This document shows, one piece after another, positions 1-64,000 of a stretch of DNA of 64,000 nt; the first letter of the stretch is position 1; each line of letters opens with the position of its first letter. The position numbers and the translations under genes are program-made. The notes below the pieces were generated by a model that searched no databases, was not told the DNA's origin, and saw only the letters and a program-made list of their open reading frames with translations. Location: positions 1-64,000 of the forward strand of contig NZ_JADWYQ010000011.1 in NCBI RefSeq assembly GCF_022414575.1, in the 5' to 3' direction. The stretch comes from Streptomyces sp. MUM 178J. Lineage in GTDB: Bacteria > Actinomycetota > Actinomycetes > Streptomycetales > Streptomycetaceae.

Positions 1-64
1 TAAGCCTTTCAGCGCCGATGGTACTGCAGGGGGGACCCTGTGGGAGAGTAGGACGCCGCCGAAC
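1..64 (+). rRNA. rrf: 5S ribosomal RNA, 3' part
   Basis: The window opens inside a 5S rRNA gene. The segment from AAGCCTTTCAGCGCCGATGG to the closing GCCGCCGAAC is the conserved 3' half of actinobacterial 5S rRNA, including the loop with the run of G and the GGGAGAGTAGG arm. The 5' half and the rest of the rrn operon lie upstream of base 1. A strong hairpin follows directly, so this is the last gene of the operon. Confidence 0.96.
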
Positions 65-72
65 AATTTTTA

Positions 73-111
73 GCCGTAGGCTCCTGGACTGTTGGTCCGG
101 GAGCCTACGGC
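73..111 (+). terminator. rRNA operon terminator
   Basis: The inverted repeat GCCGTAGGCTCC ... GGAGCCTACGGC closes a long hairpin with an inner GGAC/GTCC stem and a short loop. It begins nine bases after the 5S end and is followed by CCTTTCTG. Position and strength fit the intrinsic terminator of the rrn operon. Confidence 0.9.
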
Positions 112-228
112 CTTTCTGCGTTGCAGGAGTTCCAGGCGTGGACGGCCGCACCCCACCGCAGGATGCCGACGAGGCTGCCGGTAAGGTCAGGGGGCATCGT
201 AGGCACGTTCCCCACAGGAGGCCCCCGG

Positions 229-837
229 GTGGAGGTCCAGGAGACTCGGGTCCAGACGGACCGGGTACTCACCATCCCCAACATCCTCAGCATGGCGAGA
301 CTCCTCGGCGTCCCGCTCTTCCTGTGGCTGATCCTCCGCCCCGAGTTCGGCGGGCCGAACAGCGACGGCTGGGCGCTTCTGGTACTGGCGCTGAGCGGCG
401 TCAGCGACTATCTCGACGGCAAGCTCGCCCGTCGCTGGAACCAGATCAGCAGCCTGGGACGCATCCTGGACCCCGCCGCGGACCGGCTGTACATCCTCTC
501 CACCCTGGTCGGGCTCACGTGGCGGGAAATTCTTCCGCTCTGGCTCACCGTGGTTCTGCTGGCGAGGGAAGTGATGCTGCTGGTGATGGTGGGAATCCTC
601 CGCCGCCATGGCTATCCGCCGCCCCAGGTGAACTTCCTCGGCAAGGCGGCTACCTTCAACCTCATGTACGCCTTCCCCCTGCTCCTCCTCAGCGATGGGA
701 CGGGGTGGCTTTCGTCACTCGCCGCGATTTTCGGATGGGCGTTCGCCGGATGGGGTACAACTCTGTATTGGTGGGCAGGGATCCTCTACGTGGTCCAGGT
801 CCGCCGACTCGTCAAGGCGGACGCAGTGGCCGATTGA
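229..837 (+). CDS. CDP-alcohol phosphatidyltransferase family membrane protein (PgsA2-like)
   Basis: A 202-residue integral membrane enzyme that would transfer a phosphatidyl group from CDP-diacylglycerol to an alcohol. The family signature is complete: D60, D63-G64, A67-R68, G77, D81 and D85. Hydrophobic segments surround it (about 20-38, 47-60, 88-115, 140-160 and 165-190). I chose the GTG at 229 because ACAGGAG lies eight bases upstream; an in-frame ATG at 121 has no such site and would add a non-membrane tail. The same gene type heads the DUF881/garA/MerR block in Mycobacterium (pgsA2). The acceptor alcohol (glycerol phosphate, inositol phosphate or other) cannot be read from the sequence. 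Confidence 0.9.
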   Translation: MEVQETRVQTDRVLTIPNILSMARLLGVPLFLWLILRPEFGGPNSDGWALLVLALSGVSDYLDGKLARRWNQISSLGRILDPAADRLYILSTLVGLTWREILPLWLTVVLLAREVMLLVMVGILRRHGYPPPQVNFLGKAATFNLMYAFPLLLLSDGTGWLSSLAAIFGWAFAGWGTTLYWWAGILYVVQVRRLVKADAVAD

Positions 838-949
838 CCTCGTCGATGCCGTGCCGTGCAGTGTCGCCGGCCGCGCATGACGCCAGAGGAGCTCCCCGGA
901 CGGGCGAAGTCGGCTAGACCGTCGTCTCTTCAAGGAGGACGCTTCCGAC

Positions 950-3445
950 ATGAAGGCCGTCGTGATGGCCGGAGGCGAAGGCACCCGACTTCGCCCGATG
1001 ACCTCGAGCATGCCCAAGCCGCTCCTGCCGGTCGCCAACCGGCCGATCATGGAGCATGTGCTTCGGCTGCTCAAACGGCATGGTCTCAACGAGACCGTCG
1101 TCACCGTGCAGTTTCTCGCGTCGCTGGTCAAGAACTACTTCGGCGACGGCGAAGAGCTCGGAATGGAGCTCACCTACGCCAACGAGGAGAAGCCCCTCGG
1201 TACTGCAGGCAGTGTCAAGAATGCCGAGGAGGCACTGAAGGACGACACCTTCCTCGTCATTTCCGGCGATGCGCTCACCGACTTCGACCTCACCGATCTG
1301 ATCTCCTTCCACAAGGAGAAGGGCGCCCTTGTCACGGTGTGTCTGACTCGTGTGCCGAATCCTCTGGAGTTCGGCATCACCATCGTCGACGAAGAGGGAA
1401 AAGTCGAACGCTTCCTGGAGAAGCCGACCTGGGGTCAGGTCTTCTCCGACACTGTGAACACGGGCATCTATGTCATGGAGCCCGAGGTGTTTGACTACGT
1501 CGAGCCGGACGTTCCGGTGGACTGGTCGGGCGATGTCTTCCCCCAGCTCATGAAGGAAGGCAAGCCGATCTACGGTTATGTGGCCGAGGGCTACTGGGAG
1601 GACGTCGGAACCCACGAAAGCTACGTCAAGGCGCAGGCGGATGTCCTCGAAGGCAAGGTCGACGTGGAGATCGACGGATTTGAGATCTCCCCGGGCGTGT
1701 GGGTGGCGGAAGGGGCCGAAGTACACCCCGACGCCGTACTCCGCGGACCCCTCTACATCGGCGACTACGCCAAGGTGGAGGCGGACGTCGAGATCCGTGA
1801 GCACACGGTCGTGGGCTCCAACGTCGTCGTCAAGAGCGGTGCCTTTCTTCATAAGGCCGTTGTCCATGACAACGTGTATGTGGGGCAGCACAGCAATCTG
1901 CGCGGCTGTGTGATCGGCAAGAACACCGACCTGATGCGTGCCGCTCGCATCGAGGACGGCGCCGTCATCGGGGACGAGTGCCTCATCGGCGAAGAATCGA
2001 TCGTGCAGGGCAATGTGCGGGTCTACCCGTTCAAGACCATCGAGGCCGGCGCCTTCGTCAACACGTCGGTCATCTGGGAGTCCAGAGGGCAGGCGCATCT
2101 CTTCGGAACCCGCGGCGTCTCCGGAATCCTCAATGTCGAGATCACTCCCGAGCTGGCGGTGCGGCTGGCCGGGGCATATGCCACGACGTTGAAGAAGGGG
2201 GCCACGGTCACCACGGCGCGCGACCACTCGCGTGGCGCACGGGCCCTCAAGCGAGCGGTGATCTCCGCACTGCAGGCCAGCGCCATCGACGTACGCGACC
2301 TGGAGAACGTCCCGCTGCCCGTGGCCCGACAGCAGACGGCCCGTGGCAGCGCCGGCGGCATCATGATCCGCACCTCGCCGGGTGTGCCCGACTCCGTGGA
2401 CATCATGTTCTTCGACGAGCGCGGCGCGGATCTGTCGCAGGCCGGGCAGCGCAAGCTCGAGCGCGTCTATGCCCGCCAGGAGTACCGACGGGCGTTCCCC
2501 GGCGAGATCGGCGATCTGCACTTCCCGTCGAGTGTCTTCGACTCGTACACGGGCTCCCTGCTGCGGAACGTGGACACTTCGGGCATCGCCGAGTCGGGGC
2601 TGAAGGTCGTCATCGACGCCTCCAACGGCAGCGCCGGACTCGTTCTGCCCAGCCTCTTGGGGCGTCTCGGGGTGGACTCGCTGACGATCAATCCGGGCCT
2701 CGACGAGTCGCGGCCCACGGAGTCGGCCGAGACCCGGCGCTCCGGGCTGGTGCGGCTCGGTGAAATCGTCGCCTCGGCGCGAGCCGCCTTCGGGGTGCGC
2801 TTCGACCCCGTAGGCGAGCGGCTCTCCCTGGTCGACGAAGGGGGCAAGATCGTCGAGGACGACCGCGCACTTCTGGTGATGCTCGACCTGGTGGCCGCCG
2901 AGCGGCGCAGCGGGCGGGTCGCCCTGCCGGTGACCACCACCAGGATCGCCGAGCAGGTGGCCGCGTACCACGGCACTCAGGTGGAGTGGACGACCACGTC
3001 CCCCGACGATCTGACGCGCGTCGGACGGGAGGACAGCACCATCTTCGGCGGCGACGGCCGAGGCGGCTTCATCGTGCCGGAGTTCAGCAGCGTCTTCGAC
3101 GGCGCCGCCGCGTTTGTCCGGTTGATCGGACTGGTCGCCCGCACGCAGCTCACCCTGAGCCAGATCGATGCGCGGATTCCGCGGGCCCATGTGCTCAAGC
3201 GGGACCTGGCGACCCCCTGGGCGGTGAAGGGGCTCGTGATGCGCCGGGTCGTCGAGGCGGCCGGAGACCGCCATGTGGACACGACAGACGGTGTGCGGGT
3301 GGTGGAGGCCGACGGACGGTGGGTGATGGTGCTCCCCGACCCAGCCGAAGCCGTCACCCATCTGTGGGCGGAGGGCCCCGACGACGCCTCGGCCCAGTCC
3401 CTGCTCGACGATTGGTCGGCGGTCGTCGACAGCGCAGGTCGCTAG
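950..3445 (+). CDS. Mannose-1-phosphate guanylyltransferase-like NDP-sugar synthase with C-terminal phosphomannomutase-like domain
   Basis: This 831-residue protein has three parts. Residues 1-230 are a nucleotidyltransferase with the [16 protein letters not shown] loop and PKPLLPV. About 245-370 are hexapeptide-type left-handed helix repeats. About 375-831 resemble an alpha-D-phosphohexomutase. The first domain should make an NDP-sugar, probably GDP-mannose, for cell-envelope glycans or protein mannosylation. The mutase domain looks inactive: the TASHNP active-site loop reads RTSPGV (S476 kept), and the DGDADR metal loop reads DPVGER (D619-R624), losing two metal aspartates. AAGGAGGA precedes the ATG. 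It stands alone between the phosphatidyltransferase and the DUF881 operon. Which sugar phosphate it uses is inferred from family naming. Confidence 0.88.
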
Positions 3446-3555
3446 GGACTTCCCGAGCGGTGAGGCCGGTACGCCGGAGGGGAGTGCGGGGCCGCTTCCG
3501 GCGTGCCGGTGGGGCCATTCGGCGGTAGCGGCTGCGACGTGCGACGATGTGCGGC

Positions 3556-4488
3556 ATGCCGCAGCAGCCCCCCGTTCGGAGCACTGGCTCCGCGCCGCCC
3601 ACGCGCCCCGATGCGTCGATGTCGCTGCTGACCAACGTCATGGAGCACAGCCTCGACGACGGGTACGCGGAGGCCGCGGCACGCCGGGACGCGGAAGGCG
3701 GCGGCCTGCCCCGCACCCTGAGGGCCAAGCTCGGCCTCGCCGCCGGGCTGGTGCTGGCCGCCGCCGTGGTCACGGTGGGCGCGGCCCAGGCGCGGATATC
3801 GGCCCCGGTGGTGGCGAAGGAGCGCGAGGAGCTCATCGACCGGGTGGAGGCCGAGACCGCGGCGGTCGACGATCTCGAGGCCGGGGTGGAGCGCCTCCGC
3901 ACCGAGGTGGAGGAGCGGCAGCGCAGGGCCCTCCGGACGCAGGGCGGAGAGCAGGGGGACTTGGTTTCGCTGCTGTCGGGCGCCACCGCGGTGGAGGGAC
4001 CGGGCGTGAAGCTGGTCGTCGACGACGCCGAGTCGTCCGACCAAGGAGGCGGCGGGCCGCGGGAGAGCAGCAGTTTCTCCGACACGGGCCGGGTACGCGA
4101 CCGCGACATGCAGCGGGTCGTGAACGGACTGTGGGAGTCCGGGGCCGAGGCCGTGGCGATCAACGGGCAGCGGCTGACGGCCCTGTCGGCGATCCGTGCC
4201 GCGGGCGACGCCATACTGGTCGACAACAGGCCGCTGGTGCCGCCGTACACGGTGCTCGCGGTAGGGGACGGGAAGAGGCTGCGCACCGCGTTCCAGAACA
4301 GCGCCGACGGACAGTACCTCAAGGTCCTGGCGGAGAGCTTCGGCATCCGGTCCAAGATCTCCGACCAGGACAGGGTGAGTCTGCCGGCGGCGACCAGCCT
4401 GATCGTGCGCACAGCAGAGCCGCAGTCCGCCGACGCCGGGAACAGCGATGGGCGGGCGGCGGACGAGACAGGGAAGGGCACATCGTGA
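3556..4488 (+). CDS. DUF881 family membrane protein, first copy
   Basis: A bitopic protein of about 310 residues. A short cytoplasmic N-terminus precedes one membrane span (about 60-80, LRAKLGLAAGLVLAAAVVTV). A coiled-coil-like stretch rich in E and R follows, then the extracytoplasmic DUF881 domain with GPGVKLVVDD and INGQRLTALSAIR. DUF881 proteins pair with a small basic membrane protein next to division genes in actinobacteria and Bacillus; the molecular role is unknown. The start is uncertain: ATG at 3547 and ATG at 3556 are both in frame and neither has a good ribosome site. GACGAT seven bases before 3556 could be a -10 giving a leaderless message. Its stop overlaps the next start (GTGA at 4485-4488), implying translational coupling. 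Confidence 0.87.
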   Translation: MPQQPPVRSTGSAPPTRPDASMSLLTNVMEHSLDDGYAEAAARRDAEGGGLPRTLRAKLGLAAGLVLAAAVVTVGAAQARISAPVVAKEREELIDRVEAETAAVDDLEAGVERLRTEVEERQRRALRTQGGEQGDLVSLLSGATAVEGPGVKLVVDDAESSDQGGGGPRESSSFSDTGRVRDRDMQRVVNGLWESGAEAVAINGQRLTALSAIRAAGDAILVDNRPLVPPYTVLAVGDGKRLRTAFQNSADGQYLKVLAESFGIRSKISDQDRVSLPAATSLIVRTAEPQSADAGNSDGRAADETGKGTS

Positions 4489-4817
4489 TCGCCGTACTGG
4501 GCCTCGTCGTGGGAGTCGTGGTCGGACTGTTCATCCGGCCCGAGGTGCCGGCGGTCGTCGAGCCCTATCTTCCGATCGCGGTCGTCGCCGCTCTCGACGC
4601 CGTCTTCGGCGGTCTGCGGGCCATGCTCGACGGGATCTTCGTGGACAAGGTCTTCGTCGTCTCGTTCCTGTCGAACGTGGTGGTGGCCGCCCTGATCGTG
4701 TTCCTCGGCGACAAACTGGGCGTGGGCGCCCAGCTGTCGACGGGCGTCGTCGTGGTGCTGGGCATCCGGATCTTCTCCAACGCGGCCGCCATCCGGCGGC
4801 ATGTCTTCCGGGCGTGA
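4485..4817 (+). CDS. Small basic membrane protein (DUF1290/SbpA family)
   Basis: This 110-residue protein is almost entirely hydrophobic. Spans lie near 2-18, 26-45 and 58-75 plus a C-terminal segment, ending in the basic tail RIFSNAAAIRRHVFRA. Length, the LxGxxxGLFIRPEVP start and the position between two DUF881 genes match the small basic protein family (Rv1824/Sbp type). It begins at a GTG overlapping the previous stop by four bases and ends five bases before the next gene, so the three are one coupled operon. Function is unknown. A scaffold for the DUF881 pair at the division site is the usual inference. Confidence 0.9.
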   Translation: MIAVLGLVVGVVVGLFIRPEVPAVVEPYLPIAVVAALDAVFGGLRAMLDGIFVDKVFVVSFLSNVVVAALIVFLGDKLGVGAQLSTGVVVVLGIRIFSNAAAIRRHVFRA

Positions 4818-4822
4818 GGCCG

Positions 4823-5791
4823 ATGAACCGCGAGCAGCACCAGAGCCGGGACGGCGACCGGGACCGCCCGCTCGACGGGAACACCGGCAGCAGCCAGAAC
4901 ACCGGCCACACCCAGAACGCCGGAGACAGCGGGGCCGCGGCGCGGCCGGCCCACGTCGATCTTTCGAAGGAGAACCCTGCGAAGGCCGACGAGGGAGGCG
5001 CAGGCCCGGAGAGGCCGCAGGAGCCCCCCATGCCCGCGCCAGAGCTCCCGGCCGGCCGGGACGAGGCACAGCGGACGGGCCGGCAGCGGCTGCTGGAAGG
5101 GCTCTGGCCGCCGCGCGTCACCCGTGCCCAACTCACCGTCGCCGTCCTTCTGTTCGTCCTCGGCCTCGGCCTGGCCATCCAGGTGCGCTCCACCAGCGAC
5201 AGCAGTGCGCTGCGCGGTGCGCGCCAAGAGGACCTGGTGCGCATCCTCGACGAGATCGACAACCGCAGTGAGCGGCTGGAAGACGAGAAGCAGCGGCTGG
5301 AGGACCAGCGCACCGAGCTGGAGAACAGCTCCGACCAGGCGGAAGAGGCGCGTCGGCAGACGCGGCAGAAGGAGCAGCAGTTGGCGATCCTGGCCGGCAC
5401 CGTCGCCGCGCAGGGACCCGGCATCACGCTCACCATCGACGACCCCCTCGGCGCGGTCGAGCCCGACGCACTGCTGGACGCCATCCAGGAGTTGCGTGCT
5501 GCCGGTGCGGAGGCCATCCAGGTCAATGACGTCCGAGTGGCAGCCGATACGTATCTCTCCGGGCGCGGCGGCGCCATAGAGGTGGACGGGAAGCCGATCT
5601 CGGCCCCGTACGGCTTCAGGGTCATCGGCAAGCCGCAGGACCTGGAGCCTGCTCTGAACATCCCGGGCGGAGTGGTGCAGACCTTGGAGAAGGAGCAGGC
5701 CACCGCGACTGTGATGCGGTCGGAGAAGATCGTTGTGGACGCCTTGCGACCCGAGAAGCGGCCTGACTACGCTCGGTCGTCCTCGCGGTGA
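4823..5791 (+). CDS. DUF881 family membrane protein, second copy
   Basis: A 322-residue protein. A low-complexity polar N-terminus of about 95 residues, rich in Q, N, G and P, is followed by one membrane span (about 102-118, LTVAVLLFVLGLGLAIQV). Next comes a long heptad-like coiled coil (about 130-185, ERLEDEKQRLEDQRTELE) and the DUF881 domain (GPGITLTIDD, IQVNDVRVAADTYLSG). It resembles the first DUF881 protein but has a longer coiled coil and a much longer disordered cytoplasmic tail. The two may form a heteromeric periplasmic-side complex with the small basic protein. The ATG lies five bases after the preceding stop, without a strong ribosome site, consistent with coupling. Confidence 0.89.
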   Translation: MNREQHQSRDGDRDRPLDGNTGSSQNTGHTQNAGDSGAAARPAHVDLSKENPAKADEGGAGPERPQEPPMPAPELPAGRDEAQRTGRQRLLEGLWPPRVTRAQLTVAVLLFVLGLGLAIQVRSTSDSSALRGARQEDLVRILDEIDNRSERLEDEKQRLEDQRTELENSSDQAEEARRQTRQKEQQLAILAGTVAAQGPGITLTIDDPLGAVEPDALLDAIQELRAAGAEAIQVNDVRVAADTYLSGRGGAIEVDGKPISAPYGFRVIGKPQDLEPALNIPGGVVQTLEKEQATATVMRSEKIVVDALRPEKRPDYARSSSR

Positions 5792-5981
5792 GCCGGGGGC
5801 GCATGGGGGGCTCCGGACCCGGGCAGGAGGTAGCAGGGGGTCGCCGCATCACACAAGTGGTGCGTGGTGGAAACTGTCGGGTGGATACGGACGTTGTGAG
5901 GGTGTCCGGGTCGGCAGGTGTGTTCGTCGGGAGTTCGTCCTGCCCCACGGGCGGGTCTATTTCGGTCAAGGGGAAACGCCC

Positions 5982-6821
5982 GTGAAGTTGTTTGGGAAGT
6001 TGTTCGGCAAGAGCGCCCGCGAAGAAGGCGGCAGCGCCAGGCATCGCGCACCGCGCCATGGCCAGACGGATGAGCAGGGCGGAGAGCGCCCGCTCTTCCG
6101 GGACGAGGTCAATGGGGGCGGTGACATTTCGGGCGGGCCGGGCGCGTCGTCTGTTGACCCTGCCGGTGCCGGACGCATAGGTTTCGGGGAACCGTCAAGC
6201 TCGGGTACGGGTGGAGAGTTCGCCGCCGACCCGTATGCGACCAATCCCCACGCGGCCGCGCCGCGGCAGGAGGACCCGTCCATGTCGGCTCTGCCGGTTT
6301 GCACCAGGTGCGGGCACCGCAATGCCGAGGCCAGCCGCTTCTGCTCCAACTGCGGCGCGCCGCTGCGTGGAGGCGTGCCGGCGGAGCGCGCCTCGGAGAC
6401 GACGTCGACGATCTCCATCTCCGGCCTCGAGGCATACGACTCCGAGATGACCGGGCAGACGGCGCTGCCGTCCCTGTCGCCCGAGGCCCAGGCCGCCGTC
6501 GACGCCCTGCCTCCCGGCTCGGCGCTGCTGGTGGTGCGGCGCGGGCCGAACTCGGGCAGCCGCTTCCTGCTGGACAGCGAGCTGACCACCGCCGGGCGCC
6601 ATCCGCAGAGCGACATCTTCCTCGACGATGTGACGGTGTCCCGGCGTCATGTCGAATTCCGCAGAGATGCCGAGGGGCGCTTCAGCGTCGCGGACGTCGG
6701 CAGCCTCAACGGCACCTATGTCAATCGCGAGCGGATCGACTCCGTGCTTCTGTCGAACGGCGACGAGGTCCAGATCGGCAAGTACCGGCTGGTCTTCTAC
6801 GGGAGCCAGCGGGGCGTGTAA
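5982..6821 (+). CDS. garA: FHA-domain phosphothreonine-binding protein, GarA/OdhI-like
   Basis: A 279-residue signalling protein. Residues 205-245 hold the FHA core (GRHPQSD, SRRH, LNGTYVN), which binds phosphothreonine. E139-T-T-S142 matches the ETTS phosphorylation motif of mycobacterial GarA and corynebacterial OdhI, targets of the Ser/Thr kinases PknB and PknG that control 2-oxoglutarate metabolism. Unlike the roughly 150-residue mycobacterial proteins, this one has a basic amphipathic start (MKLFGKLFGK), a disordered stretch, and a zinc ribbon with C107, C110, C121 and C124. AAGGGGAA supports the GTG start. The neighbours are the same as around garA in Mycobacterium, except that gcvH is absent. 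Function as a metabolic switch is by homology. Confidence 0.88.
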   Translation: MKLFGKLFGKSAREEGGSARHRAPRHGQTDEQGGERPLFRDEVNGGGDISGGPGASSVDPAGAGRIGFGEPSSSGTGGEFAADPYATNPHAAAPRQEDPSMSALPVCTRCGHRNAEASRFCSNCGAPLRGGVPAERASETTSTISISGLEAYDSEMTGQTALPSLSPEAQAAVDALPPGSALLVVRRGPNSGSRFLLDSELTTAGRHPQSDIFLDDVTVSRRHVEFRRDAEGRFSVADVGSLNGTYVNRERIDSVLLSNGDEVQIGKYRLVFYGSQRGV

Positions 6822-6847
6822 CCCGTCAAACCCGTCAGGGAAGGCAC

Positions 6848-7597
6848 ATGCTGCGAACACCCACGGGCGGCGCCGGGAACGGCGCCGCCGCCGGGGCCGA
6901 CCGGCTGATGAGCATCGGCACGGTGCTCGGGCGGCTACGTGAGGAGTTCCCCGAGGTCACCATCTCCAAGATCCGGTTTCTGGAGGCGGAAGGGCTGGTG
7001 GAGCCGCAGCGCACACCGTCGGGGTACCGCAAGTTCGCCCCGGAGGACGTGGAGCGGCTGGCGCAGGTGCTGCGTATGCAGCGTGATCACTATCTTCCCC
7101 TGAAGGTCATCCGCGAGCATCTCGAGGCGCAGAGCCGGGGCGAGGAGGTGCGGCTGCCCGCACCGGCCGCGCCACGCGAGCTGCTCGACGGGGAGGCCTG
7201 GCGGGCGGACGAGGCGGCACGGCCCACGGCCGCCCGGGTCGGCCGTGCCGAGCTGCTCGCCGCCGCCGAGGTGAGCGGCGAAGAGCTGGACGAATGGGTC
7301 TCATACGGGCTGATCACCCCGGATGAGGACGGCGGCTGCGACGCCGGGTCGGTCACGGTGGCGCGGCTGATCGCGGATCTGGGCAGATTCGGACTGGAGC
7401 CGCGGCATCTTCGCGCCATGAAGGCCGCAGCGGACCGTGAGGCCGGACTGGTCGAACAAGTGGTCGCCCCGCTGCGGCGGCACCGGAATCCGCAGACCAG
7501 AGCGCATGCGGAGGCCACCGTCAGGGAGCTGGCGGGGCTGTCGGTGCGGCTCCATGCAGCCCTTGTCCAGAGCGCGCTCGGGGTAAGGCTTCACTGA
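6848..7597 (+). CDS. ftsR: MerR-family regulator, FtsR-like
   Basis: A 249-residue MerR-type DNA-binding protein. The winged helix is at about 22-95 (SIGTVLGRLREEFPEVTISKI, then YRKFAPEDVERLAQVL), and a C-terminal all-helical domain covers about 130-249 without the cysteines of metal sensors. The ortholog in the same position in Mycobacterium (Rv1828) and Corynebacterium (FtsR) is known as an activator of ftsZ and division genes. It follows the FHA gene by 26 bases with AGGGAAGG upstream and is probably co-transcribed. The direct target in this organism is not visible here. Confidence 0.85.
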   Translation: MLRTPTGGAGNGAAAGADRLMSIGTVLGRLREEFPEVTISKIRFLEAEGLVEPQRTPSGYRKFAPEDVERLAQVLRMQRDHYLPLKVIREHLEAQSRGEEVRLPAPAAPRELLDGEAWRADEAARPTAARVGRAELLAAAEVSGEELDEWVSYGLITPDEDGGCDAGSVTVARLIADLGRFGLEPRHLRAMKAAADREAGLVEQVVAPLRRHRNPQTRAHAEATVRELAGLSVRLHAALVQSALGVRLH

Positions 7598-7638
7598 TCT
7601 TGTGAGGGCCCGACTATCCAAACCTGCCGAGCACGTCC

Positions 7639-7651
7639 TAGGGTTACTGTG
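7639..7651 (+). promoter_or_regulatory. Probable -10 box giving a leaderless DUF151 message
   Basis: TAGGGT at 7639-7644 matches TAnnnT and lies six bases before the GTG at 7651. There is no purine-rich ribosome site in between. Transcription starting at or next to the GTG would yield a leaderless mRNA, separating this gene from the FHA/MerR operon. Confidence 0.5.
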
Positions 7652-8124
7652 TGAACGAGCTCGACGTTGTGGGTGTCCGGGTTGAAATGCCCTCGAACCA
7701 ACCGATCGTGCTCCTGCGGGAAGTGGGAGGCGACCGGTACCTCCCCATCTGGATCGGACCAGGGGAGGCGACCGCCATCGCCTTCGCGCAGCAGGGGATG
7801 GCTCCTGCCCGGCCTCTGACGCACGACCTCTTCAAGGACGTGCTGGAGGCGGTGGGCCAGGAGCTCACCGAAGTGCGCATCACGGACCTCCGGGAAGGCG
7901 TCTTCTACGCGGAGCTGGTCTTCGCCAGCGGCGTCGAGGTGAGCGCGAGGCCGTCCGACGCCATAGCGCTGGCGCTGCGCACAGGGACGCCGATCTATGG
8001 CAGTGACGGCGTGCTGGACGATGCGGGGATCGCCATCCCCGACGAGCAGGAGGACGAGGTGGAGAAGTTCCGCGAGTTCCTCGACCAGATCTCGCCGGAG
8101 GACTTCGGCACCAACAGCCAGTGA
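7651..8124 (+). CDS. DUF151 bifunctional nuclease family protein
   Basis: A 157-residue soluble acidic protein of the DUF151 (BFN) family. Its core includes LREVGGDRYLPIWIGPGEATAIA, AELVF and the SDAIALALR helix. Plant and Thermotoga members have been described as RNase/DNase or structural proteins; the activity in actinobacteria is not established. The GTG start has no Shine-Dalgarno sequence, and a TAGGGT -10 sits six bases upstream, so the message is probably leaderless. It lies between two MerR genes exactly as Rv1829 does in Mycobacterium. Confidence 0.88.
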   Translation: MNELDVVGVRVEMPSNQPIVLLREVGGDRYLPIWIGPGEATAIAFAQQGMAPARPLTHDLFKDVLEAVGQELTEVRITDLREGVFYAELVFASGVEVSARPSDAIALALRTGTPIYGSDGVLDDAGIAIPDEQEDEVEKFREFLDQISPEDFGTNSQ

Positions 8125-8292
8125 CCGCACCGGCCGCCGGTGACCCTGTCGGGAGTCCTGCACGGCAGGGCCTGTCGGGTGGCCGGAGGCGGATCTCGCG
8201 GGCCGTTGCGGCGCATACGTTTCGGGCCCGCCGCGCGACCGCGCATTCGGCCACGTATTCCCTGACTTGGGGTACGGAAAACCACTCTCAGG

Positions 8293-8356
8293 GTGATTAT
8301 CACTCGGCGTGGCGAGTGTGGCGATCGTTGACGCACCCCTGGCGACTCCCTACCGT
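8293..8356 (+). promoter_or_regulatory. Promoter of the second merR gene with an upstream inverted repeat
   Basis: TTGACG (8328-8333), a 17-base spacer and TACCGT (8351-8356) form a textbook housekeeping promoter about 30 bases before the gene. The perfect 11-base palindrome GTGATTATCAC (8293-8303) lies about 60 bases upstream of the expected transcription start, where an activator would bind. Confidence 0.65.
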
Positions 8357-8386
8357 CGAGATGGCAGGTCAAGGACGGAGGTCGGC

Positions 8387-8998
8387 GTGAGAAGCAGCGG
8401 CGACGGTACGGCTGGGGGCGGCCCCGGACGCAGTCTGGGGGAGAGCGGGCCGTATCCGCTTCACGACGGCGCGACCGGCGTCGATGCCGCCGACCCCGCG
8501 ACGGACACCATCGGCTATCGGGGTCCAACCGCGTGCGCCGCGGCGGGCATCACCTATCGGCAGCTGGACTACTGGGCCCGCACCGGACTGGTCGAGCCCA
8601 GCGTGCGGCCTGCGTACGGATCGGGGACCCAGCGCCTCTACAGCTTTCGTGACGTCGTCGTCCTGAAGATCGTCAAGCGTTTCCTGGACACCGGTGTCGG
8701 CCTGCAGAACATCAGGGCCGCGGTCCGGCATCTGCGTGATCGCGGCTTTCGCGACCTGGAGCGCATGACGCTGATGAGCGACGGGGCGACGGTGTACGAG
8801 TGCTCCTCACCCGACGAGGTCGTCGATCTGCTCCAGGGCGGCCAGGGTGTCTTCGGCATCGCCGTGGGCGTGGTGTGGCGGGACGTGGAAGCCGCGCTCT
8901 CCCAGCTCCACGGGGAGCGGGTCGACACGGGCGAGACGCTGGTCGGGCACAATCCGGCCGATGAGCTGGCCAGGCGCAGACGCGACCGGGCGGTCTGA
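8387..8998 (+). CDS. MerR-family transcriptional regulator (Rv1830-like)
   Basis: A 203-residue MerR protein. An N-terminal tail of about 45 residues precedes the winged helix (YRGPTACAAAGITYRQLDYWARTGLV, about 46-70; RLYSFRDVVVLKIVKRFLD). A short C-terminal effector region contains CSSPDEVVDLLQGGQGVFGIAVG. It lacks the cysteine and aromatic pockets of metal or drug sensors. Position after DUF151 matches Rv1830, a regulator tied to cell-cycle control in mycobacteria. AAGGACGGAGG precedes the GTG, and a strong promoter lies just upstream, so it can be expressed independently. Its targets are unknown here. Confidence 0.86.
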   Translation: MRSSGDGTAGGGPGRSLGESGPYPLHDGATGVDAADPATDTIGYRGPTACAAAGITYRQLDYWARTGLVEPSVRPAYGSGTQRLYSFRDVVVLKIVKRFLDTGVGLQNIRAAVRHLRDRGFRDLERMTLMSDGATVYECSSPDEVVDLLQGGQGVFGIAVGVVWRDVEAALSQLHGERVDTGETLVGHNPADELARRRRDRAV

Positions 8999-9052
8999 CG
9001 TCCGGCGGAGCCCCCTTGCGGACGCCGACGACGGCATGGACGCCGCCGTCGG

Positions 9053-9108
9053 ACGTTGCTGTCAGCGGTGTGACGTTGTTGTCAGTGGTGTAGGGCAGCA
9101 TCGATGGT
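9053..9108 (+). promoter_or_regulatory. Damage-type (RecA-NDp/PafBC-like) promoter of dinB with tandem 20-bp repeats
   Basis: TTGTCAGTG (9079-9087), eight bases, then CAGCAT (9096-9101) matches the mycobacterial motif TTGTCRGTG-N8-TAnnnT except for C in the first -10 base. The GTG start comes seven bases later, so the message should be leaderless. Bases 9053-9072 and 9073-9092 are head-to-tail 20-bp repeats with three transitions, so a degenerate second motif (CTGTCAGCG, 9059-9067) sits exactly 20 bp upstream. Confidence 0.65.
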
Positions 9109-10578
9109 GTGAGAACCGCGCCGACGATTCTGCATCTGGACATGGATGCCTTCTACGCCTCTGCCGAGCAGGCGGCGAAGCCGAGTCTGCGCGGCAAGCC
9201 AGTGGTGGTGGGAGGACTCGGTCCGCGGGGGGTCGTCGCCACCGCCTCCTACGAGGCGCGACGCTTCGGCGTGCACTCGGCGATGCCGATGGCCCAGGCC
9301 AGGCGGCTCGCGCCGAACGCCGCGTATCTGGTGCCCCGATTCTCCCTGTACCGCGCGGTCAGCGAACAGGTGATGGAGTTGCTGGCGACGCTGTCGCCAC
9401 TGGTGGAGCCGCTGAGTCTGGACGAGGCGTTCGTTGACCTCGAAGCCGGCGGCAGCGCGGATGACAGCGCGTCGGCGCAGGCGGCGGGGAAGCGGCTGCG
9501 CGCTGATATCCACCGGGTCACCGGGCTGACCGGCTCGGTCGGTCTGGCCGGCTCCAAGATGCTGGCGAAGATCGCTTCCGAGCAGGCGAAACCGGACGGC
9601 CTGCTGCTCATTGAACCGGGCACGGAGCGGGAGCTGCTCGGGCCCCTGTCCGTGCGGACGCTGCCGGGGGTCGGGCCCGCGACGGGCGAGCATCTGCGGC
9701 GCGCCGGAATGACGACGGTCGCGGATCTGGCGGAGGCCGGCGAGGACGAACTGGTGCGCCTGGTGGGCAAGGCGCACGGGACCGCGCTGCACCATATGGC
9801 GCTGGGGCACGACGACCGGCCCGTGGTGGCGGAGCGCGATGCGAAGTCGGTGTCGGTCGAGGACACGTTCGATGTGGACCTGCACGACCGGGTGCGGGTG
9901 CGCGGCGAGGTGGAGCGGCTGGCGGAACGGTGCGTGCAGCGGCTCCGGGCCGCCGGGCGGTCCGGGCGGACCGTTGTGCTGAAAGTCCGCAGATTCGATT
10001 TTTCGACGCTCACCCGCTCGGAGACGCTCCGCGGGCCGACGGACGACCCGGCGGTGGTGCGGGAGGCCGCCGCGCGGCTGCTGGAGTCCGTGGACACGAC
10101 CGGGGGCGTGCGGCTGCTGGGTGTGGGCGTCAGCGGCCTGGCCGACTACACGCAGGAGGACCTCTTCGCCCAGGCGGCGGCCGGGGAACGCGAGGGAGAG
10201 GCGGGAGCTGCAGAACCGGGCGTGGCGGAGGCGTCTGCGGCCCCGCAGGGGCGAAACGAGGCCGCGGAGCCGAAGCCCGAGCCGGAGCCGCCTGCCGAGC
10301 GGCGCTGGCTGGCCGGGCATGACGTGCGCCATGCGCGTTACGGGGCGGGATGGGTGCAGGGCAGTGGCCTCGGGCGGGTGACGGTGCGCTTCGAGGAGCC
10401 GTGGTCGCACCCCGGGCGGGTGCGGACGTTCGCGGTCGACGACCCAGAGCTGACGCCGGCGGAGCCGCTTCCACTGCTCCGGCCGTCCTCACCGGAGCCG
10501 GGCACGTCCCCGAGGGACGGTCTGCCCGGGCAGCCGGACGCCGGGTGCGGTGCGAAGACCCCTTGTCAGTCGTCCTGA
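9109..10578 (+). CDS. dinB: DNA polymerase IV (Y-family translesion polymerase)
   Basis: A 489-residue Y-family polymerase that copies past damaged bases. The catalytic residues are visible: D11 in HLDMDAFYASAEQ, and D105-E106 in SLDEAFVD. The helix-hairpin-helix region (LPGVGPATGEHLRRAG) and the little-finger domain follow. After about residue 350 there is an acidic, proline-rich linker and an extra domain (HDVRHARYGAGWVQGSGLGRVTVRFE) typical of long actinobacterial DinB proteins. The linker may hold a clamp-binding motif, but I cannot point to one with certainty. The GTG start is leaderless, behind a damage-type promoter. The 3' end overlaps the convergent PRC-barrel gene by 13 bases. Confidence 0.93.
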   Translation: MRTAPTILHLDMDAFYASAEQAAKPSLRGKPVVVGGLGPRGVVATASYEARRFGVHSAMPMAQARRLAPNAAYLVPRFSLYRAVSEQVMELLATLSPLVEPLSLDEAFVDLEAGGSADDSASAQAAGKRLRADIHRVTGLTGSVGLAGSKMLAKIASEQAKPDGLLLIEPGTERELLGPLSVRTLPGVGPATGEHLRRAGMTTVADLAEAGEDELVRLVGKAHGTALHHMALGHDDRPVVAERDAKSVSVEDTFDVDLHDRVRVRGEVERLAERCVQRLRAAGRSGRTVVLKVRRFDFSTLTRSETLRGPTDDPAVVREAAARLLESVDTTGGVRLLGVGVSGLADYTQEDLFAQAAAGEREGEAGAAEPGVAEASAAPQGRNEAAEPKPEPEPPAERRWLAGHDVRHARYGAGWVQGSGLGRVTVRFEEPWSHPGRVRTFAVDDPELTPAEPLPLLRPSSPEPGTSPRDGLPGQPDAGCGAKTPCQSS

Positions 10579-10943
10579 CCCGCCACGCGGCCGAAGGAGC
10601 GGTCGCCCGAGGGCGGCGGCTGTGCAGGGCCCGCGAGGTGGAGGCCGTAGTGGTGGTAGAGCTGGAGCTCCTGCTCGGGGGAGAGATGGCGGCCGACGCC
10701 GAAATCCGGGGCGTCCTTGATCAGGGAGCGTTCATAGGGGACGTGCAGGCTGTCGCCGACCACCTCGCTCGGCTCCAGCGGGACGAACGCGTCGCGGCTG
10801 AACAGACCCGTGCGCACGGCGGCCCACTCGGGCTCGCCCGTCGCATCGTCCAGATACACCTCGTCCACTGTCCCGATCTTGGCGCCGTCGCGGTCGTACG
10901 CCTTGCGCCCGATCAGGCTGCGCGGATCGATATCGGTCTGCAC
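10566..10943 (-). CDS. PRC-barrel domain protein
   Basis: A 125-residue soluble protein with an N-terminal PRC barrel (about 8-85: LIGRKAYDRDGAKIGTVDEVYLDD, VPLEPSEVVGDSLHVPY). A short tail follows (LSPEQELQLYHHYG) of the kind found in stress-associated PRC-barrel proteins. The GTG at 10943 has GGAGGGA a few bases upstream; a longer in-frame extension would be Arg-rich and lacks a ribosome site. The role is unknown, and PRC barrels generally mediate protein or RNA contacts. It runs towards dinB, and its 3' end overlaps that gene by 13 bases. Confidence 0.88.
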   Translation of the reverse strand: MQTDIDPRSLIGRKAYDRDGAKIGTVDEVYLDDATGEPEWAAVRTGLFSRDAFVPLEPSEVVGDSLHVPYERSLIKDAPDFGVGRHLSPEQELQLYHHYGLHLAGPAQPPPSGDRSFGRVAGQDD

Positions 10944-11061
10944 GGTCCCTCCAACAGGTCGCAACTGCTCGCTACCACTACACAACGGCAAATTCGGGGT
11001 GTCGGCCACTTGAGCGATCGGCGAGGGACCGCGCTGGTACGCTGGCAAGCGGCTGCTGACC

Positions 11062-11281
11062 CCGCGCGGGAGAGTCCGCCGGTGAAACCGCCGGCGGCGC
11101 CGAAGGAGCAAATCCTCCCCGGAATCTCTCAGGCAACCGGTACCGCGCGGACGAGGTCACTCTGGAAAGAAGGGCGGACGTCGGACGGCATCCGCTCTCA
11201 CCGACGGTGAAAGCCGGTGCGCCCGGACACGGGCGAGCCGGTGAAGCTCTCAGGTTGAGATGACAGAGGGGGAGGGCCGTC
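11062..11281 (+). promoter_or_regulatory. Tandem glycine riboswitch upstream of gcvP
   Basis: Two consecutive glycine aptamers are recognisable. The first runs from about 11064 to 11178, with GGGAGAGT, GCCGAAGGAGCAA, TCTCTCAGGCAACCGGTACC and the ACTCTGGAAAG closing strand. The second runs to 11281, with CACCGACGGTGAAAGCC, GCTCTCAGGTTGAGATGACA and GAGGGGGAG. Such pairs turn on glycine-cleavage genes when glycine is high. The gcvP start codon is about 58 bases after the second aptamer. No clear uridine-tailed terminator is seen, so control may act at translation or by another route. A TACGCT -10-like box lies at 11038-11043. Confidence 0.93.
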
Positions 11282-11338
11282 CGGGCATCCGTGCCGCGAT
11301 GCCCCTCGCAGGTCGTGTCAGACCAGGAGGCCTCCTTC

Positions 11339-14224
<2,886 letters not shown>

Positions 14225-14256
14225 CGCGGCGCGCACGCGGCAGTCGCAGCCCGTAC

Positions 14257-14301
14257 GGCGGGGCCGGCCCGGAGAACTGAACTCTCCGGGCCGGCCCCGC
14301 C
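14257..14301. terminator. Bidirectional terminator between gcvP and a convergent small gene
   Basis: A perfect 19-bp stem (GGCGGGGCCGGCCCGGAGA at 14257-14275 with its complement at 14283-14301) encloses a seven-base loop. It lies between the gcvP stop and the stop of the gene on the other strand, and can serve both. Confidence 0.85.
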
Positions 14302-14331
14302 GGTCTTCTGCCCGCCTTCGAGGCGGTCCGC

Positions 14332-14535
14332 TCAGGCAGCCGTCATCACCGTGCCCGCCAGCGGCCGGTGCGGTGCGATGATCTGCCCGTCCGGCAGCAG
14401 TTCACCGGTGTCCTCGAACAGCAGCACGCCGTTGCACAACAGGCTCCACCCCTGCTCCGGGTGGTGTGCGACGAGTCGTGCCGCCTCGCGGTCGGCGGAG
14501 TCGGCTGACGGACAGGGCGGTTGGTGCTGGCACAT
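14332..14535 (-). CDS. DUF5999 family small protein
   Basis: A 67-residue protein beginning MCQHQPPCPSADSADREAAR. It contains the conserved core HHPEQGWSLLCNGVLLFEDTG and PDGQIIAPHRP, which I recognise as the Streptomyces DUF5999 family of unknown function. Two cysteines and two histidines near the start could bind a metal, but this is a guess. An in-frame ATG at 14592 with GGGGGAC upstream would add 19 residues, so the start is uncertain. It is monocistronic. Confidence 0.8.
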   Translation of the reverse strand: MCQHQPPCPSADSADREAARLVAHHPEQGWSLLCNGVLLFEDTGELLPDGQIIAPHRPLAGTVMTAA

Positions 14536-14842
14536 GGCGGGGATCTTTCGCTGCGGTGTGATGTCTGTGCTGCGGATCTCGGAGCTGTTCATGCCGTCCC
14601 CCGTGTGTGTGTCGGTCTGCTCCCAGTGTTGCCCCACGGGCGTCAATCCGCAGGGATTTCGCGACAGCGCTTCCTACTGCGTAGGGACGTGTCACCCGCG
14701 CGGACGGTTCAGTTCAACTGCACTGTCCTTTCGGATGGTTCGCAGTGGCCGGTACGGGCTAGTCATTCGCCGTCCCGCAGCGGCGGGTGACAGCCCAGTC
14801 GCGCGCCCCGCGGCCGCTCGGGCCGCGGGGCGCAGGAGGCGG

Positions 14843-15442
14843 TCAGGCGGTCTGGCCGAGCAGCGGCCCCGGGGTGAGCCGGAGCGTCATCACCGGCAGC
14901 AGATCCGCCACTCGGCGGGGCCGGTGAGCCGCGATGCCCGGCGGGGCCGGGGCGAGCGGCACCAGGACGTCCGTGGGCGAGGGCACTCCTGCCGAGGCGT
15001 CGGCTTCCGTGTCCTGGTGGAGCCACAGGGTGAGCATGTACAGCTCCGGCACGGACAGCAGCCGCGGCTGGAAAGACGTCCCCATGGACCCGGCCATGGA
15101 TTCGGCCTGCTGCAGGGCGCGCTCGGTGGAGCCGAGGTAGGGCCCTTCGAAGAAGTGGGAGAACGCCCAGCCGTCGGGCGTCAGCATGGTCTCCGCGGCG
15201 GCCACGGCGCGTCCGCCGCCGCGGATGAGGAAACGCCATCCGGCGAGGCGGGTGCAGGGGGTGCGCCCGGCCGGGGTGATCTGGTCCAGGACGTGTACGG
15301 GCAGGGGGAGTTCGGGCGTCAGCGGTCCTTGGGCGGACCGCAGGGCGGGGGTGCGGTCCTCGCGGACGGCGGTTGGGGAGCCGAGTGCCGCGAGGACGCT
15401 GCGCAGGGCGGGGGCGGGGGCCGGGGGGATGTGCAGCGGCAT
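14843..15442 (-). CDS. Hypothetical protein, 199 aa
   Basis: I do not recognise this protein. It is soluble, alanine- and proline-rich, and has no signal peptide or membrane span. The middle has a folded look (CTRLAGWRFLIRGGGRAVAAAE, TPDGWAFSHFFEGPYLGSTE), and the end has regularly spaced leucines. GAGAGGCG precedes the ATG at 15442. Codon usage is typical of the host. It is divergent from the GCS2-type ligase across a roughly 500-base region of lower GC, so the two may share regulation. Confidence 0.72.
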   Translation of the reverse strand: MPLHIPPAPAPALRSVLAALGSPTAVREDRTPALRSAQGPLTPELPLPVHVLDQITPAGRTPCTRLAGWRFLIRGGGRAVAAAETMLTPDGWAFSHFFEGPYLGSTERALQQAESMAGSMGTSFQPRLLSVPELYMLTLWLHQDTEADASAGVPSPTDVLVPLAPAPPGIAAHRPRRVADLLPVMTLRLTPGPLLGQTA

Positions 15443-15939
15443 GGTGGGTCGCCTCTCACGTCGGAGACACGGTGGAGCGGGGGCACGTGCGGACGGCGCT
15501 GTCGGAGTGCGGGGTCAGAGGGGGCCGGAAAGAGCCATCGGGCCCTCGGCGGGACGCCAACTCTCTGCCTCGTTCGCGAAGTTTATACGACACGTGTTCA
15601 CAGGGTGTTTCGGCTAGCGCCTCTGCATATTGCGGGCAAGGCGGAATCCGGCCTGCAGAATGTGCTGTTTCTGTGGATTCTGAGAAGGCATCTGCATGGT
15701 GGCCTGCAAAGTACTCTCCGGCGTGGTAGGCCGAAATCAACCGGCGCAATTCACTTGGCATGCGGCGCCGATATGTGCACTTCCTGTCATGCCCCTGGAA
15801 TGTGCCCTCTGATCCCTTCTTCCAGCCTACCGTCCGCCGGCCTTCCGCGGGGCGTTATCGATCAGTCAGTCTGGGCATTATCGTCCGTGACGCGAGCGGC
15901 CTGTGCCGCGTGGCTGCCCACTCGGGGAGGGACGCTTCG
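15443..15939. other. Gene-free, lower-GC intergenic region
   Basis: About 500 bases between divergent genes. Base composition is clearly less GC-rich from about 15580 to 15900, and the open frames on either strand (for example minus 15761 to 15456) use A/T-ending codons unlike real genes here. I see no RNA gene. The stretch probably holds the two divergent promoters; CATTAT near 15878 is one possible -10 for the plus-strand gene, but the assignment is weak. Confidence 0.5.
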
Positions 15940-17433
15940 ATGGGTGACAAGGTCGAGGGATGCGACCTGCACGATCGGCATATGTACCGGCGGAAGCTGC
16001 ATGACTGCCTCGAGGGGCTCGGCAGACTGCTGGCCCAGAAGAGGTTCGACCGCCCCCGGAATCTCATGGGACTCGAGATCGAGCTGAATCTGGCGGGGCC
16101 CGACGGCATGCCGAGGATGATGAATGCCCAAGTGCTGGAGCGCATCGCAAGCCAGGATTTCCAGACCGAGCTGGGGATGTTCAATCTCGAAGTGAACATC
16201 GTGCCCCACCGGCTCGTGGGACGCGTTCTCGACCAGCTTGCCGAGGAGTTGCGCACAGGTCTTGGATACGCCCACCGCAAGGCCGTGGAACTCGGCGCGG
16301 GAATTGTGATGATCGGCATTCTGCCCACCCTCGCCCAGCACGATCTCGTGTCCGCGAACCTCTCGGAATCCGACCGGTACACACTGCTCAACGATCAGAT
16401 CGTCACCGCGCGCGGTGAGGACTTCGCGCTCGACATCGCCGGAGTCGAGCGGCTGAGCTGTACCGCGACATCGATCGCCCCCGAAGCCGCCTGCACCTCC
16501 GTACAGCTCCACCTCCAGGTCACGCCGACGCGTTTCCCGGATGTGTGGAACGCGGCCCAGGCGGTGGCCGCCGTGCAGATAGCGATGGGGGCCAACTCGC
16601 CCTTTCTGTTCGGCCGGGAACTGTGGCGCGAGTCCCGCCCGCCGCTGTTCCTGCAGGCGACCGACACCCGTCCGCCCGAACTCCAGGCCCAGGGCGTGCG
16701 CCCCAGGACCTGGTTCGGCGAGCGCTGGGTGACATCCCCGTACGAGCTGTTCGAGGAGAATCTGCGCTATTTCCCCGCGCTCCTGCCGATCTGCGACGAG
16801 GAGGAGCCGCTGCGGGTCATCGAGGCGGGAGGCGTGCCGAAGCTGCATGAACTCGCACTGCACAACGGCACCGTCTACCGCTGGAACCGTCCGGTGTACG
16901 GAGTGGTCGACGGAGTCCCCCATCTGCGCGTCGAGAACCGGGTGCTGCCCGCGGGGCCCACGGTCACCGACGTCATCGCCAACGCGGCCTTCTACTACGG
17001 CCTGGTGCGCGCCCTCGCCGACGAGTCGCGGCCGGTGTGGCACCGGCTGCCCTTCGCCGCCGCGGCCGAGAACTTCGATCTCGCATGCCGGCACGGCATC
17101 GACGCGGAGCTGCGCTGGCCGCGTCCCGGCCGGGGCGGAGGCGTCACCACGGTGCCCGCCGTCAAGCTCGTCCGCGACGAGTTGCTGCCGCTCGCGGCCG
17201 CGGGCCTCGACGCCTGGAACGTCGAGTCCGCCGACCGCGATCTGTATCTGGGCGTCATAGAGGAGCGCTGCCGACGGCGGATCAACGGGGCGTCCTGGCA
17301 GACGGAGTGCTACTACCGCGCGCTCGAGGCCGGGCTTGAACGGGAGGCTGCGCTGGCGGCCGTGACCCGGCGCTACTGCGCGCTGGCACAGGAGGGGGAG
17401 CCCGTGCACACCTGGCCTGCCGGTCCGCCGTAG
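15940..17433 (+). CDS. Glutamate-cysteine ligase family (GCS2-like) protein
   Basis: A 497-residue enzyme of the ATP-dependent carboxylate-amine ligase type related to GCS2. Diagnostic parts are the substrate-loop start MGLEIELNL, ELGMFNLEVN (about 80-90), a SIAPEAACTSVQLHLQV strand, AAQAVAAVQIAMGANSP and the arginine-rich RVENRVLPAGP. It would join glutamate or a related acid to an amine; the true substrate is unknown, since mycothiol rather than glutathione is the thiol of this genus. GGGGAGGG lies seven bases before the ATG. It stands alone, with no partner gene for ergothioneine or glutathione synthesis nearby. Confidence 0.82.
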   Translation: MGDKVEGCDLHDRHMYRRKLHDCLEGLGRLLAQKRFDRPRNLMGLEIELNLAGPDGMPRMMNAQVLERIASQDFQTELGMFNLEVNIVPHRLVGRVLDQLAEELRTGLGYAHRKAVELGAGIVMIGILPTLAQHDLVSANLSESDRYTLLNDQIVTARGEDFALDIAGVERLSCTATSIAPEAACTSVQLHLQVTPTRFPDVWNAAQAVAAVQIAMGANSPFLFGRELWRESRPPLFLQATDTRPPELQAQGVRPRTWFGERWVTSPYELFEENLRYFPALLPICDEEEPLRVIEAGGVPKLHELALHNGTVYRWNRPVYGVVDGVPHLRVENRVLPAGPTVTDVIANAAFYYGLVRALADESRPVWHRLPFAAAAENFDLACRHGIDAELRWPRPGRGGGVTTVPAVKLVRDELLPLAAAGLDAWNVESADRDLYLGVIEERCRRRINGASWQTECYYRALEAGLEREAALAAVTRRYCALAQEGEPVHTWPAGPP

Positions 17434-17767
17434 GCCGTTCCCGGGGGCGTAATCCCGCCCCGCCCCCTCCCGCAACCGGGGCAGGCGCTCATATACCCCC
17501 ATACCCCGGTACGGCCTTGGGCCGTGTCGCGGAACTCCCCGGGCGTTGCCCGGGGAGGTGTCCCCAGACGGGCTGGGATGCGATGCAGCCGGATTCCAGC
17601 CCCGGGGGCGCGGGGTCTGGGGCGGAGCCCCGGTCATGGGAAGGGGCGGGCCGGGGGAGAAGACCCCCGGCCGCGGTTCGCCGCACCCGGCTGAGTGGTC
17701 CGCGCCGCCGTCGGGCAAGCTGTGACCTCCCGGGGAACCGGTACGGGACTACCCTACGGAGGCACGT
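17434..17767. other. Intergenic region with GC-rich hairpins
   Basis: A 334-base gap with no convincing gene. It contains runs such as GCGGGGTCTGGGGCGGAGCC and CCGGGGGAGAAGACCCCCGG, which fold into strong hairpins like other intergenic spots in this window. CGGAGGCAC at the end is the ribosome site of the next gene. No clear promoter stands out. Confidence 0.5.
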
Positions 17768-18571
17768 GTGCGGCTGAGAGCGGCGGGACGGGTGGCTGAG
17801 ACTTCTCTTCACGACGGCGTCCGGCGACGGATCCTGACGCAGGAGACCATCCTGGTGCTGGCGCTCTCGCTGGGTGCGAGCGCGGTGTCGGCGCTGATCA
17901 GCTTTATCGGTTCGGTGACCCGGCCAGGCGGGCTCAAGGACCAGGCCGCCACACTCAACACCTCGTACGCGCCCGGCCGGCCGTGGCTCGACCTGGCCTG
18001 GCAGCTCTTCGGCATCGCGACCGCCCTGGTGCCGGTGGCGCTCGTGGCCCATCTGCTGCTGCGCGAAGGGGCCGGGATGCGCGCCATCGGCTTCGACTTC
18101 GCGCGGCCCTTCTCCGATCTCGGGCGGGGCGTCCTGATCGCCGCGGGCATCGGCAGCACCGGGCTCGCCCTCTACCTGGGTGCCCGCGCGGGCGGCTTCA
18201 ATCTGACGGTCGTGCCGGAGAACCTGCCCGACGTGTGGTGGAAGTTTCCCGTCCTGATCGCCTCGGCGCTGCAGAACTCCATCGTGGAGGAAGTCATCGT
18301 CGTCGGCTATCTGCTGCGCCGGCTGGACCAGTTGGGGTGGTCGCCGTGGGCCGCGCTGGCCGCGAGCTCGGTCCTGCGCGGTTCGTACCACCTGTACCAG
18401 GGGATCGGCGGCTTCCTCGGCAATATGGCCATGGGCGTGGTGTTCGTGCTGCTGTATCGGCGTTGGGGGCGGGTCGGGCCGCTGGTCGTCGCCCATGCGC
18501 TGCTCGACATCGTGGCGTTCGTGGGGTACGCGCTCCTGGCGGGCGAGGTGAGCTGGCTGCCGACCGCCTGA
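17768..18571 (+). CDS. CPBP family intramembrane glutamic endopeptidase
   Basis: A 267-residue polytopic membrane protein with about seven spans. The CPBP/Abi motifs are present in order: VEEVIVVGYLLRRL with the paired glutamates, RGSYHLYQG, and AHALLDIVAF with the final histidine and aspartate. Family members cleave within the membrane or process prenylated or peptide substrates; some give immunity to bacteriocins. GGAGGCAC precedes the GTG, and another GTG two bases earlier is out of frame. It appears monocistronic and ends at a 16-bp hairpin. No peptide or bacteriocin gene is visible next to it. Confidence 0.87.
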   Translation: MRLRAAGRVAETSLHDGVRRRILTQETILVLALSLGASAVSALISFIGSVTRPGGLKDQAATLNTSYAPGRPWLDLAWQLFGIATALVPVALVAHLLLREGAGMRAIGFDFARPFSDLGRGVLIAAGIGSTGLALYLGARAGGFNLTVVPENLPDVWWKFPVLIASALQNSIVEEVIVVGYLLRRLDQLGWSPWAALAASSVLRGSYHLYQGIGGFLGNMAMGVVFVLLYRRWGRVGPLVVAHALLDIVAFVGYALLAGEVSWLPTA

Positions 18572-18585
18572 CGCGGTGCGGGAAC

Positions 18586-18623
18586 CCCGTGGGCGTACGG
18601 CACTGAGGCCGTACGCCCACGGG
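18586..18623. terminator. Convergent hairpin terminator
   Basis: A perfect 16-bp stem (CCCGTGGGCGTACGGC at 18586-18601 with its complement at 18608-18623) with a six-base loop lies between the convergent CPBP and PhzF genes and can terminate both. Confidence 0.82.
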
Positions 18624-18631
18624 ACGTATGG

Positions 18632-19453
18632 TCAGGGCACGGTCAGCAGCTCGCCGTCGATCACCGTCACGGCGCGGCCGGTCAGCAGGGTGCGGTCGCC
18701 GCGCAGTTCGGTCCTGACGAGTCCGGAGCGGGCCGACGCCTGGAGACCGGTCAGCTCGTGCCGGCCGAGCCGTGCCGACCAGAACGGGGCCAGCTCGGTG
18801 TGTGCGCTGCCCGTGACCGGGTCCTCGTCGATGCCCATGAGGGGGAAGAACCCGCGGGAGACGAAGTCGTAGCCGGCGGCCGGGTCCGCGGCCGCCGCAG
18901 TGACGATCACTCCACGTTCGGAGAAGGCGGTCAGCCCCGCGAGGTCCGGTGCGAGGCTCCGCACGGTCTCCTCGTCGGCCAGTTCCACGAGCAGATCGCC
19001 GACGTGCGGGGCGGTTCCATGGGCGGAGATCACCTTTGCGCCGAGCGCCTGGGACAGGCCGTCCGGGATCTGCACCGCGGTCACCGACGAGGTGGGGAAG
19101 TCCAGGGTGAGCGTGCCGTCGTCATGGGCGGTGGCGGACAGGACGCCGCAGCGCGCGGCGAACCGCACCGTGCCGGTCGCGACGCCCGCGGAGTGCAGCA
19201 CATGGGCGGTGGCGAGCGTCGCATGGCCGCACATGTCGACCTCGGTGACAGGGGTGAACCAGCGCAGCGCCCAGTCGGCCTCGCCGCCGGCCGGCAGGGG
19301 ATGTGCGAAGGCGGTCTCGGAGAGATTCACCTCCGCCGCCACGCTCTGCAGCCAGGCGTTGTCGGGGAAGCCGTCGGGGCCGAAGAGCACGACTCCCGCG
19401 GGGTTGCCGGTGAAGGGCCGGTCGGTGAACGCGTCGACGATTCGAATCCGCAT
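18632..19453 (-). CDS. PhzF family isomerase-like protein
   Basis: A 273-residue protein of the PhzF/diaminopimelate-epimerase fold. It shows AFTDRPFTGNPAGVVLF at the start, AAEVNLSETAFAHPL with the catalytic-type glutamate, RWFTPVTEVDMCGHATLATAHVL, and RGFFPLMGIDEDPVTGSAHTELAPFW in the second half. PhzF isomerises a phenazine precursor, but most homologs have no known substrate and no phenazine genes are nearby. There is no ribosome site at the ATG. TACCGT (plus 19461-19466) ends seven bases upstream, pointing to a leaderless message. Confidence 0.88.
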   Translation of the reverse strand: MRIRIVDAFTDRPFTGNPAGVVLFGPDGFPDNAWLQSVAAEVNLSETAFAHPLPAGGEADWALRWFTPVTEVDMCGHATLATAHVLHSAGVATGTVRFAARCGVLSATAHDDGTLTLDFPTSSVTAVQIPDGLSQALGAKVISAHGTAPHVGDLLVELADEETVRSLAPDLAGLTAFSERGVIVTAAAADPAAGYDFVSRGFFPLMGIDEDPVTGSAHTELAPFWSARLGRHELTGLQASARSGLVRTELRGDRTLLTGRAVTVIDGELLTVP

Positions 19454-19520
19454 GAGGGGGACGGTAGACGCAGGACATGGCTCTGAACCAAGGCCAATCC
19501 GGGTGCACTGGCCTCGATGT

Positions 19521-19574
19521 TTGTCGTAAGAACTATCCCGATATATCGTTGACGCATCGCGACAGATCAACGAT
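19521..19574 (+). promoter_or_regulatory. padR promoter with overlapping palindromic operator
   Basis: TTGTCG (19521-19526), 17 bases and TATCGT (19544-19549) form the promoter. The palindrome CGATATATCG (19539-19548) covers the -10. ATCGTTGA (19545-19552) is repeated inverted as TCAACGAT (19567-19574), so a repressor bound here would block its own promoter, as PadR proteins do. Confidence 0.65.
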
Positions 19575-19588
19575 GGAAGGAGTGTGTG

Positions 19589-20209
19589 ATGCGTTCGCAA
19601 GGACACGGGCAAGGTCATGGCCGCGGGCATGGACACTGCGGGCCCGGCCATCAGGGCTGGGGCGAGTACGAGGGGCGGCGTGGCGCCTTCGGTCCGTTCG
19701 GGCCGCCGTTCGGCGGGCCTTTCGGGGGTCCGTTCGGCGGCGGCCGCGGTCGCGGCGGCGGCCGGGGGAGGGCGCGGCGCGGTGATGTGCGCGCCTCGAT
19801 CCTGGCGCTGCTGAAGGACCGGTCCATGCACGGCTACGAGATGATCCAGGAGATCGTTGAGCGCAGCGGCGGGGCCTGGCGGCCCAGTCCCGGTTCGGTC
19901 TATCCGACGCTCCAGCTCCTGGAGGACGAAGGGCTGATCGTCAGTGAGAGCGAGGGCGGCAAGAAGCTGTTCACGCTCACCGAGTCCGGCCGGGCCGAGG
20001 CCGAATCCGGGCCGGAGGCGCCGTGGGAGGAGGCCGGGCGCGGAGTCGACTGGGAGACGGTCAACGAGATCCGGCAGGCCGGCTTCGGTCTGATGGAGGC
20101 GTTCGGGCAGGTATGGAAGACCGGGGACGCCGACCAGCGGCAGAAGGCCGTGGCCGTGATCAACGAGGCGCGTAAGAAGCTCTATCTCATCCTCGCCGAC
20201 GAGCACTGA
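19589..20209 (+). CDS. PadR family transcriptional regulator with His/Gly-rich N-terminus
   Basis: A 206-residue regulator. Residues 1-70 are unusual: a His/Gly repeat with one cysteine (GHGQGHGRGHGHCGPGH), then PFGG repeats and an Arg/Gly stretch. The PadR winged helix follows (about 72-150: ASILALLKDRSMHGYEMIQEI, RPSPGSVYPTLQLLEDEGLI). A helical dimerisation tail ends at ARKKLYLILADEH. PadR proteins are autorepressors, often induced by phenolics or drugs. The histidine-rich tail could bind metal. AAGGAG lies six bases before the ATG. The promoter overlaps inverted repeats, supporting autoregulation. No target gene is adjacent on the same strand. Confidence 0.9.
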   Translation: MRSQGHGQGHGRGHGHCGPGHQGWGEYEGRRGAFGPFGPPFGGPFGGPFGGGRGRGGGRGRARRGDVRASILALLKDRSMHGYEMIQEIVERSGGAWRPSPGSVYPTLQLLEDEGLIVSESEGGKKLFTLTESGRAEAESGPEAPWEEAGRGVDWETVNEIRQAGFGLMEAFGQVWKTGDADQRQKAVAVINEARKKLYLILADEH

Positions 20210-20215
20210 CGGCCG

Positions 20216-20261
20216 GCGGTCCGGGGGTTCCGTGCACCGGTGCACGGAACCCCCGGACCGC
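20216..20261. terminator. 46-bp perfect palindrome, convergent terminator
   Basis: The two arms (20216-20238 and 20239-20261, beginning GCGGTCCGGGGGTTCC) are exact complements with no spacer. It lies between the convergent padR and SRPBCC genes and should act as a bidirectional terminator. Confidence 0.82.
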
Positions 20262-20266
20262 GCCGG

Positions 20267-20695
20267 TCAGCTGACGAGGGCGGCCAGGTTGCGCAGCGAC
20301 TCGTTGAGGGCCGCGGTCGCGGAGTCCTTGAGTTTGCCCGCCATCAGGGAGACGGCCGCACCGGTGAACTCCCCCTCGACTCGGACCCGGGTGGCCTCGC
20401 CGTCCGGCGTGAGCGCATACCGCATGCCGAGGCTGACTCCCATCGGCCCCTTGCCCCTGGTGGCGAAAACCCGGGCCGGCTCCAGCTCGCATACCGTCCA
20501 GGCCACCTCTGCCGGGAAGCCCATGAGCCTCATGTTCTCCGTGAAGTCCGCCCCGATCTCGAGTGCGGCGGGCCCGCCGCCGGGGAAGCCGGTGTGCGTG
20601 GAGTTCCACTGGCCGTACGAGGGGAAGTCGGTGAGCTGGGCCCATACCTTCTCGGCCGGTGCTGCGATCCGCGCCTCGGCGCTGACCTCGGCCAT
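20267..20695 (-). CDS. SRPBCC family (polyketide cyclase/START-like) protein
   Basis: A 142-residue protein with the SRPBCC ligand-pocket fold: MAEVSAEARIAAPAEKVWAQ, DFPSYGQWNSTHTGFPGG, a central RGKGPMGVSLGMRYAL strand and the long C-terminal helix AGKLKDSATAALNESLRNL. Such proteins bind hydrophobic ligands; the ligand here is unknown. AAGGAGGAGG lies just upstream of the ATG at 20695, which settles the start. The same frame stays open for another 91 codons upstream with host-like codon usage, so a longer product cannot be fully excluded. Confidence 0.87.
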   Translation of the reverse strand: MAEVSAEARIAAPAEKVWAQLTDFPSYGQWNSTHTGFPGGGPAALEIGADFTENMRLMGFPAEVAWTVCELEPARVFATRGKGPMGVSLGMRYALTPDGEATRVRVEGEFTGAAVSLMAGKLKDSATAALNESLRNLAALVS

Positions 20696-21166
20696 GCGAC
20701 CACCTCCTCCTTCGGCGGGTTGCGGTGCCGCGGACGGTAGCCGGGGAGGCGGCAACGCACAATACTGACGAGCCGTCAGCTTTGCTTGGCCGGCCGTGTG
20801 GCTCTCCGGTCGCCAGATCTCGGCCGACTCGAACCGGTCGCCGGCCCGTGGATGAGGCCCCTCGCCATGGCAGTGGAAGGCGGCCCGGCACAGATCGGCG
20901 GGGAGCGCGTAGACCCGGTGGACGTACTGCCGTCCGTCTCTGGCGAGCAGTGCGACCATCCAGCACATGCCCGCCAGGACGCGCGCCGGGTGTGCCCCGG
21001 TTGCCCTGAGGGCGCGCGGCGGGGCGATGCGCGCCCCCAGGGGAGAAGTGGCGCGATCTCATCCGCAAGGAGGAGGAACCGGTCGACCGTGCACGACTTC
21101 CGTGGGAGGGCGAAATGCTTCCGCGCGCGGACGTACGGACTGCGCGGAGCTGATGGGGTGGGAGGT
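20696..21166. other. Region without an assigned gene
   Basis: About 470 bases between divergent genes. On the minus strand a frame from ATG 20968 is open and continuous with the SRPBCC gene, with mostly G/C third bases. It contains WMVALLARDGRQYVHRVYAL and HPRAGDRFESAEIW, but has no good ribosome site. It may be a decayed or extended coding segment. No RNA gene or promoter is clear. Confidence 0.4.
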
Positions 21167-21688
21167 GTGCACTTCCCCATCCCGCGAATGCCCGGCCGGT
21201 CCGCCGCCCGCCCTGCCGAGGGCGATGACTGCTTCGGTGCTTTCGACGCCCGACTGGCCACGGTGATCGCGGGGGCCCGCAGAAGGGCGCAGCGCGACGG
21301 GGACCGGCAGATCGACACGGCGCACCTGCTGCACTCGCTGCTCGAGTGGGATCCCGAGGCCCGGGCGGCGCTGGGCGGTGAACGGCAGATCGCGCGGGTG
21401 CTCGGCTATCTCGTCCAGCGCAGCATCGGCTACGGACTGCGCTGGCAGGGCTCCGTGGAGGACTCCGGCGCCCTGCCCGTGGTGAACGCGGCGGCGGACG
21501 GGCGCGGGTGCCCGGGATGGTCGCCCGCGGCGGCGGCCGCGATGAGGGCGGCGGGGGAGCGTGCTCGGCTGCGTAAGGCCGGGTATGCCGACGGCGTCGA
21601 TCTGCTCATCGGCCTTGCCGCCGACCCCGAGTGCCGCGCGGTGGAGGTGCTCGGCAGGGCGGGCGTGGACGCCGCGCAGCTGACGTAG
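21167..21688 (+). CDS. Clp N-terminal-domain-like protein
   Basis: A protein of about 173 residues resembling the double-helical repeat of ClpA/ClpC N-domains: FDARLATVIAGARRRAQRDG, IDTAHLLHSLLEWDPEARAAL, then AMRAAGERARLRKAGYADGVDLLIGL. There is no ATPase module, so it may be a stand-alone adaptor or substrate-recognition protein. The start is uncertain. GTG at 21167 and ATG at 21188 are in frame; GGAGG lies too close to the first and nothing precedes the second. It precedes an EamA gene but has about 100 bases of spacing and probably its own message. Confidence 0.72.
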   Translation: MHFPIPRMPGRSAARPAEGDDCFGAFDARLATVIAGARRRAQRDGDRQIDTAHLLHSLLEWDPEARAALGGERQIARVLGYLVQRSIGYGLRWQGSVEDSGALPVVNAAADGRGCPGWSPAAAAAMRAAGERARLRKAGYADGVDLLIGLAADPECRAVEVLGRAGVDAAQLT

Positions 21689-21755
21689 TGGATCGCTCGG
21701 GGCCGCAGGCGCATCGGTGAGCTGCGCCCCAGCCGTCTCGACATGTGTCACAGGG

Positions 21756-21791
21756 GTGACGGTCCTGACGGGTGCTGCCATGATGTGCCGA
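21756..21791 (+). promoter_or_regulatory. Promoter for a leaderless EamA message
   Basis: GTGACG (21756-21761), a 17-base spacer and CATGAT (21779-21784) precede the ATG at 21791 by six bases. No Shine-Dalgarno sequence is present, so the transcript should begin at or next to the start codon. Confidence 0.5.
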
Positions 21792-22807
21792 TGCACGCGT
21801 CTGAGAAGAGGAGCGCCGGCCTGGGACTCGCCCTGGGCTCCGCGTTCGCGTTCGGCGGTTCGGGGGTCGCGGCCAAGCCGCTGATCGAGGCCGGGCTCGA
21901 CCCACTGCACATGGTGTGGCTGCGGGTGGCCGGTTCTGCGCTGGTGATGCTCCCGCTGGCCTGGCGTCACCGGGATCTCGTCCGCCGCAGGCCCGCGCTG
22001 CTGGCCGGCTTCGGTCTCCTCGCCGTGGCGGGCGTCCAGGCCTGCTACTTCGCGGCGATCTCCCGCATTCCGGTCGGTGTGGCGCTGCTGATCGAGTATC
22101 TCGCCCCGGCGCTGGTGCTGGGCTGGGTCCGTTTCGTCCAGCGCCGGCCGGTCACCCGCGCCGCGGCCGTGGGCGTCGTGCTCGCCGTCGGCGGACTTGC
22201 GTGCGTGGTCGAGGTCTGGGCGGGGCTCGGCTTCGACGCCGTGGGGCTGCTGCTCGCCCTGGGCGCGGCCTGCTGTCAGGTCGGCTACTTCGTCCTTTCC
22301 GACCAGGGCGGCGAGTCGGACCAGGGCGGCGACGAGGCGAACCGGGCGGACCCGCTGGGGGTGATCGCCTACGGCCTGCTCGTCGGCGCGGCGGTGCTGA
22401 CCGTGATCGCCAGGCCCTGGGCCATGGACTGGCGACTCCTCGCGGGCGGCGCGGATCTCGGCGGGACGCGGGTGCCCGCGGTGCTGCTGCTCTGCTGGGT
22501 CGTGCTGATCGCGACGGTGCTCGCGTACATCACCGGAGTCGTCGCGGTGCGCAGGCTCTCGCCGCAGGTGGCGGGCGTGGTGGCATGTCTGGAGGCGGTC
22601 ATCGCCACCGTGCTTGCGTGGGTGCTGCTGCACGAGCACCTGTCGCTGCCGCAGATCCTGGGCGGCGCAGTGGTCCTGGCGGGCGCCTTCATCGCCCAGT
22701 CCCAGACCCCGAGGCCGCCGTCCGGCCCGGTGGCCGGAAGCGGGACGGACGGCGACGCGGACCTCGCCGCCGAAACCGGGTTGGACCGCGAACGGGCCGA
22801 GGCATAG
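21791..22807 (+). CDS. EamA family (DMT) transporter, first
   Basis: A 338-residue membrane protein with ten hydrophobic helices arranged as two EamA halves. The first starts GLALGSAFAFGGSGVAAKPLIEAGL; the second has CLEAVIATVLAWVLLHEHLSLPQILGGAVVLAGAF, the hallmark of the superfamily. A polar insert (SDQGGESDQGG, about 176-190) and a hydrophilic tail are present. It probably exports a metabolite or amino acid; the substrate is unknown. Translation appears leaderless. The next gene is another EamA transporter, with a promoter inside the 3' end of this one. Confidence 0.9.
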   Translation: MHASEKRSAGLGLALGSAFAFGGSGVAAKPLIEAGLDPLHMVWLRVAGSALVMLPLAWRHRDLVRRRPALLAGFGLLAVAGVQACYFAAISRIPVGVALLIEYLAPALVLGWVRFVQRRPVTRAAAVGVVLAVGGLACVVEVWAGLGFDAVGLLLALGAACCQVGYFVLSDQGGESDQGGDEANRADPLGVIAYGLLVGAAVLTVIARPWAMDWRLLAGGADLGGTRVPAVLLLCWVVLIATVLAYITGVVAVRRLSPQVAGVVACLEAVIATVLAWVLLHEHLSLPQILGGAVVLAGAFIAQSQTPRPPSGPVAGSGTDGDADLAAETGLDRERAEA

Positions 22808-22810
22808 GGT
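22781..22810 (+). promoter_or_regulatory. Promoter of the leader ORF and second EamA gene
   Basis: TTGGAC (22781-22786), 18 bases and TAGGGT (22805-22810) lie within the last codons of the upstream transporter gene. The ATG of a short leader ORF comes seven bases later. Confidence 0.55.
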
Positions 22811-22817
22811 GCCGACC

Positions 22818-22853
22818 ATGCATTCGACTGTGCTTCCGCCTCCCGCCGCCTGA
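22818..22853 (+). CDS. Putative leaderless leader peptide MHSTVLPPPAA
   Basis: An 11-codon ORF starts exactly seven bases after a TAGGGT -10 box and ends 120 bases before the second EamA gene. It carries three consecutive prolines, a classic slow-translation motif. Its 3' end can pair with following bases (CCGCC with GGCGG around the stop), and GCTCGGGG-TGT-CCCCGAGC at about 22889-22907 forms a second hairpin. This arrangement fits translation-coupled attenuation, but no experimental or family evidence is available to me. Confidence 0.4.
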   Translation: MHSTVLPPPAA

Positions 22854-22973
22854 CGCGGGCGGCGGTCACTTCTCCTTCGAGAACAGAGCTCGGGGTGTCC
22901 CCGAGCGGCTTGTCGCTGCCCGTGCGCCGGAGCCAAACGATCAGCCGTTCTGTTCTTCATCCGGAGAAGTCAC

Positions 22974-23942
22974 ATGTCAAATTCCTCGTCGTATGCGCTT
23001 GTCGGCACGGTGCCCGTGGGGCGCAGCCTCGCCTTTCTGGTCGTCGCCGGCCTGGCGTGGGGCACCGCGGGCGCGGCTGCCTCGCTGGTCTACGAGTCCA
23101 GCGATCTCGGCCCTCTCGCCCTGTCGTTCTGGCGGTGCGCCGGAGGGCTGGCGTTGCTCCTCGCCGTCCTCGCGGTACGGAGGCGGGGCGCGTCCCATGC
23201 TGCCGCCGTCACCGACGCAGCAGCCGTCATCGTCGAGCCCAGGCGTCGGCGCGTGCTGCGCATCGCGGCGACCGGGATCGGTCTGACCGTCTTTCAGAGC
23301 GCCTACTTCGCCGCCGTCGAAGCGACGGGGCTCGCCGTGGGCACGGTCGTCACCCTCGGCGCGGGGCCTGTGCTGATCGCGCTGGGCGCACGCCTCGTCC
23401 TGGGTGAGCGGCTGGGGGCCGGCGGCGTGTGCGCCGTGGGCGGCGCTCTCGCGGGTCTCGGTGTGCTGGTGCTCGGCGACGGCGGTGCGACGGTGCGGCC
23501 CGTGGGCGTGGCCCTGGCACTGCTGTCGGCCGCCGGGTACGCGGCGGTGACGTTGCTGACGCGTTGGCTGGGCCGGACCGGACGTGGCGGGGACGTGCTG
23601 GCCACGACCGCGTGGGCGTTCGCGGTGGGGGCGGTCGGGCTGATGCCCATGGCGCTGGCGGAGGGGCTGCTGCCGACGACGGACGATCCGGCGCGCGTGG
23701 TGTGGCTGCTGGTCTATGTCGCCGCCGTGCCGACCGCGCTGGCATACGCGCTGTACTTCGCCGGTGCTGCGGTGGTACGCGCCGCAACCGTCTCGGTGGT
23801 GATGCTCCTGGAGCCGGTCAGCGCCGCCGTGCTCGGGGTCGCCCTGCTGGGGGAGCGGCTGACGGTGTCGCTGGGCGCGGGTGCGGTGCTGCTCCTGGGG
23901 GCGGTGGCAGGGCTGGCCGCCGCGGAGACGCGTGCCGCCTGA
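22974..23942 (+). CDS. EamA family (DMT) transporter, second
   Basis: A 322-residue ten-helix transporter. The first half begins [21 protein letters not shown], with [17 protein letters not shown] and [20 protein letters not shown]. The second half ends [35 protein letters not shown], the diagnostic EamA repeat. An alanine-rich loop (about 68-85) links helices two and three. The substrate is unknown; a role in amino-acid or drug efflux is typical. GGAGAAG lies six bases before the ATG. The 167-base leader carries a short proline-rich ORF and hairpins, suggesting attenuation. An 11-bp hairpin follows the stop. Confidence 0.91.
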
Positions 23943-23944
23943 CG

Positions 23945-23969
23945 AGGCTGGGGGCTTTGCCCCCAGCCT
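23945..23969. terminator. Convergent hairpin terminator
   Basis: AGGCTGGGGGC (23945-23955) pairs perfectly with GCCCCCAGCCT (23959-23969) across a three-base loop, between the convergent EamA and PNPOx-like genes. Confidence 0.8.
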
Positions 23970-24009
23970 CCCCGGGCGGGGGCCCGTAGTCGACCCCACG
24001 GGGAGCCCG

Positions 24010-24660
24010 TCAGCCGGCGGGCAGGTACGACGGCAGGGGCGTGTCCGCGTCCCTCTCCGCGGGGACGGGAGCGCCATACCGGGGACTCAGGGGAAGCACG
24101 CCCGACCAGTGGGGGAGGGCCAGGTCCTCGGGGTCGTCGTTGGGGGCGCCGGTGCGGACCTTGGCCGAGACCTCCGTGAGGTCGATGCGGAGCACGGCGG
24201 TCGCGGCGAGTTCCTTGGCGTCGGCGGGGCGGCAGTCTGCGGCGCGGCCCGGGACCGCGTGGTCGACCAGGGCGTCGAGCGCCGTGCGCTTCTCGGCGGG
24301 GTCGGTGACCTGGCGGGCGGCGCCGTGGACCACGACGGAGCGGTAGTTGACCGAATGGTGGAAGGCGGACTTGGCCAGCACCAGACCGTCGACGTGGGTC
24401 ACGGTGACGCAGACAGGCAGTCCGGGGTCCGCTCTGCCGGCCATCCGCAGCGGGCGGGAGCCCGTCGAGCCGTGGACGTACAGGCGGTCGTCCATGCGCG
24501 CGTAGAGCGTCGGGAGCACCACGGGCGCGCCGTCGCGGACGAAGCCGAGATGGCAGACGAATGCCTCGTCGAGTATCGAGTGGACCAGCTCGCGGTCGTA
24601 GCCGACCCGCTCCTTGGCGCGCGTGGGTACGGTCCGCTCGGTCGGGGTGTAGGACTCCAT
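24010..24660 (-). CDS. Pyridoxamine 5'-phosphate oxidase family (FMN-binding) protein
   Basis: A 216-residue split-barrel flavoprotein. It shows RELVHSILDEAFVCHLGFV, DGAPVVLPTLYARMDDRLYVHGSTGSR and VTVTHVDGLVLAKSAFHHSVNYRSVVVHG, the pattern of the PNPOx-like nitroimidazole-resistance/heme-oxygenase-like group. It should bind FMN or F420; the substrate is unknown. AAGGGAAA precedes the ATG. It is divergent from a MocR regulator with 37 bases between the starts, and the palindrome TGCACTAGTGCA lies in that gap, so MocR very likely controls it. Confidence 0.9.
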   Translation of the reverse strand: MESYTPTERTVPTRAKERVGYDRELVHSILDEAFVCHLGFVRDGAPVVLPTLYARMDDRLYVHGSTGSRPLRMAGRADPGLPVCVTVTHVDGLVLAKSAFHHSVNYRSVVVHGAARQVTDPAEKRTALDALVDHAVPGRAADCRPADAKELAATAVLRIDLTEVSAKVRTGAPNDDPEDLALPHWSGVLPLSPRYGAPVPAERDADTPLPSYLPAG

Positions 24661-24674
24661 TTGCTTTCCCTTAT

Positions 24675-24690
24675 TGCACTAGTGCATAAT
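24675..24690. promoter_or_regulatory. MocR operator palindrome with overlapping -10
   Basis: TGCACTAGTGCA (24675-24686) is a perfect 12-bp palindrome between the divergent starts. CATAAT (24685-24690), a near-consensus -10, overlaps its right arm and lies seven bases before the GTG of the MocR gene, implying a leaderless, autoregulated message. Confidence 0.65.
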
Positions 24691-24697
24691 CAGCTTT

Positions 24698-26029
24698 GTG
24701 CTAGGAGAGTATCGGATCGCTGGGCGGCGCGCATCGGAGATCGTCACCTCGGTCGAGCGAGGGGTCGGCGCCGGAGAACTGAAGCCGGGGCAACTGCTGC
24801 CACCCATGAGGGAGTTGGCCGTTGTGCTCGGCGTCAACCCCAATACGGTGGCGGCCGCCTACCGGACCCTTCGCGAGCGCGGAGTGATCGAGACGGCCGG
24901 GCGCCGGGGCAGCCGGATCCGCTCGCGGCCTGCGAGTACCGCCCGCGGCACAATCAGGGTCGAAGCCCCGCCGGGTGTGCGGGACGTGGGCCAGGGCAAC
25001 CCGGACCCCTCGCTGCTCCCGCCCCTGCACGAAGCGCTCGCCGAGGCCGCGCGGCGGTACGCCGAGCGGCCGGGGCTGTACGGACAGGACCCCGTCGACC
25101 CCCGGTTCGCCGCACTTGCACGAGCGGCGCTGGACGCCGACGGCGTGCCGGACGGGCCCGTCGCGGTCACGTCCGGTTCGCTGGACGCCGTCGAAAGGGT
25201 GCTCTCGGCCCATCTCAGGCCCGGTGACCCGGTCGCCGTCGAGGACCCCGGATGGGGAAGTCTGCTCGATCTGATCCCGGCGCTCGGCATGAAGCCCGTG
25301 CCGGTGGCCCTCGACGACGAAGGGCCGCTGCCCGGGGAGCTGGACCGGGCGCTCGCCGCGGGCGCCCGGGCGCTGATCGTCACCGACCGGGCGCAGAACC
25401 CCACCGGCGCCGTCCTCGGCCCGGACCGCGCCGAGGAGCTTCGTGCGGTGCTCACGCGCCACCCCGCCACCCTGCTGATCGAGGATGACCACGGACACGC
25501 CTTCGTCGACGAGCCCCTGCACCCGCTCGCCGGGGCCACGGACAGCTGGGTGTTCGTACGCTCCACGGCCAAGGCGTACGGCCCGGACCTGAGGGTCGCC
25601 GTGCTGACCGGTGACGCCGTCACCGTCGACCGGGTCATGGGCCGGCTCGGTCTCGGCCCGGGGTGGGTCAGCCGGCTGCTGCAGCAGGCCGTCGCCCATC
25701 TGTGGGCGACCGGGGCCGTCGATCCGCGGGCCGTCGCGCGCGCGTACGGAGAGCGGCGCGACGGACTCGTACGGGCGCTGGCCGCCAGGGGGGTGTCCGC
25801 TCACGGCCGCAGCGGGATGAACGTATGGGTGCCGGTCCCCGACGAGACGGGCGCGGTCGCCCGGCTGCTGCAGTCGGGCTGGGCGGTCGCGCCAGGTGCG
25901 CGCTTCCGGATCGCCTCGCCCCCGGGGGTTCGGTTCACCGTCTCGGACCTCACGATGGACGACATCGGGCCGGCGGCGGACGCGGTGGCCGCGGCGGTGG
26001 CGCCGGCGGCGGCGCGCGGTTACGGCTGA
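24698..26029 (+). CDS. MocR-type GntR regulator with aminotransferase domain
   Basis: A 443-residue fusion. An N-terminal GntR winged helix (about 10-78: EIVTSVERGVGAGELKPGQLLPPMRELAVVLGVNPNTVAAAYRTL) is joined to a fold-type I aminotransferase-like domain. The PLP lysine is K292 in STAKAYGPDLRVA, and TDRAQNPTG and DDHGHAF supply the rest of the cofactor pocket. Relatives such as PdxR use PLP as effector to control vitamin B6 genes; others control GABA use. The divergent partner here is a PNPOx-like flavoprotein, so B6-linked sensing is plausible but unproven. The GTG is leaderless, seven bases after CATAAT. Confidence 0.92.
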   Translation: MLGEYRIAGRRASEIVTSVERGVGAGELKPGQLLPPMRELAVVLGVNPNTVAAAYRTLRERGVIETAGRRGSRIRSRPASTARGTIRVEAPPGVRDVGQGNPDPSLLPPLHEALAEAARRYAERPGLYGQDPVDPRFAALARAALDADGVPDGPVAVTSGSLDAVERVLSAHLRPGDPVAVEDPGWGSLLDLIPALGMKPVPVALDDEGPLPGELDRALAAGARALIVTDRAQNPTGAVLGPDRAEELRAVLTRHPATLLIEDDHGHAFVDEPLHPLAGATDSWVFVRSTAKAYGPDLRVAVLTGDAVTVDRVMGRLGLGPGWVSRLLQQAVAHLWATGAVDPRAVARAYGERRDGLVRALAARGVSAHGRSGMNVWVPVPDETGAVARLLQSGWAVAPGARFRIASPPGVRFTVSDLTMDDIGPAADAVAAAVAPAAARGYG

Positions 26030-26035
26030 CCTGTG

Positions 26036-26265
26036 GGAACACCCGCGGCTCCGCCCCGGGTCCGTTGCGGGGGCTCCGCCCTCCGGGCCCCGCTCCTCAA
26101 GCGCCGGAGGGGCTGGGTTGCGGGGGCCGCTGCCCCCCCGTGTGTCGGAGGGGTCGGGTTGTGCGGGCTCTCCTGCCCGGTCGGCGGCGGGGTTCGGCAG
26201 TGCCGGGAAGGGCAGTTGAGCCTGCTTGGCGCCTTCCTGGGGGCTCCGGACGGAGTCCGGGGGAG
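26036..26265. repeat. Intergenic hairpin-rich repeat
   Basis: A 230-base gap of very GC-rich short inverted repeats. Bases 26088-26116 (CCCCGCTCCTCAAGCGCCGG ...) recur after tuf3 at 56009-56038 with four substitutions. The unit folds as CTCCTCAAGCGCCGGAG and is a dispersed, Streptomyces-type intergenic element. No gene is evident. Confidence 0.6.
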
Positions 26266-27447
26266 TCAGCTGGGGGACTTTGAGCACATGGCAGAGGGCC
26301 GTACGGGGGTCTGGGGGCCTGACCCCGTACCGGAAGTCCGCCCCGGTGCGGTCCCTTCGGACGGGGACCGCCGGGTGTGCCGGTCGGTCCGAGCGGTCGG
26401 CACGGGCGGTCGCGCGGGCGAGCGCCTGGAGCCGCTGAACCACCGCTCCGCCGACTCCCGGGAGGCGCCGGCGGCCGACCGGCCGGCGCGCTGGACGCCG
26501 GAAGGCCGGAGCGAGGCGGCGGGCCGCCAGCGGCGCGCGGTCGCAGCGGCGCGCGCCTTCGTTCCGCTCTGCGTCAGTGCGGCACCCGCCAGCACGATCA
26601 GCGCACCCACGGGTGTGTTCCAGCTCAGCCGCTCGCCCAGCAGCGCCACGCCCGCCGTCGTCGCGATGACCGGGATGAAGTACGTGACCATCTGCGCCGT
26701 CGTCGGACCGACCTCCGCCACCAGCCCGTACTGCACCAGCATCGCAAGACCCGTGCCCAGCGCGCCGAGCGCGACCACGGCGAGCAGCGGCCCCGTGGGG
26801 AACTCCCGCGGCAGGGCGGTGAACAGCGGGGTGACCAGCGCCAGTTGCAGCGTCGCCAGCAGCAGCTGCGCCCCGGCCAGCGAAAGATGGGAGTGGGTGC
26901 TGCCCGCCAGCGTGCGGCGCACGTAGATCCAGCCGATCGGATAGCTCAGCGAGGCCAGCAGGGCCATGGCCGTGCCGCCCGCCTCCAGTCCGGAGAAGCC
27001 CTGCCAGACGCCGAGCACTGTGAGTACCCCGAGGAAGCCGAGGCCGAGGCCGGCGACTCGGCGGCGGGTCGGGCGGTCCTCCGACAGGGCGACCAGCGAC
27101 AGCGCCATGCCCCACAGCGGCGAGGTGGCGTTGCAGATGCCGGCCAGCGTCGAGGGGATCGTCTGCTCGGCATAGGCGAAGAGCGAGAACGGCAGGGCGT
27201 TCAGCAGGAAGCCGGCGACGGCCAGGTGGCCCCAGGTGCGCACCCCGCGCGGCAGTCGCTGTCGCCGCACCGCCATCGCGACCGCGAGTACCGCCGTACC
27301 GAAGAGGACGCGCCCGAAGGACACTTGCAGCGGCGGGAACGCCTCGGCGCCGATCTTGATGAGCAGAAAGCTGAAGCCCCACACGAGGCACAGCAGGGCG
27401 AAGCGGATGCGCCAGTTCACGGTCATGGCGTCCAGCATCAGGGTCAT
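26266..27447 (-). CDS. EamA family transporter with long polar C-terminal tail
   Basis: A 393-residue protein. Residues 8-300 are a normal ten-helix EamA transporter ([57 protein letters not shown]). The last roughly 90 residues are Arg/Ser/Pro/Thr-rich without predicted structure and run into intergenic-type DNA, so the stop of the ancestral gene has probably been lost. Three ATGs (27447, 27438 and 27426) could start it. A TAAAAG box three bases before 27447 makes the later ones possible. It is divergent from a LysR regulator 53 bases away, probably its regulator. The substrate is unknown. Confidence 0.85.
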   Translation of the reverse strand: MTLMLDAMTVNWRIRFALLCLVWGFSFLLIKIGAEAFPPLQVSFGRVLFGTAVLAVAMAVRRQRLPRGVRTWGHLAVAGFLLNALPFSLFAYAEQTIPSTLAGICNATSPLWGMALSLVALSEDRPTRRRVAGLGLGFLGVLTVLGVWQGFSGLEAGGTAMALLASLSYPIGWIYVRRTLAGSTHSHLSLAGAQLLLATLQLALVTPLFTALPREFPTGPLLAVVALGALGTGLAMLVQYGLVAEVGPTTAQMVTYFIPVIATTAGVALLGERLSWNTPVGALIVLAGAALTQSGTKARAAATARRWRPAASLRPSGVQRAGRSAAGASRESAERWFSGSRRSPARPPVPTARTDRHTRRSPSEGTAPGRTSGTGSGPQTPVRPSAMCSKSPS

Positions 27448-27500
27448 AAACTTTTAGGACAAGCGAGATTTGTTTGAGATTTTCGCGTAGCATTGCTTAC

Positions 27501-28418
27501 ATGTTGAATCTGGAGCGCCTGCGCACCCTCGATGCCCTCGCACGGCACGGCTCGGTCAGCGGCGCGGCCGAAGGGCTGCATGTGACCACCTCCGCGGTCT
27601 CGCAGCAGATGTCCAAGCTCGAACGGGAGGTCGGCCAGCAGCTGGTGGCGAAGAACGGCCGGGGGGTCCGCCTCACCGACGCAGGGCAGCTGCTCGCCGA
27701 CCATGCCGCGCGCATTCTCTCCCAGGTGGAGCTCGCCCAGGCGGATATCGAGGCGCAGCGCGGCCAGGTCGTCGGCGAGGTGCGGATAGGGGCCTTCCCG
27801 ACGGCCGCGCGCGGGCTCTTCCCCGGCGCGGTGTCCCGGCTGCGCGCCGCGCATCCCGATCTGCGTGTGCGGACGAGGGAGCTGGAGCCCGAGCTCGGCA
27901 TCAGGGCGGTGATGCGCGGAGATCTCGACCTCGCAGTGGTGCTCGACTGGAGCAATCGCCGACTGCCCGTGCCCGCCGGGCTCGCCCAGGCCCAGCTCGT
28001 CGACGACGCCCCGGACGTCGCCATGCCCGCCGCGCACCCCCTCGCCGCACGGCGGGAAGTGGACCTGGAGGAGTTCGCGGACGACGAGTGGGTCTCCTGG
28101 CCGGAGGGCGAGTTCTGCCATGACTGGCTGGTTTTCACCCTGCGTGCCAGAGGCATCGAACCGCGCATCTCGCATCTCGCGGCCGAGCACCACACACAGC
28201 TCGCACTGATCGCCGCGGGTCTCGGGGTGTGCGTCACCCCCCGGCTGGGGCGCGGCCCGGTGCCGGAGGGCGTCGTGCTCGTCCCCGTACGCCAGCGGAT
28301 GCTCCGTCATGTGTACGCGGTATGGCGGGCGGACGCCGACCGCCGGCCGTCGATCAGGGCGGCGGTGGAGGTCCTTCGTGAGGCGGCGACCGAGCGGCCC
28401 GCCCCTACAGCTTCCTGA
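27501..28418 (+). CDS. LysR family transcriptional regulator
   Basis: A 305-residue LysR protein. The helix-turn-helix is residues 1-60 (LERLRTLDALARHGSVSGAA, HVTTSAVSQQMSKLEREVGQQL), and the periplasmic-binding-like sensor domain is about 90-295. It is divergent from an EamA transporter, the usual arrangement for LysR control of an exporter such as ArgP/LysE-type pairs. The gap contains ACAAGCGAGATTTGT, with a T-N11-A-like inverted repeat. TAGCAT (27488-27493) lies seven bases before the ATG without a ribosome site, so the message is probably leaderless. The 3' end overlaps the convergent PNPOx-like gene by 14 bases. Confidence 0.92.
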   Translation: MLNLERLRTLDALARHGSVSGAAEGLHVTTSAVSQQMSKLEREVGQQLVAKNGRGVRLTDAGQLLADHAARILSQVELAQADIEAQRGQVVGEVRIGAFPTAARGLFPGAVSRLRAAHPDLRVRTRELEPELGIRAVMRGDLDLAVVLDWSNRRLPVPAGLAQAQLVDDAPDVAMPAAHPLAARREVDLEEFADDEWVSWPEGEFCHDWLVFTLRARGIEPRISHLAAEHHTQLALIAAGLGVCVTPRLGRGPVPEGVVLVPVRQRMLRHVYAVWRADADRRPSIRAAVEVLREAATERPAPTAS

Positions 28419-28863
28419 AGTCCCAGGACGTGATGGCGTCCGGCGTCAAACGCAGCCATGCGTGGCGGCCGTCGTGCGGCATCGCGTCCAGGCCGAAGTG
28501 CTTCCGGGCGAACAGCCTCTCGGGCGCCGTCAGCTCCGGGCACGGTGCGCCGGTGCGCGGGGCCTCGCCGACGAAGGACGCCGTCCCCGACAGTTCGACA
28601 CCGCGCAGTTCGCCGTACTCCTCGCCGGCGTCCACGACGACCGCCAGCCGGGGGTCGCGACGCAGTTCGGCCCAGCGGCGGCTGCGCGTGAGCGAGTACA
28701 GCCACAGCGATCCCGAGTCCCAGACGAACCACAGGGGGCTGACATGCGGGCGGCCGTCAGCGGAGGCCGTCGCCACACGGCAGGTGCGCTGCTCGGCCAG
28801 GAAGGCGTCCAGTTCGGCAGGGCTCATCATGATGCGGCGGCTGCGGCGCTGTGTGACGGCCAT
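28405..28863 (-). CDS. Pyridoxamine 5'-phosphate oxidase family protein, short form
   Basis: A 152-residue split-barrel protein. MMSPAELDAFLAEQRTCRVATASADGRPHVSPLWFVWDSGSLWLY and RDPRLAVVVDAGEEYGELRGVELSG are typical of F420- or FMN-dependent PNPOx-like oxidoreductases. GGGAGAG lies seven bases before the ATG at 28863. An ATG at 28881 follows a TACCGT box by six bases and could be a leaderless alternative adding six residues. The substrate is unknown. It is convergent with and overlaps the LysR gene at its 3' end. Confidence 0.88.
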   Translation of the reverse strand: MAVTQRRSRRIMMSPAELDAFLAEQRTCRVATASADGRPHVSPLWFVWDSGSLWLYSLTRSRRWAELRRDPRLAVVVDAGEEYGELRGVELSGTASFVGEAPRTGAPCPELTAPERLFARKHFGLDAMPHDGRHAWLRLTPDAITSWDFRKL

Positions 28864-29023
28864 CTGCGGGCTCTCCCTCATGCTCTGACGGTATGTCAGA
28901 AATCATGGATGCTCTTCCGCCGTCGCGCAATGCCGGTTACTGTCGCCGCCCGTGTCCCTGTCCGTGTCGTCCCTGTCCCTGTCCGTGCCTGTGACCCTGC
29001 CCGCGCCGCCTTGAGGGGGAGCC

Positions 29024-29674
29024 GTGCCGCCGCCCGCAGACCTCGCCGGGCAACTGGACCCGGCCACTGCCGCACTGCTCACCGTGGAATGCCAGCGTGG
29101 AGTGGTCGGAGTGGACAGCGCGCTGCCCGAACTCGCCGCCCAGGCACGTTCCTCGGGCGCGCTGCACCGTGTCGCACGGCTCGTCGCGGGCGCGCACGAG
29201 GCGGGCGTGCAGGTGTTGCACGCCATCGCCGAGCGCCGCCCCGACGGCCGCGGGTCCAGCAGCAACGCGCGGCTCTTCGCGGCGGCGCCCCGCCTCCCCG
29301 TGCAACAGCACTCCGGAACCACCGCCGTACGGGTCGCCCCGCCCATCGAGGTCGCCGACGAGGATCTGATCGTCCGCCGGCTGCACGGACTCTCGCCGAT
29401 CGCCGGAACGGACGTCGACGCACTGCTGCGCAATCTGGGCTGCCGCACCCTCGTCGTCGTCGGGGTCTCGGCGAACGTCGCCATCCCCAACGCCGTCTTC
29501 GACGCCGTCAACCTGGGCTACACCGCTGTCGTGCCCAGGGACGCCATCGCGGGGGTGCCCGCCGACTACACCCCCGCGATGGTCCGCAACACCCTCGCCC
29601 TGGTGGCCACCGTGACCACGACCGACGAGGTCCTCGCCTGCTGGAAGCGGCCGCACCGCGTCAGGCGAGAGTGA
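29024..29674 (+). CDS. Isochorismatase-like (cysteine hydrolase fold) protein with altered catalytic residues
   Basis: A 216-residue protein with the isochorismatase fold ([49 protein letters not shown]). The family triad is Asp, Lys, Cys. Here the N-terminal Asp position is Glu (TVEC), the Lys position appears to be Arg (IVRRLHG), and the usual nucleophile in GVxTNVCV is alanine (ANVAI). It may be non-catalytic or use different chemistry. GAGGGGGAG precedes the GTG. Just upstream lies a low-complexity CTGTCC/GTGTCC run (about 28950-29000). Its 3' end overlaps the convergent Rieske gene by 14 bases. Confidence 0.85.
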
Positions 29675-30122
29675 TGGAGTCCCCCTGCACCGTGATGGAC
29701 GCGGGGGCCAGCGGCGAGGTGGCCGGGCCCCCCTTGACGCTGCCGTCCTGGGCGTCGAACTTGCTGCCGTGGCAGGGACAGTTGATCGTGCCGTCGACGA
29801 CATCCTTGACCGCGCACCCCGCGTGCGTGCACTTCGACGAGAACGCCTTGAACTGTCCCGCCGCCGGCTGGGTGATCACCACATCGCCGACGACCTTGCC
29901 GCCGCCCTCGGGGATGTCGGCGGTCTTGGCGAGTTCCGTGCCCGCGCCGTTCCCGCCGCCGGCATCACCGTCCGCGGCGCCGGCATCACCGTCCGCGGCG
30001 CCGCCCGCGCCGTCCGCCGGTGTCTGCGCCGCCTGATCGTCCGATCCACCACACGCGGTCAGCGCGACGGCGAGCCCCGCTCCGCCCACCGCCGTCACGG
30101 CCTTACGACGCGTCACTGTCAT
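29661..30122 (-). CDS. Rieske [2Fe-2S] lipoprotein
   Basis: A 153-residue exported electron-transfer protein. The signal has a twin-Arg-like start ([16 protein letters not shown]) and a lipobox ending in C24 (LTAC). A disordered Gly/Ala/Asp linker (about 26-62) includes the tandem GAADGDA repeat. The Rieske domain has C98-T-H100 and C115-P-C-H118 as cluster ligands, with C103 and C117 for the disulfide. It would sit on the outer face of the membrane as a lipoprotein. The redox partner is unknown, and the divergent or neighbouring genes are not respiratory. GGGGAG precedes the ATG at 30122. Confidence 0.93.
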
Positions 30123-30228
30123 GCTGCACTCCCCTTTTCCGCGGCGACCCCACGGCGATCCCATGGCGATCCCATGGTGTTCTTTCGGCCAGTCTCACCA
30201 AGGGTTACGAGCGCCGGGGGCGCGGTGT

Positions 30229-32373
30229 TCACTTCCTCAAGGATTTCTTGAGGAAGTCGACCTCCAGTGCGGGCAGACTGCTCGCGATGTCCTGGTCCGC
30301 CACCATATGCGTCACCCCCGACAGCGGCAGCACGCTGTGCGGCCGGCCCGCGGCGACCAGCGCGGACGACAGCCGCAGCGCATGGGCGAGGAGGACGTTG
30401 TCGTCGGCGACGCCGTGCACCAGCAGCAGCGGGCGGGTCAGACGGTCGGCGAACGGCACGAGCGACGAGCGCCGGTAGCTCTCGGGCGTGACCTCCGGAT
30501 GGCCGAGAAAGCGCTCCTCCCAGTGTGTGTCGTACAGCCGGCGGTCGGCGGGCGCACCCCCGGCGATCGCGGCGTGGAACACCTCGGGGTGGTGCAGCAC
30601 GGCCCCGGCGGCGAGATAGCCGCCGTAGGACCAGCCGCGGATCGCCACCGCGCCCGGATCGAGGTCGGGATGGCGGTCGGCGGCCGCGTGCAGCGCGTCG
30701 ACCTGGTCCTGAAGGACGGGGCCCAGCCGGTCACCGCGGATCGCCCTGGCCCAGGCATGGCCCCGGCCGGGGGTGCCGCGGCCGTCGGTCACCAGCACCG
30801 CGAAGCCCTGCTCCGCGAACCACTGCGCCACGCACGCGTGCCATGCCCGGGATCGCTGCACCAACTGGATGCCCGGGCCGGAGTACGGGTTCAGCAGCAC
30901 CGGTAGCCGGCCCTCGCCCGGGCGGTGCCACGACGGCAGGAACAGATGGCTGCGCAGCGCGCGTTCACCGAGGCTCAGCCGCACCGGTCGCGGAGTGAGG
31001 ACCGGTCGCTCGGCGAGCACTTCGATCGAGCCGGCGGGCACACCGCCGCGCAGCACGGTCACGCTCACGCCGTCGTCCGTGTCACTGCTCAGCACGACGG
31101 TGTCCCCGCCGGCTGCCGCGGTGTGGACGCCGGGTGAGCCGCTGACCCGGAAGAAGGGGGAGGCGGCGTCGGACTCCGGGTCGCAGCACCACACATGTGT
31201 TTCGGTCGGGTCCTCGCTCGCGCTGAAGTAGACGCGTTCCCCGACGGCGCCCAGCACGGCGCGGACCTGGAGGCCGGGCGGCGTCCGCACTCCGCCGATG
31301 CGCAGCCCCTGGACGTCGTCCTCGACGAACGGTGCGACCGGTGCGCCCGAGGCCGTGCGTATCAGGGACGCGGACGGCAACTCCACCCAGGCGGCGTCCC
31401 GCTGGAGGTGCAGCGGCCGAGTGACGCCCGATGCCGGGTCGACCTCAAGCAGGCTCGCCGAGCGCTGGTCGCGTGACTGCACCTGCACCACCGGGCCGAG
31501 CGTGTCCCAGTCCGCCCAGGTCACATACTCGAACGTCCGGTCAGTCCAGTCGCCCGGCGGGTGGAGCTCGGCGTCCGCAGCGCCGGGAAGGCGGACGTCG
31601 ACCCGCCGCCCGTCCAGCCGGACGACATGCACCGTCACCACCGCGTTGGGCGTGCCCGCGGCGGGATACCGCACCGGCTTCGGCGGTGTGGCCGGATTCG
31701 CCGGGTCGGACAGATACAGCGTCCGCACCGGGGAGTTGTCCACACGGGTCACCAGCAGGGCGTCCGAGGCGGGCGACCACCAGTGGCCGCGCTGCCGGCC
31801 GATCGACTCCGCCGACACATGGTCGCTCAGCCCGTAGACCACGTCTCCCGGACGTGCTCCCGGCTCCGCTGCGGCGAGGGTGCGGTCGTCCGTGCCGTCC
31901 CGGCGTACGACGTGCAGGGCGCCGCCCGTCACATAGGCGATCCACAGCCCGTCCGGCGAGAGGCGCGGATCGACCGCCGGCCCGGCCGTGCCGACCCGGC
32001 GCGGCGTGCCGCCGTCCGTGTCCACCGTCCACACCTCGCCGGCGAGGGCGAACACCGCCCGGCGCACCTCACGGTCCGTCGCGTACGCCACGATCCCCGA
32101 GGACGCCTCCCTGGCGCGTTCCCGGCGCACCCGTTCCTCCTCGGGGACTTCGGCGTCCCCGGCGCCGGGGGCGCCGTCCAGGGTGCGCGGATCGGCCAGC
32201 GGCCGCTCGCCGTCGGCGCCGTACAGCCAGAGCCCGCCGACCGGGTCGTCGCCGCCTCCGGTCCGGGTGAACAGCACCCGATCGCCGTCCGGCGAGACCG
32301 TGAAGCGCTGCGGGACGCCGAGCGAGAAGCGACGTGTACGGGCCAACTGGCGGGGAAATCCGGGTACTTTCAT
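30229..32373 (-). CDS. S9 family serine peptidase (prolyl oligopeptidase/DPP IV-like)
   Basis: A 714-residue cytoplasmic peptidase. An N-terminal beta-propeller (about 20-460, with SPDGDRVLFTR and SPDGLWIAYVTGG blades) is followed by an alpha/beta hydrolase domain. The catalytic serine is S582 in GWSYGG, the aspartate lies in VADDN (657/658), and the histidine is H689 in GVTHM. It cleaves short proline-containing or dipeptidyl substrates by family analogy. There is no signal peptide. The start at 32373 has no ribosome site. CATGGT (plus 32380-32385) with TTGATC 17 bases further gives a leaderless promoter. Confidence 0.93.
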   Translation of the reverse strand: MKVPGFPRQLARTRRFSLGVPQRFTVSPDGDRVLFTRTGGGDDPVGGLWLYGADGERPLADPRTLDGAPGAGDAEVPEEERVRRERAREASSGIVAYATDREVRRAVFALAGEVWTVDTDGGTPRRVGTAGPAVDPRLSPDGLWIAYVTGGALHVVRRDGTDDRTLAAAEPGARPGDVVYGLSDHVSAESIGRQRGHWWSPASDALLVTRVDNSPVRTLYLSDPANPATPPKPVRYPAAGTPNAVVTVHVVRLDGRRVDVRLPGAADAELHPPGDWTDRTFEYVTWADWDTLGPVVQVQSRDQRSASLLEVDPASGVTRPLHLQRDAAWVELPSASLIRTASGAPVAPFVEDDVQGLRIGGVRTPPGLQVRAVLGAVGERVYFSASEDPTETHVWCCDPESDAASPFFRVSGSPGVHTAAAGGDTVVLSSDTDDGVSVTVLRGGVPAGSIEVLAERPVLTPRPVRLSLGERALRSHLFLPSWHRPGEGRLPVLLNPYSGPGIQLVQRSRAWHACVAQWFAEQGFAVLVTDGRGTPGRGHAWARAIRGDRLGPVLQDQVDALHAAADRHPDLDPGAVAIRGWSYGGYLAAGAVLHHPEVFHAAIAGGAPADRRLYDTHWEERFLGHPEVTPESYRRSSLVPFADRLTRPLLLVHGVADDNVLLAHALRLSSALVAAGRPHSVLPLSGVTHMVADQDIASSLPALEVDFLKKSLRK

Positions 32374-32379
32374 GTGCGG

Positions 32380-32408
32380 ACCATGACAGCGGGAAGTCGA
32401 ACGATCAA
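32380..32408 (-). promoter_or_regulatory. Promoter of the S9 peptidase gene
   Basis: On the minus strand, TTGATC (plus 32403-32408), 17 bases and CATGGT (plus 32380-32385) precede the ATG by six bases, predicting a leaderless transcript. Confidence 0.55.
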
Positions 32409-32500
32409 GGTGCTCGCGCCCGGTCCGCATGGGGCTCCGCGCCGCGGTCGTGCAGAGCGTCCCCGGTCTCCCGTCTGGCGATCGGAGATGCCACGTATGC

Positions 32501-32528
32501 AATAATGACTGACCAGTCAGTCATTATT
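32501..32528 (+). promoter_or_regulatory. TetR operator palindrome
   Basis: Two perfect 13-bp arms (AATAATGACTGAC and its complement) flank a two-base centre, directly upstream of the tetR ribosome site GAGGGG. The left arm overlaps an AATAAT -10-like sequence, so the regulator probably represses itself. Confidence 0.7.
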
Positions 32529-32541
32529 GAGGGGTTGGTCG

Positions 32542-33141
32542 ATGCCCAGGCAGGTGGATCGTGGGGCGCGGCGCGAGGAGATCCTCGCCGCCGCGGTGCG
32601 GGTCTTCGCCCGCTGCGGATACGCCGGCAGCCGGATCGAGGACATCGCCCGGGAAGCGGGCATCGCCAAGGGCAGCGTCTATCTGTACTTCGGCAGCCGC
32701 GAGGAGCTGCTGCGGGCCGCGTTCGAGGGGCTGGCGGCCCGCTCGGAGGCCCTGCTCGCCGAGGTCGGCCGCCGGCCCGGCGGCGCCGCGGAGCGGCTGG
32801 AGCTCCTGGTGCGCTCGGTCATGGAACTGCTGGCCCGGGAGCGGGATCTCGCCCGGGTGCTGCTGGACGTCTGGTCGGCGGGGGTGCGGGCGCCGGAGTG
32901 GATCGACATGGCGGCCTTCTACCGGGACTACCGGGCCGCCGTCACCGCTGTGCTGACGGCAGGGGACGAGCGCGGCGCCGAACCGGCCGTGACCCCGGAG
33001 GCGCACGCCGCGGTGCTGGTCGGAGCGATCGAGGGATGCGTGCTGCAGGCGCTGTTCGACCCGACCGTCGACCTCGCCGCTCTCGTCGAACCACTCGTCA
33101 CGCTGCTCGTCCCGTCGGAAGAAGGGGGACACACGTCATGA
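32542..33141 (+). CDS. TetR family transcriptional regulator
   Basis: A 199-residue repressor. The N-terminal helix-turn-helix is clear (about 5-52: RREEILAAAVRVFARCGYAG, IAREAGIAKGSVYLYFGSREELL), followed by an all-helical ligand domain ending in AHAAVLVGAIEGCVLQALFDP. GAGGGG lies seven bases before the ATG. A 28-bp palindrome overlaps its promoter. Its stop overlaps the next gene's start (ATGA at 33138-33141), so it is co-translated with the deazaflavin oxidoreductase it probably controls. Confidence 0.92.
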   Translation: MPRQVDRGARREEILAAAVRVFARCGYAGSRIEDIAREAGIAKGSVYLYFGSREELLRAAFEGLAARSEALLAEVGRRPGGAAERLELLVRSVMELLARERDLARVLLDVWSAGVRAPEWIDMAAFYRDYRAAVTAVLTAGDERGAEPAVTPEAHAAVLVGAIEGCVLQALFDPTVDLAALVEPLVTLLVPSEEGGHTS

Positions 33142-33629
33142 TCAATCCGCTCAAGGGGGGACCGCCCTCGAAAGGTCTCCGGCGCGCGGTGCTGCGTGCA
33201 CCGATCACGCTCTACCGCATCGGGCTCGGCGGGCTGCTGGGCCACCGCATGGTGCTCCTCACGCACACCGGCCGGAAGTCCGGTCTGCCCCGCCAGGTCG
33301 TCCTGGAGGTCGTCGCCCGGCTCCCCGAGCCGGGCGCGTACCTGATCGCCTCCGGTTACGGGGAACGCTCGCAGTGGCTGCGCAACGTCCTCGCCGCGCC
33401 TGAGGTGCGCTACCAGGTGGGGTGGCACACATACCGGGGCACGGCCGTACCGCTGCCGCCGGCTGAGTCCGGCAGGGCCCTCGCCGACTACGCCCGCCGC
33501 CACCCGCGCCTGGCCGAACGCCTGATGCGGTCCGTCGGCCACGCCCCGCGCACCGCGGCCGACTTCGAGGCCCTGGGCGCCGACCGCCGTAAGGGCGTGC
33601 CGCTGATCGCCCTGCGCCCGTCGGACTAG
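33138..33629 (+). CDS. Nitroreductase/deazaflavin (F420)-dependent oxidoreductase family protein
   Basis: A 163-residue split-barrel protein of the Ddn/F420 quinone reductase group. Markers are GHRMVLLTHTGRKSGLPRQVVLEVV, YLIASGYGERSQWLRNVLAAPEV and the closing ADRRKGVPLIALRP. It would reduce quinones or xenobiotics with F420H2. Translation is coupled to the upstream tetR by a four-base overlap, which suggests an inducible detoxification unit. The inducer is not identifiable. Confidence 0.9.
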   Translation: MINPLKGGPPSKGLRRAVLRAPITLYRIGLGGLLGHRMVLLTHTGRKSGLPRQVVLEVVARLPEPGAYLIASGYGERSQWLRNVLAAPEVRYQVGWHTYRGTAVPLPPAESGRALADYARRHPRLAERLMRSVGHAPRTAADFEALGADRRKGVPLIALRPSD

Positions 33630-33793
33630 CCAGCAGGACGACAACACAACAGGGCAGGAGCGGGCAGCGCCGCGCGCCGCGTGGGAGCCTGCGTCGGCGG
33701 ATTCCTCCCGGGCCGGCGGCTGGTCTCTGCGGCTCGGGGTGGCTTGATCGGTGCCTTGGATCGCTAAGCTCGGTCGCCGGATAGCCTGGGAAA

Positions 33794-34609
33794 ATGCTCA
33801 CAGAAGTGATCGCAACTCGCTACGTCACGCCATTGCGTGAGGGCGGCTCGCTCCCGGGAATCGTCGAGGCCGACGACCTCGGTACCTATGTCATGAAGTT
33901 CACCGGAGCCGGGCAGGGCCGCAAGACCCTGGTCGCCGAGGTCGTCTGCGGGCTGCTCGGGCGGCGGCTCGGGCTGCGGGTGCCGGAGCTGGTCGGCATC
34001 CAGCTGGACCCGGTCATCGGACGCGCCGAGCCGGACCAGGAGGTGCAGGAGCTGCTGAAGGCCAGCGGCGGGCTGAACCTCGGCATGGACTTCCTGCCCG
34101 GCTCGCTCGGCTTCGACCCGCTCGCCTACGAGGTGGACCCGGCCGAGGCGGGCCGGGTCGTCTGGTTCGACGCGCTGATCAACAACGTCGACCGCTCCTG
34201 GCGCAATCCGAACATGCTCGTGTGGCACGGAGATCTCTGGCTCATCGACCACGGCGCGACCATGATCTGGCACCACAACTGGCCCGGCGCGGCGGCCTCC
34301 GCGGCCAAGGGCTATGACGCATCCGACCACGCCCTCGCGCCCTTCGAGCCGGATGTGGCGGCGGCGGCCGCCGAACTCGCGCCGCAGGTCACCGAGAAGC
34401 TGCTGACCGAGGTGACCGCCGAGGTCCCCGACGCGTGGCTGGCCGGCGAGCACGGCTTCGACGGGCCGGACGCCGTGCGCCGCGCCTATGTGGAGACGCT
34501 GCTGCCCCGCGCGGCGACGATCCATGAGCGGATCGTCGTCGGCGCACCCACCGCGGACCGCCCCCCGCAGGCCCCCGGCTGGCTGACCGGCAAGGGGGCG
34601 GGCGAGTGA
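33794..34609 (+). CDS. HipA-like kinase family protein
   Basis: A 271-residue kinase-like protein. DLGTYVMKFTGAGQGRKTLVAEVV carries the ATP-binding lysine region, FDALINNVDRSWRNPNMLV is the HipA-type catalytic loop, and LIDHGATM takes the place of the metal-binding DFG. It is a small HipA relative without a HipB antitoxin next door. Instead it is paired by a four-base overlap (GTGA) with a DUF3037 gene, an arrangement seen in many actinobacteria. The substrate is unknown. TAGCCT (33782-33787) lies six bases before the ATG, suggesting a leaderless message, though GGGAAA could act as a weak ribosome site. Confidence 0.88.
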   Translation: MLTEVIATRYVTPLREGGSLPGIVEADDLGTYVMKFTGAGQGRKTLVAEVVCGLLGRRLGLRVPELVGIQLDPVIGRAEPDQEVQELLKASGGLNLGMDFLPGSLGFDPLAYEVDPAEAGRVVWFDALINNVDRSWRNPNMLVWHGDLWLIDHGATMIWHHNWPGAAASAAKGYDASDHALAPFEPDVAAAAAELAPQVTEKLLTEVTAEVPDAWLAGEHGFDGPDAVRRAYVETLLPRAATIHERIVVGAPTADRPPQAPGWLTGKGAGE

Positions 34610-34989
34610 GCGAGCGCGACGTCTTCGAGTACGCGCTGCTGCGCGTGGTGCCGCGGGTCGAGCGCGGCGAGTGTTTCAACGCGGGTGTGGTCGTGTACTG
34701 CCGCGCCCGGTCCTTCGTCGCGGCGCGGACACATCTGGACGAGGCGAAGCTCAGGGCATTGGACCCGCAGGCGGACGTCGCCGGGGTGCGGGCGGCGCTG
34801 CGGGCCGTCGAGGGCGTGTGCCGGGGCGGGAGGGACGCCGGGCAGGCGGCGGGCGACGACGCCGGGCGCCGCTTCCGCTGGCTGATCGCGCCGCGCTCCA
34901 CCGTCGTCCAGCCGGGCCCCGTCCATTCGGGGCTCACCTCGGACCCGGAAACGGAGGTCGAACGGCTTCTCGATCTGCTCGTGCGCTGA
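34606..34989 (+). CDS. DUF3037 family protein
   Basis: A 127-residue protein beginning SERDVFEYALLRVVPRVERG. CFNAGVVVYCRARSFVAART and a C-terminal RFRWLIAPRSTVVQPGPVHSGLT complete the DUF3037 pattern. The family has no known activity and co-occurs with HipA-like kinases, so it may be the kinase's partner or target. The GTG overlaps the preceding stop by four bases, showing translational coupling. Confidence 0.9.
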   Translation: MSERDVFEYALLRVVPRVERGECFNAGVVVYCRARSFVAARTHLDEAKLRALDPQADVAGVRAALRAVEGVCRGGRDAGQAAGDDAGRRFRWLIAPRSTVVQPGPVHSGLTSDPETEVERLLDLLVR

Positions 34990-35046
34990 TCGGCCGGTGC
35001 GGCGCGGCAGCCGCATGGCGGCCGGCGCAGGCCGGCACGGCGGCCG

Positions 35047-35104
35047 TTGACACCGGGTGCCAGGGCTTCTAGCGTCTCGTCTGCCGAAGGTACTAAGCGG
35101 TCGC
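35047..35104 (+). promoter_or_regulatory. Promoter and inverted repeat upstream of the FabG-like SDR
   Basis: TTGACA (35047-35052), a 17-base spacer and TAGCGT (35070-35075) form a near-consensus promoter. Just downstream, TACTAAGCGGTCGCTCACC contains an AGCG/CGCT inverted repeat where a TetR-type repressor could block transcription. Confidence 0.65.
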
Positions 35105-35207
35105 TCACCTGGGGGATTGTGGGACGGGTCCCGGGCCGGCCACCGCCGCACTGCCCCTCGGCATCCGTCAGACATCCATGGTCATTCCCAGGGCGAGGAG
35201 AGACAGC

Positions 35208-35969
35208 ATGTCCACCACCGAGCAGCGCGTCGCCGTCGTGACCGGCGCCGCACGGGGCATTGGCGCCGCCACCGCGGTACGGCTGGCGGCCGAGGGCCGC
35301 GCCGTCGCCGTGCTCGACCTCGACGAGGCGGCCTGCAAGGACACCGTCGAGAAGATCACCGCCGCCGGCGGCCGGGCGCTCGCCGTCGGCTGTGACGTCT
35401 CCGACGCCGGGCAGGTCGAGGCTGCCGTGGCGCGCGTCGCCGACGAACTCGGCGCGCCGGCCATCCTCGTCAACAACGCGGGTGTGCTCCGCGACAACCT
35501 GCTGTTCAAGATGTCCGAATCCGACTGGGACACCGTGATGAACGTGCACCTCAAGGGCGCGTTCCTGATGGCGAAGGCCTGCCAGAAGCACATGGTGGAC
35601 GCCGGCTTCGGCCGCATCGTCTCGCTCTCCTCCAGCTCCGCCCTGGGCAACCGCGGCCAGGCCAACTACTCGGCGGTCAAGGCCGGGCTGCAGGGCTTCA
35701 CCAAGACCCTCGCCAAGGAGCTGGGCAAGTTCGGCATCACCGCGAACGCCGTCGCCCCGGGCTTCATCGCCACCGAGATGACCGCCCAGACGGCCGCCCG
35801 CATCGGCATGGGCTTCGAGGAGTTCCAGGAGGCGGCCGCCGGTCAGATTCCGGTGCAGCGCGTGGGCAGGCCCGAGGACATCGCGAACGCGATCGCCTTC
35901 TTCACCGGCGATGACGCGGGCTTTGTCTCCGGCCAGGTCCTGTACGTGGCCGGCGGCCCGCTCAACTGA
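35208..35969 (+). CDS. fabG: 3-oxoacyl-ACP reductase FabG-like SDR
   Basis: A 253-residue short-chain dehydrogenase. The cofactor motif is T12-G-A-A-R-G-I-G19 (TGAARGIG), with LVNNAG, and the catalytic Ser and YSAVKAG tyrosine/lysine are intact. The C-terminal VAPGFIATEM and FVSGQVLYVAGG are typical of FabG. It likely reduces a 3-ketoacyl thioester with NADPH; whether in fatty-acid, polyketide or degradation metabolism is unclear. GAGGAG lies eight bases before the ATG. A second SDR follows after 16 bases, so they form an operon behind a strong promoter. Confidence 0.9.
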   Translation: MSTTEQRVAVVTGAARGIGAATAVRLAAEGRAVAVLDLDEAACKDTVEKITAAGGRALAVGCDVSDAGQVEAAVARVADELGAPAILVNNAGVLRDNLLFKMSESDWDTVMNVHLKGAFLMAKACQKHMVDAGFGRIVSLSSSSALGNRGQANYSAVKAGLQGFTKTLAKELGKFGITANAVAPGFIATEMTAQTAARIGMGFEEFQEAAAGQIPVQRVGRPEDIANAIAFFTGDDAGFVSGQVLYVAGGPLN

Positions 35970-35985
35970 ACCGGAGGCGACCGAA

Positions 35986-36822
35986 ATGACCGAACAGCCG
36001 GAACAGCCGGAACAGCCGGAACAGCCGGAACAGTCGGAACAGTCGGAACAGCCGGGGCGGCCGGGTCGGGCGGCGCCGGACAGCGGGAAGGTGGCGTTGG
36101 TCACCGGCGGCAGCCGCGGGATCGGCTACGGAGTCGCCGAGGCGCTGGTGGCACGCGGCGACCGGGTCTGCATCACCGGACGAGGTGAGGACGCCCTCAA
36201 GGAGGCCGTGGAGAGGCTCGGCGCGGACCGTGCGATCGCCGTCGTCGGCAAGGCGCACGACGAGGCCCACCAGGCCGTCGCGGTGCAGCGGACCATGGAG
36301 GTGTTCGGCCGCGTCGACTTCCTGATCAACAACGCCGGGACCAACCCGGTCTACAGCCCGATGGCCGACCTCGACCTCGGTGTGGCCCGCAAGGTCTACG
36401 AGACCAATGTGATCTCGGCGCTGGGCTTTGCCCAGCAGACCTACCGCGCCTGGCAGAAGGAGCACGGCGGGGCGATCGTGAACATCGCCTCGGTGGCCGG
36501 GCTGTCCCCCTCGCCCTTCATCGGCGCGTACGGGATGAGCAAGGCGGCGATGATCAATCTGACCGTGCAGCTGGCGCACGAGTTCGCGCCGGGCGTGCGG
36601 GTCAACGCGATCGCCCCCGCCGTGGTCAAGACCAAGTTCGCCCAGGCGCTGTACGAGGGCCGTGAAGCGGAGGCGGCCGCCGCCTACCCGCTGGGCAGGC
36701 TCGGCGTGCCGCAGGACATCGGGGGAGCGGCCGCCTTCCTCACTTCCGACCAGTCCGCCTGGATCACCGGGCAGACACTGGTGGTGGATGGGGGTATCTT
36801 CCTCAATGCCGGAGTGCACTGA
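35986..36822 (+). CDS. SDR family oxidoreductase with EQP-repeat N-terminus
   Basis: A 278-residue short-chain dehydrogenase, 16 bases after the FabG-like gene and preceded by GGAGGCGA. The enzyme core has VALVTGGSRGIGYG, INNAGTNPVYSP, NIASVAGLS and YGMSKAAM, so the Ser-Tyr-Lys centre is intact. The first 30 residues are an add-on: seven EQP or EQS units encoded by seven 9-bp tandem repeats. It probably works on a related thioester or alcohol. The repeat may vary between strains. Confidence 0.9.
   Translation: MTEQPEQPEQPEQPEQSEQSEQPGRPGRAAPDSGKVALVTGGSRGIGYGVAEALVARGDRVCITGRGEDALKEAVERLGADRAIAVVGKAHDEAHQAVAVQRTMEVFGRVDFLINNAGTNPVYSPMADLDLGVARKVYETNVISALGFAQQTYRAWQKEHGGAIVNIASVAGLSPSPFIGAYGMSKAAMINLTVQLAHEFAPGVRVNAIAPAVVKTKFAQALYEGREAEAAAAYPLGRLGVPQDIGGAAAFLTSDQSAWITGQTLVVDGGIFLNAGVH
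35992..36054 (+). repeat. Seven tandem 9-bp repeats encoding EQP/EQS
   Basis: The unit GAACAGCCG occurs seven times head to tail, twice as GAACAGTCG (units five and six). It keeps the reading frame and lengthens the N-terminus of the SDR. Such 9-bp arrays can change copy number by slippage without frameshift. Confidence 0.92.
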
Positions 36823-36867
36823 GGTCGCCTGCACCACTTGCACCAATTGTTGGTGATTGCGCTAAGT

Positions 36868-36914
36868 GCCCTGCCGGACCTCTCCATTGACCCGGCAGGG
36901 CGCTGCGGTATCGT
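36868..36914 (+). promoter_or_regulatory. Terminator-like hairpin and promoter of the substrate-binding lipoprotein
   Basis: GCCCTGCCGG (36868-36877) pairs with CCGGCAGGGC (36892-36901) and may end the SDR operon. TTGACC (36887-36892), 16 bases and TATCGT (36909-36914) form a promoter for the following gene, partly inside the hairpin. A further repeat CACCAA-TTG-TTGGTG lies at about 36841-36855. Confidence 0.6.
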
Positions 36915-36947
36915 CTGCCGACCCATGGCTGAACGAGGAGCGTGCAA

Positions 36948-38528
36948 GTGTTCTACCGGACCAGTCTGCAGGCCGCTGCAGCCCTAGCGTCCATATCTCT
37001 GCTGGCCGGATGCGGTCTGTTCGGGGACGAAGACTCCGGCGACGGCGAAAAGATCATCGTCGGCACCACAAGTGAACCGACGACCCTCGACCCGGCTGCC
37101 GCCTGGGACGGATCGTGGGAGCTGTTCCGCAACGTCTACCAGACGCTGCTCAGCTTCCCGACCGGCAGCAGCGCTCCGCAGCCCGACGCCGCCGATGGGT
37201 GCCGCTTCACGGACGCCTCCAACAAGGTCTTCCAGTGCACGCTGCGCCCGGGGCTGACCTTCTCCAACGGCGACGCGCTGGACGCCGCGGCCGTCAAGCA
37301 CTCCATCGACCGGATCAGGACGATCGACGTGGAGGGTGGCCCCAACGGCCTCCTCGGCTCCCTCGCCTCCATCGAGACGACCGGTCAGGACACGATCACT
37401 TTCCGACTCAAGGCCGCCGATGCGACCTTCCCCTTCATCCTGGCCACGCCCGCGATGTCGCTGGTCCCGCCCTCCGAGTACCCGGCAGACCAGCTCCGCG
37501 AAGACGGCAAGCTCACCGGATCCGGCCCCTATGTGCTGTCCGAGTACAAGAAGGGCGAAAAGGCGGAACTGGTCAAGAACGCCAAGTACCAGGGCTTCGC
37601 CAACATGCAGAACGACGGCGTCTCGATCCGCTACTTCCAGGAGTCGGACGTCCTGGTGGAGGCGCTGAAGAAGAAGGAGATCGACGCGATCTACCGCGGT
37701 CTTCCTTCCAGCCGGGTCGTCGAGATCCAGGAAGGGCAGGAGGGGACGGAGCACCTCCAGCTGGTCGAGACGGTCGGTGCGGACATCCGCTACCTCGTCT
37801 TCAACTCGAAGGACCCGATGGCGGGCAAGCTCGCCGTGCGGCGCGCCATCGCACAGGTGGTGAACAGGGACACCCTCGTCGCCAACGTCTACCAGGGCAC
37901 GGCCGAGCCGTTGTACTCCATGGTCCCCAAGGGCATCTCCGGCCACACCACCGAGTTCTTCGACCGCTTCGGAGAGCCCGACGTCAAGAAGGCCAAGGAG
38001 ATCCTCGAGGAGGAGGGCATCACCGAGCCGGTGCCGCTGACCTTCTGGTACACCACCGACCGTTACGGTTCGGCCACCAAGGCGGAGTTCGAGGAGCTCA
38101 AGCGGCAGCTCGACGCCTCCGGTCTGTTCGAGATCACGATTCAGGGCAAGCCGGAGAAGGACTTCCAGAAGGGCTACAAGGCGGGTGAGTACCCCGTCTT
38201 CGGCCGTGGCTGGTTCCCCGACTTCCCGGACCCGGACAACTTCATCGCCCCGTTCGTCGGCGAGAACAACGTGCTCAGCACCCCGTACGAGAACGCGGAG
38301 ATCACCGAGCAGCTGCTGCCGCAGTCCCGGCGGGAGAGCGACCGGGGAGCGGTGACCAAGCAGTTCGAGAGGGCGCAGGAGATCCTCGTCGACGACGTGC
38401 GGCTGCTGCCGCTGTGGCAGGGCAAGCTGTATGTGGCCGCGAGCGAGGAGATCGGCGGCGGCGAGCGCGCCCTCGACCCGCAGACGGTCATGCAGATGTG
38501 GGAGCTGTACCGCAAGGCCAGCTGGTAG
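36948..38528 (+). CDS. Oligopeptide ABC transporter substrate-binding lipoprotein
   Basis: A 526-residue extracytoplasmic binding protein of the SBP_bac_5 (OppA/DppA) family. The signal peptide ends in the lipobox LLAGC (about C22), so it is membrane-anchored. The mature protein starts with KIIVGTTSEPTTLDPAAAWDG and contains the family blocks FRNVYQTLLSF, TLRPGLTFSNGDALDAAAVKHSIDR and FNSKDPMAGKLAVRRAIAQVVNRD. GAGGAG is seven bases before the GTG at 36948; the in-frame GTG at 36942 is too close to it. No permease or ATPase gene is adjacent, so it is an orphan binding protein. Confidence 0.93.
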   Translation: MFYRTSLQAAAALASISLLAGCGLFGDEDSGDGEKIIVGTTSEPTTLDPAAAWDGSWELFRNVYQTLLSFPTGSSAPQPDAADGCRFTDASNKVFQCTLRPGLTFSNGDALDAAAVKHSIDRIRTIDVEGGPNGLLGSLASIETTGQDTITFRLKAADATFPFILATPAMSLVPPSEYPADQLREDGKLTGSGPYVLSEYKKGEKAELVKNAKYQGFANMQNDGVSIRYFQESDVLVEALKKKEIDAIYRGLPSSRVVEIQEGQEGTEHLQLVETVGADIRYLVFNSKDPMAGKLAVRRAIAQVVNRDTLVANVYQGTAEPLYSMVPKGISGHTTEFFDRFGEPDVKKAKEILEEEGITEPVPLTFWYTTDRYGSATKAEFEELKRQLDASGLFEITIQGKPEKDFQKGYKAGEYPVFGRGWFPDFPDPDNFIAPFVGENNVLSTPYENAEITEQLLPQSRRESDRGAVTKQFERAQEILVDDVRLLPLWQGKLYVAASEEIGGGERALDPQTVMQMWELYRKASW

Positions 38529-38543
38529 GCCGACGCCGTCTCC

Positions 38544-38587
38544 ACGGCCCCGTGGGACCGGGCAGCCGCCCGGTCCCACGGGGCCGT
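38544..38587 (+). terminator. Strong hairpin terminator before ung
   Basis: A perfect 20-bp stem (ACGGCCCCGTGGGACCGGGC with its complement) closes a four-base AGCC loop. It ends exactly where the damage-type promoter motif of ung begins. Confidence 0.88.
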
Positions 38588-38609
38588 TGTCAGTGGTCCC
38601 CGGTAGGTT
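38587..38609 (+). promoter_or_regulatory. RecA-NDp/PafBC-type promoter of ung
   Basis: TTGTCAGTG (38587-38595), exactly eight bases, and TAGGTT (38604-38609) match the mycobacterial RecA-independent DNA-damage promoter TTGTCRGTG-N8-TAnnnT at every defined base. Transcription would start near 38616, giving a leader of about 47 bases with GGAGGT. Confidence 0.75.
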
Positions 38610-38662
38610 CTGTGAAGCAAGAACACGGATCGCGAACTGATCCCATACCGGAGGTTGTTGAC

Positions 38663-39346
38663 GTGACCGACACCGCCATGCTGCCCGAGTCCTGGCGCGG
38701 CGTCCTCGACGAGGAGCTGCAGAAGCCCTACTTCAAGGAGCTGACGGAGTTCGTCGAGGAGGAGCGCGCCAGGGGGCCGGTCTACCCGCCGCGCGAGGAG
38801 GTCTTCGCCGCCCTGGAGGCCACGCCCTACGAGCAGGTCAAGGTGTTGATCCTCGGCCAGGACCCGTACCACGGGGAAGGGCAGGGGCACGGTCTGTGCT
38901 TCTCCGTGCGGCCCGGTGTCAAGGTCCCGCCGTCGCTGCGCAACATCTACAAGGAGATGCACGAGGAGCTCGGGCACCCCATCCCCGACAACGGCTATCT
39001 GATGCCGTGGGCCCGCCAGGGGGTCCTGCTGCTCAACGCCGTGCTCACGGTCCGCGCGGGCGAGGCGAACTCCCACAAGGGCAAGGGATGGGAGAAGGTC
39101 ACGGACGCGGTGATCCGCGCCGTCGCCGAGCGGCCCGACCCGGCGGTCTTCGTGCTGTGGGGGAACTACGCGCAGAAGAAGCTGCCGCTGATCGACCAGG
39201 AGCGCCATGTGGTCGTCAAGGGCGCACACCCCTCGCCGCTGTCCGCGAAGAAGTTCTTCGGGTCCCGGCCCTTCACCCGGATCAATGAGGCGGTCGCAGC
39301 CCAGGGGCACGCGCCGATCGACTGGCGGATCCCGGATCTGGGCTGA
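38663..39346 (+). CDS. ung: Uracil-DNA glycosylase, family 1
   Basis: A 227-residue DNA repair enzyme that removes uracil from DNA. The water-activating loop G65-Q-D67-P-Y-H-G71 and the minor-groove loop starting at H189 (HPSPLS) are both intact; length is normal. GGAGGT lies seven bases before the GTG at 38663. It is preceded by a strong terminator and an exact damage-type promoter motif, so it should be transcribed alone or with the following gene 30 bases downstream and induced by DNA damage. Confidence 0.96.
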   Translation: MTDTAMLPESWRGVLDEELQKPYFKELTEFVEEERARGPVYPPREEVFAALEATPYEQVKVLILGQDPYHGEGQGHGLCFSVRPGVKVPPSLRNIYKEMHEELGHPIPDNGYLMPWARQGVLLLNAVLTVRAGEANSHKGKGWEKVTDAVIRAVAERPDPAVFVLWGNYAQKKLPLIDQERHVVVKGAHPSPLSAKKFFGSRPFTRINEAVAAQGHAPIDWRIPDLG

Positions 39347-39376
39347 GAGGATCGGCGCGAGGGAGGTGCAGGCCCC

Positions 39377-39844
39377 GTGGCGGAGCAGCGGCAGGCGTCG
39401 GGGGACGCCATGATGACCCGGATCGGGCAGGCGGTGATGCTGCTGCACGGCGGCGACCGGGAAGAGGCACGCAACCGCTTCGCCGCTCTCTGGGGCGAGA
39501 TCGGCCAGGAAGGGGACCCCCTGCACCGGTGCACCCTCGCGCACTACATGGCCGACGCCCAGGACGACCCCGGCGATGAGCTGGCCTGGGATCTGCGGGC
39601 GCTGTCGGCGGCGGAAGGGCTCGGCGATGAGCGGCTCGCCCGGCACGAGGAGACGCTGGCGGTGAGGTCCCTGTACCCGTCGCTCCATCTCAATCTCGCC
39701 GCCGACTATCTGAAGCTGCACCGGCCGGAGGCCGCGCGCGTCCATCTCGACCGGGCGCGGTCGGCGACGCACGCCCTGGGGGACGACGGGTACGGGGACG
39801 GGGTGCGGGCGGCCATCGCGCGGCTGGAGAGCCGGCTGGCCTGA
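39377..39844 (+). CDS. Tetratricopeptide-like helical protein, 155 aa
   Basis: A soluble, all-helical protein of 155 residues. Helix pairs such as GQAVMLLHGGDREEARNRFAALW and SLHLNLAADYLKLHRPEAARVHLDRA look like TPR units. I do not know its function. GGGAGGTG precedes the GTG at 39377, 30 bases after ung, so it may be read with that gene and share its damage-type promoter. That is inference from spacing only. Confidence 0.8.
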   Translation: MAEQRQASGDAMMTRIGQAVMLLHGGDREEARNRFAALWGEIGQEGDPLHRCTLAHYMADAQDDPGDELAWDLRALSAAEGLGDERLARHEETLAVRSLYPSLHLNLAADYLKLHRPEAARVHLDRARSATHALGDDGYGDGVRAAIARLESRLA

Positions 39845-40059
39845 CGGGGCCCGGCCCCGGGGCGAGCTCCCGACCCGGGCCCGGGGCGGAGGGGGTTCCT
39901 CCCTGGCGCCCCCACTCCTCGGACGCCCCCGGCCGTCTCTCCCCGGGCTCCGTCCGCAGCTGCCGCCGGAAGCGCGCCCTCCTCAAGGGGCTGCGTCTCA
40001 GGCCCCCTGCCCCCTGGGCCGGGGAGTTCGAGGGCGTGGCCTTCAGAAGGTGCGGCGGC

Positions 40060-40623
40060 TCAGTCCCCGGCCGCCTGCTTGCAGATCACCGCCTGGGGGC
40101 TGTCCGTCGGCCACCCCCCGTACTCCTCGCCCAGCGCACAGACGTCGGGCCGTACGGCGGGCACGGGCAGCGCCGTATCTGCGGGGCCGGCGAGTGACGG
40201 GGACGCGGGTGCGGGCCGCCAGGACGGTGTCGCCGTGCCGGGCCGCGGTTGCGGAGCCGCCTCCGGGGTCGGCCGTGGCCGCTGCCGTACGGGCGGCTGG
40301 GCGGCTCCGGCGGGGCGTCGCCGGGACCGCGGGGCGGCGTCCGCGGAGCCGGGAGCGGCGGCCCTGGACGTCCGCGGCGAGGCGGCGCCGTCGGATGCGG
40401 GGTCGCCGGCCGGCGGGTCACCGGCCGGCGGGTCACCGGGCGGTCGGCGCAGGACCTCGCGGCCCGGCCCCTGCACGATCTGCGGTGTCACGGCCTGTGC
40501 CGAGGGCGGGGCCTGTCGGGCCGGCGGCGGAACGGGCCCCGTCTCCACGGCCACACACCCCGACGCGGCCGCACAGGCGATGACCCCGGCCAGCGCGTGT
40601 AACGCGGTTCGGGTCTCATGCAC
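40060..40623 (-). CDS. Putative proline-rich lipoprotein
   Basis: A 187-residue protein with a short signal peptide and lipobox (HALAGVIACAAASGC, cysteine about 23). A long disordered Pro/Ala/Arg region with GDPPAGDPPAGDPASDG repeats follows, and then a short conserved-looking end (DVCALGEEYGGWPTDSPQAVICKQ) with two cysteines that could form a disulfide. The start is a GTG at 40623 with a weak ribosome site. Function is unknown; probably a surface protein. Confidence 0.7.
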   Translation of the reverse strand: MHETRTALHALAGVIACAAASGCVAVETGPVPPPARQAPPSAQAVTPQIVQGPGREVLRRPPGDPPAGDPPAGDPASDGAASPRTSRAAAPGSADAAPRSRRRPAGAAQPPVRQRPRPTPEAAPQPRPGTATPSWRPAPASPSLAGPADTALPVPAVRPDVCALGEEYGGWPTDSPQAVICKQAAGD

Positions 40624-40713
40624 CCGCGCAACTCTGCTGCGTGCCGGGGGTCCTCTCAGGCATACGGCCGTCGAATGGCCCGCACGGGTGACGCCGCCGG
40701 GCTCGTGGACAGG

Positions 40714-41229
40714 TCAGTCGCCGGTCGAGCCGTCGACGCATTCGCGAAGCAGGTCGGCGTGGCCGTTGTGACGGGCGTACTCCTCGATCATGTGGGTGAG
40801 GATCCAGCGCAGGTTGTACGAGTCGCCCGCGCGCGATGTGCGTGCCGCCAGGTCGTCCAGCGAGCGGTCCGCCGCCAGCTCCCTCGCCCGCGCGATCTCC
40901 GCCTGCCAGGTCGCCCGAGCCTCCTCCCAGGTGTCCTCCTCGGCGGGGTGGAAGTCCCCGTCCCGGTCCGCGTCGTCGTAGTACAGCGGCGGCGCCTCTT
41001 CGCCCGCCAGCGTCCGCCGGAACCAGCCGCGCTCCACCTCCGCCATATGCCGTACGAGTCCGAGGAGGGAGAGGTCCGAGGGCGGCACGGACGCGGTGCG
41101 CAGCTGTTCGTCGGTCAGGCCGGCGCACTTCCTCTCCAGGGTCTCGCGGTGGAACTCCAGCCAGCCCTCCAGCATCGCGCGTTCGCCGGCGGTGGTGGAG
41201 GGCTCGGTGCGCTCAGGTGTGGTCGTCAT
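40714..41229 (-). CDS. DinB/DUF664 family (mycothiol-transferase-like) protein
   Basis: A 171-residue four-helix protein. The three metal-binding histidines are visible: one in GLVRHMAEVERGWF and two in ILTHMIEEYARHNGHADLLRECVDG, the DUF664 signature. Relatives bind a divalent metal and some conjugate mycothiol to electrophiles, so a detoxification role is plausible. The name DinB here refers to the fold, not to polymerase IV. No ribosome site precedes the ATG at 41229, and an upstream in-frame ATG at 41241 is also possible. Confidence 0.88.
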   Translation of the reverse strand: MTTTPERTEPSTTAGERAMLEGWLEFHRETLERKCAGLTDEQLRTASVPPSDLSLLGLVRHMAEVERGWFRRTLAGEEAPPLYYDDADRDGDFHPAEEDTWEEARATWQAEIARARELAADRSLDDLAARTSRAGDSYNLRWILTHMIEEYARHNGHADLLRECVDGSTGD

Positions 41230-41269
41230 GGCGGACATCATCGATCAACGCACTGCCGCACGCCACGGT

Positions 41270-41887
41270 TTATCGGCTCGGCTGTGGGCCCTCGCCCAGC
41301 ATGCCGCGCAGCAGTTCGCCGAAGCCGGTCCGCAGCTCGGCCCGCGAGGGCACGGCCGCGTGATACGAGCCGGCGGCGCACGAGAACATCAGCCCTTCGC
41401 ACCAGGCGACCAGAGACAGCGCGTGCCGCTCCGGCTCGGCGGAGCCGGCCGCCGCCATCAAGGCTCTCAGGGGTTCCCGGAAGCGGCTGCCGGTCGCGTC
41501 GTAGAACGAGCGGAGCTCCGGACGCCGGGTCGCCTCCAGGGCCAGCTCATAGCGGCAGACGAGCAGGGGGCGGTGGTCGGTCAGATAGCGGTGCAGAGCC
41601 AGGGCGAGGGCGTCGGTCAGCCCGTCGAGCCCGTCACCGGGGACCGGCAGCTCCTGCGGGGCCAGCGCGGCGGCCTCGCGGTCGGCGAGCCTGCGCACTG
41701 CCGTCTGGAGCAGGGCCTGCCGGGTGCGGGCGTGGTTGGACGTCGACCCCTGGGGGAGTCCCGCCTTCGCGTCGACGGCCCGGTGGGTCAGCCCCCGCAT
41801 GCCGCGCTCGACGAGCAGCTCCAGCGCTGCGTCGCCGATCAGTTCGGCGCGGGGGCCCGCGCCTGTGGTCCTGGTGCGAGCGGTCAT
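41270..41887 (-). CDS. TetR family transcriptional regulator
   Basis: A 205-residue repressor. The N-terminal helix-turn-helix (about 10-57: RAELIGDAALELLVERGMRGLTHRA, AKAGLPQGSTSNHARTRQALL) is followed by a TetR C-terminal helical domain (LTDALALALHRYLTDH). It is divergent from an FAD monooxygenase. TAGGTT (plus 41894-41899) lies six bases before the ATG without a ribosome site, so the message is probably leaderless. Two matching palindromes in the shared gap are likely its operators. Confidence 0.91.
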   Translation of the reverse strand: MTARTRTTGAGPRAELIGDAALELLVERGMRGLTHRAVDAKAGLPQGSTSNHARTRQALLQTAVRRLADREAAALAPQELPVPGDGLDGLTDALALALHRYLTDHRPLLVCRYELALEATRRPELRSFYDATGSRFREPLRALMAAAGSAEPERHALSLVAWCEGLMFSCAAGSYHAAVPSRAELRTGFGELLRGMLGEGPQPSR

Positions 41888-41907
41888 GACGTCAACCTAC
41901 CGCCTTC

Positions 41908-41949
41908 ACTACATATGTAGTACATTGATGTTGTCACTACAGGTGTAGT
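41908..41949. promoter_or_regulatory. Twin TetR operators between divergent genes
   Basis: ACTACATATGTAGT (41908-41921) is a perfect palindrome. ACTACAGGTGTAGT (41936-41949) has the same arms with a G/G centre mismatch. Their centres are 28 bp apart. A TACATT -10 for the monooxygenase (41921-41926) lies between them, so bound repressor would block both promoters. Confidence 0.75.
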
Positions 41950-41979
41950 CGCCGCTGTGTGAGCACTCCAGGAGGAGCC

Positions 41980-43236
41980 ATGTCCTCGGCCCCGCGAACT
42001 CCCGCACGACCCCACACCCCCCGAGCCGTGGTGATCGGCGGCGGCATCGGCGGGCTGACCGCGGCCGTAGCCCTGCGACAGTGCGGCTGGCACACCACCG
42101 TCCTGGAACGGGCCGACAGCCTCGAACCGGTCGGCGCGGGCATCGGCCTCGCCCCCAACTCCCAGCGCGCCCTCGACGTCGTCGGACTGGGCGACACCGT
42201 CCGCGCCCTGGCCACCTGGCACGGCGACGGCGGCCTGCGCACCCCGAGCGGACGCTGGCTCTCCCGCACGGACAGCCGCGCCGCCGCGGAACGCTTCGGC
42301 GGCCCCCTCGTTCCGCTGCACCGCGCCACGCTCATCGAGCACCTCGCCGCCCGGCTGTCCTCCGACGCCCTGCTTCTGGGCACGTCCGCCGTCCTCGCCG
42401 ACCCGGGCGTCCCCGCAGGCCGCCCGGCACGCGTCACCACCACCCGGGGGGACATCGCCGCCGAGCTGGTCGTCGCCGCCGACGGCATCCACTCGGACGC
42501 GCGCACCGCGCTCTTCCCCGGCCACCCGGGCCCCCGATACACCGGCGTCACCGCCTGGCGGGTCGTCGTCCCCGCCCTCGACCGTCCCTTCCCGCCCCAC
42601 GAGACCTGGGGGAGCGGCGCACTGTGGGGCAGCCAGCCCCTCAAGGACGACCGGATCTACGCCTACGCGGCGGCCGCCGCCCCCTCAGGACAGCGGGCCG
42701 GCGACGACGAGAAGTCCGAACTGCTGCGCCGCTTCGGCGACTGGCACGACCCGGTTCCCGGCATCATCGCCGCCGCCCACCCCGAACAGGTGCTGCGCAA
42801 CGACATCTGGCATCAGAAGGATCCGCTGCCCGCCTTCCACCGGGGCCGCACCGCGCTCCTCGGCGACGCCGCCCACGCCATGGCGCCCTTCGCCGGCCAG
42901 GGCGGCAACCAGGCCGTCGAGGACGCCGTCGTGCTCGCCCACTGCGCTCCGCCCGACGCCGACCTGGCGGCCGGCCTCGCCGCGTACACCGCCCAGCGGC
43001 TGCCCCGCGCCACCGCCGTGGTGCGCCTCTCCGCGCGGATCGCCCGCCTGGCCACCCTGTCGAACACACCCGCCGTCGCCGTCCGCAACACCCTGATGGC
43101 CGCGGCCTCCCGGCTCGGCCCCGGCCTGGTGCTGCGCACCTTCGACGGGATCGCCGACTGGTGTCCGCCGCAGCCCACGTATGCTGCCGGTGCCGCCGGA
43201 GCACCGCCGAAGCGACGGCGAGAACCGTCAGATTGA
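41980..43236 (+). CDS. FAD-dependent aromatic-type monooxygenase
   Basis: A 418-residue flavoprotein of the PHBH/UbiH class. The FAD-binding motif is G20-G-G-I-G-G25, the ribose-binding motif is in RTALLGDAAHAMAPFAGQGGN, and VVAADGIHSDAR is the DG motif for NADPH. It would hydroxylate an aromatic or polyketide-like compound. GGAGGAG lies before the ATG. Its expression is probably controlled by the divergent TetR through twin operators. The substrate is unknown; salicylate-hydroxylase-like proteins are common in this family. Confidence 0.9.
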   Translation: MSSAPRTPARPHTPRAVVIGGGIGGLTAAVALRQCGWHTTVLERADSLEPVGAGIGLAPNSQRALDVVGLGDTVRALATWHGDGGLRTPSGRWLSRTDSRAAAERFGGPLVPLHRATLIEHLAARLSSDALLLGTSAVLADPGVPAGRPARVTTTRGDIAAELVVAADGIHSDARTALFPGHPGPRYTGVTAWRVVVPALDRPFPPHETWGSGALWGSQPLKDDRIYAYAAAAAPSGQRAGDDEKSELLRRFGDWHDPVPGIIAAAHPEQVLRNDIWHQKDPLPAFHRGRTALLGDAAHAMAPFAGQGGNQAVEDAVVLAHCAPPDADLAAGLAAYTAQRLPRATAVVRLSARIARLATLSNTPAVAVRNTLMAAASRLGPGLVLRTFDGIADWCPPQPTYAAGAAGAPPKRRREPSD

Positions 43237-43279
43237 GGTCCCGCACACGCGCATCACCGGCGCACAGAGGGAGGACGAC

Positions 43280-44185
43280 GTGAAGGTCGGCTGCATCGGG
43301 CTCGGGGACATCGCGCAGAAGGCCTATCTCCCCGTGCTCTCCACCCTGCCCGGCGTGGAACTGCATCTGCAGACCCGCACCCCGGCGACGCTCGCGCGGA
43401 TCGGAGACATGCTCCATGTCCCCGCGGAACGTCGCCACGCCGACCTTGCGTCGCTGCTCGCCGAGGCCCCGGACGCCGCCTTCGTCCACGCCCCGACCGC
43501 CGCGCACGCCGAGGTCGTCGGCCGGCTCCTGGACGCCGGGGTGCCCGTCTTCGTCGACAAGCCCCTCGCCTACGAATTCGCCGAATCCCGGCGACTGGCA
43601 GACCTGGCCGAACGGCGCGGGGTCAGCCTCGCCGTCGGGTTCAACCGCCGCTTCGCCCCCGCGTACGCCCAGTGCCTGGAGCATCCGCGCGAGCTGATCC
43701 TGATGCAGAAGAACCGCGTCGGCCTCCCCGAAGACCCCCGCACGCTCGTCCTCGACGACTTCATCCACGTCGTGGACACCCTGCGCTTCCTGCTGCCGGG
43801 TCCCGTCGACCACACCGACGTGCGCGCCCGCGTCCGCGACGGGCTGATGCACCATGTGGTGCTCCAGCTCTCCGGCGACGGATTCACCGCGATCGGCGTG
43901 ATGAACCGGCTGAGCGGCTCGGCCGAGGAGATCCTCGAGGTGTCCGGCCAGGACACCAAGCGCGAGGTCCGCAATATCGCGGAGGTCGTCGACCACAAGG
44001 GCCAGCCGAGCGTGCGCCGCCGCGGCGACTGGGTTCCGGTCGCCCGCCAGCGCGGCGTCGAACAGGCCGTGCTCGCCTTCCTCGACGCCGTACGGGCCGG
44101 AAAGACCCTCAGTCCCGCGGATGCCCTGAGGACCCACGAGCTGTGCGAACGCGTCGTGCTCCAGGCCCTCGAGCAGACGACCTGA
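43280..44185 (+). CDS. Gfo/Idh/MocA family oxidoreductase
   Basis: A 301-residue NAD(P)-dependent dehydrogenase. The Rossmann start is KVGCIGLGDIAQKAYLP (G7-x-G9-x-x-A12), and the catalytic lysine lies in VFVDKPLAYEF. NRRFAPAYAQC and a beta-sheet C-terminal domain follow. It acts on a sugar or cyclitol-type substrate that cannot be specified. GGGAGGACG precedes the GTG, 44 bases after the monooxygenase, so it may be co-transcribed. The 3' end overlaps the convergent lnt gene by 77 bases. Confidence 0.9.
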   Translation: MKVGCIGLGDIAQKAYLPVLSTLPGVELHLQTRTPATLARIGDMLHVPAERRHADLASLLAEAPDAAFVHAPTAAHAEVVGRLLDAGVPVFVDKPLAYEFAESRRLADLAERRGVSLAVGFNRRFAPAYAQCLEHPRELILMQKNRVGLPEDPRTLVLDDFIHVVDTLRFLLPGPVDHTDVRARVRDGLMHHVVLQLSGDGFTAIGVMNRLSGSAEEILEVSGQDTKREVRNIAEVVDHKGQPSVRRRGDWVPVARQRGVEQAVLAFLDAVRAGKTLSPADALRTHELCERVVLQALEQTT

Positions 44186-45830
44186 ACGTACGGGCGCCCG
44201 CCGCGGCGCTGAGCGCGGCGAGCACCGCGAGCGCGCCGTACACCGGCCAGTCGCCGAAGCGGACGTACAGCGTGGAGCCCTCGGCCAGCGGGATCTCGTA
44301 CACGGCGGCCGTGCTCTCCTCGGTGCCCAGCACCCGGCCGATGCGCTCCCCCTCGGCGTCGTACACGGTGCTCGCGCCCGTCAGGGTGGCGTGCACCATG
44401 GGACGGCCGGTCTCCGCCGCGCGCAGCGCCGCCAGCGACGCATGCTGCTCGGGCGCCCAACTGCCCTGGAACGTCGACGTCGCCGACTGGGCCGCCAGCA
44501 ACTGCGCGCCGTTGCGCACCAGCCGCCGGCTCATGTCGGGGAACGCCGTCTCGAAGCAGATCAGCGGACCGATGCGCAGACCGTCGCCGGGCAGCTCCAT
44601 CACCACGGGCCGGGTGCCGCGCCTGCGGTCCTCGTCCGCCGCCTCGCCCATGGAGGTGACCCACCCCAGCAGCGCACGGGCCGGAACGTATTCGCCGAAG
44701 GGCACCAGACGCATCTTGTCGTAGCGGTCCCCGGTCGGACCCTCGGGGCCGACCGGCACACTGCTCTTGAAGATGCCCGGCCGGTCGCCGCGCCGCGCAT
44801 CCACATTGACCAGCAGCGGGGCGTCCACCTCGCGGGAGAGCGCGGCCAGCCGCCCGGCCAGATCGGGACGTCGGCCCAGGTCCGCGCCGACGCTGCTCTC
44901 GCCCCAGACCACCAGGTCCACATCGAGGTCCCGGGCGGCCAGCCCGCGGGTCAGCTCCTCGCTGCGGTCGAAGCGCCGCTCGATGCTGGAGAAGCCGTTG
45001 ACGACGCCCGGCTGGACGACTGCGACGCGCGCACGGCCGGAAGGGGCCGGACGCGGCGCCCACAGCCAGGCCGCAGGGACGGCGAGCGCGATGACGAGCA
45101 GCCCCGCCAGTGCGGGAAGGCGCGCCGCACGGGCCGTCACCAGCAGCACCAGCGCCGTGTTCACCGCCACGATCAGCAGACTCACCAGCCACACGGAGCC
45201 GATGGACGCCAGTGCCAGCGCCGGCTCGACCTGCCACTGGCTCGCCCCCAGCAGACCCCACGGCCCGCCGAGCCCTTCCCAGGACCGTGCCAGCTCGATC
45301 AGCAGCCAGCCGGACGGCACCGCGAGCACGGCCGCGGCGCCTCGCGCGGCGGAGGGTGCGCCGCCCAGCAGCGCCCGCACGAGCCAGCCCCAGGGCGCCC
45401 ACAGCACGCCCAGCAGCGCCCCCAGGACCACGATGAACACATGCAGATTTGGCGCCAGCCAGTGGTGCATGGCGACCACGAACCCGATGCCGCCGAGCCA
45501 CCCCTCAAGCGCCGCGCGGCGGCCTGACGGGGCCGTGCGCAGGATCAGCAGCCAGGGCGTCAGCGCCACGCATGCCAGCCACCACAGGGACGGCTCGGGG
45601 AAGGCGAGCACCGGCAGGGCGCCGGCGACGAGTGCCGCCCCGTCGCGCGCGAGGGGCGGGGCCGTCGACAGCCGGGAGGTCAGCAGGCGGTTCAGCCGAC
45701 CGGGCGGACCTTCCCCCGGACCGGCATCCGTGCCGGCATCCGGTCCGGGGGAAGGCCCGGCATCCGGTCCGGGCGCCGGACCTGACGCCGGACCCGGCGG
45801 ATCGCCGCGTCCCTCCGCCGGGATCCGCAT
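44109..45830 (-). CDS. lnt: Apolipoprotein N-acyltransferase
   Basis: A 573-residue membrane enzyme that adds the third acyl chain to lipoproteins. After a Pro/Gly-rich tail of about 45 residues come six or so hydrophobic helices (about 60-250). The carbon-nitrogen hydrolase domain follows, with the catalytic glutamate in VVWGESSVG, lysine in YDKMRLVPFGEYVP and cysteine in GPLICFETAFPD. It matches a Streptomyces Lnt and fits the many lipoproteins in the genome. The ATG at 45830 gives the N-terminal repeat tail; a later start is possible. The last 26 codons overlap the convergent oxidoreductase gene. Confidence 0.92.
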   Translation of the reverse strand: MRIPAEGRGDPPGPASGPAPGPDAGPSPGPDAGTDAGPGEGPPGRLNRLLTSRLSTAPPLARDGAALVAGALPVLAFPEPSLWWLACVALTPWLLILRTAPSGRRAALEGWLGGIGFVVAMHHWLAPNLHVFIVVLGALLGVLWAPWGWLVRALLGGAPSAARGAAAVLAVPSGWLLIELARSWEGLGGPWGLLGASQWQVEPALALASIGSVWLVSLLIVAVNTALVLLVTARAARLPALAGLLVIALAVPAAWLWAPRPAPSGRARVAVVQPGVVNGFSSIERRFDRSEELTRGLAARDLDVDLVVWGESSVGADLGRRPDLAGRLAALSREVDAPLLVNVDARRGDRPGIFKSSVPVGPEGPTGDRYDKMRLVPFGEYVPARALLGWVTSMGEAADEDRRRGTRPVVMELPGDGLRIGPLICFETAFPDMSRRLVRNGAQLLAAQSATSTFQGSWAPEQHASLAALRAAETGRPMVHATLTGASTVYDAEGERIGRVLGTEESTAAVYEIPLAEGSTLYVRFGDWPVYGALAVLAALSAAAGARTFRSSARGPGARRVRTARGSSGHPRD

Positions 45831-45939
45831 GCCGCGCCTCCTCGTCCCGCGTCCCCGGCCTGCCGGACCGGGACCCGCCAGCAGTGTTCCTTCCAGTGTG
45901 GGTGGGACAAACGCGCGCGGGCAGACCGCGCGGGGCGCA

Positions 45940-46401
45940 TCAGCCCTCGTCAGGCCCGAGGCGACCGGTACGCCGCCACTTCTCGTGGATCACCGCGGAG
46001 CGCAGCCGCCAGCCGGCCTCGGTGCGTATGAGGGAGAAGGCGTACCGGCCGCCCGAGGTGAAGTCCTCACCGGAGTCCAGGCGCATTGGATTGAGATAGT
46101 CGGCCTGCACGTCGGCCGAGTCCCCCGGGTAGCCGCCGAGGTCCTGGAGCCGCACCCGCCGGTTGACGATCAGATGCTGGCGAACCGGAAAGACCCGCAG
46201 AGTCTGCGCCAGCCAGTCGGCCACATCGTCCGCCGGGCCCTCGATCCCACCGGAACTGCGGTAGTCGGCGCGGCCTGCCCGCGCGAACAGAGCCCGGTAG
46301 GCGCCCCAGTCGCCGTCGTCCACCGCAGCCGCATAGCGGGAGACCACGTCGTCGACGGCGAGCCGGTGCATCACGGTCGTGAGATCCACACGCTGCGTCA
46401 T
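45940..46401 (-). CDS. SnoaL-like/NTF2-like family protein
   Basis: A 153-residue protein with the cone-shaped NTF2 fold: helices TVMHRLAVDDVVSRYAAAVDDGDWGAYRALFA, then RADYRSSGGIEG, LAQTLRVFPVRQHLIVNRRV and the beta-sheet YAFSLIRTEAGWRLRSAVIHEKW. Such domains are cyclases, dehydratases, or binding proteins with no catalytic role; the activity is not assignable. The ATG at 46401 is taken; an in-frame GTG at 46419 would add six residues. It has no obvious operon partner. Confidence 0.87.
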   Translation of the reverse strand: MTQRVDLTTVMHRLAVDDVVSRYAAAVDDGDWGAYRALFARAGRADYRSSGGIEGPADDVADWLAQTLRVFPVRQHLIVNRRVRLQDLGGYPGDSADVQADYLNPMRLDSGEDFTSGGRYAFSLIRTEAGWRLRSAVIHEKWRRTGRLGPDEG

Positions 46402-46527
46402 CGGCTCAGTGTCGGCCACCGCGCGGACTGCGCCAAGGGTCCGCGCGAGGATGGCGGGTCCGAGCTTCGCGCCGGAGCCGCGACCGTCGTCTTCGCGGGG
46501 GGCCGCGGACCGGTGGGGCGCGGCCCG

Positions 46528-47724
46528 TCAGCTGTGCTTGACGGCGCGCAGCACGACGAACTTGGGGTCGCCGGCGACCGTCTCGCAGTTGCCGAAGAGC
46601 CGGCGCAGCCGGACGTGGTAGCCGAGGTGGCGGTTGCCGACGACCCACAGTTCACCGCCCGGGCGCAGCGCGCGCCGTGCGCCGCCGAACATCCGGCGGG
46701 CGGTGGCGTCGCTGGTCGCCTGGTGCGAGTGGAACGGGGGATTGTTGAGGACCAGGTCGACGCTGCCGTCGGGGACGTCCGCCATGCCGTCGCCGACGAG
46801 GAAGCGGGCCGCGGCACGTCCTCCGGCAGCTGCGGTCTCCTTGACGTTGTCGCGGTAGGTGGCTTCGGCGGAGGCCACTGCGGAGTACGACTCGTCGATG
46901 AAGGTCACCTCGGCCTCGGGGTTGGCCAGCGCGGCCGCCGTGCCCACGATGCCGTTGCCGCACCCGAGGTCCACGACCCGCTCGGGGCCGTGCCGCTCCG
47001 GCAGCTTGCTCAGGAAGAAGCGCGTGCCGATGTCCAGCCGGTCGGCGCAGAAGACGCCGGCGTGGTTGGTGACCGCGAGGCCTGCCAGCCTCCCGGTGTC
47101 GGCGGGCAGCCGGTAGCGCAGCGGCCAGGGGCCGGCCGTCCTCGGCAGTGCGGGGTCCGGTGCGCAGAAGATCAGCCGCGCCTTCCTGGCCGCGAGCGAC
47201 GTCCTGGTCGGGCCGAGGAGCCGCTCGAACAACGCCAGGGTGGAGGTGTGGATCTCGCGGACCATGCCCGTGCCGACGACGACCGTCCCGGCGTGCACGG
47301 CGGGCGCCAGCCGGTGCAACTGGTCCTCCAGCAGTGCGAGGCTCTTGGGCACCCGGATCAGCAGCACGTCGATCCGTTCGGGTGGCGCGTCCCGCGCGGT
47401 CAACAGCCGCACCGAGGCCGGGCCGATGCCGTTGCGCGCCAGATTCGCCTCGGTCGCCCGGCGGCCGAGGAAGGAGTCGGAGATCTGCACAGGACGGACC
47501 CGTCCTGGCCGGCGGCCGGCGAGCGCCACGGTGAGCGCGCCCCAGCGGTCGTCCACGACGACGACCGTGCCGGACAGGTCGACGGGCGGGGCGGCGCCCT
47601 CGATGCCGTCCAGGCAGCGCAGCAGATACTCGTCGGAGGCGTCCCATGCGCGGAGCGGGTCGCGGGCGTCCTCAGGGAAGCGGGTGAGGTCGAACTCGCC
47701 CCATGACGTGGTCAAACGGTTCAT
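46528..47724 (-). CDS. RlmG/RsmC-like rRNA guanine-N2 methyltransferase
   Basis: A 398-residue class I methyltransferase with two domains. The N-terminal half (about 1-200) is a degenerate duplicate. The C-terminal half carries the SAM site DLGCGNGIVGTAAALANP and the catalytic NPPF motif (LNNPPFHSHQ). This arrangement is that of RlmG, which methylates G1835 of 23S rRNA, and RsmC, which acts on 16S G1207; the exact target here is unproven. GAGGGCACG precedes the ATG, and a TAGCCT -10 sits just before it, so the leader is very short. Confidence 0.88.
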   Translation of the reverse strand: MNRLTTSWGEFDLTRFPEDARDPLRAWDASDEYLLRCLDGIEGAAPPVDLSGTVVVVDDRWGALTVALAGRRPGRVRPVQISDSFLGRRATEANLARNGIGPASVRLLTARDAPPERIDVLLIRVPKSLALLEDQLHRLAPAVHAGTVVVGTGMVREIHTSTLALFERLLGPTRTSLAARKARLIFCAPDPALPRTAGPWPLRYRLPADTGRLAGLAVTNHAGVFCADRLDIGTRFFLSKLPERHGPERVVDLGCGNGIVGTAAALANPEAEVTFIDESYSAVASAEATYRDNVKETAAAGGRAAARFLVGDGMADVPDGSVDLVLNNPPFHSHQATSDATARRMFGGARRALRPGGELWVVGNRHLGYHVRLRRLFGNCETVAGDPKFVVLRAVKHS

Positions 47725-47772
47725 CGTGCCCTCAGGCTATCCGAGCGCCCCGACCCGTCGGCCCGGTCGGTC

Positions 47773-47903
47773 CGACGGGTTGTTCATGCGGCGCTGCGCT
47801 CACGCCGCCGGGCTGTTCACGCGTGGGCCGTCGCCAGCTCGTGGGGAGAGGGCGGCGGCCGACCCGCGACCGTGGGACGGTCGGCACGCCGGGCTGTTCA
47901 CGC
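47773..47903. repeat. Short direct repeats in an intergenic region
   Basis: GCCGGGCTGTTCACGC occurs identically at 47807-47822 and 47888-47903, and a diverged copy (GACGGGTTGTTCATGC) lies at 47773-47788. The spacing of the identical copies is 81 bp. No gene is evident in this 190-base gap. Confidence 0.7.
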
Positions 47904-47915
47904 CGCCGGGCCCGG

Positions 47916-48134
47916 TCACGCCGCGTCGTAGGCCTCGTGGGGGCCCGCACCGCGCCACTCGATCAGATGCGGGTCGTCGAGGATCATGTCCGCGTCCTCC
48001 AGGCCCGCTCGCCGCAGGAACTCGACGAGATCCTTGTCACTGCGGGCGACGCCCACCGTCTCCCCGCGCACGGTGACCCTCCGTCCGCCGCCGGGCGACG
48101 GCGGATGGACGACGATGGGCGCGGTCCATGCCAT
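47916..48134 (-). CDS. Small conserved hypothetical protein, 72 aa
   Basis: A 72-residue soluble protein starting MAWTAPIVVHPPSPGGGRRV. VRGETVGVARSDKDLVEFLRRAGL and DPHLIEWRGAGPHEAY follow. Codon usage and the balanced mix of residues argue for a real gene. I do not recognise the family. It is followed 88 bases further upstream on the same strand by another small protein gene, but the spacing does not require an operon. Confidence 0.68.
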   Translation of the reverse strand: MAWTAPIVVHPPSPGGGRRVTVRGETVGVARSDKDLVEFLRRAGLEDADMILDDPHLIEWRGAGPHEAYDAA

Positions 48135-48221
48135 GTCTCCAGGGTGCGCCGGTACGGCCCGACATGCAGCCGCCGGGCTCCGAAGAGCCCGGCGGTCGGC
48201 CGGAACGGGGTGCCCGGACGC

Positions 48222-48413
48222 TCAGGCCGCGCGACCGGCGGGGGCGCCGGACGCCGCCGCGGCCCACTCCACCACCAGGGCCTCGTACTCCCGCCGACGA
48301 TCGTCGGGCAGCTGCCCGTCCGCCCACAGTTCGCGGATGCGCGCGTTGAGCTCGGCGGCGGACGGTCTGGCTTCCTTCGTGCGGGGGAGGGTCATGCGGT
48401 GGAAAGGGGGCAT
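48222..48413 (-). CDS. Small hypothetical protein, 63 aa
   Basis: A 63-residue helical protein, MPPFHRMTLPRTKEARPSAA to the Ala/Gly-rich end, with a clear amphipathic helix (AELNARIRELWADGQLPDDRRREYEALVVEW). Its fold looks like a short helical hairpin. Function is unknown. It is the last host gene before the left repeat of the integrated element. Confidence 0.68.
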   Translation of the reverse strand: MPPFHRMTLPRTKEARPSAAELNARIRELWADGQLPDDRRREYEALVVEWAAAASGAPAGRAA

Positions 48414-48465
48414 GCCACCAGGCTACGGCCTCCGCGACGCGCTCGTCTTCCCCGCGACGGCTGTT

Positions 48466-48975
48466 CTAATCCCCCGATTCTCCGGCGTGCGGGCTGAGTA
48501 CATCCGTTCCGACCAGGATGAACAGCACAACTCCCAAGATCACTCGGTAGATCACAAACGGCATGAAGCTCTTCGTAGTGATGAACTTCATGAACGAAAC
48601 TATGTCGACGTGTCCTGAGCGGCTTTGACCTGCTGGTTTCCACCACTTTTCAAGATCGAATAGTAGAGCAGTGGGAGATGGCGCCTTCCAGTGCTCTCTC
48701 TCGCTGGCCGCGAAGCGCAGCCACCTGCTTTGCAGCGAATCGGCAATCTCCTGCTCCATGGCCAGGGCAACGTGCGAGTAGAGACCTTCCACGCCGGCGA
48801 CCTCGCGGCCCATGCGGATCTCCACGGCGATGCGACTGTGTCGATCTTCGTCCAGCCACTCCTTGCCGCCGTGACGAAGCAGGTACAGCCGCTTCCCGGC
48901 GTACGCGGTCGCGGGGAACCGGCCCCTGACCCGCGGCCAAACTGTCCAACAAGGCACTGGCCGCAGTGCGCGCCC
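48466..48975 (-). pseudogene. Tyrosine integrase C-terminal remnant fused to a displaced uppP tail
   Basis: Reading from about 48975 down to 48600, the frame encodes a recognisable integrase C-terminus. LRHGGKEWLDEDRH corresponds to the RHxxK-type catalytic box, and GREVAGVEGLYSHVALAMEQ to the region with the active tyrosine, ending in EIADSLQSRWLRFAA. The N-terminal recombinase domains are missing, so it is inactive. Without a stop the frame continues through the left repeat and finishes with the last roughly 41 uppP codons and a TAG at 48466-48468. Streptomyces integrases often abut the att site in this way. Confidence 0.75.
48471..48595. repeat. Left attachment repeat (displaced 3' end of uppP)
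   Basis: These 125 bases are identical to 51841-51965 except for one transition (T at 48499, C at 51869), which is synonymous in uppP. The copy encodes the last codons of UppP (to HAGESGD) and ends at the boundary of ancestral flanking DNA. Confidence 0.9.
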
Positions 48976-49276
48976 CGGTCGCTCACCAGCCCGGATGAGA
49001 TTTTCGGCAAGGGCAGGATGCATGAGGCCGACTGGGACGATGAGGACGACAATGGTGCCCCGGATGAGCTGATCGGCACGTGAAGAGCTGTGCCGCGGTG
49101 ACCTGTATGCCCGGGCGGTCGCCGGAGGCGCTCCAGCGCTCACTCCACCCCAGCGGGCGCTGGCCGCGTTTCTGCGTCTGCCCGCCGGGTGATCTCCGCA
49201 CCGGGGCACCGCTGCTCTGGCACTCGTGCCCGTACGGGGCGGTGTAGCCGGTGGTCGGGTGCACGGTCGCCTCAGG

Positions 49277-49299
49277 TTGTCGGTGCCGTCGGCTAGCGT
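49277..49299 (+). promoter_or_regulatory. RecA-NDp/PafBC-type promoter of the element's ATPase-nuclease
   Basis: TTGTCGGTG (49277-49285), eight bases and TAGCGT (49294-49299) match TTGTCRGTG-N8-TAnnnT exactly. The ATG follows seven bases later without a ribosome site, so a leaderless, DNA-damage-inducible transcript is predicted. Confidence 0.72.
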
Positions 49300-49306
49300 G
49301 CGAGGT

Positions 49307-50890
49307 ATGCGCTACTTCAATACGGCCGGGCCGTGCGTCCCCACGCGCCACTACATGGTGCCGGCCCAGGAGCGGCTGCCCAGGGCCCGCGGGTACATCG
49401 AGCAGGGCCAGTACTTCGTGGTGCACGCGCCGCGGCAGACCGGGAAGACGACGGTGCTGGCGGCGATGGCCCGGGAACTGACGGCCTCGGGCCGGTACGC
49501 GGCGCTGCACTTCTCGTGCGAGAGCGCGGAGGTGGCCGGGGAGGACTACGGCCAGGCCGAGCTGCTGGTGCTGGAGGCGATTCGGCGGTCCGCGGAGTCC
49601 GCTGAGCTTCCTGATGAGCTCGCGCCCCCCGCCTCCTGGCCCGACGCGGTGCCCGGGTCCCGGCTCACGCGGGGGCTGACTGAGTGGGTGCGGAGCTGTC
49701 CGCGTCCGCTGGTGCTGTTCTTCGACGAGATCGACGCGCTGCGGGGGGAGAGCCTGCGCAGTGTGCTGCGCCAGTTGCGCGATGGCTTCACTGTCAGCCG
49801 TGGCGGCTTCCCGCATGCGGTGGTGCTGTGCGGGCTGCGGGATGTGCGTGACTACAAGGCGGCCTCGGGCGGGGATCCGGGGCGCCTTGGCACGTCGAGT
49901 CCGTTCAACATCAAGGTGGCGTCGCTGCGGTTGGGCGACTTCACCGAGGCCGAGGTCGCCGAGCTGTACGGGCAGCACACCACGGAGACGGGCCAGGACT
50001 TCACGGTGGATGCGCTGGAGCGTGCCTTCAGCTTTACCCAGGGACAGCCGTGGCTGGTCAACGCGCTGGCCCGGGAGGTCGTCGAGGAGATGGGGGTGCC
50101 GTCGGACACGCCGATCACGGCCGAGCACATGGAGGAGGCGAAGGAGCGGCTGATCCTGGCGCGTGCGACGCATCTGGACTCGCTGGCCGCCAGGTTGGGC
50201 GAGGACCGGGTGCGGCGCGTGATCCAGCCGCTGATCGCGGGCGAGCTGCTCCTGCCGACGGACACGTACGACGACGATCTGGCGTACGCGCGCGACCTGG
50301 GGCTGGTCGCTCCGGACGCGCCGGTGCGGGTGGCCAATCCGATCTACCAGGAGGTCATTGTCCGGGTACTGGGAAACAACACGGAGGGCCAGGTCGTCGC
50401 CGCCCCGAGCAGCTTCCGGCTGCCGGACGGCCGGATCGACATGGACAAGCTGCTGTGCTCCTTCGCCGAGTTCTGGCGGGAGAACGGCGAGATCCTGGCC
50501 ACCGCCTCGACCTACCCGGAGGCCGCGGCGCAGCTGGTGATGATGGCCTACCTGCATCGGATCGTGAACGGGGCGGGTTTCATCGACCGGGAGTACGGGG
50601 TCGGCCGGCGGCGCGTGGACCTGCTGATTCGCCAGCCGTACACCGCTGCCGACGGTTCGCGGGCGGTGCAGCGCGAGGCGCTGGAGCTGAAGGTGTGGCG
50701 CCAGGGCCGCACCGACCCCCTCGCCGAGGGGCTGGCACAGTTGGACGACTACCTGGACCGCATGGAGCTGTCCACGGGCACCCTCGTCGTCTTCGACACC
50801 CGCCCGAAGGCAGCCCCGGTCCACGAGCGCACCGCCTTCTCGCAGCAGACCACGCCCTCCGGGCGCACCGTCACCCTGCTGCGCGCCTGA
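49307..50890 (+). CDS. AAA+ ATPase with C-terminal PD-(D/E)XK nuclease-like domain
   Basis: A 527-residue protein. The N-terminal half is a STAND/AAA-type ATPase: Walker A at about P42-T49 (PRQTGKTT) and Walker B at LVLFFDEIDAL (D140-E141). About 270-400 is a winged-helix-like region (VRRVIQPLIAGELLLPTDTYDDD). The C-terminus has a PD-(D/E)XK core: VDLLI with D438 and ALELKVWR with E460 and K462. Relatives are annotated only as ATP-binding proteins; a role in DNA processing or phage defence is inference. It lies inside the element at uppP and has an exact damage-type promoter. Translation is leaderless. Confidence 0.85.
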   Translation: MRYFNTAGPCVPTRHYMVPAQERLPRARGYIEQGQYFVVHAPRQTGKTTVLAAMARELTASGRYAALHFSCESAEVAGEDYGQAELLVLEAIRRSAESAELPDELAPPASWPDAVPGSRLTRGLTEWVRSCPRPLVLFFDEIDALRGESLRSVLRQLRDGFTVSRGGFPHAVVLCGLRDVRDYKAASGGDPGRLGTSSPFNIKVASLRLGDFTEAEVAELYGQHTTETGQDFTVDALERAFSFTQGQPWLVNALAREVVEEMGVPSDTPITAEHMEEAKERLILARATHLDSLAARLGEDRVRRVIQPLIAGELLLPTDTYDDDLAYARDLGLVAPDAPVRVANPIYQEVIVRVLGNNTEGQVVAAPSSFRLPDGRIDMDKLLCSFAEFWRENGEILATASTYPEAAAQLVMMAYLHRIVNGAGFIDREYGVGRRRVDLLIRQPYTAADGSRAVQREALELKVWRQGRTDPLAEGLAQLDDYLDRMELSTGTLVVFDTRPKAAPVHERTAFSQQTTPSGRTVTLLRA

Positions 50891-51213
50891 CGGCCGGGAG
50901 ACCTCAGCCAGGAGCGCCCCCGGATCTTCCTCCCGTGGCCGTGTTCCCGGAGCAGCACGGGTTCGGTGCGGGAGCTGGAGGGGCTCGACAGCCAGGAATC
51001 GCGGCAGATCGGTGCTGACACGTCAGCACCGTGCCAGCACATGAAACCCTGGGGGCGGGCCGCGGCACGTTCTTGGACAAGCGCGCCGACGGTGATGGGG
51101 ATCTTTGAAAACGGCCGGGGTCGCTCCTCGCCTCACTTGCTTGTTTTTTGAACTGTGTGAGGAGGATGGGGATCGAAGAGCAGTCCTTGATCACCAGAAT
51201 GTAGGTTTTGGCT
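50891..51213. other. Gap inside the element with a palindrome
   Basis: About 320 bases without a convincing gene. GGTGCTGAC-AC-GTCAGCACC (51011-51030) is a near-perfect inverted repeat that could terminate the nuclease gene or bind a regulator. A 12-codon ORF after AGGAGG (about 51168) is too short to call. The DNA from 51080 to 51210 is less GC-rich than the surroundings. TAGGTT (51202-51207) is the likely -10 of the next gene. Confidence 0.55.
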
Positions 51214-51693
51214 ATGACTGGTGACTGGCGGAGGGACCGGATCGGGACTGCGTTGAGGGGCGAGAACCCGACCGTGCTGCGACGGCTGACGTCGGGGTTC
51301 GCGGTGATCGGGGACGTGCAGTTCCTGCCTGGCTACTCGGTCTTGCTCGTGGACGAGCCGGATGTGCAGCGGCTGTCGGACCTGCCGAGGGCGAAGCGGC
51401 TGTCGTTCCTGTCCGACATGGACCAGCTCGGCGAAGCGGTCGAGCGCGTCTGTCGGCGGCTGGACCCGGCTTTCCGGCGGGTCAACCTGGAGATCCTGGG
51501 GAACACGGACCCGTTCTTGCATGCGCATGTCTGGCCGCGGTTCGAGTGGGAGCCGACCGATGTGGTGGGTGCTCCGGTGTGGCTCTATCCGCGTGAGCGG
51601 TGGAGCGACGAGCGGTTCAGGCTCGGTCCGCAGCATGACGTGCTGCGGGATGCGATCAGCGGCGAACTGGACCAACTGCGCTCGGCGGCCTGA
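51214..51693 (+). CDS. HIT-like nucleotide-binding family protein
   Basis: A 159-residue protein resembling diadenosine tetraphosphate hydrolases of the HIT superfamily. FAVIGDVQFLPGYSVLLVDEP is the N-terminal sheet, PAFRRVNLEILGNTDPFLHAHVWPRFEWEP carries a modified HxHxxx histidine motif, and PQHDVLRDAISGELDQL is the C-terminal helix. It may hydrolyse or bind nucleotides or nucleotide conjugates. TAGGTT lies six bases before the ATG with no ribosome site, so the message is probably leaderless. It is the second cargo gene of the element and ends in a 12-bp hairpin. Confidence 0.82.
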   Translation: MTGDWRRDRIGTALRGENPTVLRRLTSGFAVIGDVQFLPGYSVLLVDEPDVQRLSDLPRAKRLSFLSDMDQLGEAVERVCRRLDPAFRRVNLEILGNTDPFLHAHVWPRFEWEPTDVVGAPVWLYPRERWSDERFRLGPQHDVLRDAISGELDQLRSAA

Positions 51694-51700
51694 GTGTTGT

Positions 51701-51730
51701 GGGCCCGCCGACCGTCAAGTCGGCGGGCCC
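51701..51730 (+). terminator. Hairpin terminator after the HIT-like gene
   Basis: GGGCCCGCCGAC (51701-51712) pairs perfectly with GTCGGCGGGCCC (51719-51730) around a six-base loop, eight bases after the stop codon. Confidence 0.85.
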
Positions 51731-51835
51731 GGTGATCGGTGACTGTCAGCCGAAGCTCACTGGAGGCGTCTGAGCGGGGCGATGCCGGCCGCCGTGATAG
51801 GAAATGCTAGATAGCGCTACCTGTGCGGCCCTGGT

Positions 51836-52708
51836 TCAGTCCCCCGATTCTCCGGCGTGCGGGCTGAGCACATCCGTTCCGACCAGGATGAACAGCACAA
51901 CTCCCAAGATCACTCGGTAGATCACAAACGGCATGAAGCTCTTCGTAGTGATGAACTTCATGAACCAAGCGATGACCGCGTACCCGACCACGAAGGCGAT
52001 GACCGTCGCGAAGATCGTCGGCCCCCATGACACATGCCCATCTCCCACGTCCTTCAGCTCGTACACCCCCGAGGCGAGCACGGCCGGGATCGCCAGCAGG
52101 AACGAGTAGCGGGCCGCCGCCTCGCGGGTGTAGCCCATCAGCAGACCGCCGCTGATGGTGGCCCCGGAGCGGGAGACGCCCGGGATCAGCGCCATGGCCT
52201 GGCACATGCCGAAGATCAGGCCGTCCCGGATGCCCAGCTGCTGAAGCGTCTTGCGCTCCCGGACGGCACGGTGCCGGCCTCCGGTCTCGTCGCGGGCGGC
52301 CAGCCGGTCGGCGAAACCGAGCACCAGGCCCAGGACGATCAAGGTGGTGGCGATGAGGCGCAGATCGCGGAAGGGGCCCTCGATCGCGTCCTTGAGTGTG
52401 AGGCCCAGCACGCCGATGGGAACGGAGCCGACGATCACCAGCCAGCCCATCTTGGCGTCGTGGTCGCTGCGCATCTCCTTGTCCGTCAGCGAGCGCAGCC
52501 ACGCGGACAGGATTCTGAGGATGTCCTTGCGGAAGTAGATCAGCACGGCCGTCTCCGTGCCGATCTGGGTGATCGCCGTGAAGGCCGCCCCGGGATCCTC
52601 CCAGCCGGCGAAGGCCGCGGTGAGCCGCAGATGCGCACTGGAGGAGATCGGCAGGAACTCGGTCAGCCCCTGGACGAGCCCGAGGATGAATGATTCGAAC
52701 CAAGACAT
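51836..52708 (-). CDS. uppP: Undecaprenyl-diphosphatase
   Basis: A 290-residue polytopic membrane enzyme that recycles the lipid carrier for peptidoglycan by dephosphorylating undecaprenyl diphosphate. The BacA motifs are intact: GLTEFLPISSSAHL with E17 and H26, and the arginine motif IPGVSRSGATISGG. About eight hydrophobic helices are visible. The last 43 codons lie in the direct repeat, so the gene was kept whole after an element integrated in its 3' end. The ATG at 52708 has only a weak ribosome site (GGGTGG). Loss of this gene would affect bacitracin resistance. Confidence 0.95.
   Translation of the reverse strand: MSWFESFILGLVQGLTEFLPISSSAHLRLTAAFAGWEDPGAAFTAITQIGTETAVLIYFRKDILRILSAWLRSLTDKEMRSDHDAKMGWLVIVGSVPIGVLGLTLKDAIEGPFRDLRLIATTLIVLGLVLGFADRLAARDETGGRHRAVRERKTLQQLGIRDGLIFGMCQAMALIPGVSRSGATISGGLLMGYTREAAARYSFLLAIPAVLASGVYELKDVGDGHVSWGPTIFATVIAFVVGYAVIAWFMKFITTKSFMPFVIYRVILGVVLFILVGTDVLSPHAGESGD
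51841..51965. repeat. Right attachment repeat (3' end of intact uppP)
   Basis: The 125-bp partner of 48471-48595. Here it forms the functional end of uppP. The sequences outside both copies differ completely, so the repeat boundaries are sharp. Confidence 0.9.
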
Positions 52709-52912
52709 GGAAAACTAAGCCACCCAAGAGATGATCACGTATGACCGGCCGACGCGTGCTCCCGATCTCCCGATCATGCGCCGATCGGAGGCAGCGTAGC
52801 GTCCTCAGGTGACCGCCCCGCGCCAGCCCCCTCGCCGGGGCCCGCACCGCCCCGTGGCGCCGCTGGCCGACGGCCGCGCAGACGTACGGTCCGGCGCGCG
52901 CGGACGTGCCGC

Positions 52913-53665
52913 TCAACGGCTGTGCAGACGGTGGCGTTTACGCCAGGCCACCACGGCCGCCGCGAGACCCGTCAGCACGATGAACCCCGTCGCGCCCAGA
53001 AACGCGGGCGACGTCGGAGCGGTGGCCTGGCTGCCCGCGACCGCGTACGCCGCCGTGTTGGGGATCGACCCCAGACCGGTCGCCAGCAGGAAGGGCGCAT
53101 ACCCCATGCGGGAGACCGCCGCGCAGTAGTTGGCCGCGGCGAACGGCACGCCCGGGAACAGCCGGATCGCCAGCATCGAGCGGAACCCGTGGTGGCTCAA
53201 CTGCCCGTCGGCGGCGGCCAGCCAGCGACCCCGCACAAACGGCCGCAGGGCGTCCTGGCCGAGCACCCGGCCGAGCGTGAAGGCGATCCCTGCGCCCAGC
53301 ACCGTCCCGCCGAGCGCCGCGGCGAGCCCGAGCTGTGCGCCGAACAGCGCGCCCGCCGCCAGATTCAGCAGCGGCCGCGGCACGAACGCGGCGGTGCACA
53401 GCCCGTAGGCCGCGGCGAACACCGCCGCCGCACCCGCACCGCTCAGCTCCGGCGGCCACCCCGAGGCGAGCAGCCGCTGCGGCTCGTACAGCAGCACGGC
53501 GACGCCCGCACAGACCAGCACGGCGATCAGCAGGGCCAGCCGCGACCCGGGCGAGCGCAGCACGGCCCCCGACGGCCGGACCGGGACGGCCGGCGCCTCG
53601 GAGACGGCGGCCGGACACGGGGCCGGGGAGCGGTCGGGGAGCGTACCGGGGACGGGGAGCGGCAT
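52913..53665 (-). CDS. TVP38/TMEM64 family (VTT domain) membrane protein
   Basis: A 250-residue membrane protein of the VTT/DedA-like superfamily. After a polar tail, hydrophobic helices at about 42-60, 78-98, 105-130, 170-190 and 215-240 include AAFVPRPLLNLAAGALFGAQLGLAAALGGTVLGAGIAFTLGR and RLFPGVPFAAANYCAAVSRM, the family hallmark. These proteins are thought to move or scramble lipids. TAGTCT (plus 53672-53677) lies six bases before the ATG with no ribosome site, suggesting a leaderless message. It is divergent from the AlkD-like gene 48 bases away. Confidence 0.88.
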   Translation of the reverse strand: MPLPVPGTLPDRSPAPCPAAVSEAPAVPVRPSGAVLRSPGSRLALLIAVLVCAGVAVLLYEPQRLLASGWPPELSGAGAAAVFAAAYGLCTAAFVPRPLLNLAAGALFGAQLGLAAALGGTVLGAGIAFTLGRVLGQDALRPFVRGRWLAAADGQLSHHGFRSMLAIRLFPGVPFAAANYCAAVSRMGYAPFLLATGLGSIPNTAAYAVAGSQATAPTSPAFLGATGFIVLTGLAAAVVAWRKRHRLHSR

Positions 53666-53713
53666 CCGGGGAGACTAACCGACACTCCGATGTGATCGCC
53701 GTAATGTAGGCCC

Positions 53714-54454
53714 GTGACCGATGCGACCGCCCCGGGTGACGCCGCGAACGCGGTCGACGCCATCCCGGACAGCGCCCTCGCCGACGCCCTTCTCCACCGG
53801 CTCACCACGGTCTACCCCGCGGCGGCGGACCCGGCGCGCGCCGCGGACATGTCCCGCTACATGAAGCACGTCGCCCCCTTCCTCGGCATCGCCGCCCCCG
53901 AGCGGCGCGCACTGTCCCGCACGGTGCTGGAGAACACGCCCCGCCCCGCCGAGGCGGACTGCGCCGCGGTCGCACTGCGCTGCTGGCGGCTGCCGGAGCG
54001 CGAGTACCACTACTTCGCCGCCGACTATCTGCGCCGCCATGCGGGCCGGTGCTCCCCGGGGCTGCTGCCGGTCGTGCGGACGCTGATCACCCGCGTCCCC
54101 TGGTGGGACACCGTCGATCTGCTCGCCGCCCATGTCGTCGGGCCCCTGGTGCGCGCCGACCCCCGACTGGTCCCGGTCATGGACGACTGGATCGAGCACG
54201 ACGATCTGTGGCTCGTACGCGGCGCGCTGCTCCATCAGCTCCGCTCCGGGCAGGACACCGACGCCGAACGGCTCTTCCGCCACTGCCTGCGCCGGTCGGG
54301 CCATCCGGACTTCTTCATCCGCAAGGCGGTCGGCTGGGCGCTGCGCGAGTATGCCAGGACCGACCCGGAGGCCGTGCGCGCGTTCGTCGCCGGGGCACAC
54401 GACCGGCTCGCGCCCCTGTCGGTCCGGGAAGCGGTGAAGAACCTCCCGCGGTAG
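53714..54454 (+). CDS. AlkD-like DNA alkylation repair protein
   Basis: A 246-residue all-helical protein of HEAT-like repeats in the DNA glycosylase AlkD family. The pattern MSRYMKHVAPFLGIAAPERRAL, LPEREYHYFAADYL, ITRVPWWDTVDLLAAHVVGPL and LWLVRGALLHQ matches, and the tryptophan/aspartate in WWDTVD fit the lesion-binding cleft. It would excise alkylated bases. TAATGT (53702-53707) lies six bases before the GTG with no ribosome site, suggesting a leaderless transcript. The gap shared with the VTT gene is 48 bases. No damage-type motif is seen in it. Confidence 0.9.
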   Translation: MTDATAPGDAANAVDAIPDSALADALLHRLTTVYPAAADPARAADMSRYMKHVAPFLGIAAPERRALSRTVLENTPRPAEADCAAVALRCWRLPEREYHYFAADYLRRHAGRCSPGLLPVVRTLITRVPWWDTVDLLAAHVVGPLVRADPRLVPVMDDWIEHDDLWLVRGALLHQLRSGQDTDAERLFRHCLRRSGHPDFFIRKAVGWALREYARTDPEAVRAFVAGAHDRLAPLSVREAVKNLPR

Positions 54455-54812
54455 TCCTTCCCCGCCTCCGCTCGCCCCCGCCCCCGCACATCGCTGGTGG
54501 GCCGCACACACCGGTGAACCGCCCTGCACCGGCGCGGAAAACCATTCGACGCCGCGGACGCCGTACGCGACCATCGTGGCCATGTTCCGGCACACCTTCA
54601 CCACAGCGCCGTCCGCAGTCGCGGACGCGCCGAAGGCTGCCGTCGTCACTGCCCCGGCGCCCCTCGACGGCGCCCGAAGCTGACCCTTCCCGGATCGTCC
54701 GGAGGACCCCGCAGGGGGAGGGTCGGCAAGGCCCCGGGGTCTCCCTCCGCCAGGAGAACGTCCTCCGCGCGGAGTCCACTTGTCGAGTTCCGGGAAGGAA
54801 CCGCTCCCAGCC
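54455..54812. other. Leader region upstream of tuf3
   Basis: A 358-base gap without a convincing gene. GACCCTTCCC (54682-54691) can pair with GGGGAGGGTC (54715-54724) allowing one G-T pair, so a structured mRNA leader is possible. GGGAAGGAACC lies 13 bases before the tuf3 ATG, a long spacing. No near-consensus promoter is evident; the true one cannot be assigned by eye. Confidence 0.45.
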
Positions 54813-55985
54813 ATGCCCAAGACGGCATACGTGCGGACCAAGCCGCACCTCAACATCGGCACCATGGGCCATGTCGACCACGGCAAGACCACACTCACCG
54901 CCGCCATCACCAAGGTCCTCAGCGACCGCGGCGCCGGCGGTGCGTACACCCCCTTCGACCGCATCGACCGCGCCCCGGAGGAGGCACGCCGCGGCATCAC
55001 CATCAACATCGCGCACGTCGAGTACGAGACCGACACCCGGCATTACGCTCATGTGGACATGCCGGGGCATGCCGACTACGTCAAGAACATGGTGACCGGG
55101 GCAGCCCAGCTGGACGGGGCGATCCTGGTCGTCTCCGCGCTCGACGGCGTCATGCCGCAGACCGCCGAACACGTCCTGCTCGCCCGCCAGGTCGGCGTCG
55201 ACCACATCGTCGTGGCGCTCAACAAGGCCGACGCGGGCGACGACGAGCTGACGGACCTCGTCGAGCTGGAGGTCCGCGAGCTGCTCACCGCGCACGGGTA
55301 CGGCGGGGACAGCGCGCCCGTCGTACGCGTCTCGGGGCTGCGCGCCCTCGAAGGCGACCCGCGCTGGACCGCGGCGGTCGAAGCGCTGCTGGACGCCGTC
55401 GACACCTATGTGCCGATGCCCGTCCGGTACACGGACGCGCCGTTTCTGCTGCCCGTGGAGAACGTGCTCACCATCAGCGGCCGGGGCACCGTCGTCACCG
55501 GTGCGGTGGAGCGGGGCGCCGTCCGCGTCGGCGACCGCGTCGAGGTGCTCGGCGCCGGGATCACCACGGTCGTCACCGGTCTGGAGACCTTCGGCAAGCC
55601 GATGGAGGCCGCGGAGGCCGGGGACAGTGTGGCGCTGCTGCTGCGCGGGGTGCCGCGCGACTCCGTGCGGCGGGGGCATGTGGCGGCGGCGCCCGGCAGC
55701 GTGACGCCGAGCAGGTGCTTCCGGGCGCAGGTGTACGTCCTGTCGGCACGGGAGGGCGGCCGGACGACGCCCGTCTCCACGGGCTACCGGCCGCAGTTCT
55801 ACATCCGCACCGCGGACGTCGTCGGCGAGGTGGACCTCGGCGGAGCGGGTCTGGCGCGCCCCGGTGACACGGTCCCCGTGACCGTCGAACTGGGGCGGCC
55901 GGTTCCGCTGGAGCCGGGTCTCGGCTTCGCGATACGCGAGGGCGGCCGGACGGTCGGCGCGGGCACGGTCACCGCGCTGCTCTGA
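54813..55985 (+). CDS. tuf3: Elongation factor Tu, divergent second copy (EF-Tu3 type)
   Basis: A 390-residue EF-Tu. The G motifs are in order: [10 protein letters not shown], the effector loop [33 protein letters not shown] (NKxD) and SGLRAL in place of SALKAL. Domains 2 and 3 are complete ([33 protein letters not shown]). It is isolated from rpsL/fus genes and clearly diverged from housekeeping EF-Tu, matching the known Streptomyces tuf3, which is reported to respond to the stringent state. Its special role is unresolved. A GC-rich hairpin follows. Confidence 0.93.
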
Positions 55986-55986
55986 G

Positions 55987-56097
55987 GTCCGGGGGCTCAG
56001 CCCCCGGACCCCGCTCCTCAAACGCCGGAGAGGCTTGGTTTACGGCGATTGAGGCCACGGCCGTCAGGCCGCACGGGGTCCGGGGGCTCGCCCCCGG
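55987..56097. repeat. tuf3 terminator and dispersed intergenic repeat
   Basis: GTCCGGGGGCT pairs with AGCCCCCGGAC (55987-56009), a likely terminator. CCCCGCTCCTCAAACGCCGG ... (56009-56038) matches the element at 26088-26116. CCGGGGGC pairs with GCCCCCGG (56080-56097). The run is a cluster of short, mobile-looking hairpins with no gene. Confidence 0.7.
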
Positions 56098-56135
56098 TAG
56101 CAGGATGCGGACCAGACCACGGGCACAATGGGTGG

Positions 56136-56981
56136 GTGGAGGAGCAGATACCCGTCATCCGGGACGTCGACGGCGGCGTCGCCAAGCTGATGCCCGATGT
56201 GGACCGGCCGCGCGGCTGGCTGCTCACCGTCGACGGATCACCGCAGTCGTACGTCGACCTCGACGCCCCGGACCATCTGGAGTTCGAGTACACCCGGCGG
56301 GTCGCCCATGTCCTCGACGTATTCGCCGAGGAGGGCGCGCCGCTGGACGCGCTGCACCTGGGCGGCGGGGCGCTGACGCTGCCCCGCTATGTCGCGGCCC
56401 GCCGGCCCGGCTCCCGGCAGGACGTGGTGGAGGCCGACCGGGGGCTGCTCGCGCTGGTCGCAGAACACCTTCCCCTGCCGCCCGGCTCCGGCATCGCCGT
56501 GCACGGCGCCGACGCCCGCGCCTGGCTGGAGGCCGCACCGGCGGACAGCGCCGATGTGCTGATCGCCGATGTCTACGGCGGGGCCCGTGTCCCCGCCCAT
56601 CTCACCACCGCCGAGTACGCGCGGGCCGCCGAGCGGGTCCTGCGCCCCTCGGGGATCTATCTGGCGAATCTCGCGGACTCCGCGCCGTTCGCCTTTCTGC
56701 GCTCGCAGCTCGCCGCCTTCGCCGAGGTCTTCGAAGAGCTCGCGCTGATCGCCGAGCCGTCCGTGCTGCGCGGCCGCCGCTTCGGCAACGCGGTGCTGGT
56801 CGCCGCGCACCGGCCCGTCGACACCGCGGCCTTGGCCCGCCGTACCGCGGCCGACGCCTTTCCCGCGCGCGTCGAGTACGGCACTGCGCTCGCCCGTTTG
56901 ACCGGCGCGGCGTCCCCGGTGGCGGACGCGGCGGCGGCGCCCTCCCCGGAACCGCCGGACGGGGCCTTCAGCATCGGCTGA
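56136..56981 (+). CDS. Spermidine synthase-like SAM-dependent methyltransferase fold protein
   Basis: A 281-residue protein with the spermidine-synthase fold: DHLEFEYTRRVAHVLDVF, the SAM-type loop ALHLGGGALTLPRYVAARRPGS, VVEADRGLLAL, then VHGADARAWL and DVLIADVYGGARVPAHLTTAEY. The key residues for putrescine binding cannot be confirmed, so a polyamine role is unsure; family annotations say fused MFS/spermidine synthase or plain methyltransferase. CACAAT (56124-56129) lies six bases before the GTG without a clear ribosome site, so a leaderless message is likely. It precedes no operon partner. Confidence 0.87.
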   Translation: MEEQIPVIRDVDGGVAKLMPDVDRPRGWLLTVDGSPQSYVDLDAPDHLEFEYTRRVAHVLDVFAEEGAPLDALHLGGGALTLPRYVAARRPGSRQDVVEADRGLLALVAEHLPLPPGSGIAVHGADARAWLEAAPADSADVLIADVYGGARVPAHLTTAEYARAAERVLRPSGIYLANLADSAPFAFLRSQLAAFAEVFEELALIAEPSVLRGRRFGNAVLVAAHRPVDTAALARRTAADAFPARVEYGTALARLTGAASPVADAAAAPSPEPPDGAFSIG

Positions 56982-57050
56982 GGCCCCGTCGTCTGGTTCA
57001 CTAGTGCCGCGACCGGGCAAAGCTTGCCGGGAGGGGCACTGGCGCGCGGG

Positions 57051-58076
57051 TCAGTCGGCCAGCCGCACGGTGCTGAGGATCTTCTGGATCGTCTCGTCCG
57101 GCACCTCGTCCTCGATGCCCGCGTTGGCGTACAGGATCCAGGTCTTGAAGTCGCCCTTGGCGTCCTTGAAGGAGAAGGCGATGGACTTGCCGTCCGTCTC
57201 GCACTTGTTCTCCTTCTTCACCCCCTTGGCGGTGGCCGTGGCGACGCTGCCCTTCAGACCGGAAGCGGTGGTGTAGTCCTTGGCCTCGGCCACCTTCACC
57301 GTGCCCTTCGGCTCCGTCTGCGCGTAGGCGGCCCAGGACCAGTTGCCGGCCTCGTTGTACGCGGCCTCGGCGGCGCTCTTCGCGCCCTTGCCCCCCTTGG
57401 AGCCGGCCGTGGCGAGCCCCCAGTCCTCCTTGCGCCCGTCCTTGTCGCTGTCGAACTCGCACCACTTGGTCTTGAGGTGCGCCGGGGCGGACATTCCGAC
57501 GGCCAGGGAGCCGTCGCCCTTCTTCTCGTCCTCGAAGCCGGTGATCACACCGGTGCCTGCGACCTCCCAGTCGGCCGGGACGTCGAACTGCGTACCGTGC
57601 TTGGGGTTGCTGACGACCTTCCAGCCGGGGACGGTCGGCTTGGCGTCCGCGCCGCCACGGGGGTTGTCCGCCGGAGACTCGGAGCTCTCACCGGGTTCAT
57701 CCGACTCGGTCGACGCGGCGGCGGACGGGGACGAAGGCGCGGCGGCCCCCGCGCCGCCGGCCTTGTCCGATGTGCCCTTGTCGTCGTCCTTGAACACAAC
57801 GACGCCCGTGACCACGGCGGTTGCGATGACCGCCGCGGCGGCGACGATCGCTGTGATCACCGTCTTCTTCTTCTCGTCCTTCGCCGGCTGCACGGCCCCC
57901 GGCGGCTGCCCCGGCACGGCATACTGCGGCACGGTGGGCTGCTGATACGGATTGGGCTGCTGATAGCCCGGCTGTTGGTAGGGGTTCTGTTGCTGATGCC
58001 CCGGCTGCTGGTACGGGTTCGGGTTCTGCTGCTGCGGATTCTGCTCGCCCCCGGGCGGCTGCTGTCCTGGCCACAT
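57051..58076 (-). CDS. Membrane-anchored protein with Q/P-rich N-terminus, 341 aa
   Basis: A 341-residue protein. The first 60 residues are PYQQPG-type repeats (QQPNPYQQP). A single membrane span follows a basic stop (about 70-95, KKKTVITAIVAAAAVIATAVVTGVVV). After a Ser/Glu linker there is an extracytoplasmic domain (PTVPGWKVVSNPKHGTQFDVPADWEV; WEVAGTGVITGF) resembling the secreted domains of DUF4190-type or Streptomyces hypothetical proteins. Function is unknown. TATGGT lies eight bases before the ATG, so the leader is nearly absent. It is divergent from the DUF4442 gene. Confidence 0.82.
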   Translation of the reverse strand: MWPGQQPPGGEQNPQQQNPNPYQQPGHQQQNPYQQPGYQQPNPYQQPTVPQYAVPGQPPGAVQPAKDEKKKTVITAIVAAAAVIATAVVTGVVVFKDDDKGTSDKAGGAGAAAPSSPSAAASTESDEPGESSESPADNPRGGADAKPTVPGWKVVSNPKHGTQFDVPADWEVAGTGVITGFEDEKKGDGSLAVGMSAPAHLKTKWCEFDSDKDGRKEDWGLATAGSKGGKGAKSAAEAAYNEAGNWSWAAYAQTEPKGTVKVAEAKDYTTASGLKGSVATATAKGVKKENKCETDGKSIAFSFKDAKGDFKTWILYANAGIEDEVPDETIQKILSTVRLAD

Positions 58077-58205
58077 GGCGAGTAACCATAGAGGGGGCCG
58101 ACTGCCGCTTCTGCGTCCGCCCCCGCCAGGGCTCTCCTTCGGCCGCCCTTCCGCAGACCGCCCGGGGATGGCCAAGGGCGCTACTCGTGGGTAACATCGC
58201 GCCTC

Positions 58206-58658
58206 ATGAGCGCAGATCAGATGTCCGCCGGCGAGATGGTCGCCGCCTCGGTCCCCATGGTCAGGACCCTCAACCTGGAGTTCCTGGAGAGCACCCCCGA
58301 GCGGGCCGTCGTCCGGCTGCCGGACCAGCCCGCCTACCACAACCACGTCGGCGGGCCGCACGCCGGCGCGATGTTCACCCTCGCCGAGACCGCCAGCGGC
58401 GCCGTCGTCATGGGCGCCTTCGGCGACCAGCTCAGCCGCGCCGTGCCGCTCGCGGTCACGGCGGAGATCGCCTACAAGAAGCTGGCGAAGGGCGTGGTGA
58501 CCGCCACCGCCACCCTCGGCCGCCCCCGGGACGAGGTCGTCGCCGAGCTGGACGCCGGCGGCCGCCCGGAGTTCCCCGTCTCCATCTCCATCACCCGCGA
58601 GGACGGCGCGGTGACCGGAGAGATGACCGTCGTCTGGACACTCCGCCCCCACGGCTGA
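58206..58658 (+). CDS. DUF4442/hotdog-fold thioesterase family protein
   Basis: A 150-residue hotdog-fold protein. PAYHNHVGGPHAGAMFTLAETASGAVVMGAFG is the central helix region, LAVTAEIAYKKLAKGVVTATA the sheet, and FPVSISITREDGAVTGEMTVVWTLR the end. The family may hydrolyse acyl-CoA or other thioesters; the substrate is unknown. TAACAT (58192-58197) lies eight bases before the ATG. Divergent with the Q/P-rich membrane protein across 129 bases. Confidence 0.88.
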   Translation: MSADQMSAGEMVAASVPMVRTLNLEFLESTPERAVVRLPDQPAYHNHVGGPHAGAMFTLAETASGAVVMGAFGDQLSRAVPLAVTAEIAYKKLAKGVVTATATLGRPRDEVVAELDAGGRPEFPVSISITREDGAVTGEMTVVWTLRPHG

Positions 58659-58806
58659 GCAGCCGCGGGCTCAAGGCTCCCCCCAGGCCAAGCCCCTCGA
58701 CGATCCCGCTGGTCCGGCGGGATAGGCTGCCCGGCGTGCGCTGCAACGGGGCGCACGCCGGGCAGCGCACGGGGCGCGGCGGCACAGCACTTTGGGAGGA
58801 ACCGGC

Positions 58807-59496
58807 TTGCACGTCCAGGAGTGGCTCGAGACCGTCCCCGCGGTCAGCATCTACCTCCTGGTAGGGGTGGTGATCGGGCTCGAGAGCCTCGGCATCCCGC
58901 TGCCGGGCGAGATCATCCTCGTCAGCTCGGCGCTGCTCGCCTCCCAGCACGGTGAGATCGATCCGTACGTCCTCGGGGCCTGCGCCGTCGCAGGCGCGAT
59001 CATCGGCGACTCCATCGGCTACGCCATCGGCCGCAAGGGCGGCCGTCCCCTGCTGGCCTGGCTCGGCGGCAGGTTCCCCAAGCACTTCGGCGAAGCGCAG
59101 ATCGCCATGGCGGAGCGCTCCTTCGAGAAGTGGGGCATGTGGGCCGTGTTCTTCGGCCGCTTCGTGGCGCTGCTGCGGATCTTCGCCGGTCCGCTCGCGG
59201 GCGTGCTGCGCATGCCGTACTGGAAGTTCCTCATCGCCAATGTCTTCGGCGGCATCCTGTGGGCGGGCGGCACGACTGCCGTCGTCTACTCCGTGGGGAT
59301 CGTCGCCGAGGCATGGCTCAAGCGGTTCTCCTGGCTGGGGCTGATCCTCGCCGTCGCCATGGGGCTCACCTCCGTGCTGGTGCTCAAGAGCCGCGCCAAG
59401 AAGGCCGCCGTCCGCACGGAATCCCCGGCCCCGGCAGTCTCGGCCGACCGGGACGGGGCTGCCTCGGAGCGGGAGCTCGTCGCCGTCGGGGACTGA
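58807..59496 (+). CDS. DedA family membrane protein
   Basis: A 229-residue polytopic protein of the DedA/VTT superfamily. ESLGIPLPGEIILVSSALLAS and the family core GDSIGYAIGRKGGRPLL, FFGRFVALLRIFAGPLAGVLRMPYWKF are present. These proteins are lipid flippases or scramblases that recycle carrier lipids such as undecaprenyl phosphate. GGGAGGA lies six bases before the rare TTG start at 58807. It sits 60 bases before a gamma carbonic anhydrase gene and may share a transcript with it. Confidence 0.93.
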   Translation: MHVQEWLETVPAVSIYLLVGVVIGLESLGIPLPGEIILVSSALLASQHGEIDPYVLGACAVAGAIIGDSIGYAIGRKGGRPLLAWLGGRFPKHFGEAQIAMAERSFEKWGMWAVFFGRFVALLRIFAGPLAGVLRMPYWKFLIANVFGGILWAGGTTAVVYSVGIVAEAWLKRFSWLGLILAVAMGLTSVLVLKSRAKKAAVRTESPAPAVSADRDGAASERELVAVGD

Positions 59497-59557
59497 GCCG
59501 GGCGAGGGCATGCGGAGGGCGGAGGGCATGCGCAGGACACACGAGGAGGAGACGGCG

Positions 59558-60094
59558 ATGACGGAACGTGCACTGATCGCGGCGGTCGGCGGGAAGACCC
59601 CGAGGATCTCCCCGGACGCCTTCACGGCGCCCACGTCCGTGGTCGTGGGCGAGGTGACCATGGAGGCCGGCGCGAGCGTCTGGTACCACACGGTGCTGCG
59701 CGCCGACTGCGGTCCGATCGTCCTCGGGGAGGACTCCAACATCCAGGACAACTGCACCGTCCATGTCGACCCGGGCTTCCCCGTCACCGTGGGCGCGCGC
59801 GTCTCGGTCGGACACAACGCCGTACTCCACGGCTGCACCGTCGAGGACGATGTGCTGGTCGGCATGGGCGCGACCGTCCTGAACGGGGCGCACATCGGCG
59901 CGGGCTCCCTGATCGCCGCCCAGGCCCTGGTGCCGCAGGGCATGCGGGTGCCGCCCGGTTCCCTGGTCGCGGGCGTCCCCGCCAAGGTCAGGCGCGAGCT
60001 GACCGACGAGGAGCGCGAGGGCGTCAAGGTCAACGCGGCGATGTACACGGGCCTCGCCGAGGCGCACCGCGCCGCCGAGCCGCAGTCGCGCTGA
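59558..60094 (+). CDS. Gamma-class carbonic anhydrase-like hexapeptide protein
   Basis: A 178-residue left-handed beta-helix protein. Hexapeptide repeats run from ISPDAFTAPTSVVVGEVTME to AHIGAGSLIAAQALVPQGM, and the zinc-binding histidine pattern HVDPGF ... VGHNAVLHGC matches the gamma class (CamH/YrdA). It may hydrate carbon dioxide; many relatives show no activity until oxidised or are unmeasured. GAGGAGGA lies seven bases before the ATG. It follows dedA by 61 bases. Confidence 0.92.
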   Translation: MTERALIAAVGGKTPRISPDAFTAPTSVVVGEVTMEAGASVWYHTVLRADCGPIVLGEDSNIQDNCTVHVDPGFPVTVGARVSVGHNAVLHGCTVEDDVLVGMGATVLNGAHIGAGSLIAAQALVPQGMRVPPGSLVAGVPAKVRRELTDEEREGVKVNAAMYTGLAEAHRAAEPQSR

Positions 60095-60195
60095 TAGCGG
60101 GCCCTGAGCCTCGAGCGTCCCCGAGCTCTCGTAAGCCTCGGGCCTCGCGCGCCCTCGCGCCCCTGATCCGGCCATGGCGGGCAGCGGACCGCCCC

Positions 60196-60705
60196 TCAGC
60201 CCCTCGGGACCGACCGGGGCGGCAGATCGCAGCGGCAGGCCCCCGTGCAGCAGGCCGCCATCAGGATCTCGGCCACCACGACGCTCCCCATCTCCAGCCG
60301 ACGGGTCGTCGTGCGGCTCGCGAAGGCGTCCACCAGCCGCAGTCCATGGCCGCAGTCCGCGTCCGCGTCCAGCGGTTCCCGGCGGCGGGAGGTGCGGTGC
60401 TTCCACCGGCCGCCGTCCCTGACCTCCGCCGTCAGAGTGTCGCCGCGCACCTTGATGGCCACCGCCACCCAGGTGCTTCCGCTGTGCAGCACCACATTGG
60501 CCACCAGCTCGCTGACGATCACGGCTAGCGCCTCATGGAAATGCTCCGCCAGCCTCCAGCGCCGTGCGACAGCCCCGGCGAAGTGCCGCAGCACCCGCGC
60601 GGACTCGGGTGTGGCCGGCATCGCGCACTGAGCGAGGCCTGAGGAACCGCCCGGGGGTGCGAGAGAGGAAGAGGGCAGGCGGGAGGTCTCCTCTGATGCG
60701 ATCAC
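60196..60705 (-). CDS. RsbW-like HATPase anti-sigma/serine kinase
   Basis: A 169-residue ATP-binding protein. ALAVIVSELVANVVLHSGS is the N box, VRDGG the G1 box and CGHGLRLVDAFA the G2 box of the GHKL fold without a histidine-phosphorylation domain. Streptomyces has many such RsbW relatives that bind sigma factors or anti-anti-sigma factors. AGAAGGAG lies six bases before the GTG at 60705, which settles the start. The partner is unknown; a LuxR regulator is divergent 207 bases away. Confidence 0.9.
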   Translation of the reverse strand: MIASEETSRLPSSSLAPPGGSSGLAQCAMPATPESARVLRHFAGAVARRWRLAEHFHEALAVIVSELVANVVLHSGSTWVAVAIKVRGDTLTAEVRDGGRWKHRTSRRREPLDADADCGHGLRLVDAFASRTTTRRLEMGSVVVAEILMAACCTGACRCDLPPRSVPRG

Positions 60706-60911
60706 GTCGGCTCCTTCTGCCCGGGCGGATGCCCGGGCGAGTGTCTGACGGCCGGGCCGTAAGGCCCCCGCCGTCTCCGCACGCAGGGGCGTCCCCGCCC
60801 TGGTCCGGCAGCTCAAAACTTCCCGCGGTGCGCCCGGTGCGCAATCAGGGAGACTGAAGTACGGATACGTAAACAAATGAATTGCCCGGAATTGTCTATG
60901 AGGGTGAGTGG

Positions 60912-63788
60912 GTGAGCACACTGGGTGAGCCCATCAGTGACGCGACCTGGGAGCGCTGGCTGCGGCAGAGCCTCGCCCGCACCGCCCGCCGCCCGTCCCT
61001 GCTGTTCGTCGAAGGAGCGGCGGGACTCGGCAAGAGCCGCCTGGCCCACCGGCTGCTCGAATCCCCCGAGGCGGTGGACCGGGCGTGCGTGACCCTCGCC
61101 TTCACCTCCACAGGGGTGCTGCTCGAGCACCGCCCCGCCGCCGGGCGGCCCCGCCGGCACGCCCGGGCCCCGACGCATGCACCTGCCCCCGCCTCCGCCT
61201 CCGACCCATCGGATGCGGCGGCGGAGACCGCCCCGGGCAGCCGCCGCTATCCGGACGCCGTCGCCCTGGCCCCGGACCTCGACCAACTGCTGCACACCGA
61301 CGAGCAGGACGGGCCCGTCCTGCTCGTCGCCGAGGATGTGCACCGCGCGGGGCCGGACGGCCGGGACCTGCTCCGGCGGCTGCTGGAGCAGCCCCCGGAG
61401 GCCCTCGCAGCCGTCCTCACCTACCGGCCGGAAGAACTCCCCGAGCCCGCCCTGCCGCTCGGCGCACCCGTCAACTACCCCGCCGCCCTGTCCCTGCTGC
61501 ACATCCGCCTGGACCCGCTGGACGCCGACCAGGTGCGCCGGATCGCGCGGGAGCGCCTCGGAGCCGAATCCTGCCCGCCCGCCCTGACCTCCCGCGTCCA
61601 CCTCCTCACCGGCGGCCTGCCCCAGGTCGTAGTGGACCTGGTACGCCAGATCGAAGACGTCTGCGGTCCCAAGGAGCGGTACGCGGCCCGCGACGTGGAT
61701 GCGGCGGGGATCCCCGTACGCCTGGCCCATCTGACGCTCGGGCGCCTCGCCGCACTGCCCGGCGAGCACCGGCCCGTCGTCCACGCGGCGGCCGTGCTGG
61801 ACCGGCCCGCCGCCGCGGACGAACTCCGCACCGTCGCCGGCCTCGACCCTGGCACGGGCCGCCGCGCCCTTCAGCAGGCACTCACCGCAGGCGTGCTGGA
61901 GGAGAAGGGCCTGGACCGCTACGGATTCCCCGCACCGCTGGCGGCCACTGTCGTCTACCGGGAGCTGCCGGGCCCGGTCCGTCAGGACATGCACCGCAGA
62001 GCCGCCCGTGTCCTCGCCCGACGCCAGCCGGTCCCCTGGGACCGGCTCGCAGAGCACCGGCGCCTCGGCGGCGGGCCCCTGCGCGGCTGGCTCCAAGCCG
62101 TCGAAAGGGCCGCCCGGGAGAGCGCCGCGGCCGGGGACCACCAGAAGGCCGTCGACCTGCTCGAACACACGCTGTCCCACCCTTCGGTGCCGCTGCCCGT
62201 ACGGGCCCGGCTCGCACCCCTGCTCGCACACAGCGCCGTCCTGGGACTGCACACCGAACACACCGTGGCGGTGCTGCGGCAGATCCTCGCCGAACAGTCC
62301 CTGCCGGCCGTCGTACGCGGGCAGATCAGGCTCGACCTCGGGCTGCTGCTCTACAACCAGGCCGGCATGGGCCTCGAAGGCTGGGTGGAGCTCGAACAGG
62401 CCGTCGACGAGCTGGCGGAGCGGCCTCCGCTGGCCGCCCGCGCCATGTCCGCGCTGGCGATGCCCGTGATGTCCGCCGTCCCCCTGGAACGCAACCTCGA
62501 ATGGCTCGAGAAGGCACAGCGGGCGGCCGCGGGCAGCGGGGACGTCGAAGTACAGGCGGCGGTGGCGGCGAACTGCGTCGCCGTACTGCTGGAGACCGGA
62601 GACCCCGCTGCCTGGGACGTCGTGGAGTCGCTGCGCGCCGGCGTGCCGGACGCCCTGAGCGCCCCGCACGTGGCACGCGGACTGGTCAACGCCGCGGACG
62701 CGGCCCTGTGGCTCGGCTATCTGCCGCGCGTCGGCGACCTGCTGGACGAGGGCGTCGACCTTGCCGGCGCCTGCGGAGCCACCTATGTCGAACAGGACGG
62801 GCGCGGCACCCGGCTGCTCCTCGACTGGGCGGTCGGAGATTGGACCGGACTGTCGGCACGGGCGCGCGCCTTCGTCGCCGAGAGCGGGGTGATGCCGGGA
62901 CCCGCGGCGGACGCCCGGATCGTCCTCGGTCTGCTCGCACTCGCCCAGGGCGAATGGCAGCAGATGGCCGCCTGGCTCTCCGGCGGCGGGCATCCGCCGT
63001 CGGCCGACTCGCCGCTGCCGCACGCGGCCACCGCCTCCGGCGCCCTGGTGCGCACCGCGCTGGCACGCGACGACCTGGAGACCGCGACAGCCGAGGCGGC
63101 CGCGGCCTGGGACCGGCTGCGCGACAAAGGAGTGTGGGCCTGGGCGTCCGAAGTCGCCCCCTGGGCCGTCGAGGCCATCGCGCGCGCCGGCCGCCGACAG
63201 GACGCGCAGGATCTGCTGGACGAATTCGAAGCCGGCCTCAAGGGGCGCGTCGTGCCCTCGGCCGCCGCCTCGCTGTCCTGGAGCCGTGGAGTGCTCCACG
63301 AGGCCGTCGGCGAACCGGAGCAGGCGGTCGGGCACTACCGGCAGGCCGCCGCGATGTACGAGAGGATGCCCCGCCCCTACGCGGCCGTGCTCACCGCGGA
63401 GGCCGCGGCACGGTCCGCGCTGGCCTGCGGGGAGAACCCCGAGGCGGCAGTCGCGGAACTCACCTCCTGCGTGGCGAAGCTGACCGACCTGGGCGCCACC
63501 TGGGACGCGGCCCGTGTACGGGCCACGCTCCGCACCCACCATCCCGCGCCCGAGCAGCCCCGCCCCCGCGGCCGGCCCGGCTACGGCGACCAATTGTCCC
63601 CGCGCGAGGAGGAAGTTGTCGACCTCGCCTCGGCGGGCCTGACCAACCGGGAGATAGCCGCGACCCTCCACCTGTCGCCCCGCACCGTGGAACAGCACGT
63701 CGCCCGCGCCCGCAAGAAGCTGGAGTCCCAGTCGCGCGGCCACCACCTCAACCGGGCCAACCGGAACCGCAATGCGGGCGGAGCCTAG
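60912..63788 (+). CDS. Large ATP-binding LuxR (LAL) family transcriptional regulator
   Basis: A 958-residue regulator. The N-terminal P-loop ATPase has Walker A at 35-42 (GAAGLGKS) and Walker B at about 130-140 (VLLVAEDVHRA). A long TPR-like helical middle (about 300-850) probably senses a ligand or partner. The C-terminal LuxR helix-turn-helix is at about 895-940 (LSPREEEVVDLASAGLTNREIAATLHLS, TVEQHVARARKKL). LAL proteins activate pathway-specific genes, but no biosynthetic cluster is visible here. GAGGGTGAG precedes the GTG at 60912. A TTG 30 bases upstream is in frame and less likely. Confidence 0.92.
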   Translation: MSTLGEPISDATWERWLRQSLARTARRPSLLFVEGAAGLGKSRLAHRLLESPEAVDRACVTLAFTSTGVLLEHRPAAGRPRRHARAPTHAPAPASASDPSDAAAETAPGSRRYPDAVALAPDLDQLLHTDEQDGPVLLVAEDVHRAGPDGRDLLRRLLEQPPEALAAVLTYRPEELPEPALPLGAPVNYPAALSLLHIRLDPLDADQVRRIARERLGAESCPPALTSRVHLLTGGLPQVVVDLVRQIEDVCGPKERYAARDVDAAGIPVRLAHLTLGRLAALPGEHRPVVHAAAVLDRPAAADELRTVAGLDPGTGRRALQQALTAGVLEEKGLDRYGFPAPLAATVVYRELPGPVRQDMHRRAARVLARRQPVPWDRLAEHRRLGGGPLRGWLQAVERAARESAAAGDHQKAVDLLEHTLSHPSVPLPVRARLAPLLAHSAVLGLHTEHTVAVLRQILAEQSLPAVVRGQIRLDLGLLLYNQAGMGLEGWVELEQAVDELAERPPLAARAMSALAMPVMSAVPLERNLEWLEKAQRAAAGSGDVEVQAAVAANCVAVLLETGDPAAWDVVESLRAGVPDALSAPHVARGLVNAADAALWLGYLPRVGDLLDEGVDLAGACGATYVEQDGRGTRLLLDWAVGDWTGLSARARAFVAESGVMPGPAADARIVLGLLALAQGEWQQMAAWLSGGGHPPSADSPLPHAATASGALVRTALARDDLETATAEAAAAWDRLRDKGVWAWASEVAPWAVEAIARAGRRQDAQDLLDEFEAGLKGRVVPSAAASLSWSRGVLHEAVGEPEQAVGHYRQAAAMYERMPRPYAAVLTAEAAARSALACGENPEAAVAELTSCVAKLTDLGATWDAARVRATLRTHHPAPEQPRPRGRPGYGDQLSPREEEVVDLASAGLTNREIAATLHLSPRTVEQHVARARKKLESQSRGHHLNRANRNRNAGGA

Positions 63789-64000
63789 TGCCCTCCCGGC
63801 GGGCATTGCCCACTCGCGCCGCCCTGCACGCTCCCCCACAGCCTCCGGCGTGGGCGGGACCCCCACCCCCTTAGGCCCTGCGGGCCCGGGAGGAGACCCC
63901 ACGCTGCGTCGGCCAAGCCCAAGTAGCTCCGCTACGAGGACTTCCGGCCGCCTTGCGATCTGCCCCCGCAGCCCTTCGGCGCGGGGACGCCCGAAGGCAC
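63789..64000. other. Downstream intergenic region with hairpins
   Basis: Bases 63791-63807 can form TGCCC-(loop)-GGGCA and may end the LAL gene. At about 63924 GTAGC-TCC-GCTAC is another hairpin, in a stretch (AAGTAGCTCCGCTACGAGGA) that resembles a common Streptomyces intergenic element; no second copy lies in this window. No gene start is visible before the window ends. Confidence 0.5.

Follow-up and report, generated by a model that had tools for sequence, protein, structure and literature searches.

The window, i.e. the whole 64,000 nt stretch of the Streptomyces sp. MUM 178J genome that was analysed (contig NZ_JADWYQ010000011.1), includes a 3.4 kb element that occupies TTCATGAA in bacA/uppP, the site used by PAISt-type islands. 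The gene examined here, which encodes a predicted ATPase-nuclease, is located ~0.7 kb inside an att end of this element and beside an integrase remnant (Table 1). The presence of an element at uppP had been predicted, and this was borne out by a 151 nt stretch of the uppP 3' end that is present in direct repeat at 48461 and 51831 with 93% identity. The only two copies of TTCATGAA in the window lie in these repeats, and the bacA 3' end is thus duplicated with TTCATGAA at both ends as in known bacA-site elements. The claim that the ATPase-nuclease gene is the only sizeable gene of the element was nearly right, a HIT-like ORF of 159-161 aa being the other. No intact IntSt-type integrase was found in the element, where only the C-terminal stretch aligns and no second ORF of integrase type was seen, and the remnant itself had no Pfam match.

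Table 1. Features of the uppP-associated element and of the gene that it carries (positions in the window)
Feature	Position	Strand	Remarks
Left copy of uppP (bacA) 3' end, att-type repeat	48461..48611	.	TTCATGAA at 48587-48594
IntSt-like tyrosine recombinase remnant, C-terminal part	48685..48903	-	58% over 73 aa to PAISt-end integrase ORF
Predicted PafBC/RecA-NDp-type promoter	49277..49299	+	TTGTCGGTG at 49277-49285, TAGCGT at 49294-49299; -10 element ends 7 nt 5' of start codon
Predicted AAA+ ATPase - PD-(D/E)XK nuclease gene	49307..50890	+	527 aa
P-loop (Walker A), residues 41-49, APRQTGKTT	49427..49453	+	G46, K47, T48, T49 invariant 40/40
Walker B, residues 137-143, LFFDEID	49715..49735	+	F139-D143 invariant 40/40
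Predicted C-terminal PD-(D/E)XK domain, residues 361-527	50387..50887	+	catalytic D438, E460, K462, Q478
HIT-like gene, passenger	51214..51693	+	PF01230 below cut-off
Right repeat copy, 3' end of intact uppP	51831..51981	.	TTCATGAA at 51957-51964
uppP/bacA, intact host gene, 3' end is integration site	51836..52708	-	PF02673, E 2e-86

The predicted ATPase-nuclease

The gene product is predicted to be an ORC/STAND-like AAA+ ATPase with a C-terminal PD-(D/E)XK domain. The ATPase domain was matched by Pfam families AAA_16 and AAA_22, and matches to the archaeal ATPases 2qen and 2fna cover only residues 1-353 of the protein. The proposed nuclease core (D438, E460 and K462) was found to be invariant, as was Q478, in all 40 rows of an alignment of homologues 55-92% identical to the query. 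As in the PD-(D/E)XK superfamily, the D...(D/E)xK residues fall on a core whose predicted element order is alpha-beta-beta-beta-alpha-beta. PDDEXK_9 (PF08011) weakly matched the C-terminal domains of 26 of 36 homologues (best 9e-4) and did not match the query, a sequence search of the PDB returned nothing below E 0.5, and Foldseek with the nuclease domain gave no useful rank. For 15 pairs of Streptomyces copies, dN/dS was 0.14-0.41, indicating purifying selection on the gene.

The promoter motif in the host genome and the genus

The motif TTGTCGGTG-N8-TAGCGT (49277-49299, forward strand) precedes the ATG at 49307 by 7 nt, and both its position and this spacing were exactly as claimed in the original prediction. 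The distance between the -10 element and the start codon is the one that a leaderless mRNA would be expected to have. Two copies of TTGTCRGTG-N8-TAnnnT are present in the window versus none in 100 shuffles of it, and the other copy (38587-38609, forward strand) lies 2 nt 5' of a uracil-DNA glycosylase ORF beginning at 38612 (PF03167, E 1e-16).

In the whole genome, 16 sites were found versus none for the reversed pattern, and 61 Streptomyces genomes, the host included, yielded 1491 matches (11-44 per genome; per-genome counts added by hand) versus 6 reversed. As the forward counts vastly exceed the reversed ones in both the genome and the genus, the exact motif is far above chance in Streptomyces, and it is strongly enriched in every one of the 61 genomes. 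Eleven of the 16 host sites end 2-7 nt 5' of an ORF start, eight of them at exactly 7 nt, the downstream ORF having been picked by hand where several were open. Behind eight of the sites, Pfam identified genes for RecA, UvrB, uracil-DNA glycosylase, RuvC, DnaX, RarA/MgsA, O6-methylguanine methyltransferase (MGMT) and, with a start 78 nt away, a protein containing the RecD2 HHH domain. The other motif-preceded genes are the ATPase-nuclease gene itself, genes for WGR, SWIM, DUF4253, DUF7873 and transporter proteins, and two without a Pfam match. The uncharacterised DUF4253, WGR, DUF7873 and SWIM proteins are found at host motif loci L002, L007, L010 and L014, each behind an exact motif.

The host was also found to carry two tandem WYL-domain ORFs, named pafB and pafC from their position and the WYL domain, on contig C21. 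They are located one gene downstream of pafA (TIGR03686, 769.5 bits), the intervening gene being FKBP-like (named by eye). The gene has the motif directly upstream and its host has a pafBC-type pair, and the 16 forward sites against none reversed, with repair genes downstream, support the earlier assignment to damage promoters of the PafBC/RecA-NDp type.

According to the available text of the papers cited, mycobacterial PafBC, once bound to ssDNA, activates such promoters with sigma-A RNA polymerase (PMC11804915), the motif is named RecA-NDp and is said to extend to other Actinobacteria (PMC8223512), and an S. coelicolor gene behind it is UV-inducible (PMC5087735). However, the available text of PMC9380542 reports a first search in which the M. 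smegmatis motif was not found conserved in S. venezuelae, and the existence of a LexA/RecA-independent damage response in Streptomyces was left unsettled because of this. The genus-wide count disagrees with that finding as a general statement, S. venezuelae not having been identified among the 61 genomes, and bears on the question, as the exact motif is enriched across the genus and precedes the expected repair genes in the host genome.

Association of the motif with the gene

Homologues were examined at the best 80 of 126 loci found, 22 of which are from Streptomyces. At all 22 the motif ends exactly 7 nt 5' of the start codon, with 18 exact matches and four with one mismatch. Eighteen of these loci are near-identical recent copies, which prove little as evidence of fixation. 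At the remaining four (L046-L049; 81-86% protein identity), 20-21 of the 23 positions spanned by the motif are identical to the window, compared with only 9-21 of the 45 positions immediately upstream, indicating that the motif has outlived most of its surroundings. Three further Streptomyces loci were left out of the 22, two with broken copies (L021 and L022) and one with a C-terminal fragment that has no start (L028). L021 has the motif at 7 nt with one mismatch, and in L022, an N-terminal fragment, it has been lost (best 4 mismatches). L109 was omitted from the motif counts (no upstream DNA) and L104 from analysis A3 (in-frame stop).

Outside Streptomyces, 52 of 57 homologues have no motif within two mismatches, and in the other five (L052, L057, L059, L083 and L103) the distance to the start varies from 6 to 127 nt. 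Random windows of the same loci predict 0.21 such sites, an optimistic expectation, TAGxxT being commoner in promoter regions than in windows drawn at random. The damage wiring is therefore a trait of Streptomyces, and looser parallels to it may exist in Nocardia and Frankia. The proposal that a damage promoter is fixed to a mobile gene thus holds within Streptomyces but fails beyond it, where the motif is mostly absent although the nuclease residues are kept.

Distribution and spread of the gene

Among 246 Streptomyces genomes, 11 had any match at E 1e-3, and these include four full-length copies and one broken copy covering residues 1-419. In a draw of 396 genomes from the phylum, only the genome of the window itself has the gene. 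Thirteen plasmid records matched, all at <60% identity and 8 of them from Pseudanabaena; there was no match in 50,697 phage records, and viral contigs gave three remote matches (28-34% over short stretches).

The integrase remnant is beside the gene in all 18 near-identical Streptomyces copies and the uppP tail is on the same side in 16 (not L034 or L111), with an intact uppP within the fetched flank in two (L034 and L036). The gene of S. scabiei 87.22 and S. turgidiscabies Car8 is located just inside an att copy ~105 kb from uppP, which matches the 105-kb module described for PAISt. The four diverged Streptomyces copies have no integrase remnant, uppP tail or intact uppP in the fetched flanks. 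Between species, the synonymous divergence of the gene is 0.03-0.05 versus 0.5-0.7 for uppP (two genomes), indicating that the gene moves between species. At locus L050, the integrase remnant and the ATPase gene are separated by an ORF that we take to be Uma2-type nuclease-like (L050:4253-5035).

Neighbouring genes

The HIT-like protein had been proposed as a second component of the system. This was rejected, as the HIT-like gene was beside none of the 80 homologues (tblastn E<=1e-4, flanks up to 6 kb) and was absent from all four other Streptomyces genomes with the ATPase at E<1e-200. It is a common Streptomyces gene, present in 96 of the 246 genomes (E<=1e-15), and a passenger in the element. 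One genome (G230) has two 99% copies of the HIT-like protein (G230:C1:21631 and G230:C1:2645501), one of which lies 21.6 kb into its contig.

Neighbours within four genes were surveyed at the 75 of 80 loci where the ATPase gene was placed (L109 was uncalled, and L050, L064, L087 and L110 were missed), and no specific gene recurred beside the homologues outside the Streptomyces element. The commonest groups there were histidine-kinase-like (7 loci), helix-turn-helix (6) and short-chain dehydrogenase (5), all named by eye, and as these are broad families there is no sign of a specific partner. Pfam matches of the neighbours were mixed, with no recurrent link to repair genes. PADLOC models were run at E<=1e-10 against 100 of the neighbour proteins and gave at most 2 members per family; the matches, a few to type I methyltransferase, helicase, type IV and MADS, were scattered and, counted without a control set, speak neither for nor against enrichment. 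No PADLOC defence model extended over the ATPase-nuclease itself (best PDC-S01, residues 28-59, 17.4 bits, E 3.6e-4). Second copies of the same family recur as neighbours in five loci (L088, L090, L091, L092 and L096), where the second, diverged copy is two or three genes away.

Comparison with known systems

In a search of the literature for the family under other names, only DUF1703 was close. DUF1703 proteins (PF09820 AAA-ATPase_like with PF08011 PDDEXK_9), as described in the available text on their expansion in Cardinium (PMC6387759), likewise combine an N-terminal ATPase and a C-terminal PD-(D/E)XK domain in one protein, and are also patchy, horizontally spread and multi-copy in some genomes. 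Unlike DUF1703, however, the protein has AAA_16/AAA_22 and no PF09820 among its Pfam matches at E<=0.1, and its gene has a PafBC-type promoter. McrBC consists of two proteins with a modified-base reader, and so differs from the single protein found here.

The promoter has the same consensus and spacing as the RecA-NDp/PafBC regulon promoters of mycobacteria and Streptomyces (available text of PMC8223512 and PMC5087735), and as there, the regulon in the host genome includes recA, uvrB, ung and ruvC. In this case, however, the motif precedes an element-borne nuclease gene instead of a resident gene for repair. As described for PAISt and further bacA-site elements in the available text of PMC4057263 and PMC10711302, TTCATGAA lies in a duplicated bacA 3' end of 141 bp (151 nt here) with an IntSt-like integrase adjoining, and in S. 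scabiei and S. turgidiscabies the gene occupies an end of this type. Unlike PAISt, the element in the window is only 3.4 kb, with two genes and an integrase reduced to a remnant. The terms 'ATPase' and 'ATP-binding' do not occur in the available text of those two papers, and a search for PafBC with phage defence or ICEs in Streptomyces found nothing describing such a gene. The combination of a DUF1703-like AAA+-PD-(D/E)XK design, PafBC-type control and a bacA-site element was not found described.

Proposed control and role

It is rather likely that the gene encodes a stand-alone, horizontally spreading AAA+ ATPase-PD-(D/E)XK nuclease that has been captured by the host PafBC regulon in Streptomyces. 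As the gene lies behind the switch used for host repair genes, the host damage sensor probably turns it on, and the product is most likely a PafBC-induced, single-gene nuclease made from a leaderless message. We infer the following course from the sequence features. The gene sits at the att end of elements whose integration site is TTCATGAA in bacA/uppP, and PafBC would be activated by ssDNA that arises through damage, through stalling of replication or from an invading replicon. At the TTGTCGGTG/TAGCGT promoter, to which active PafBC would redirect RNA polymerase, transcription would start at or next to the ATG and give a leaderless mRNA. The initiator-like ORC/STAND ATPase domain may oligomerise or load on DNA, which the C-terminal nuclease would cut.

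The purpose, whether defence, repair or element upkeep, is the least certain part. The regulon is the only direct evidence from context, and it is a repair regulon. We nevertheless lean towards a role in conflict or in the service of the element, in which the nuclease would cut replicons that are foreign or damaged, and away from plain repair for the host, because a rare and quickly spreading gene with no fixed partner and a predicted DNA cutter as its product looks less like one for housekeeping repair. A more specific suggestion, which we put forward tentatively, is a one-gene immune or abortive module that has no sensor partner of its own and is plugged into the host ssDNA sensor PafBC. Any replicon flooding the cell with ssDNA would then switch the nuclease on through a nine-base promoter element, and the weaker Nocardia and Frankia motifs would mean that the wiring arose more than once.

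In two alternatives, both the switch and the nuclease are retained and only the purpose differs from that of the captured, spreading nuclease favoured above. A host-serving repair nuclease, of damage-induced end-processing or mismatch type, acquired through transfer and controlled in the same way as recA or uvrB, appears fairly unlikely, as the gene is patchy within Streptomyces, is almost absent from the phylum draw, has been transferred between species far faster than uppP and has no recurrent repair genes among its neighbours. Many prophages and ICEs take damage as a cue to leave, and the gene could likewise help the transfer, excision or retention of bacA-site elements. Its place near the att end and the remnant beside every close copy, including those of S. 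scabiei 87.22 and S. turgidiscabies Car8, are consistent with this, but the integrase is only a remnant in the window, and neither the four diverged Streptomyces copies nor the non-Streptomyces loci have a remnant or uppP tail in their flanks, making element upkeep a doubtful explanation too. That the motif is a constitutive sigma-A-type promoter resembling the damage motif by chance, with the gene an inert passenger, is very unlikely, for although -10-like TAGxxT boxes close to the start are frequent upstream of the homologues (by eye, uncounted), diverged copies whose flanks are not conserved have kept the nine-base upstream element, the motif is enriched genome-wide and the gene is under purifying selection.

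With an uncharacterised, spreading nuclease tied to a defined damage switch, the function of the captured gene is directly testable.

A different upstream element is shared by 6 of 16 Frankia-type homologues (L076, L082, L093, L095, L098 and L099). It consists of ATC[AG]TCGATC with TAGG[GC]T within 3-5 nt, 40-53 nt 5' of the start, and is perhaps the site of another regulator. Across 183 kb of these Frankia-type loci, the given strand has only 10 ATC[AG]T[CT]GATC words.
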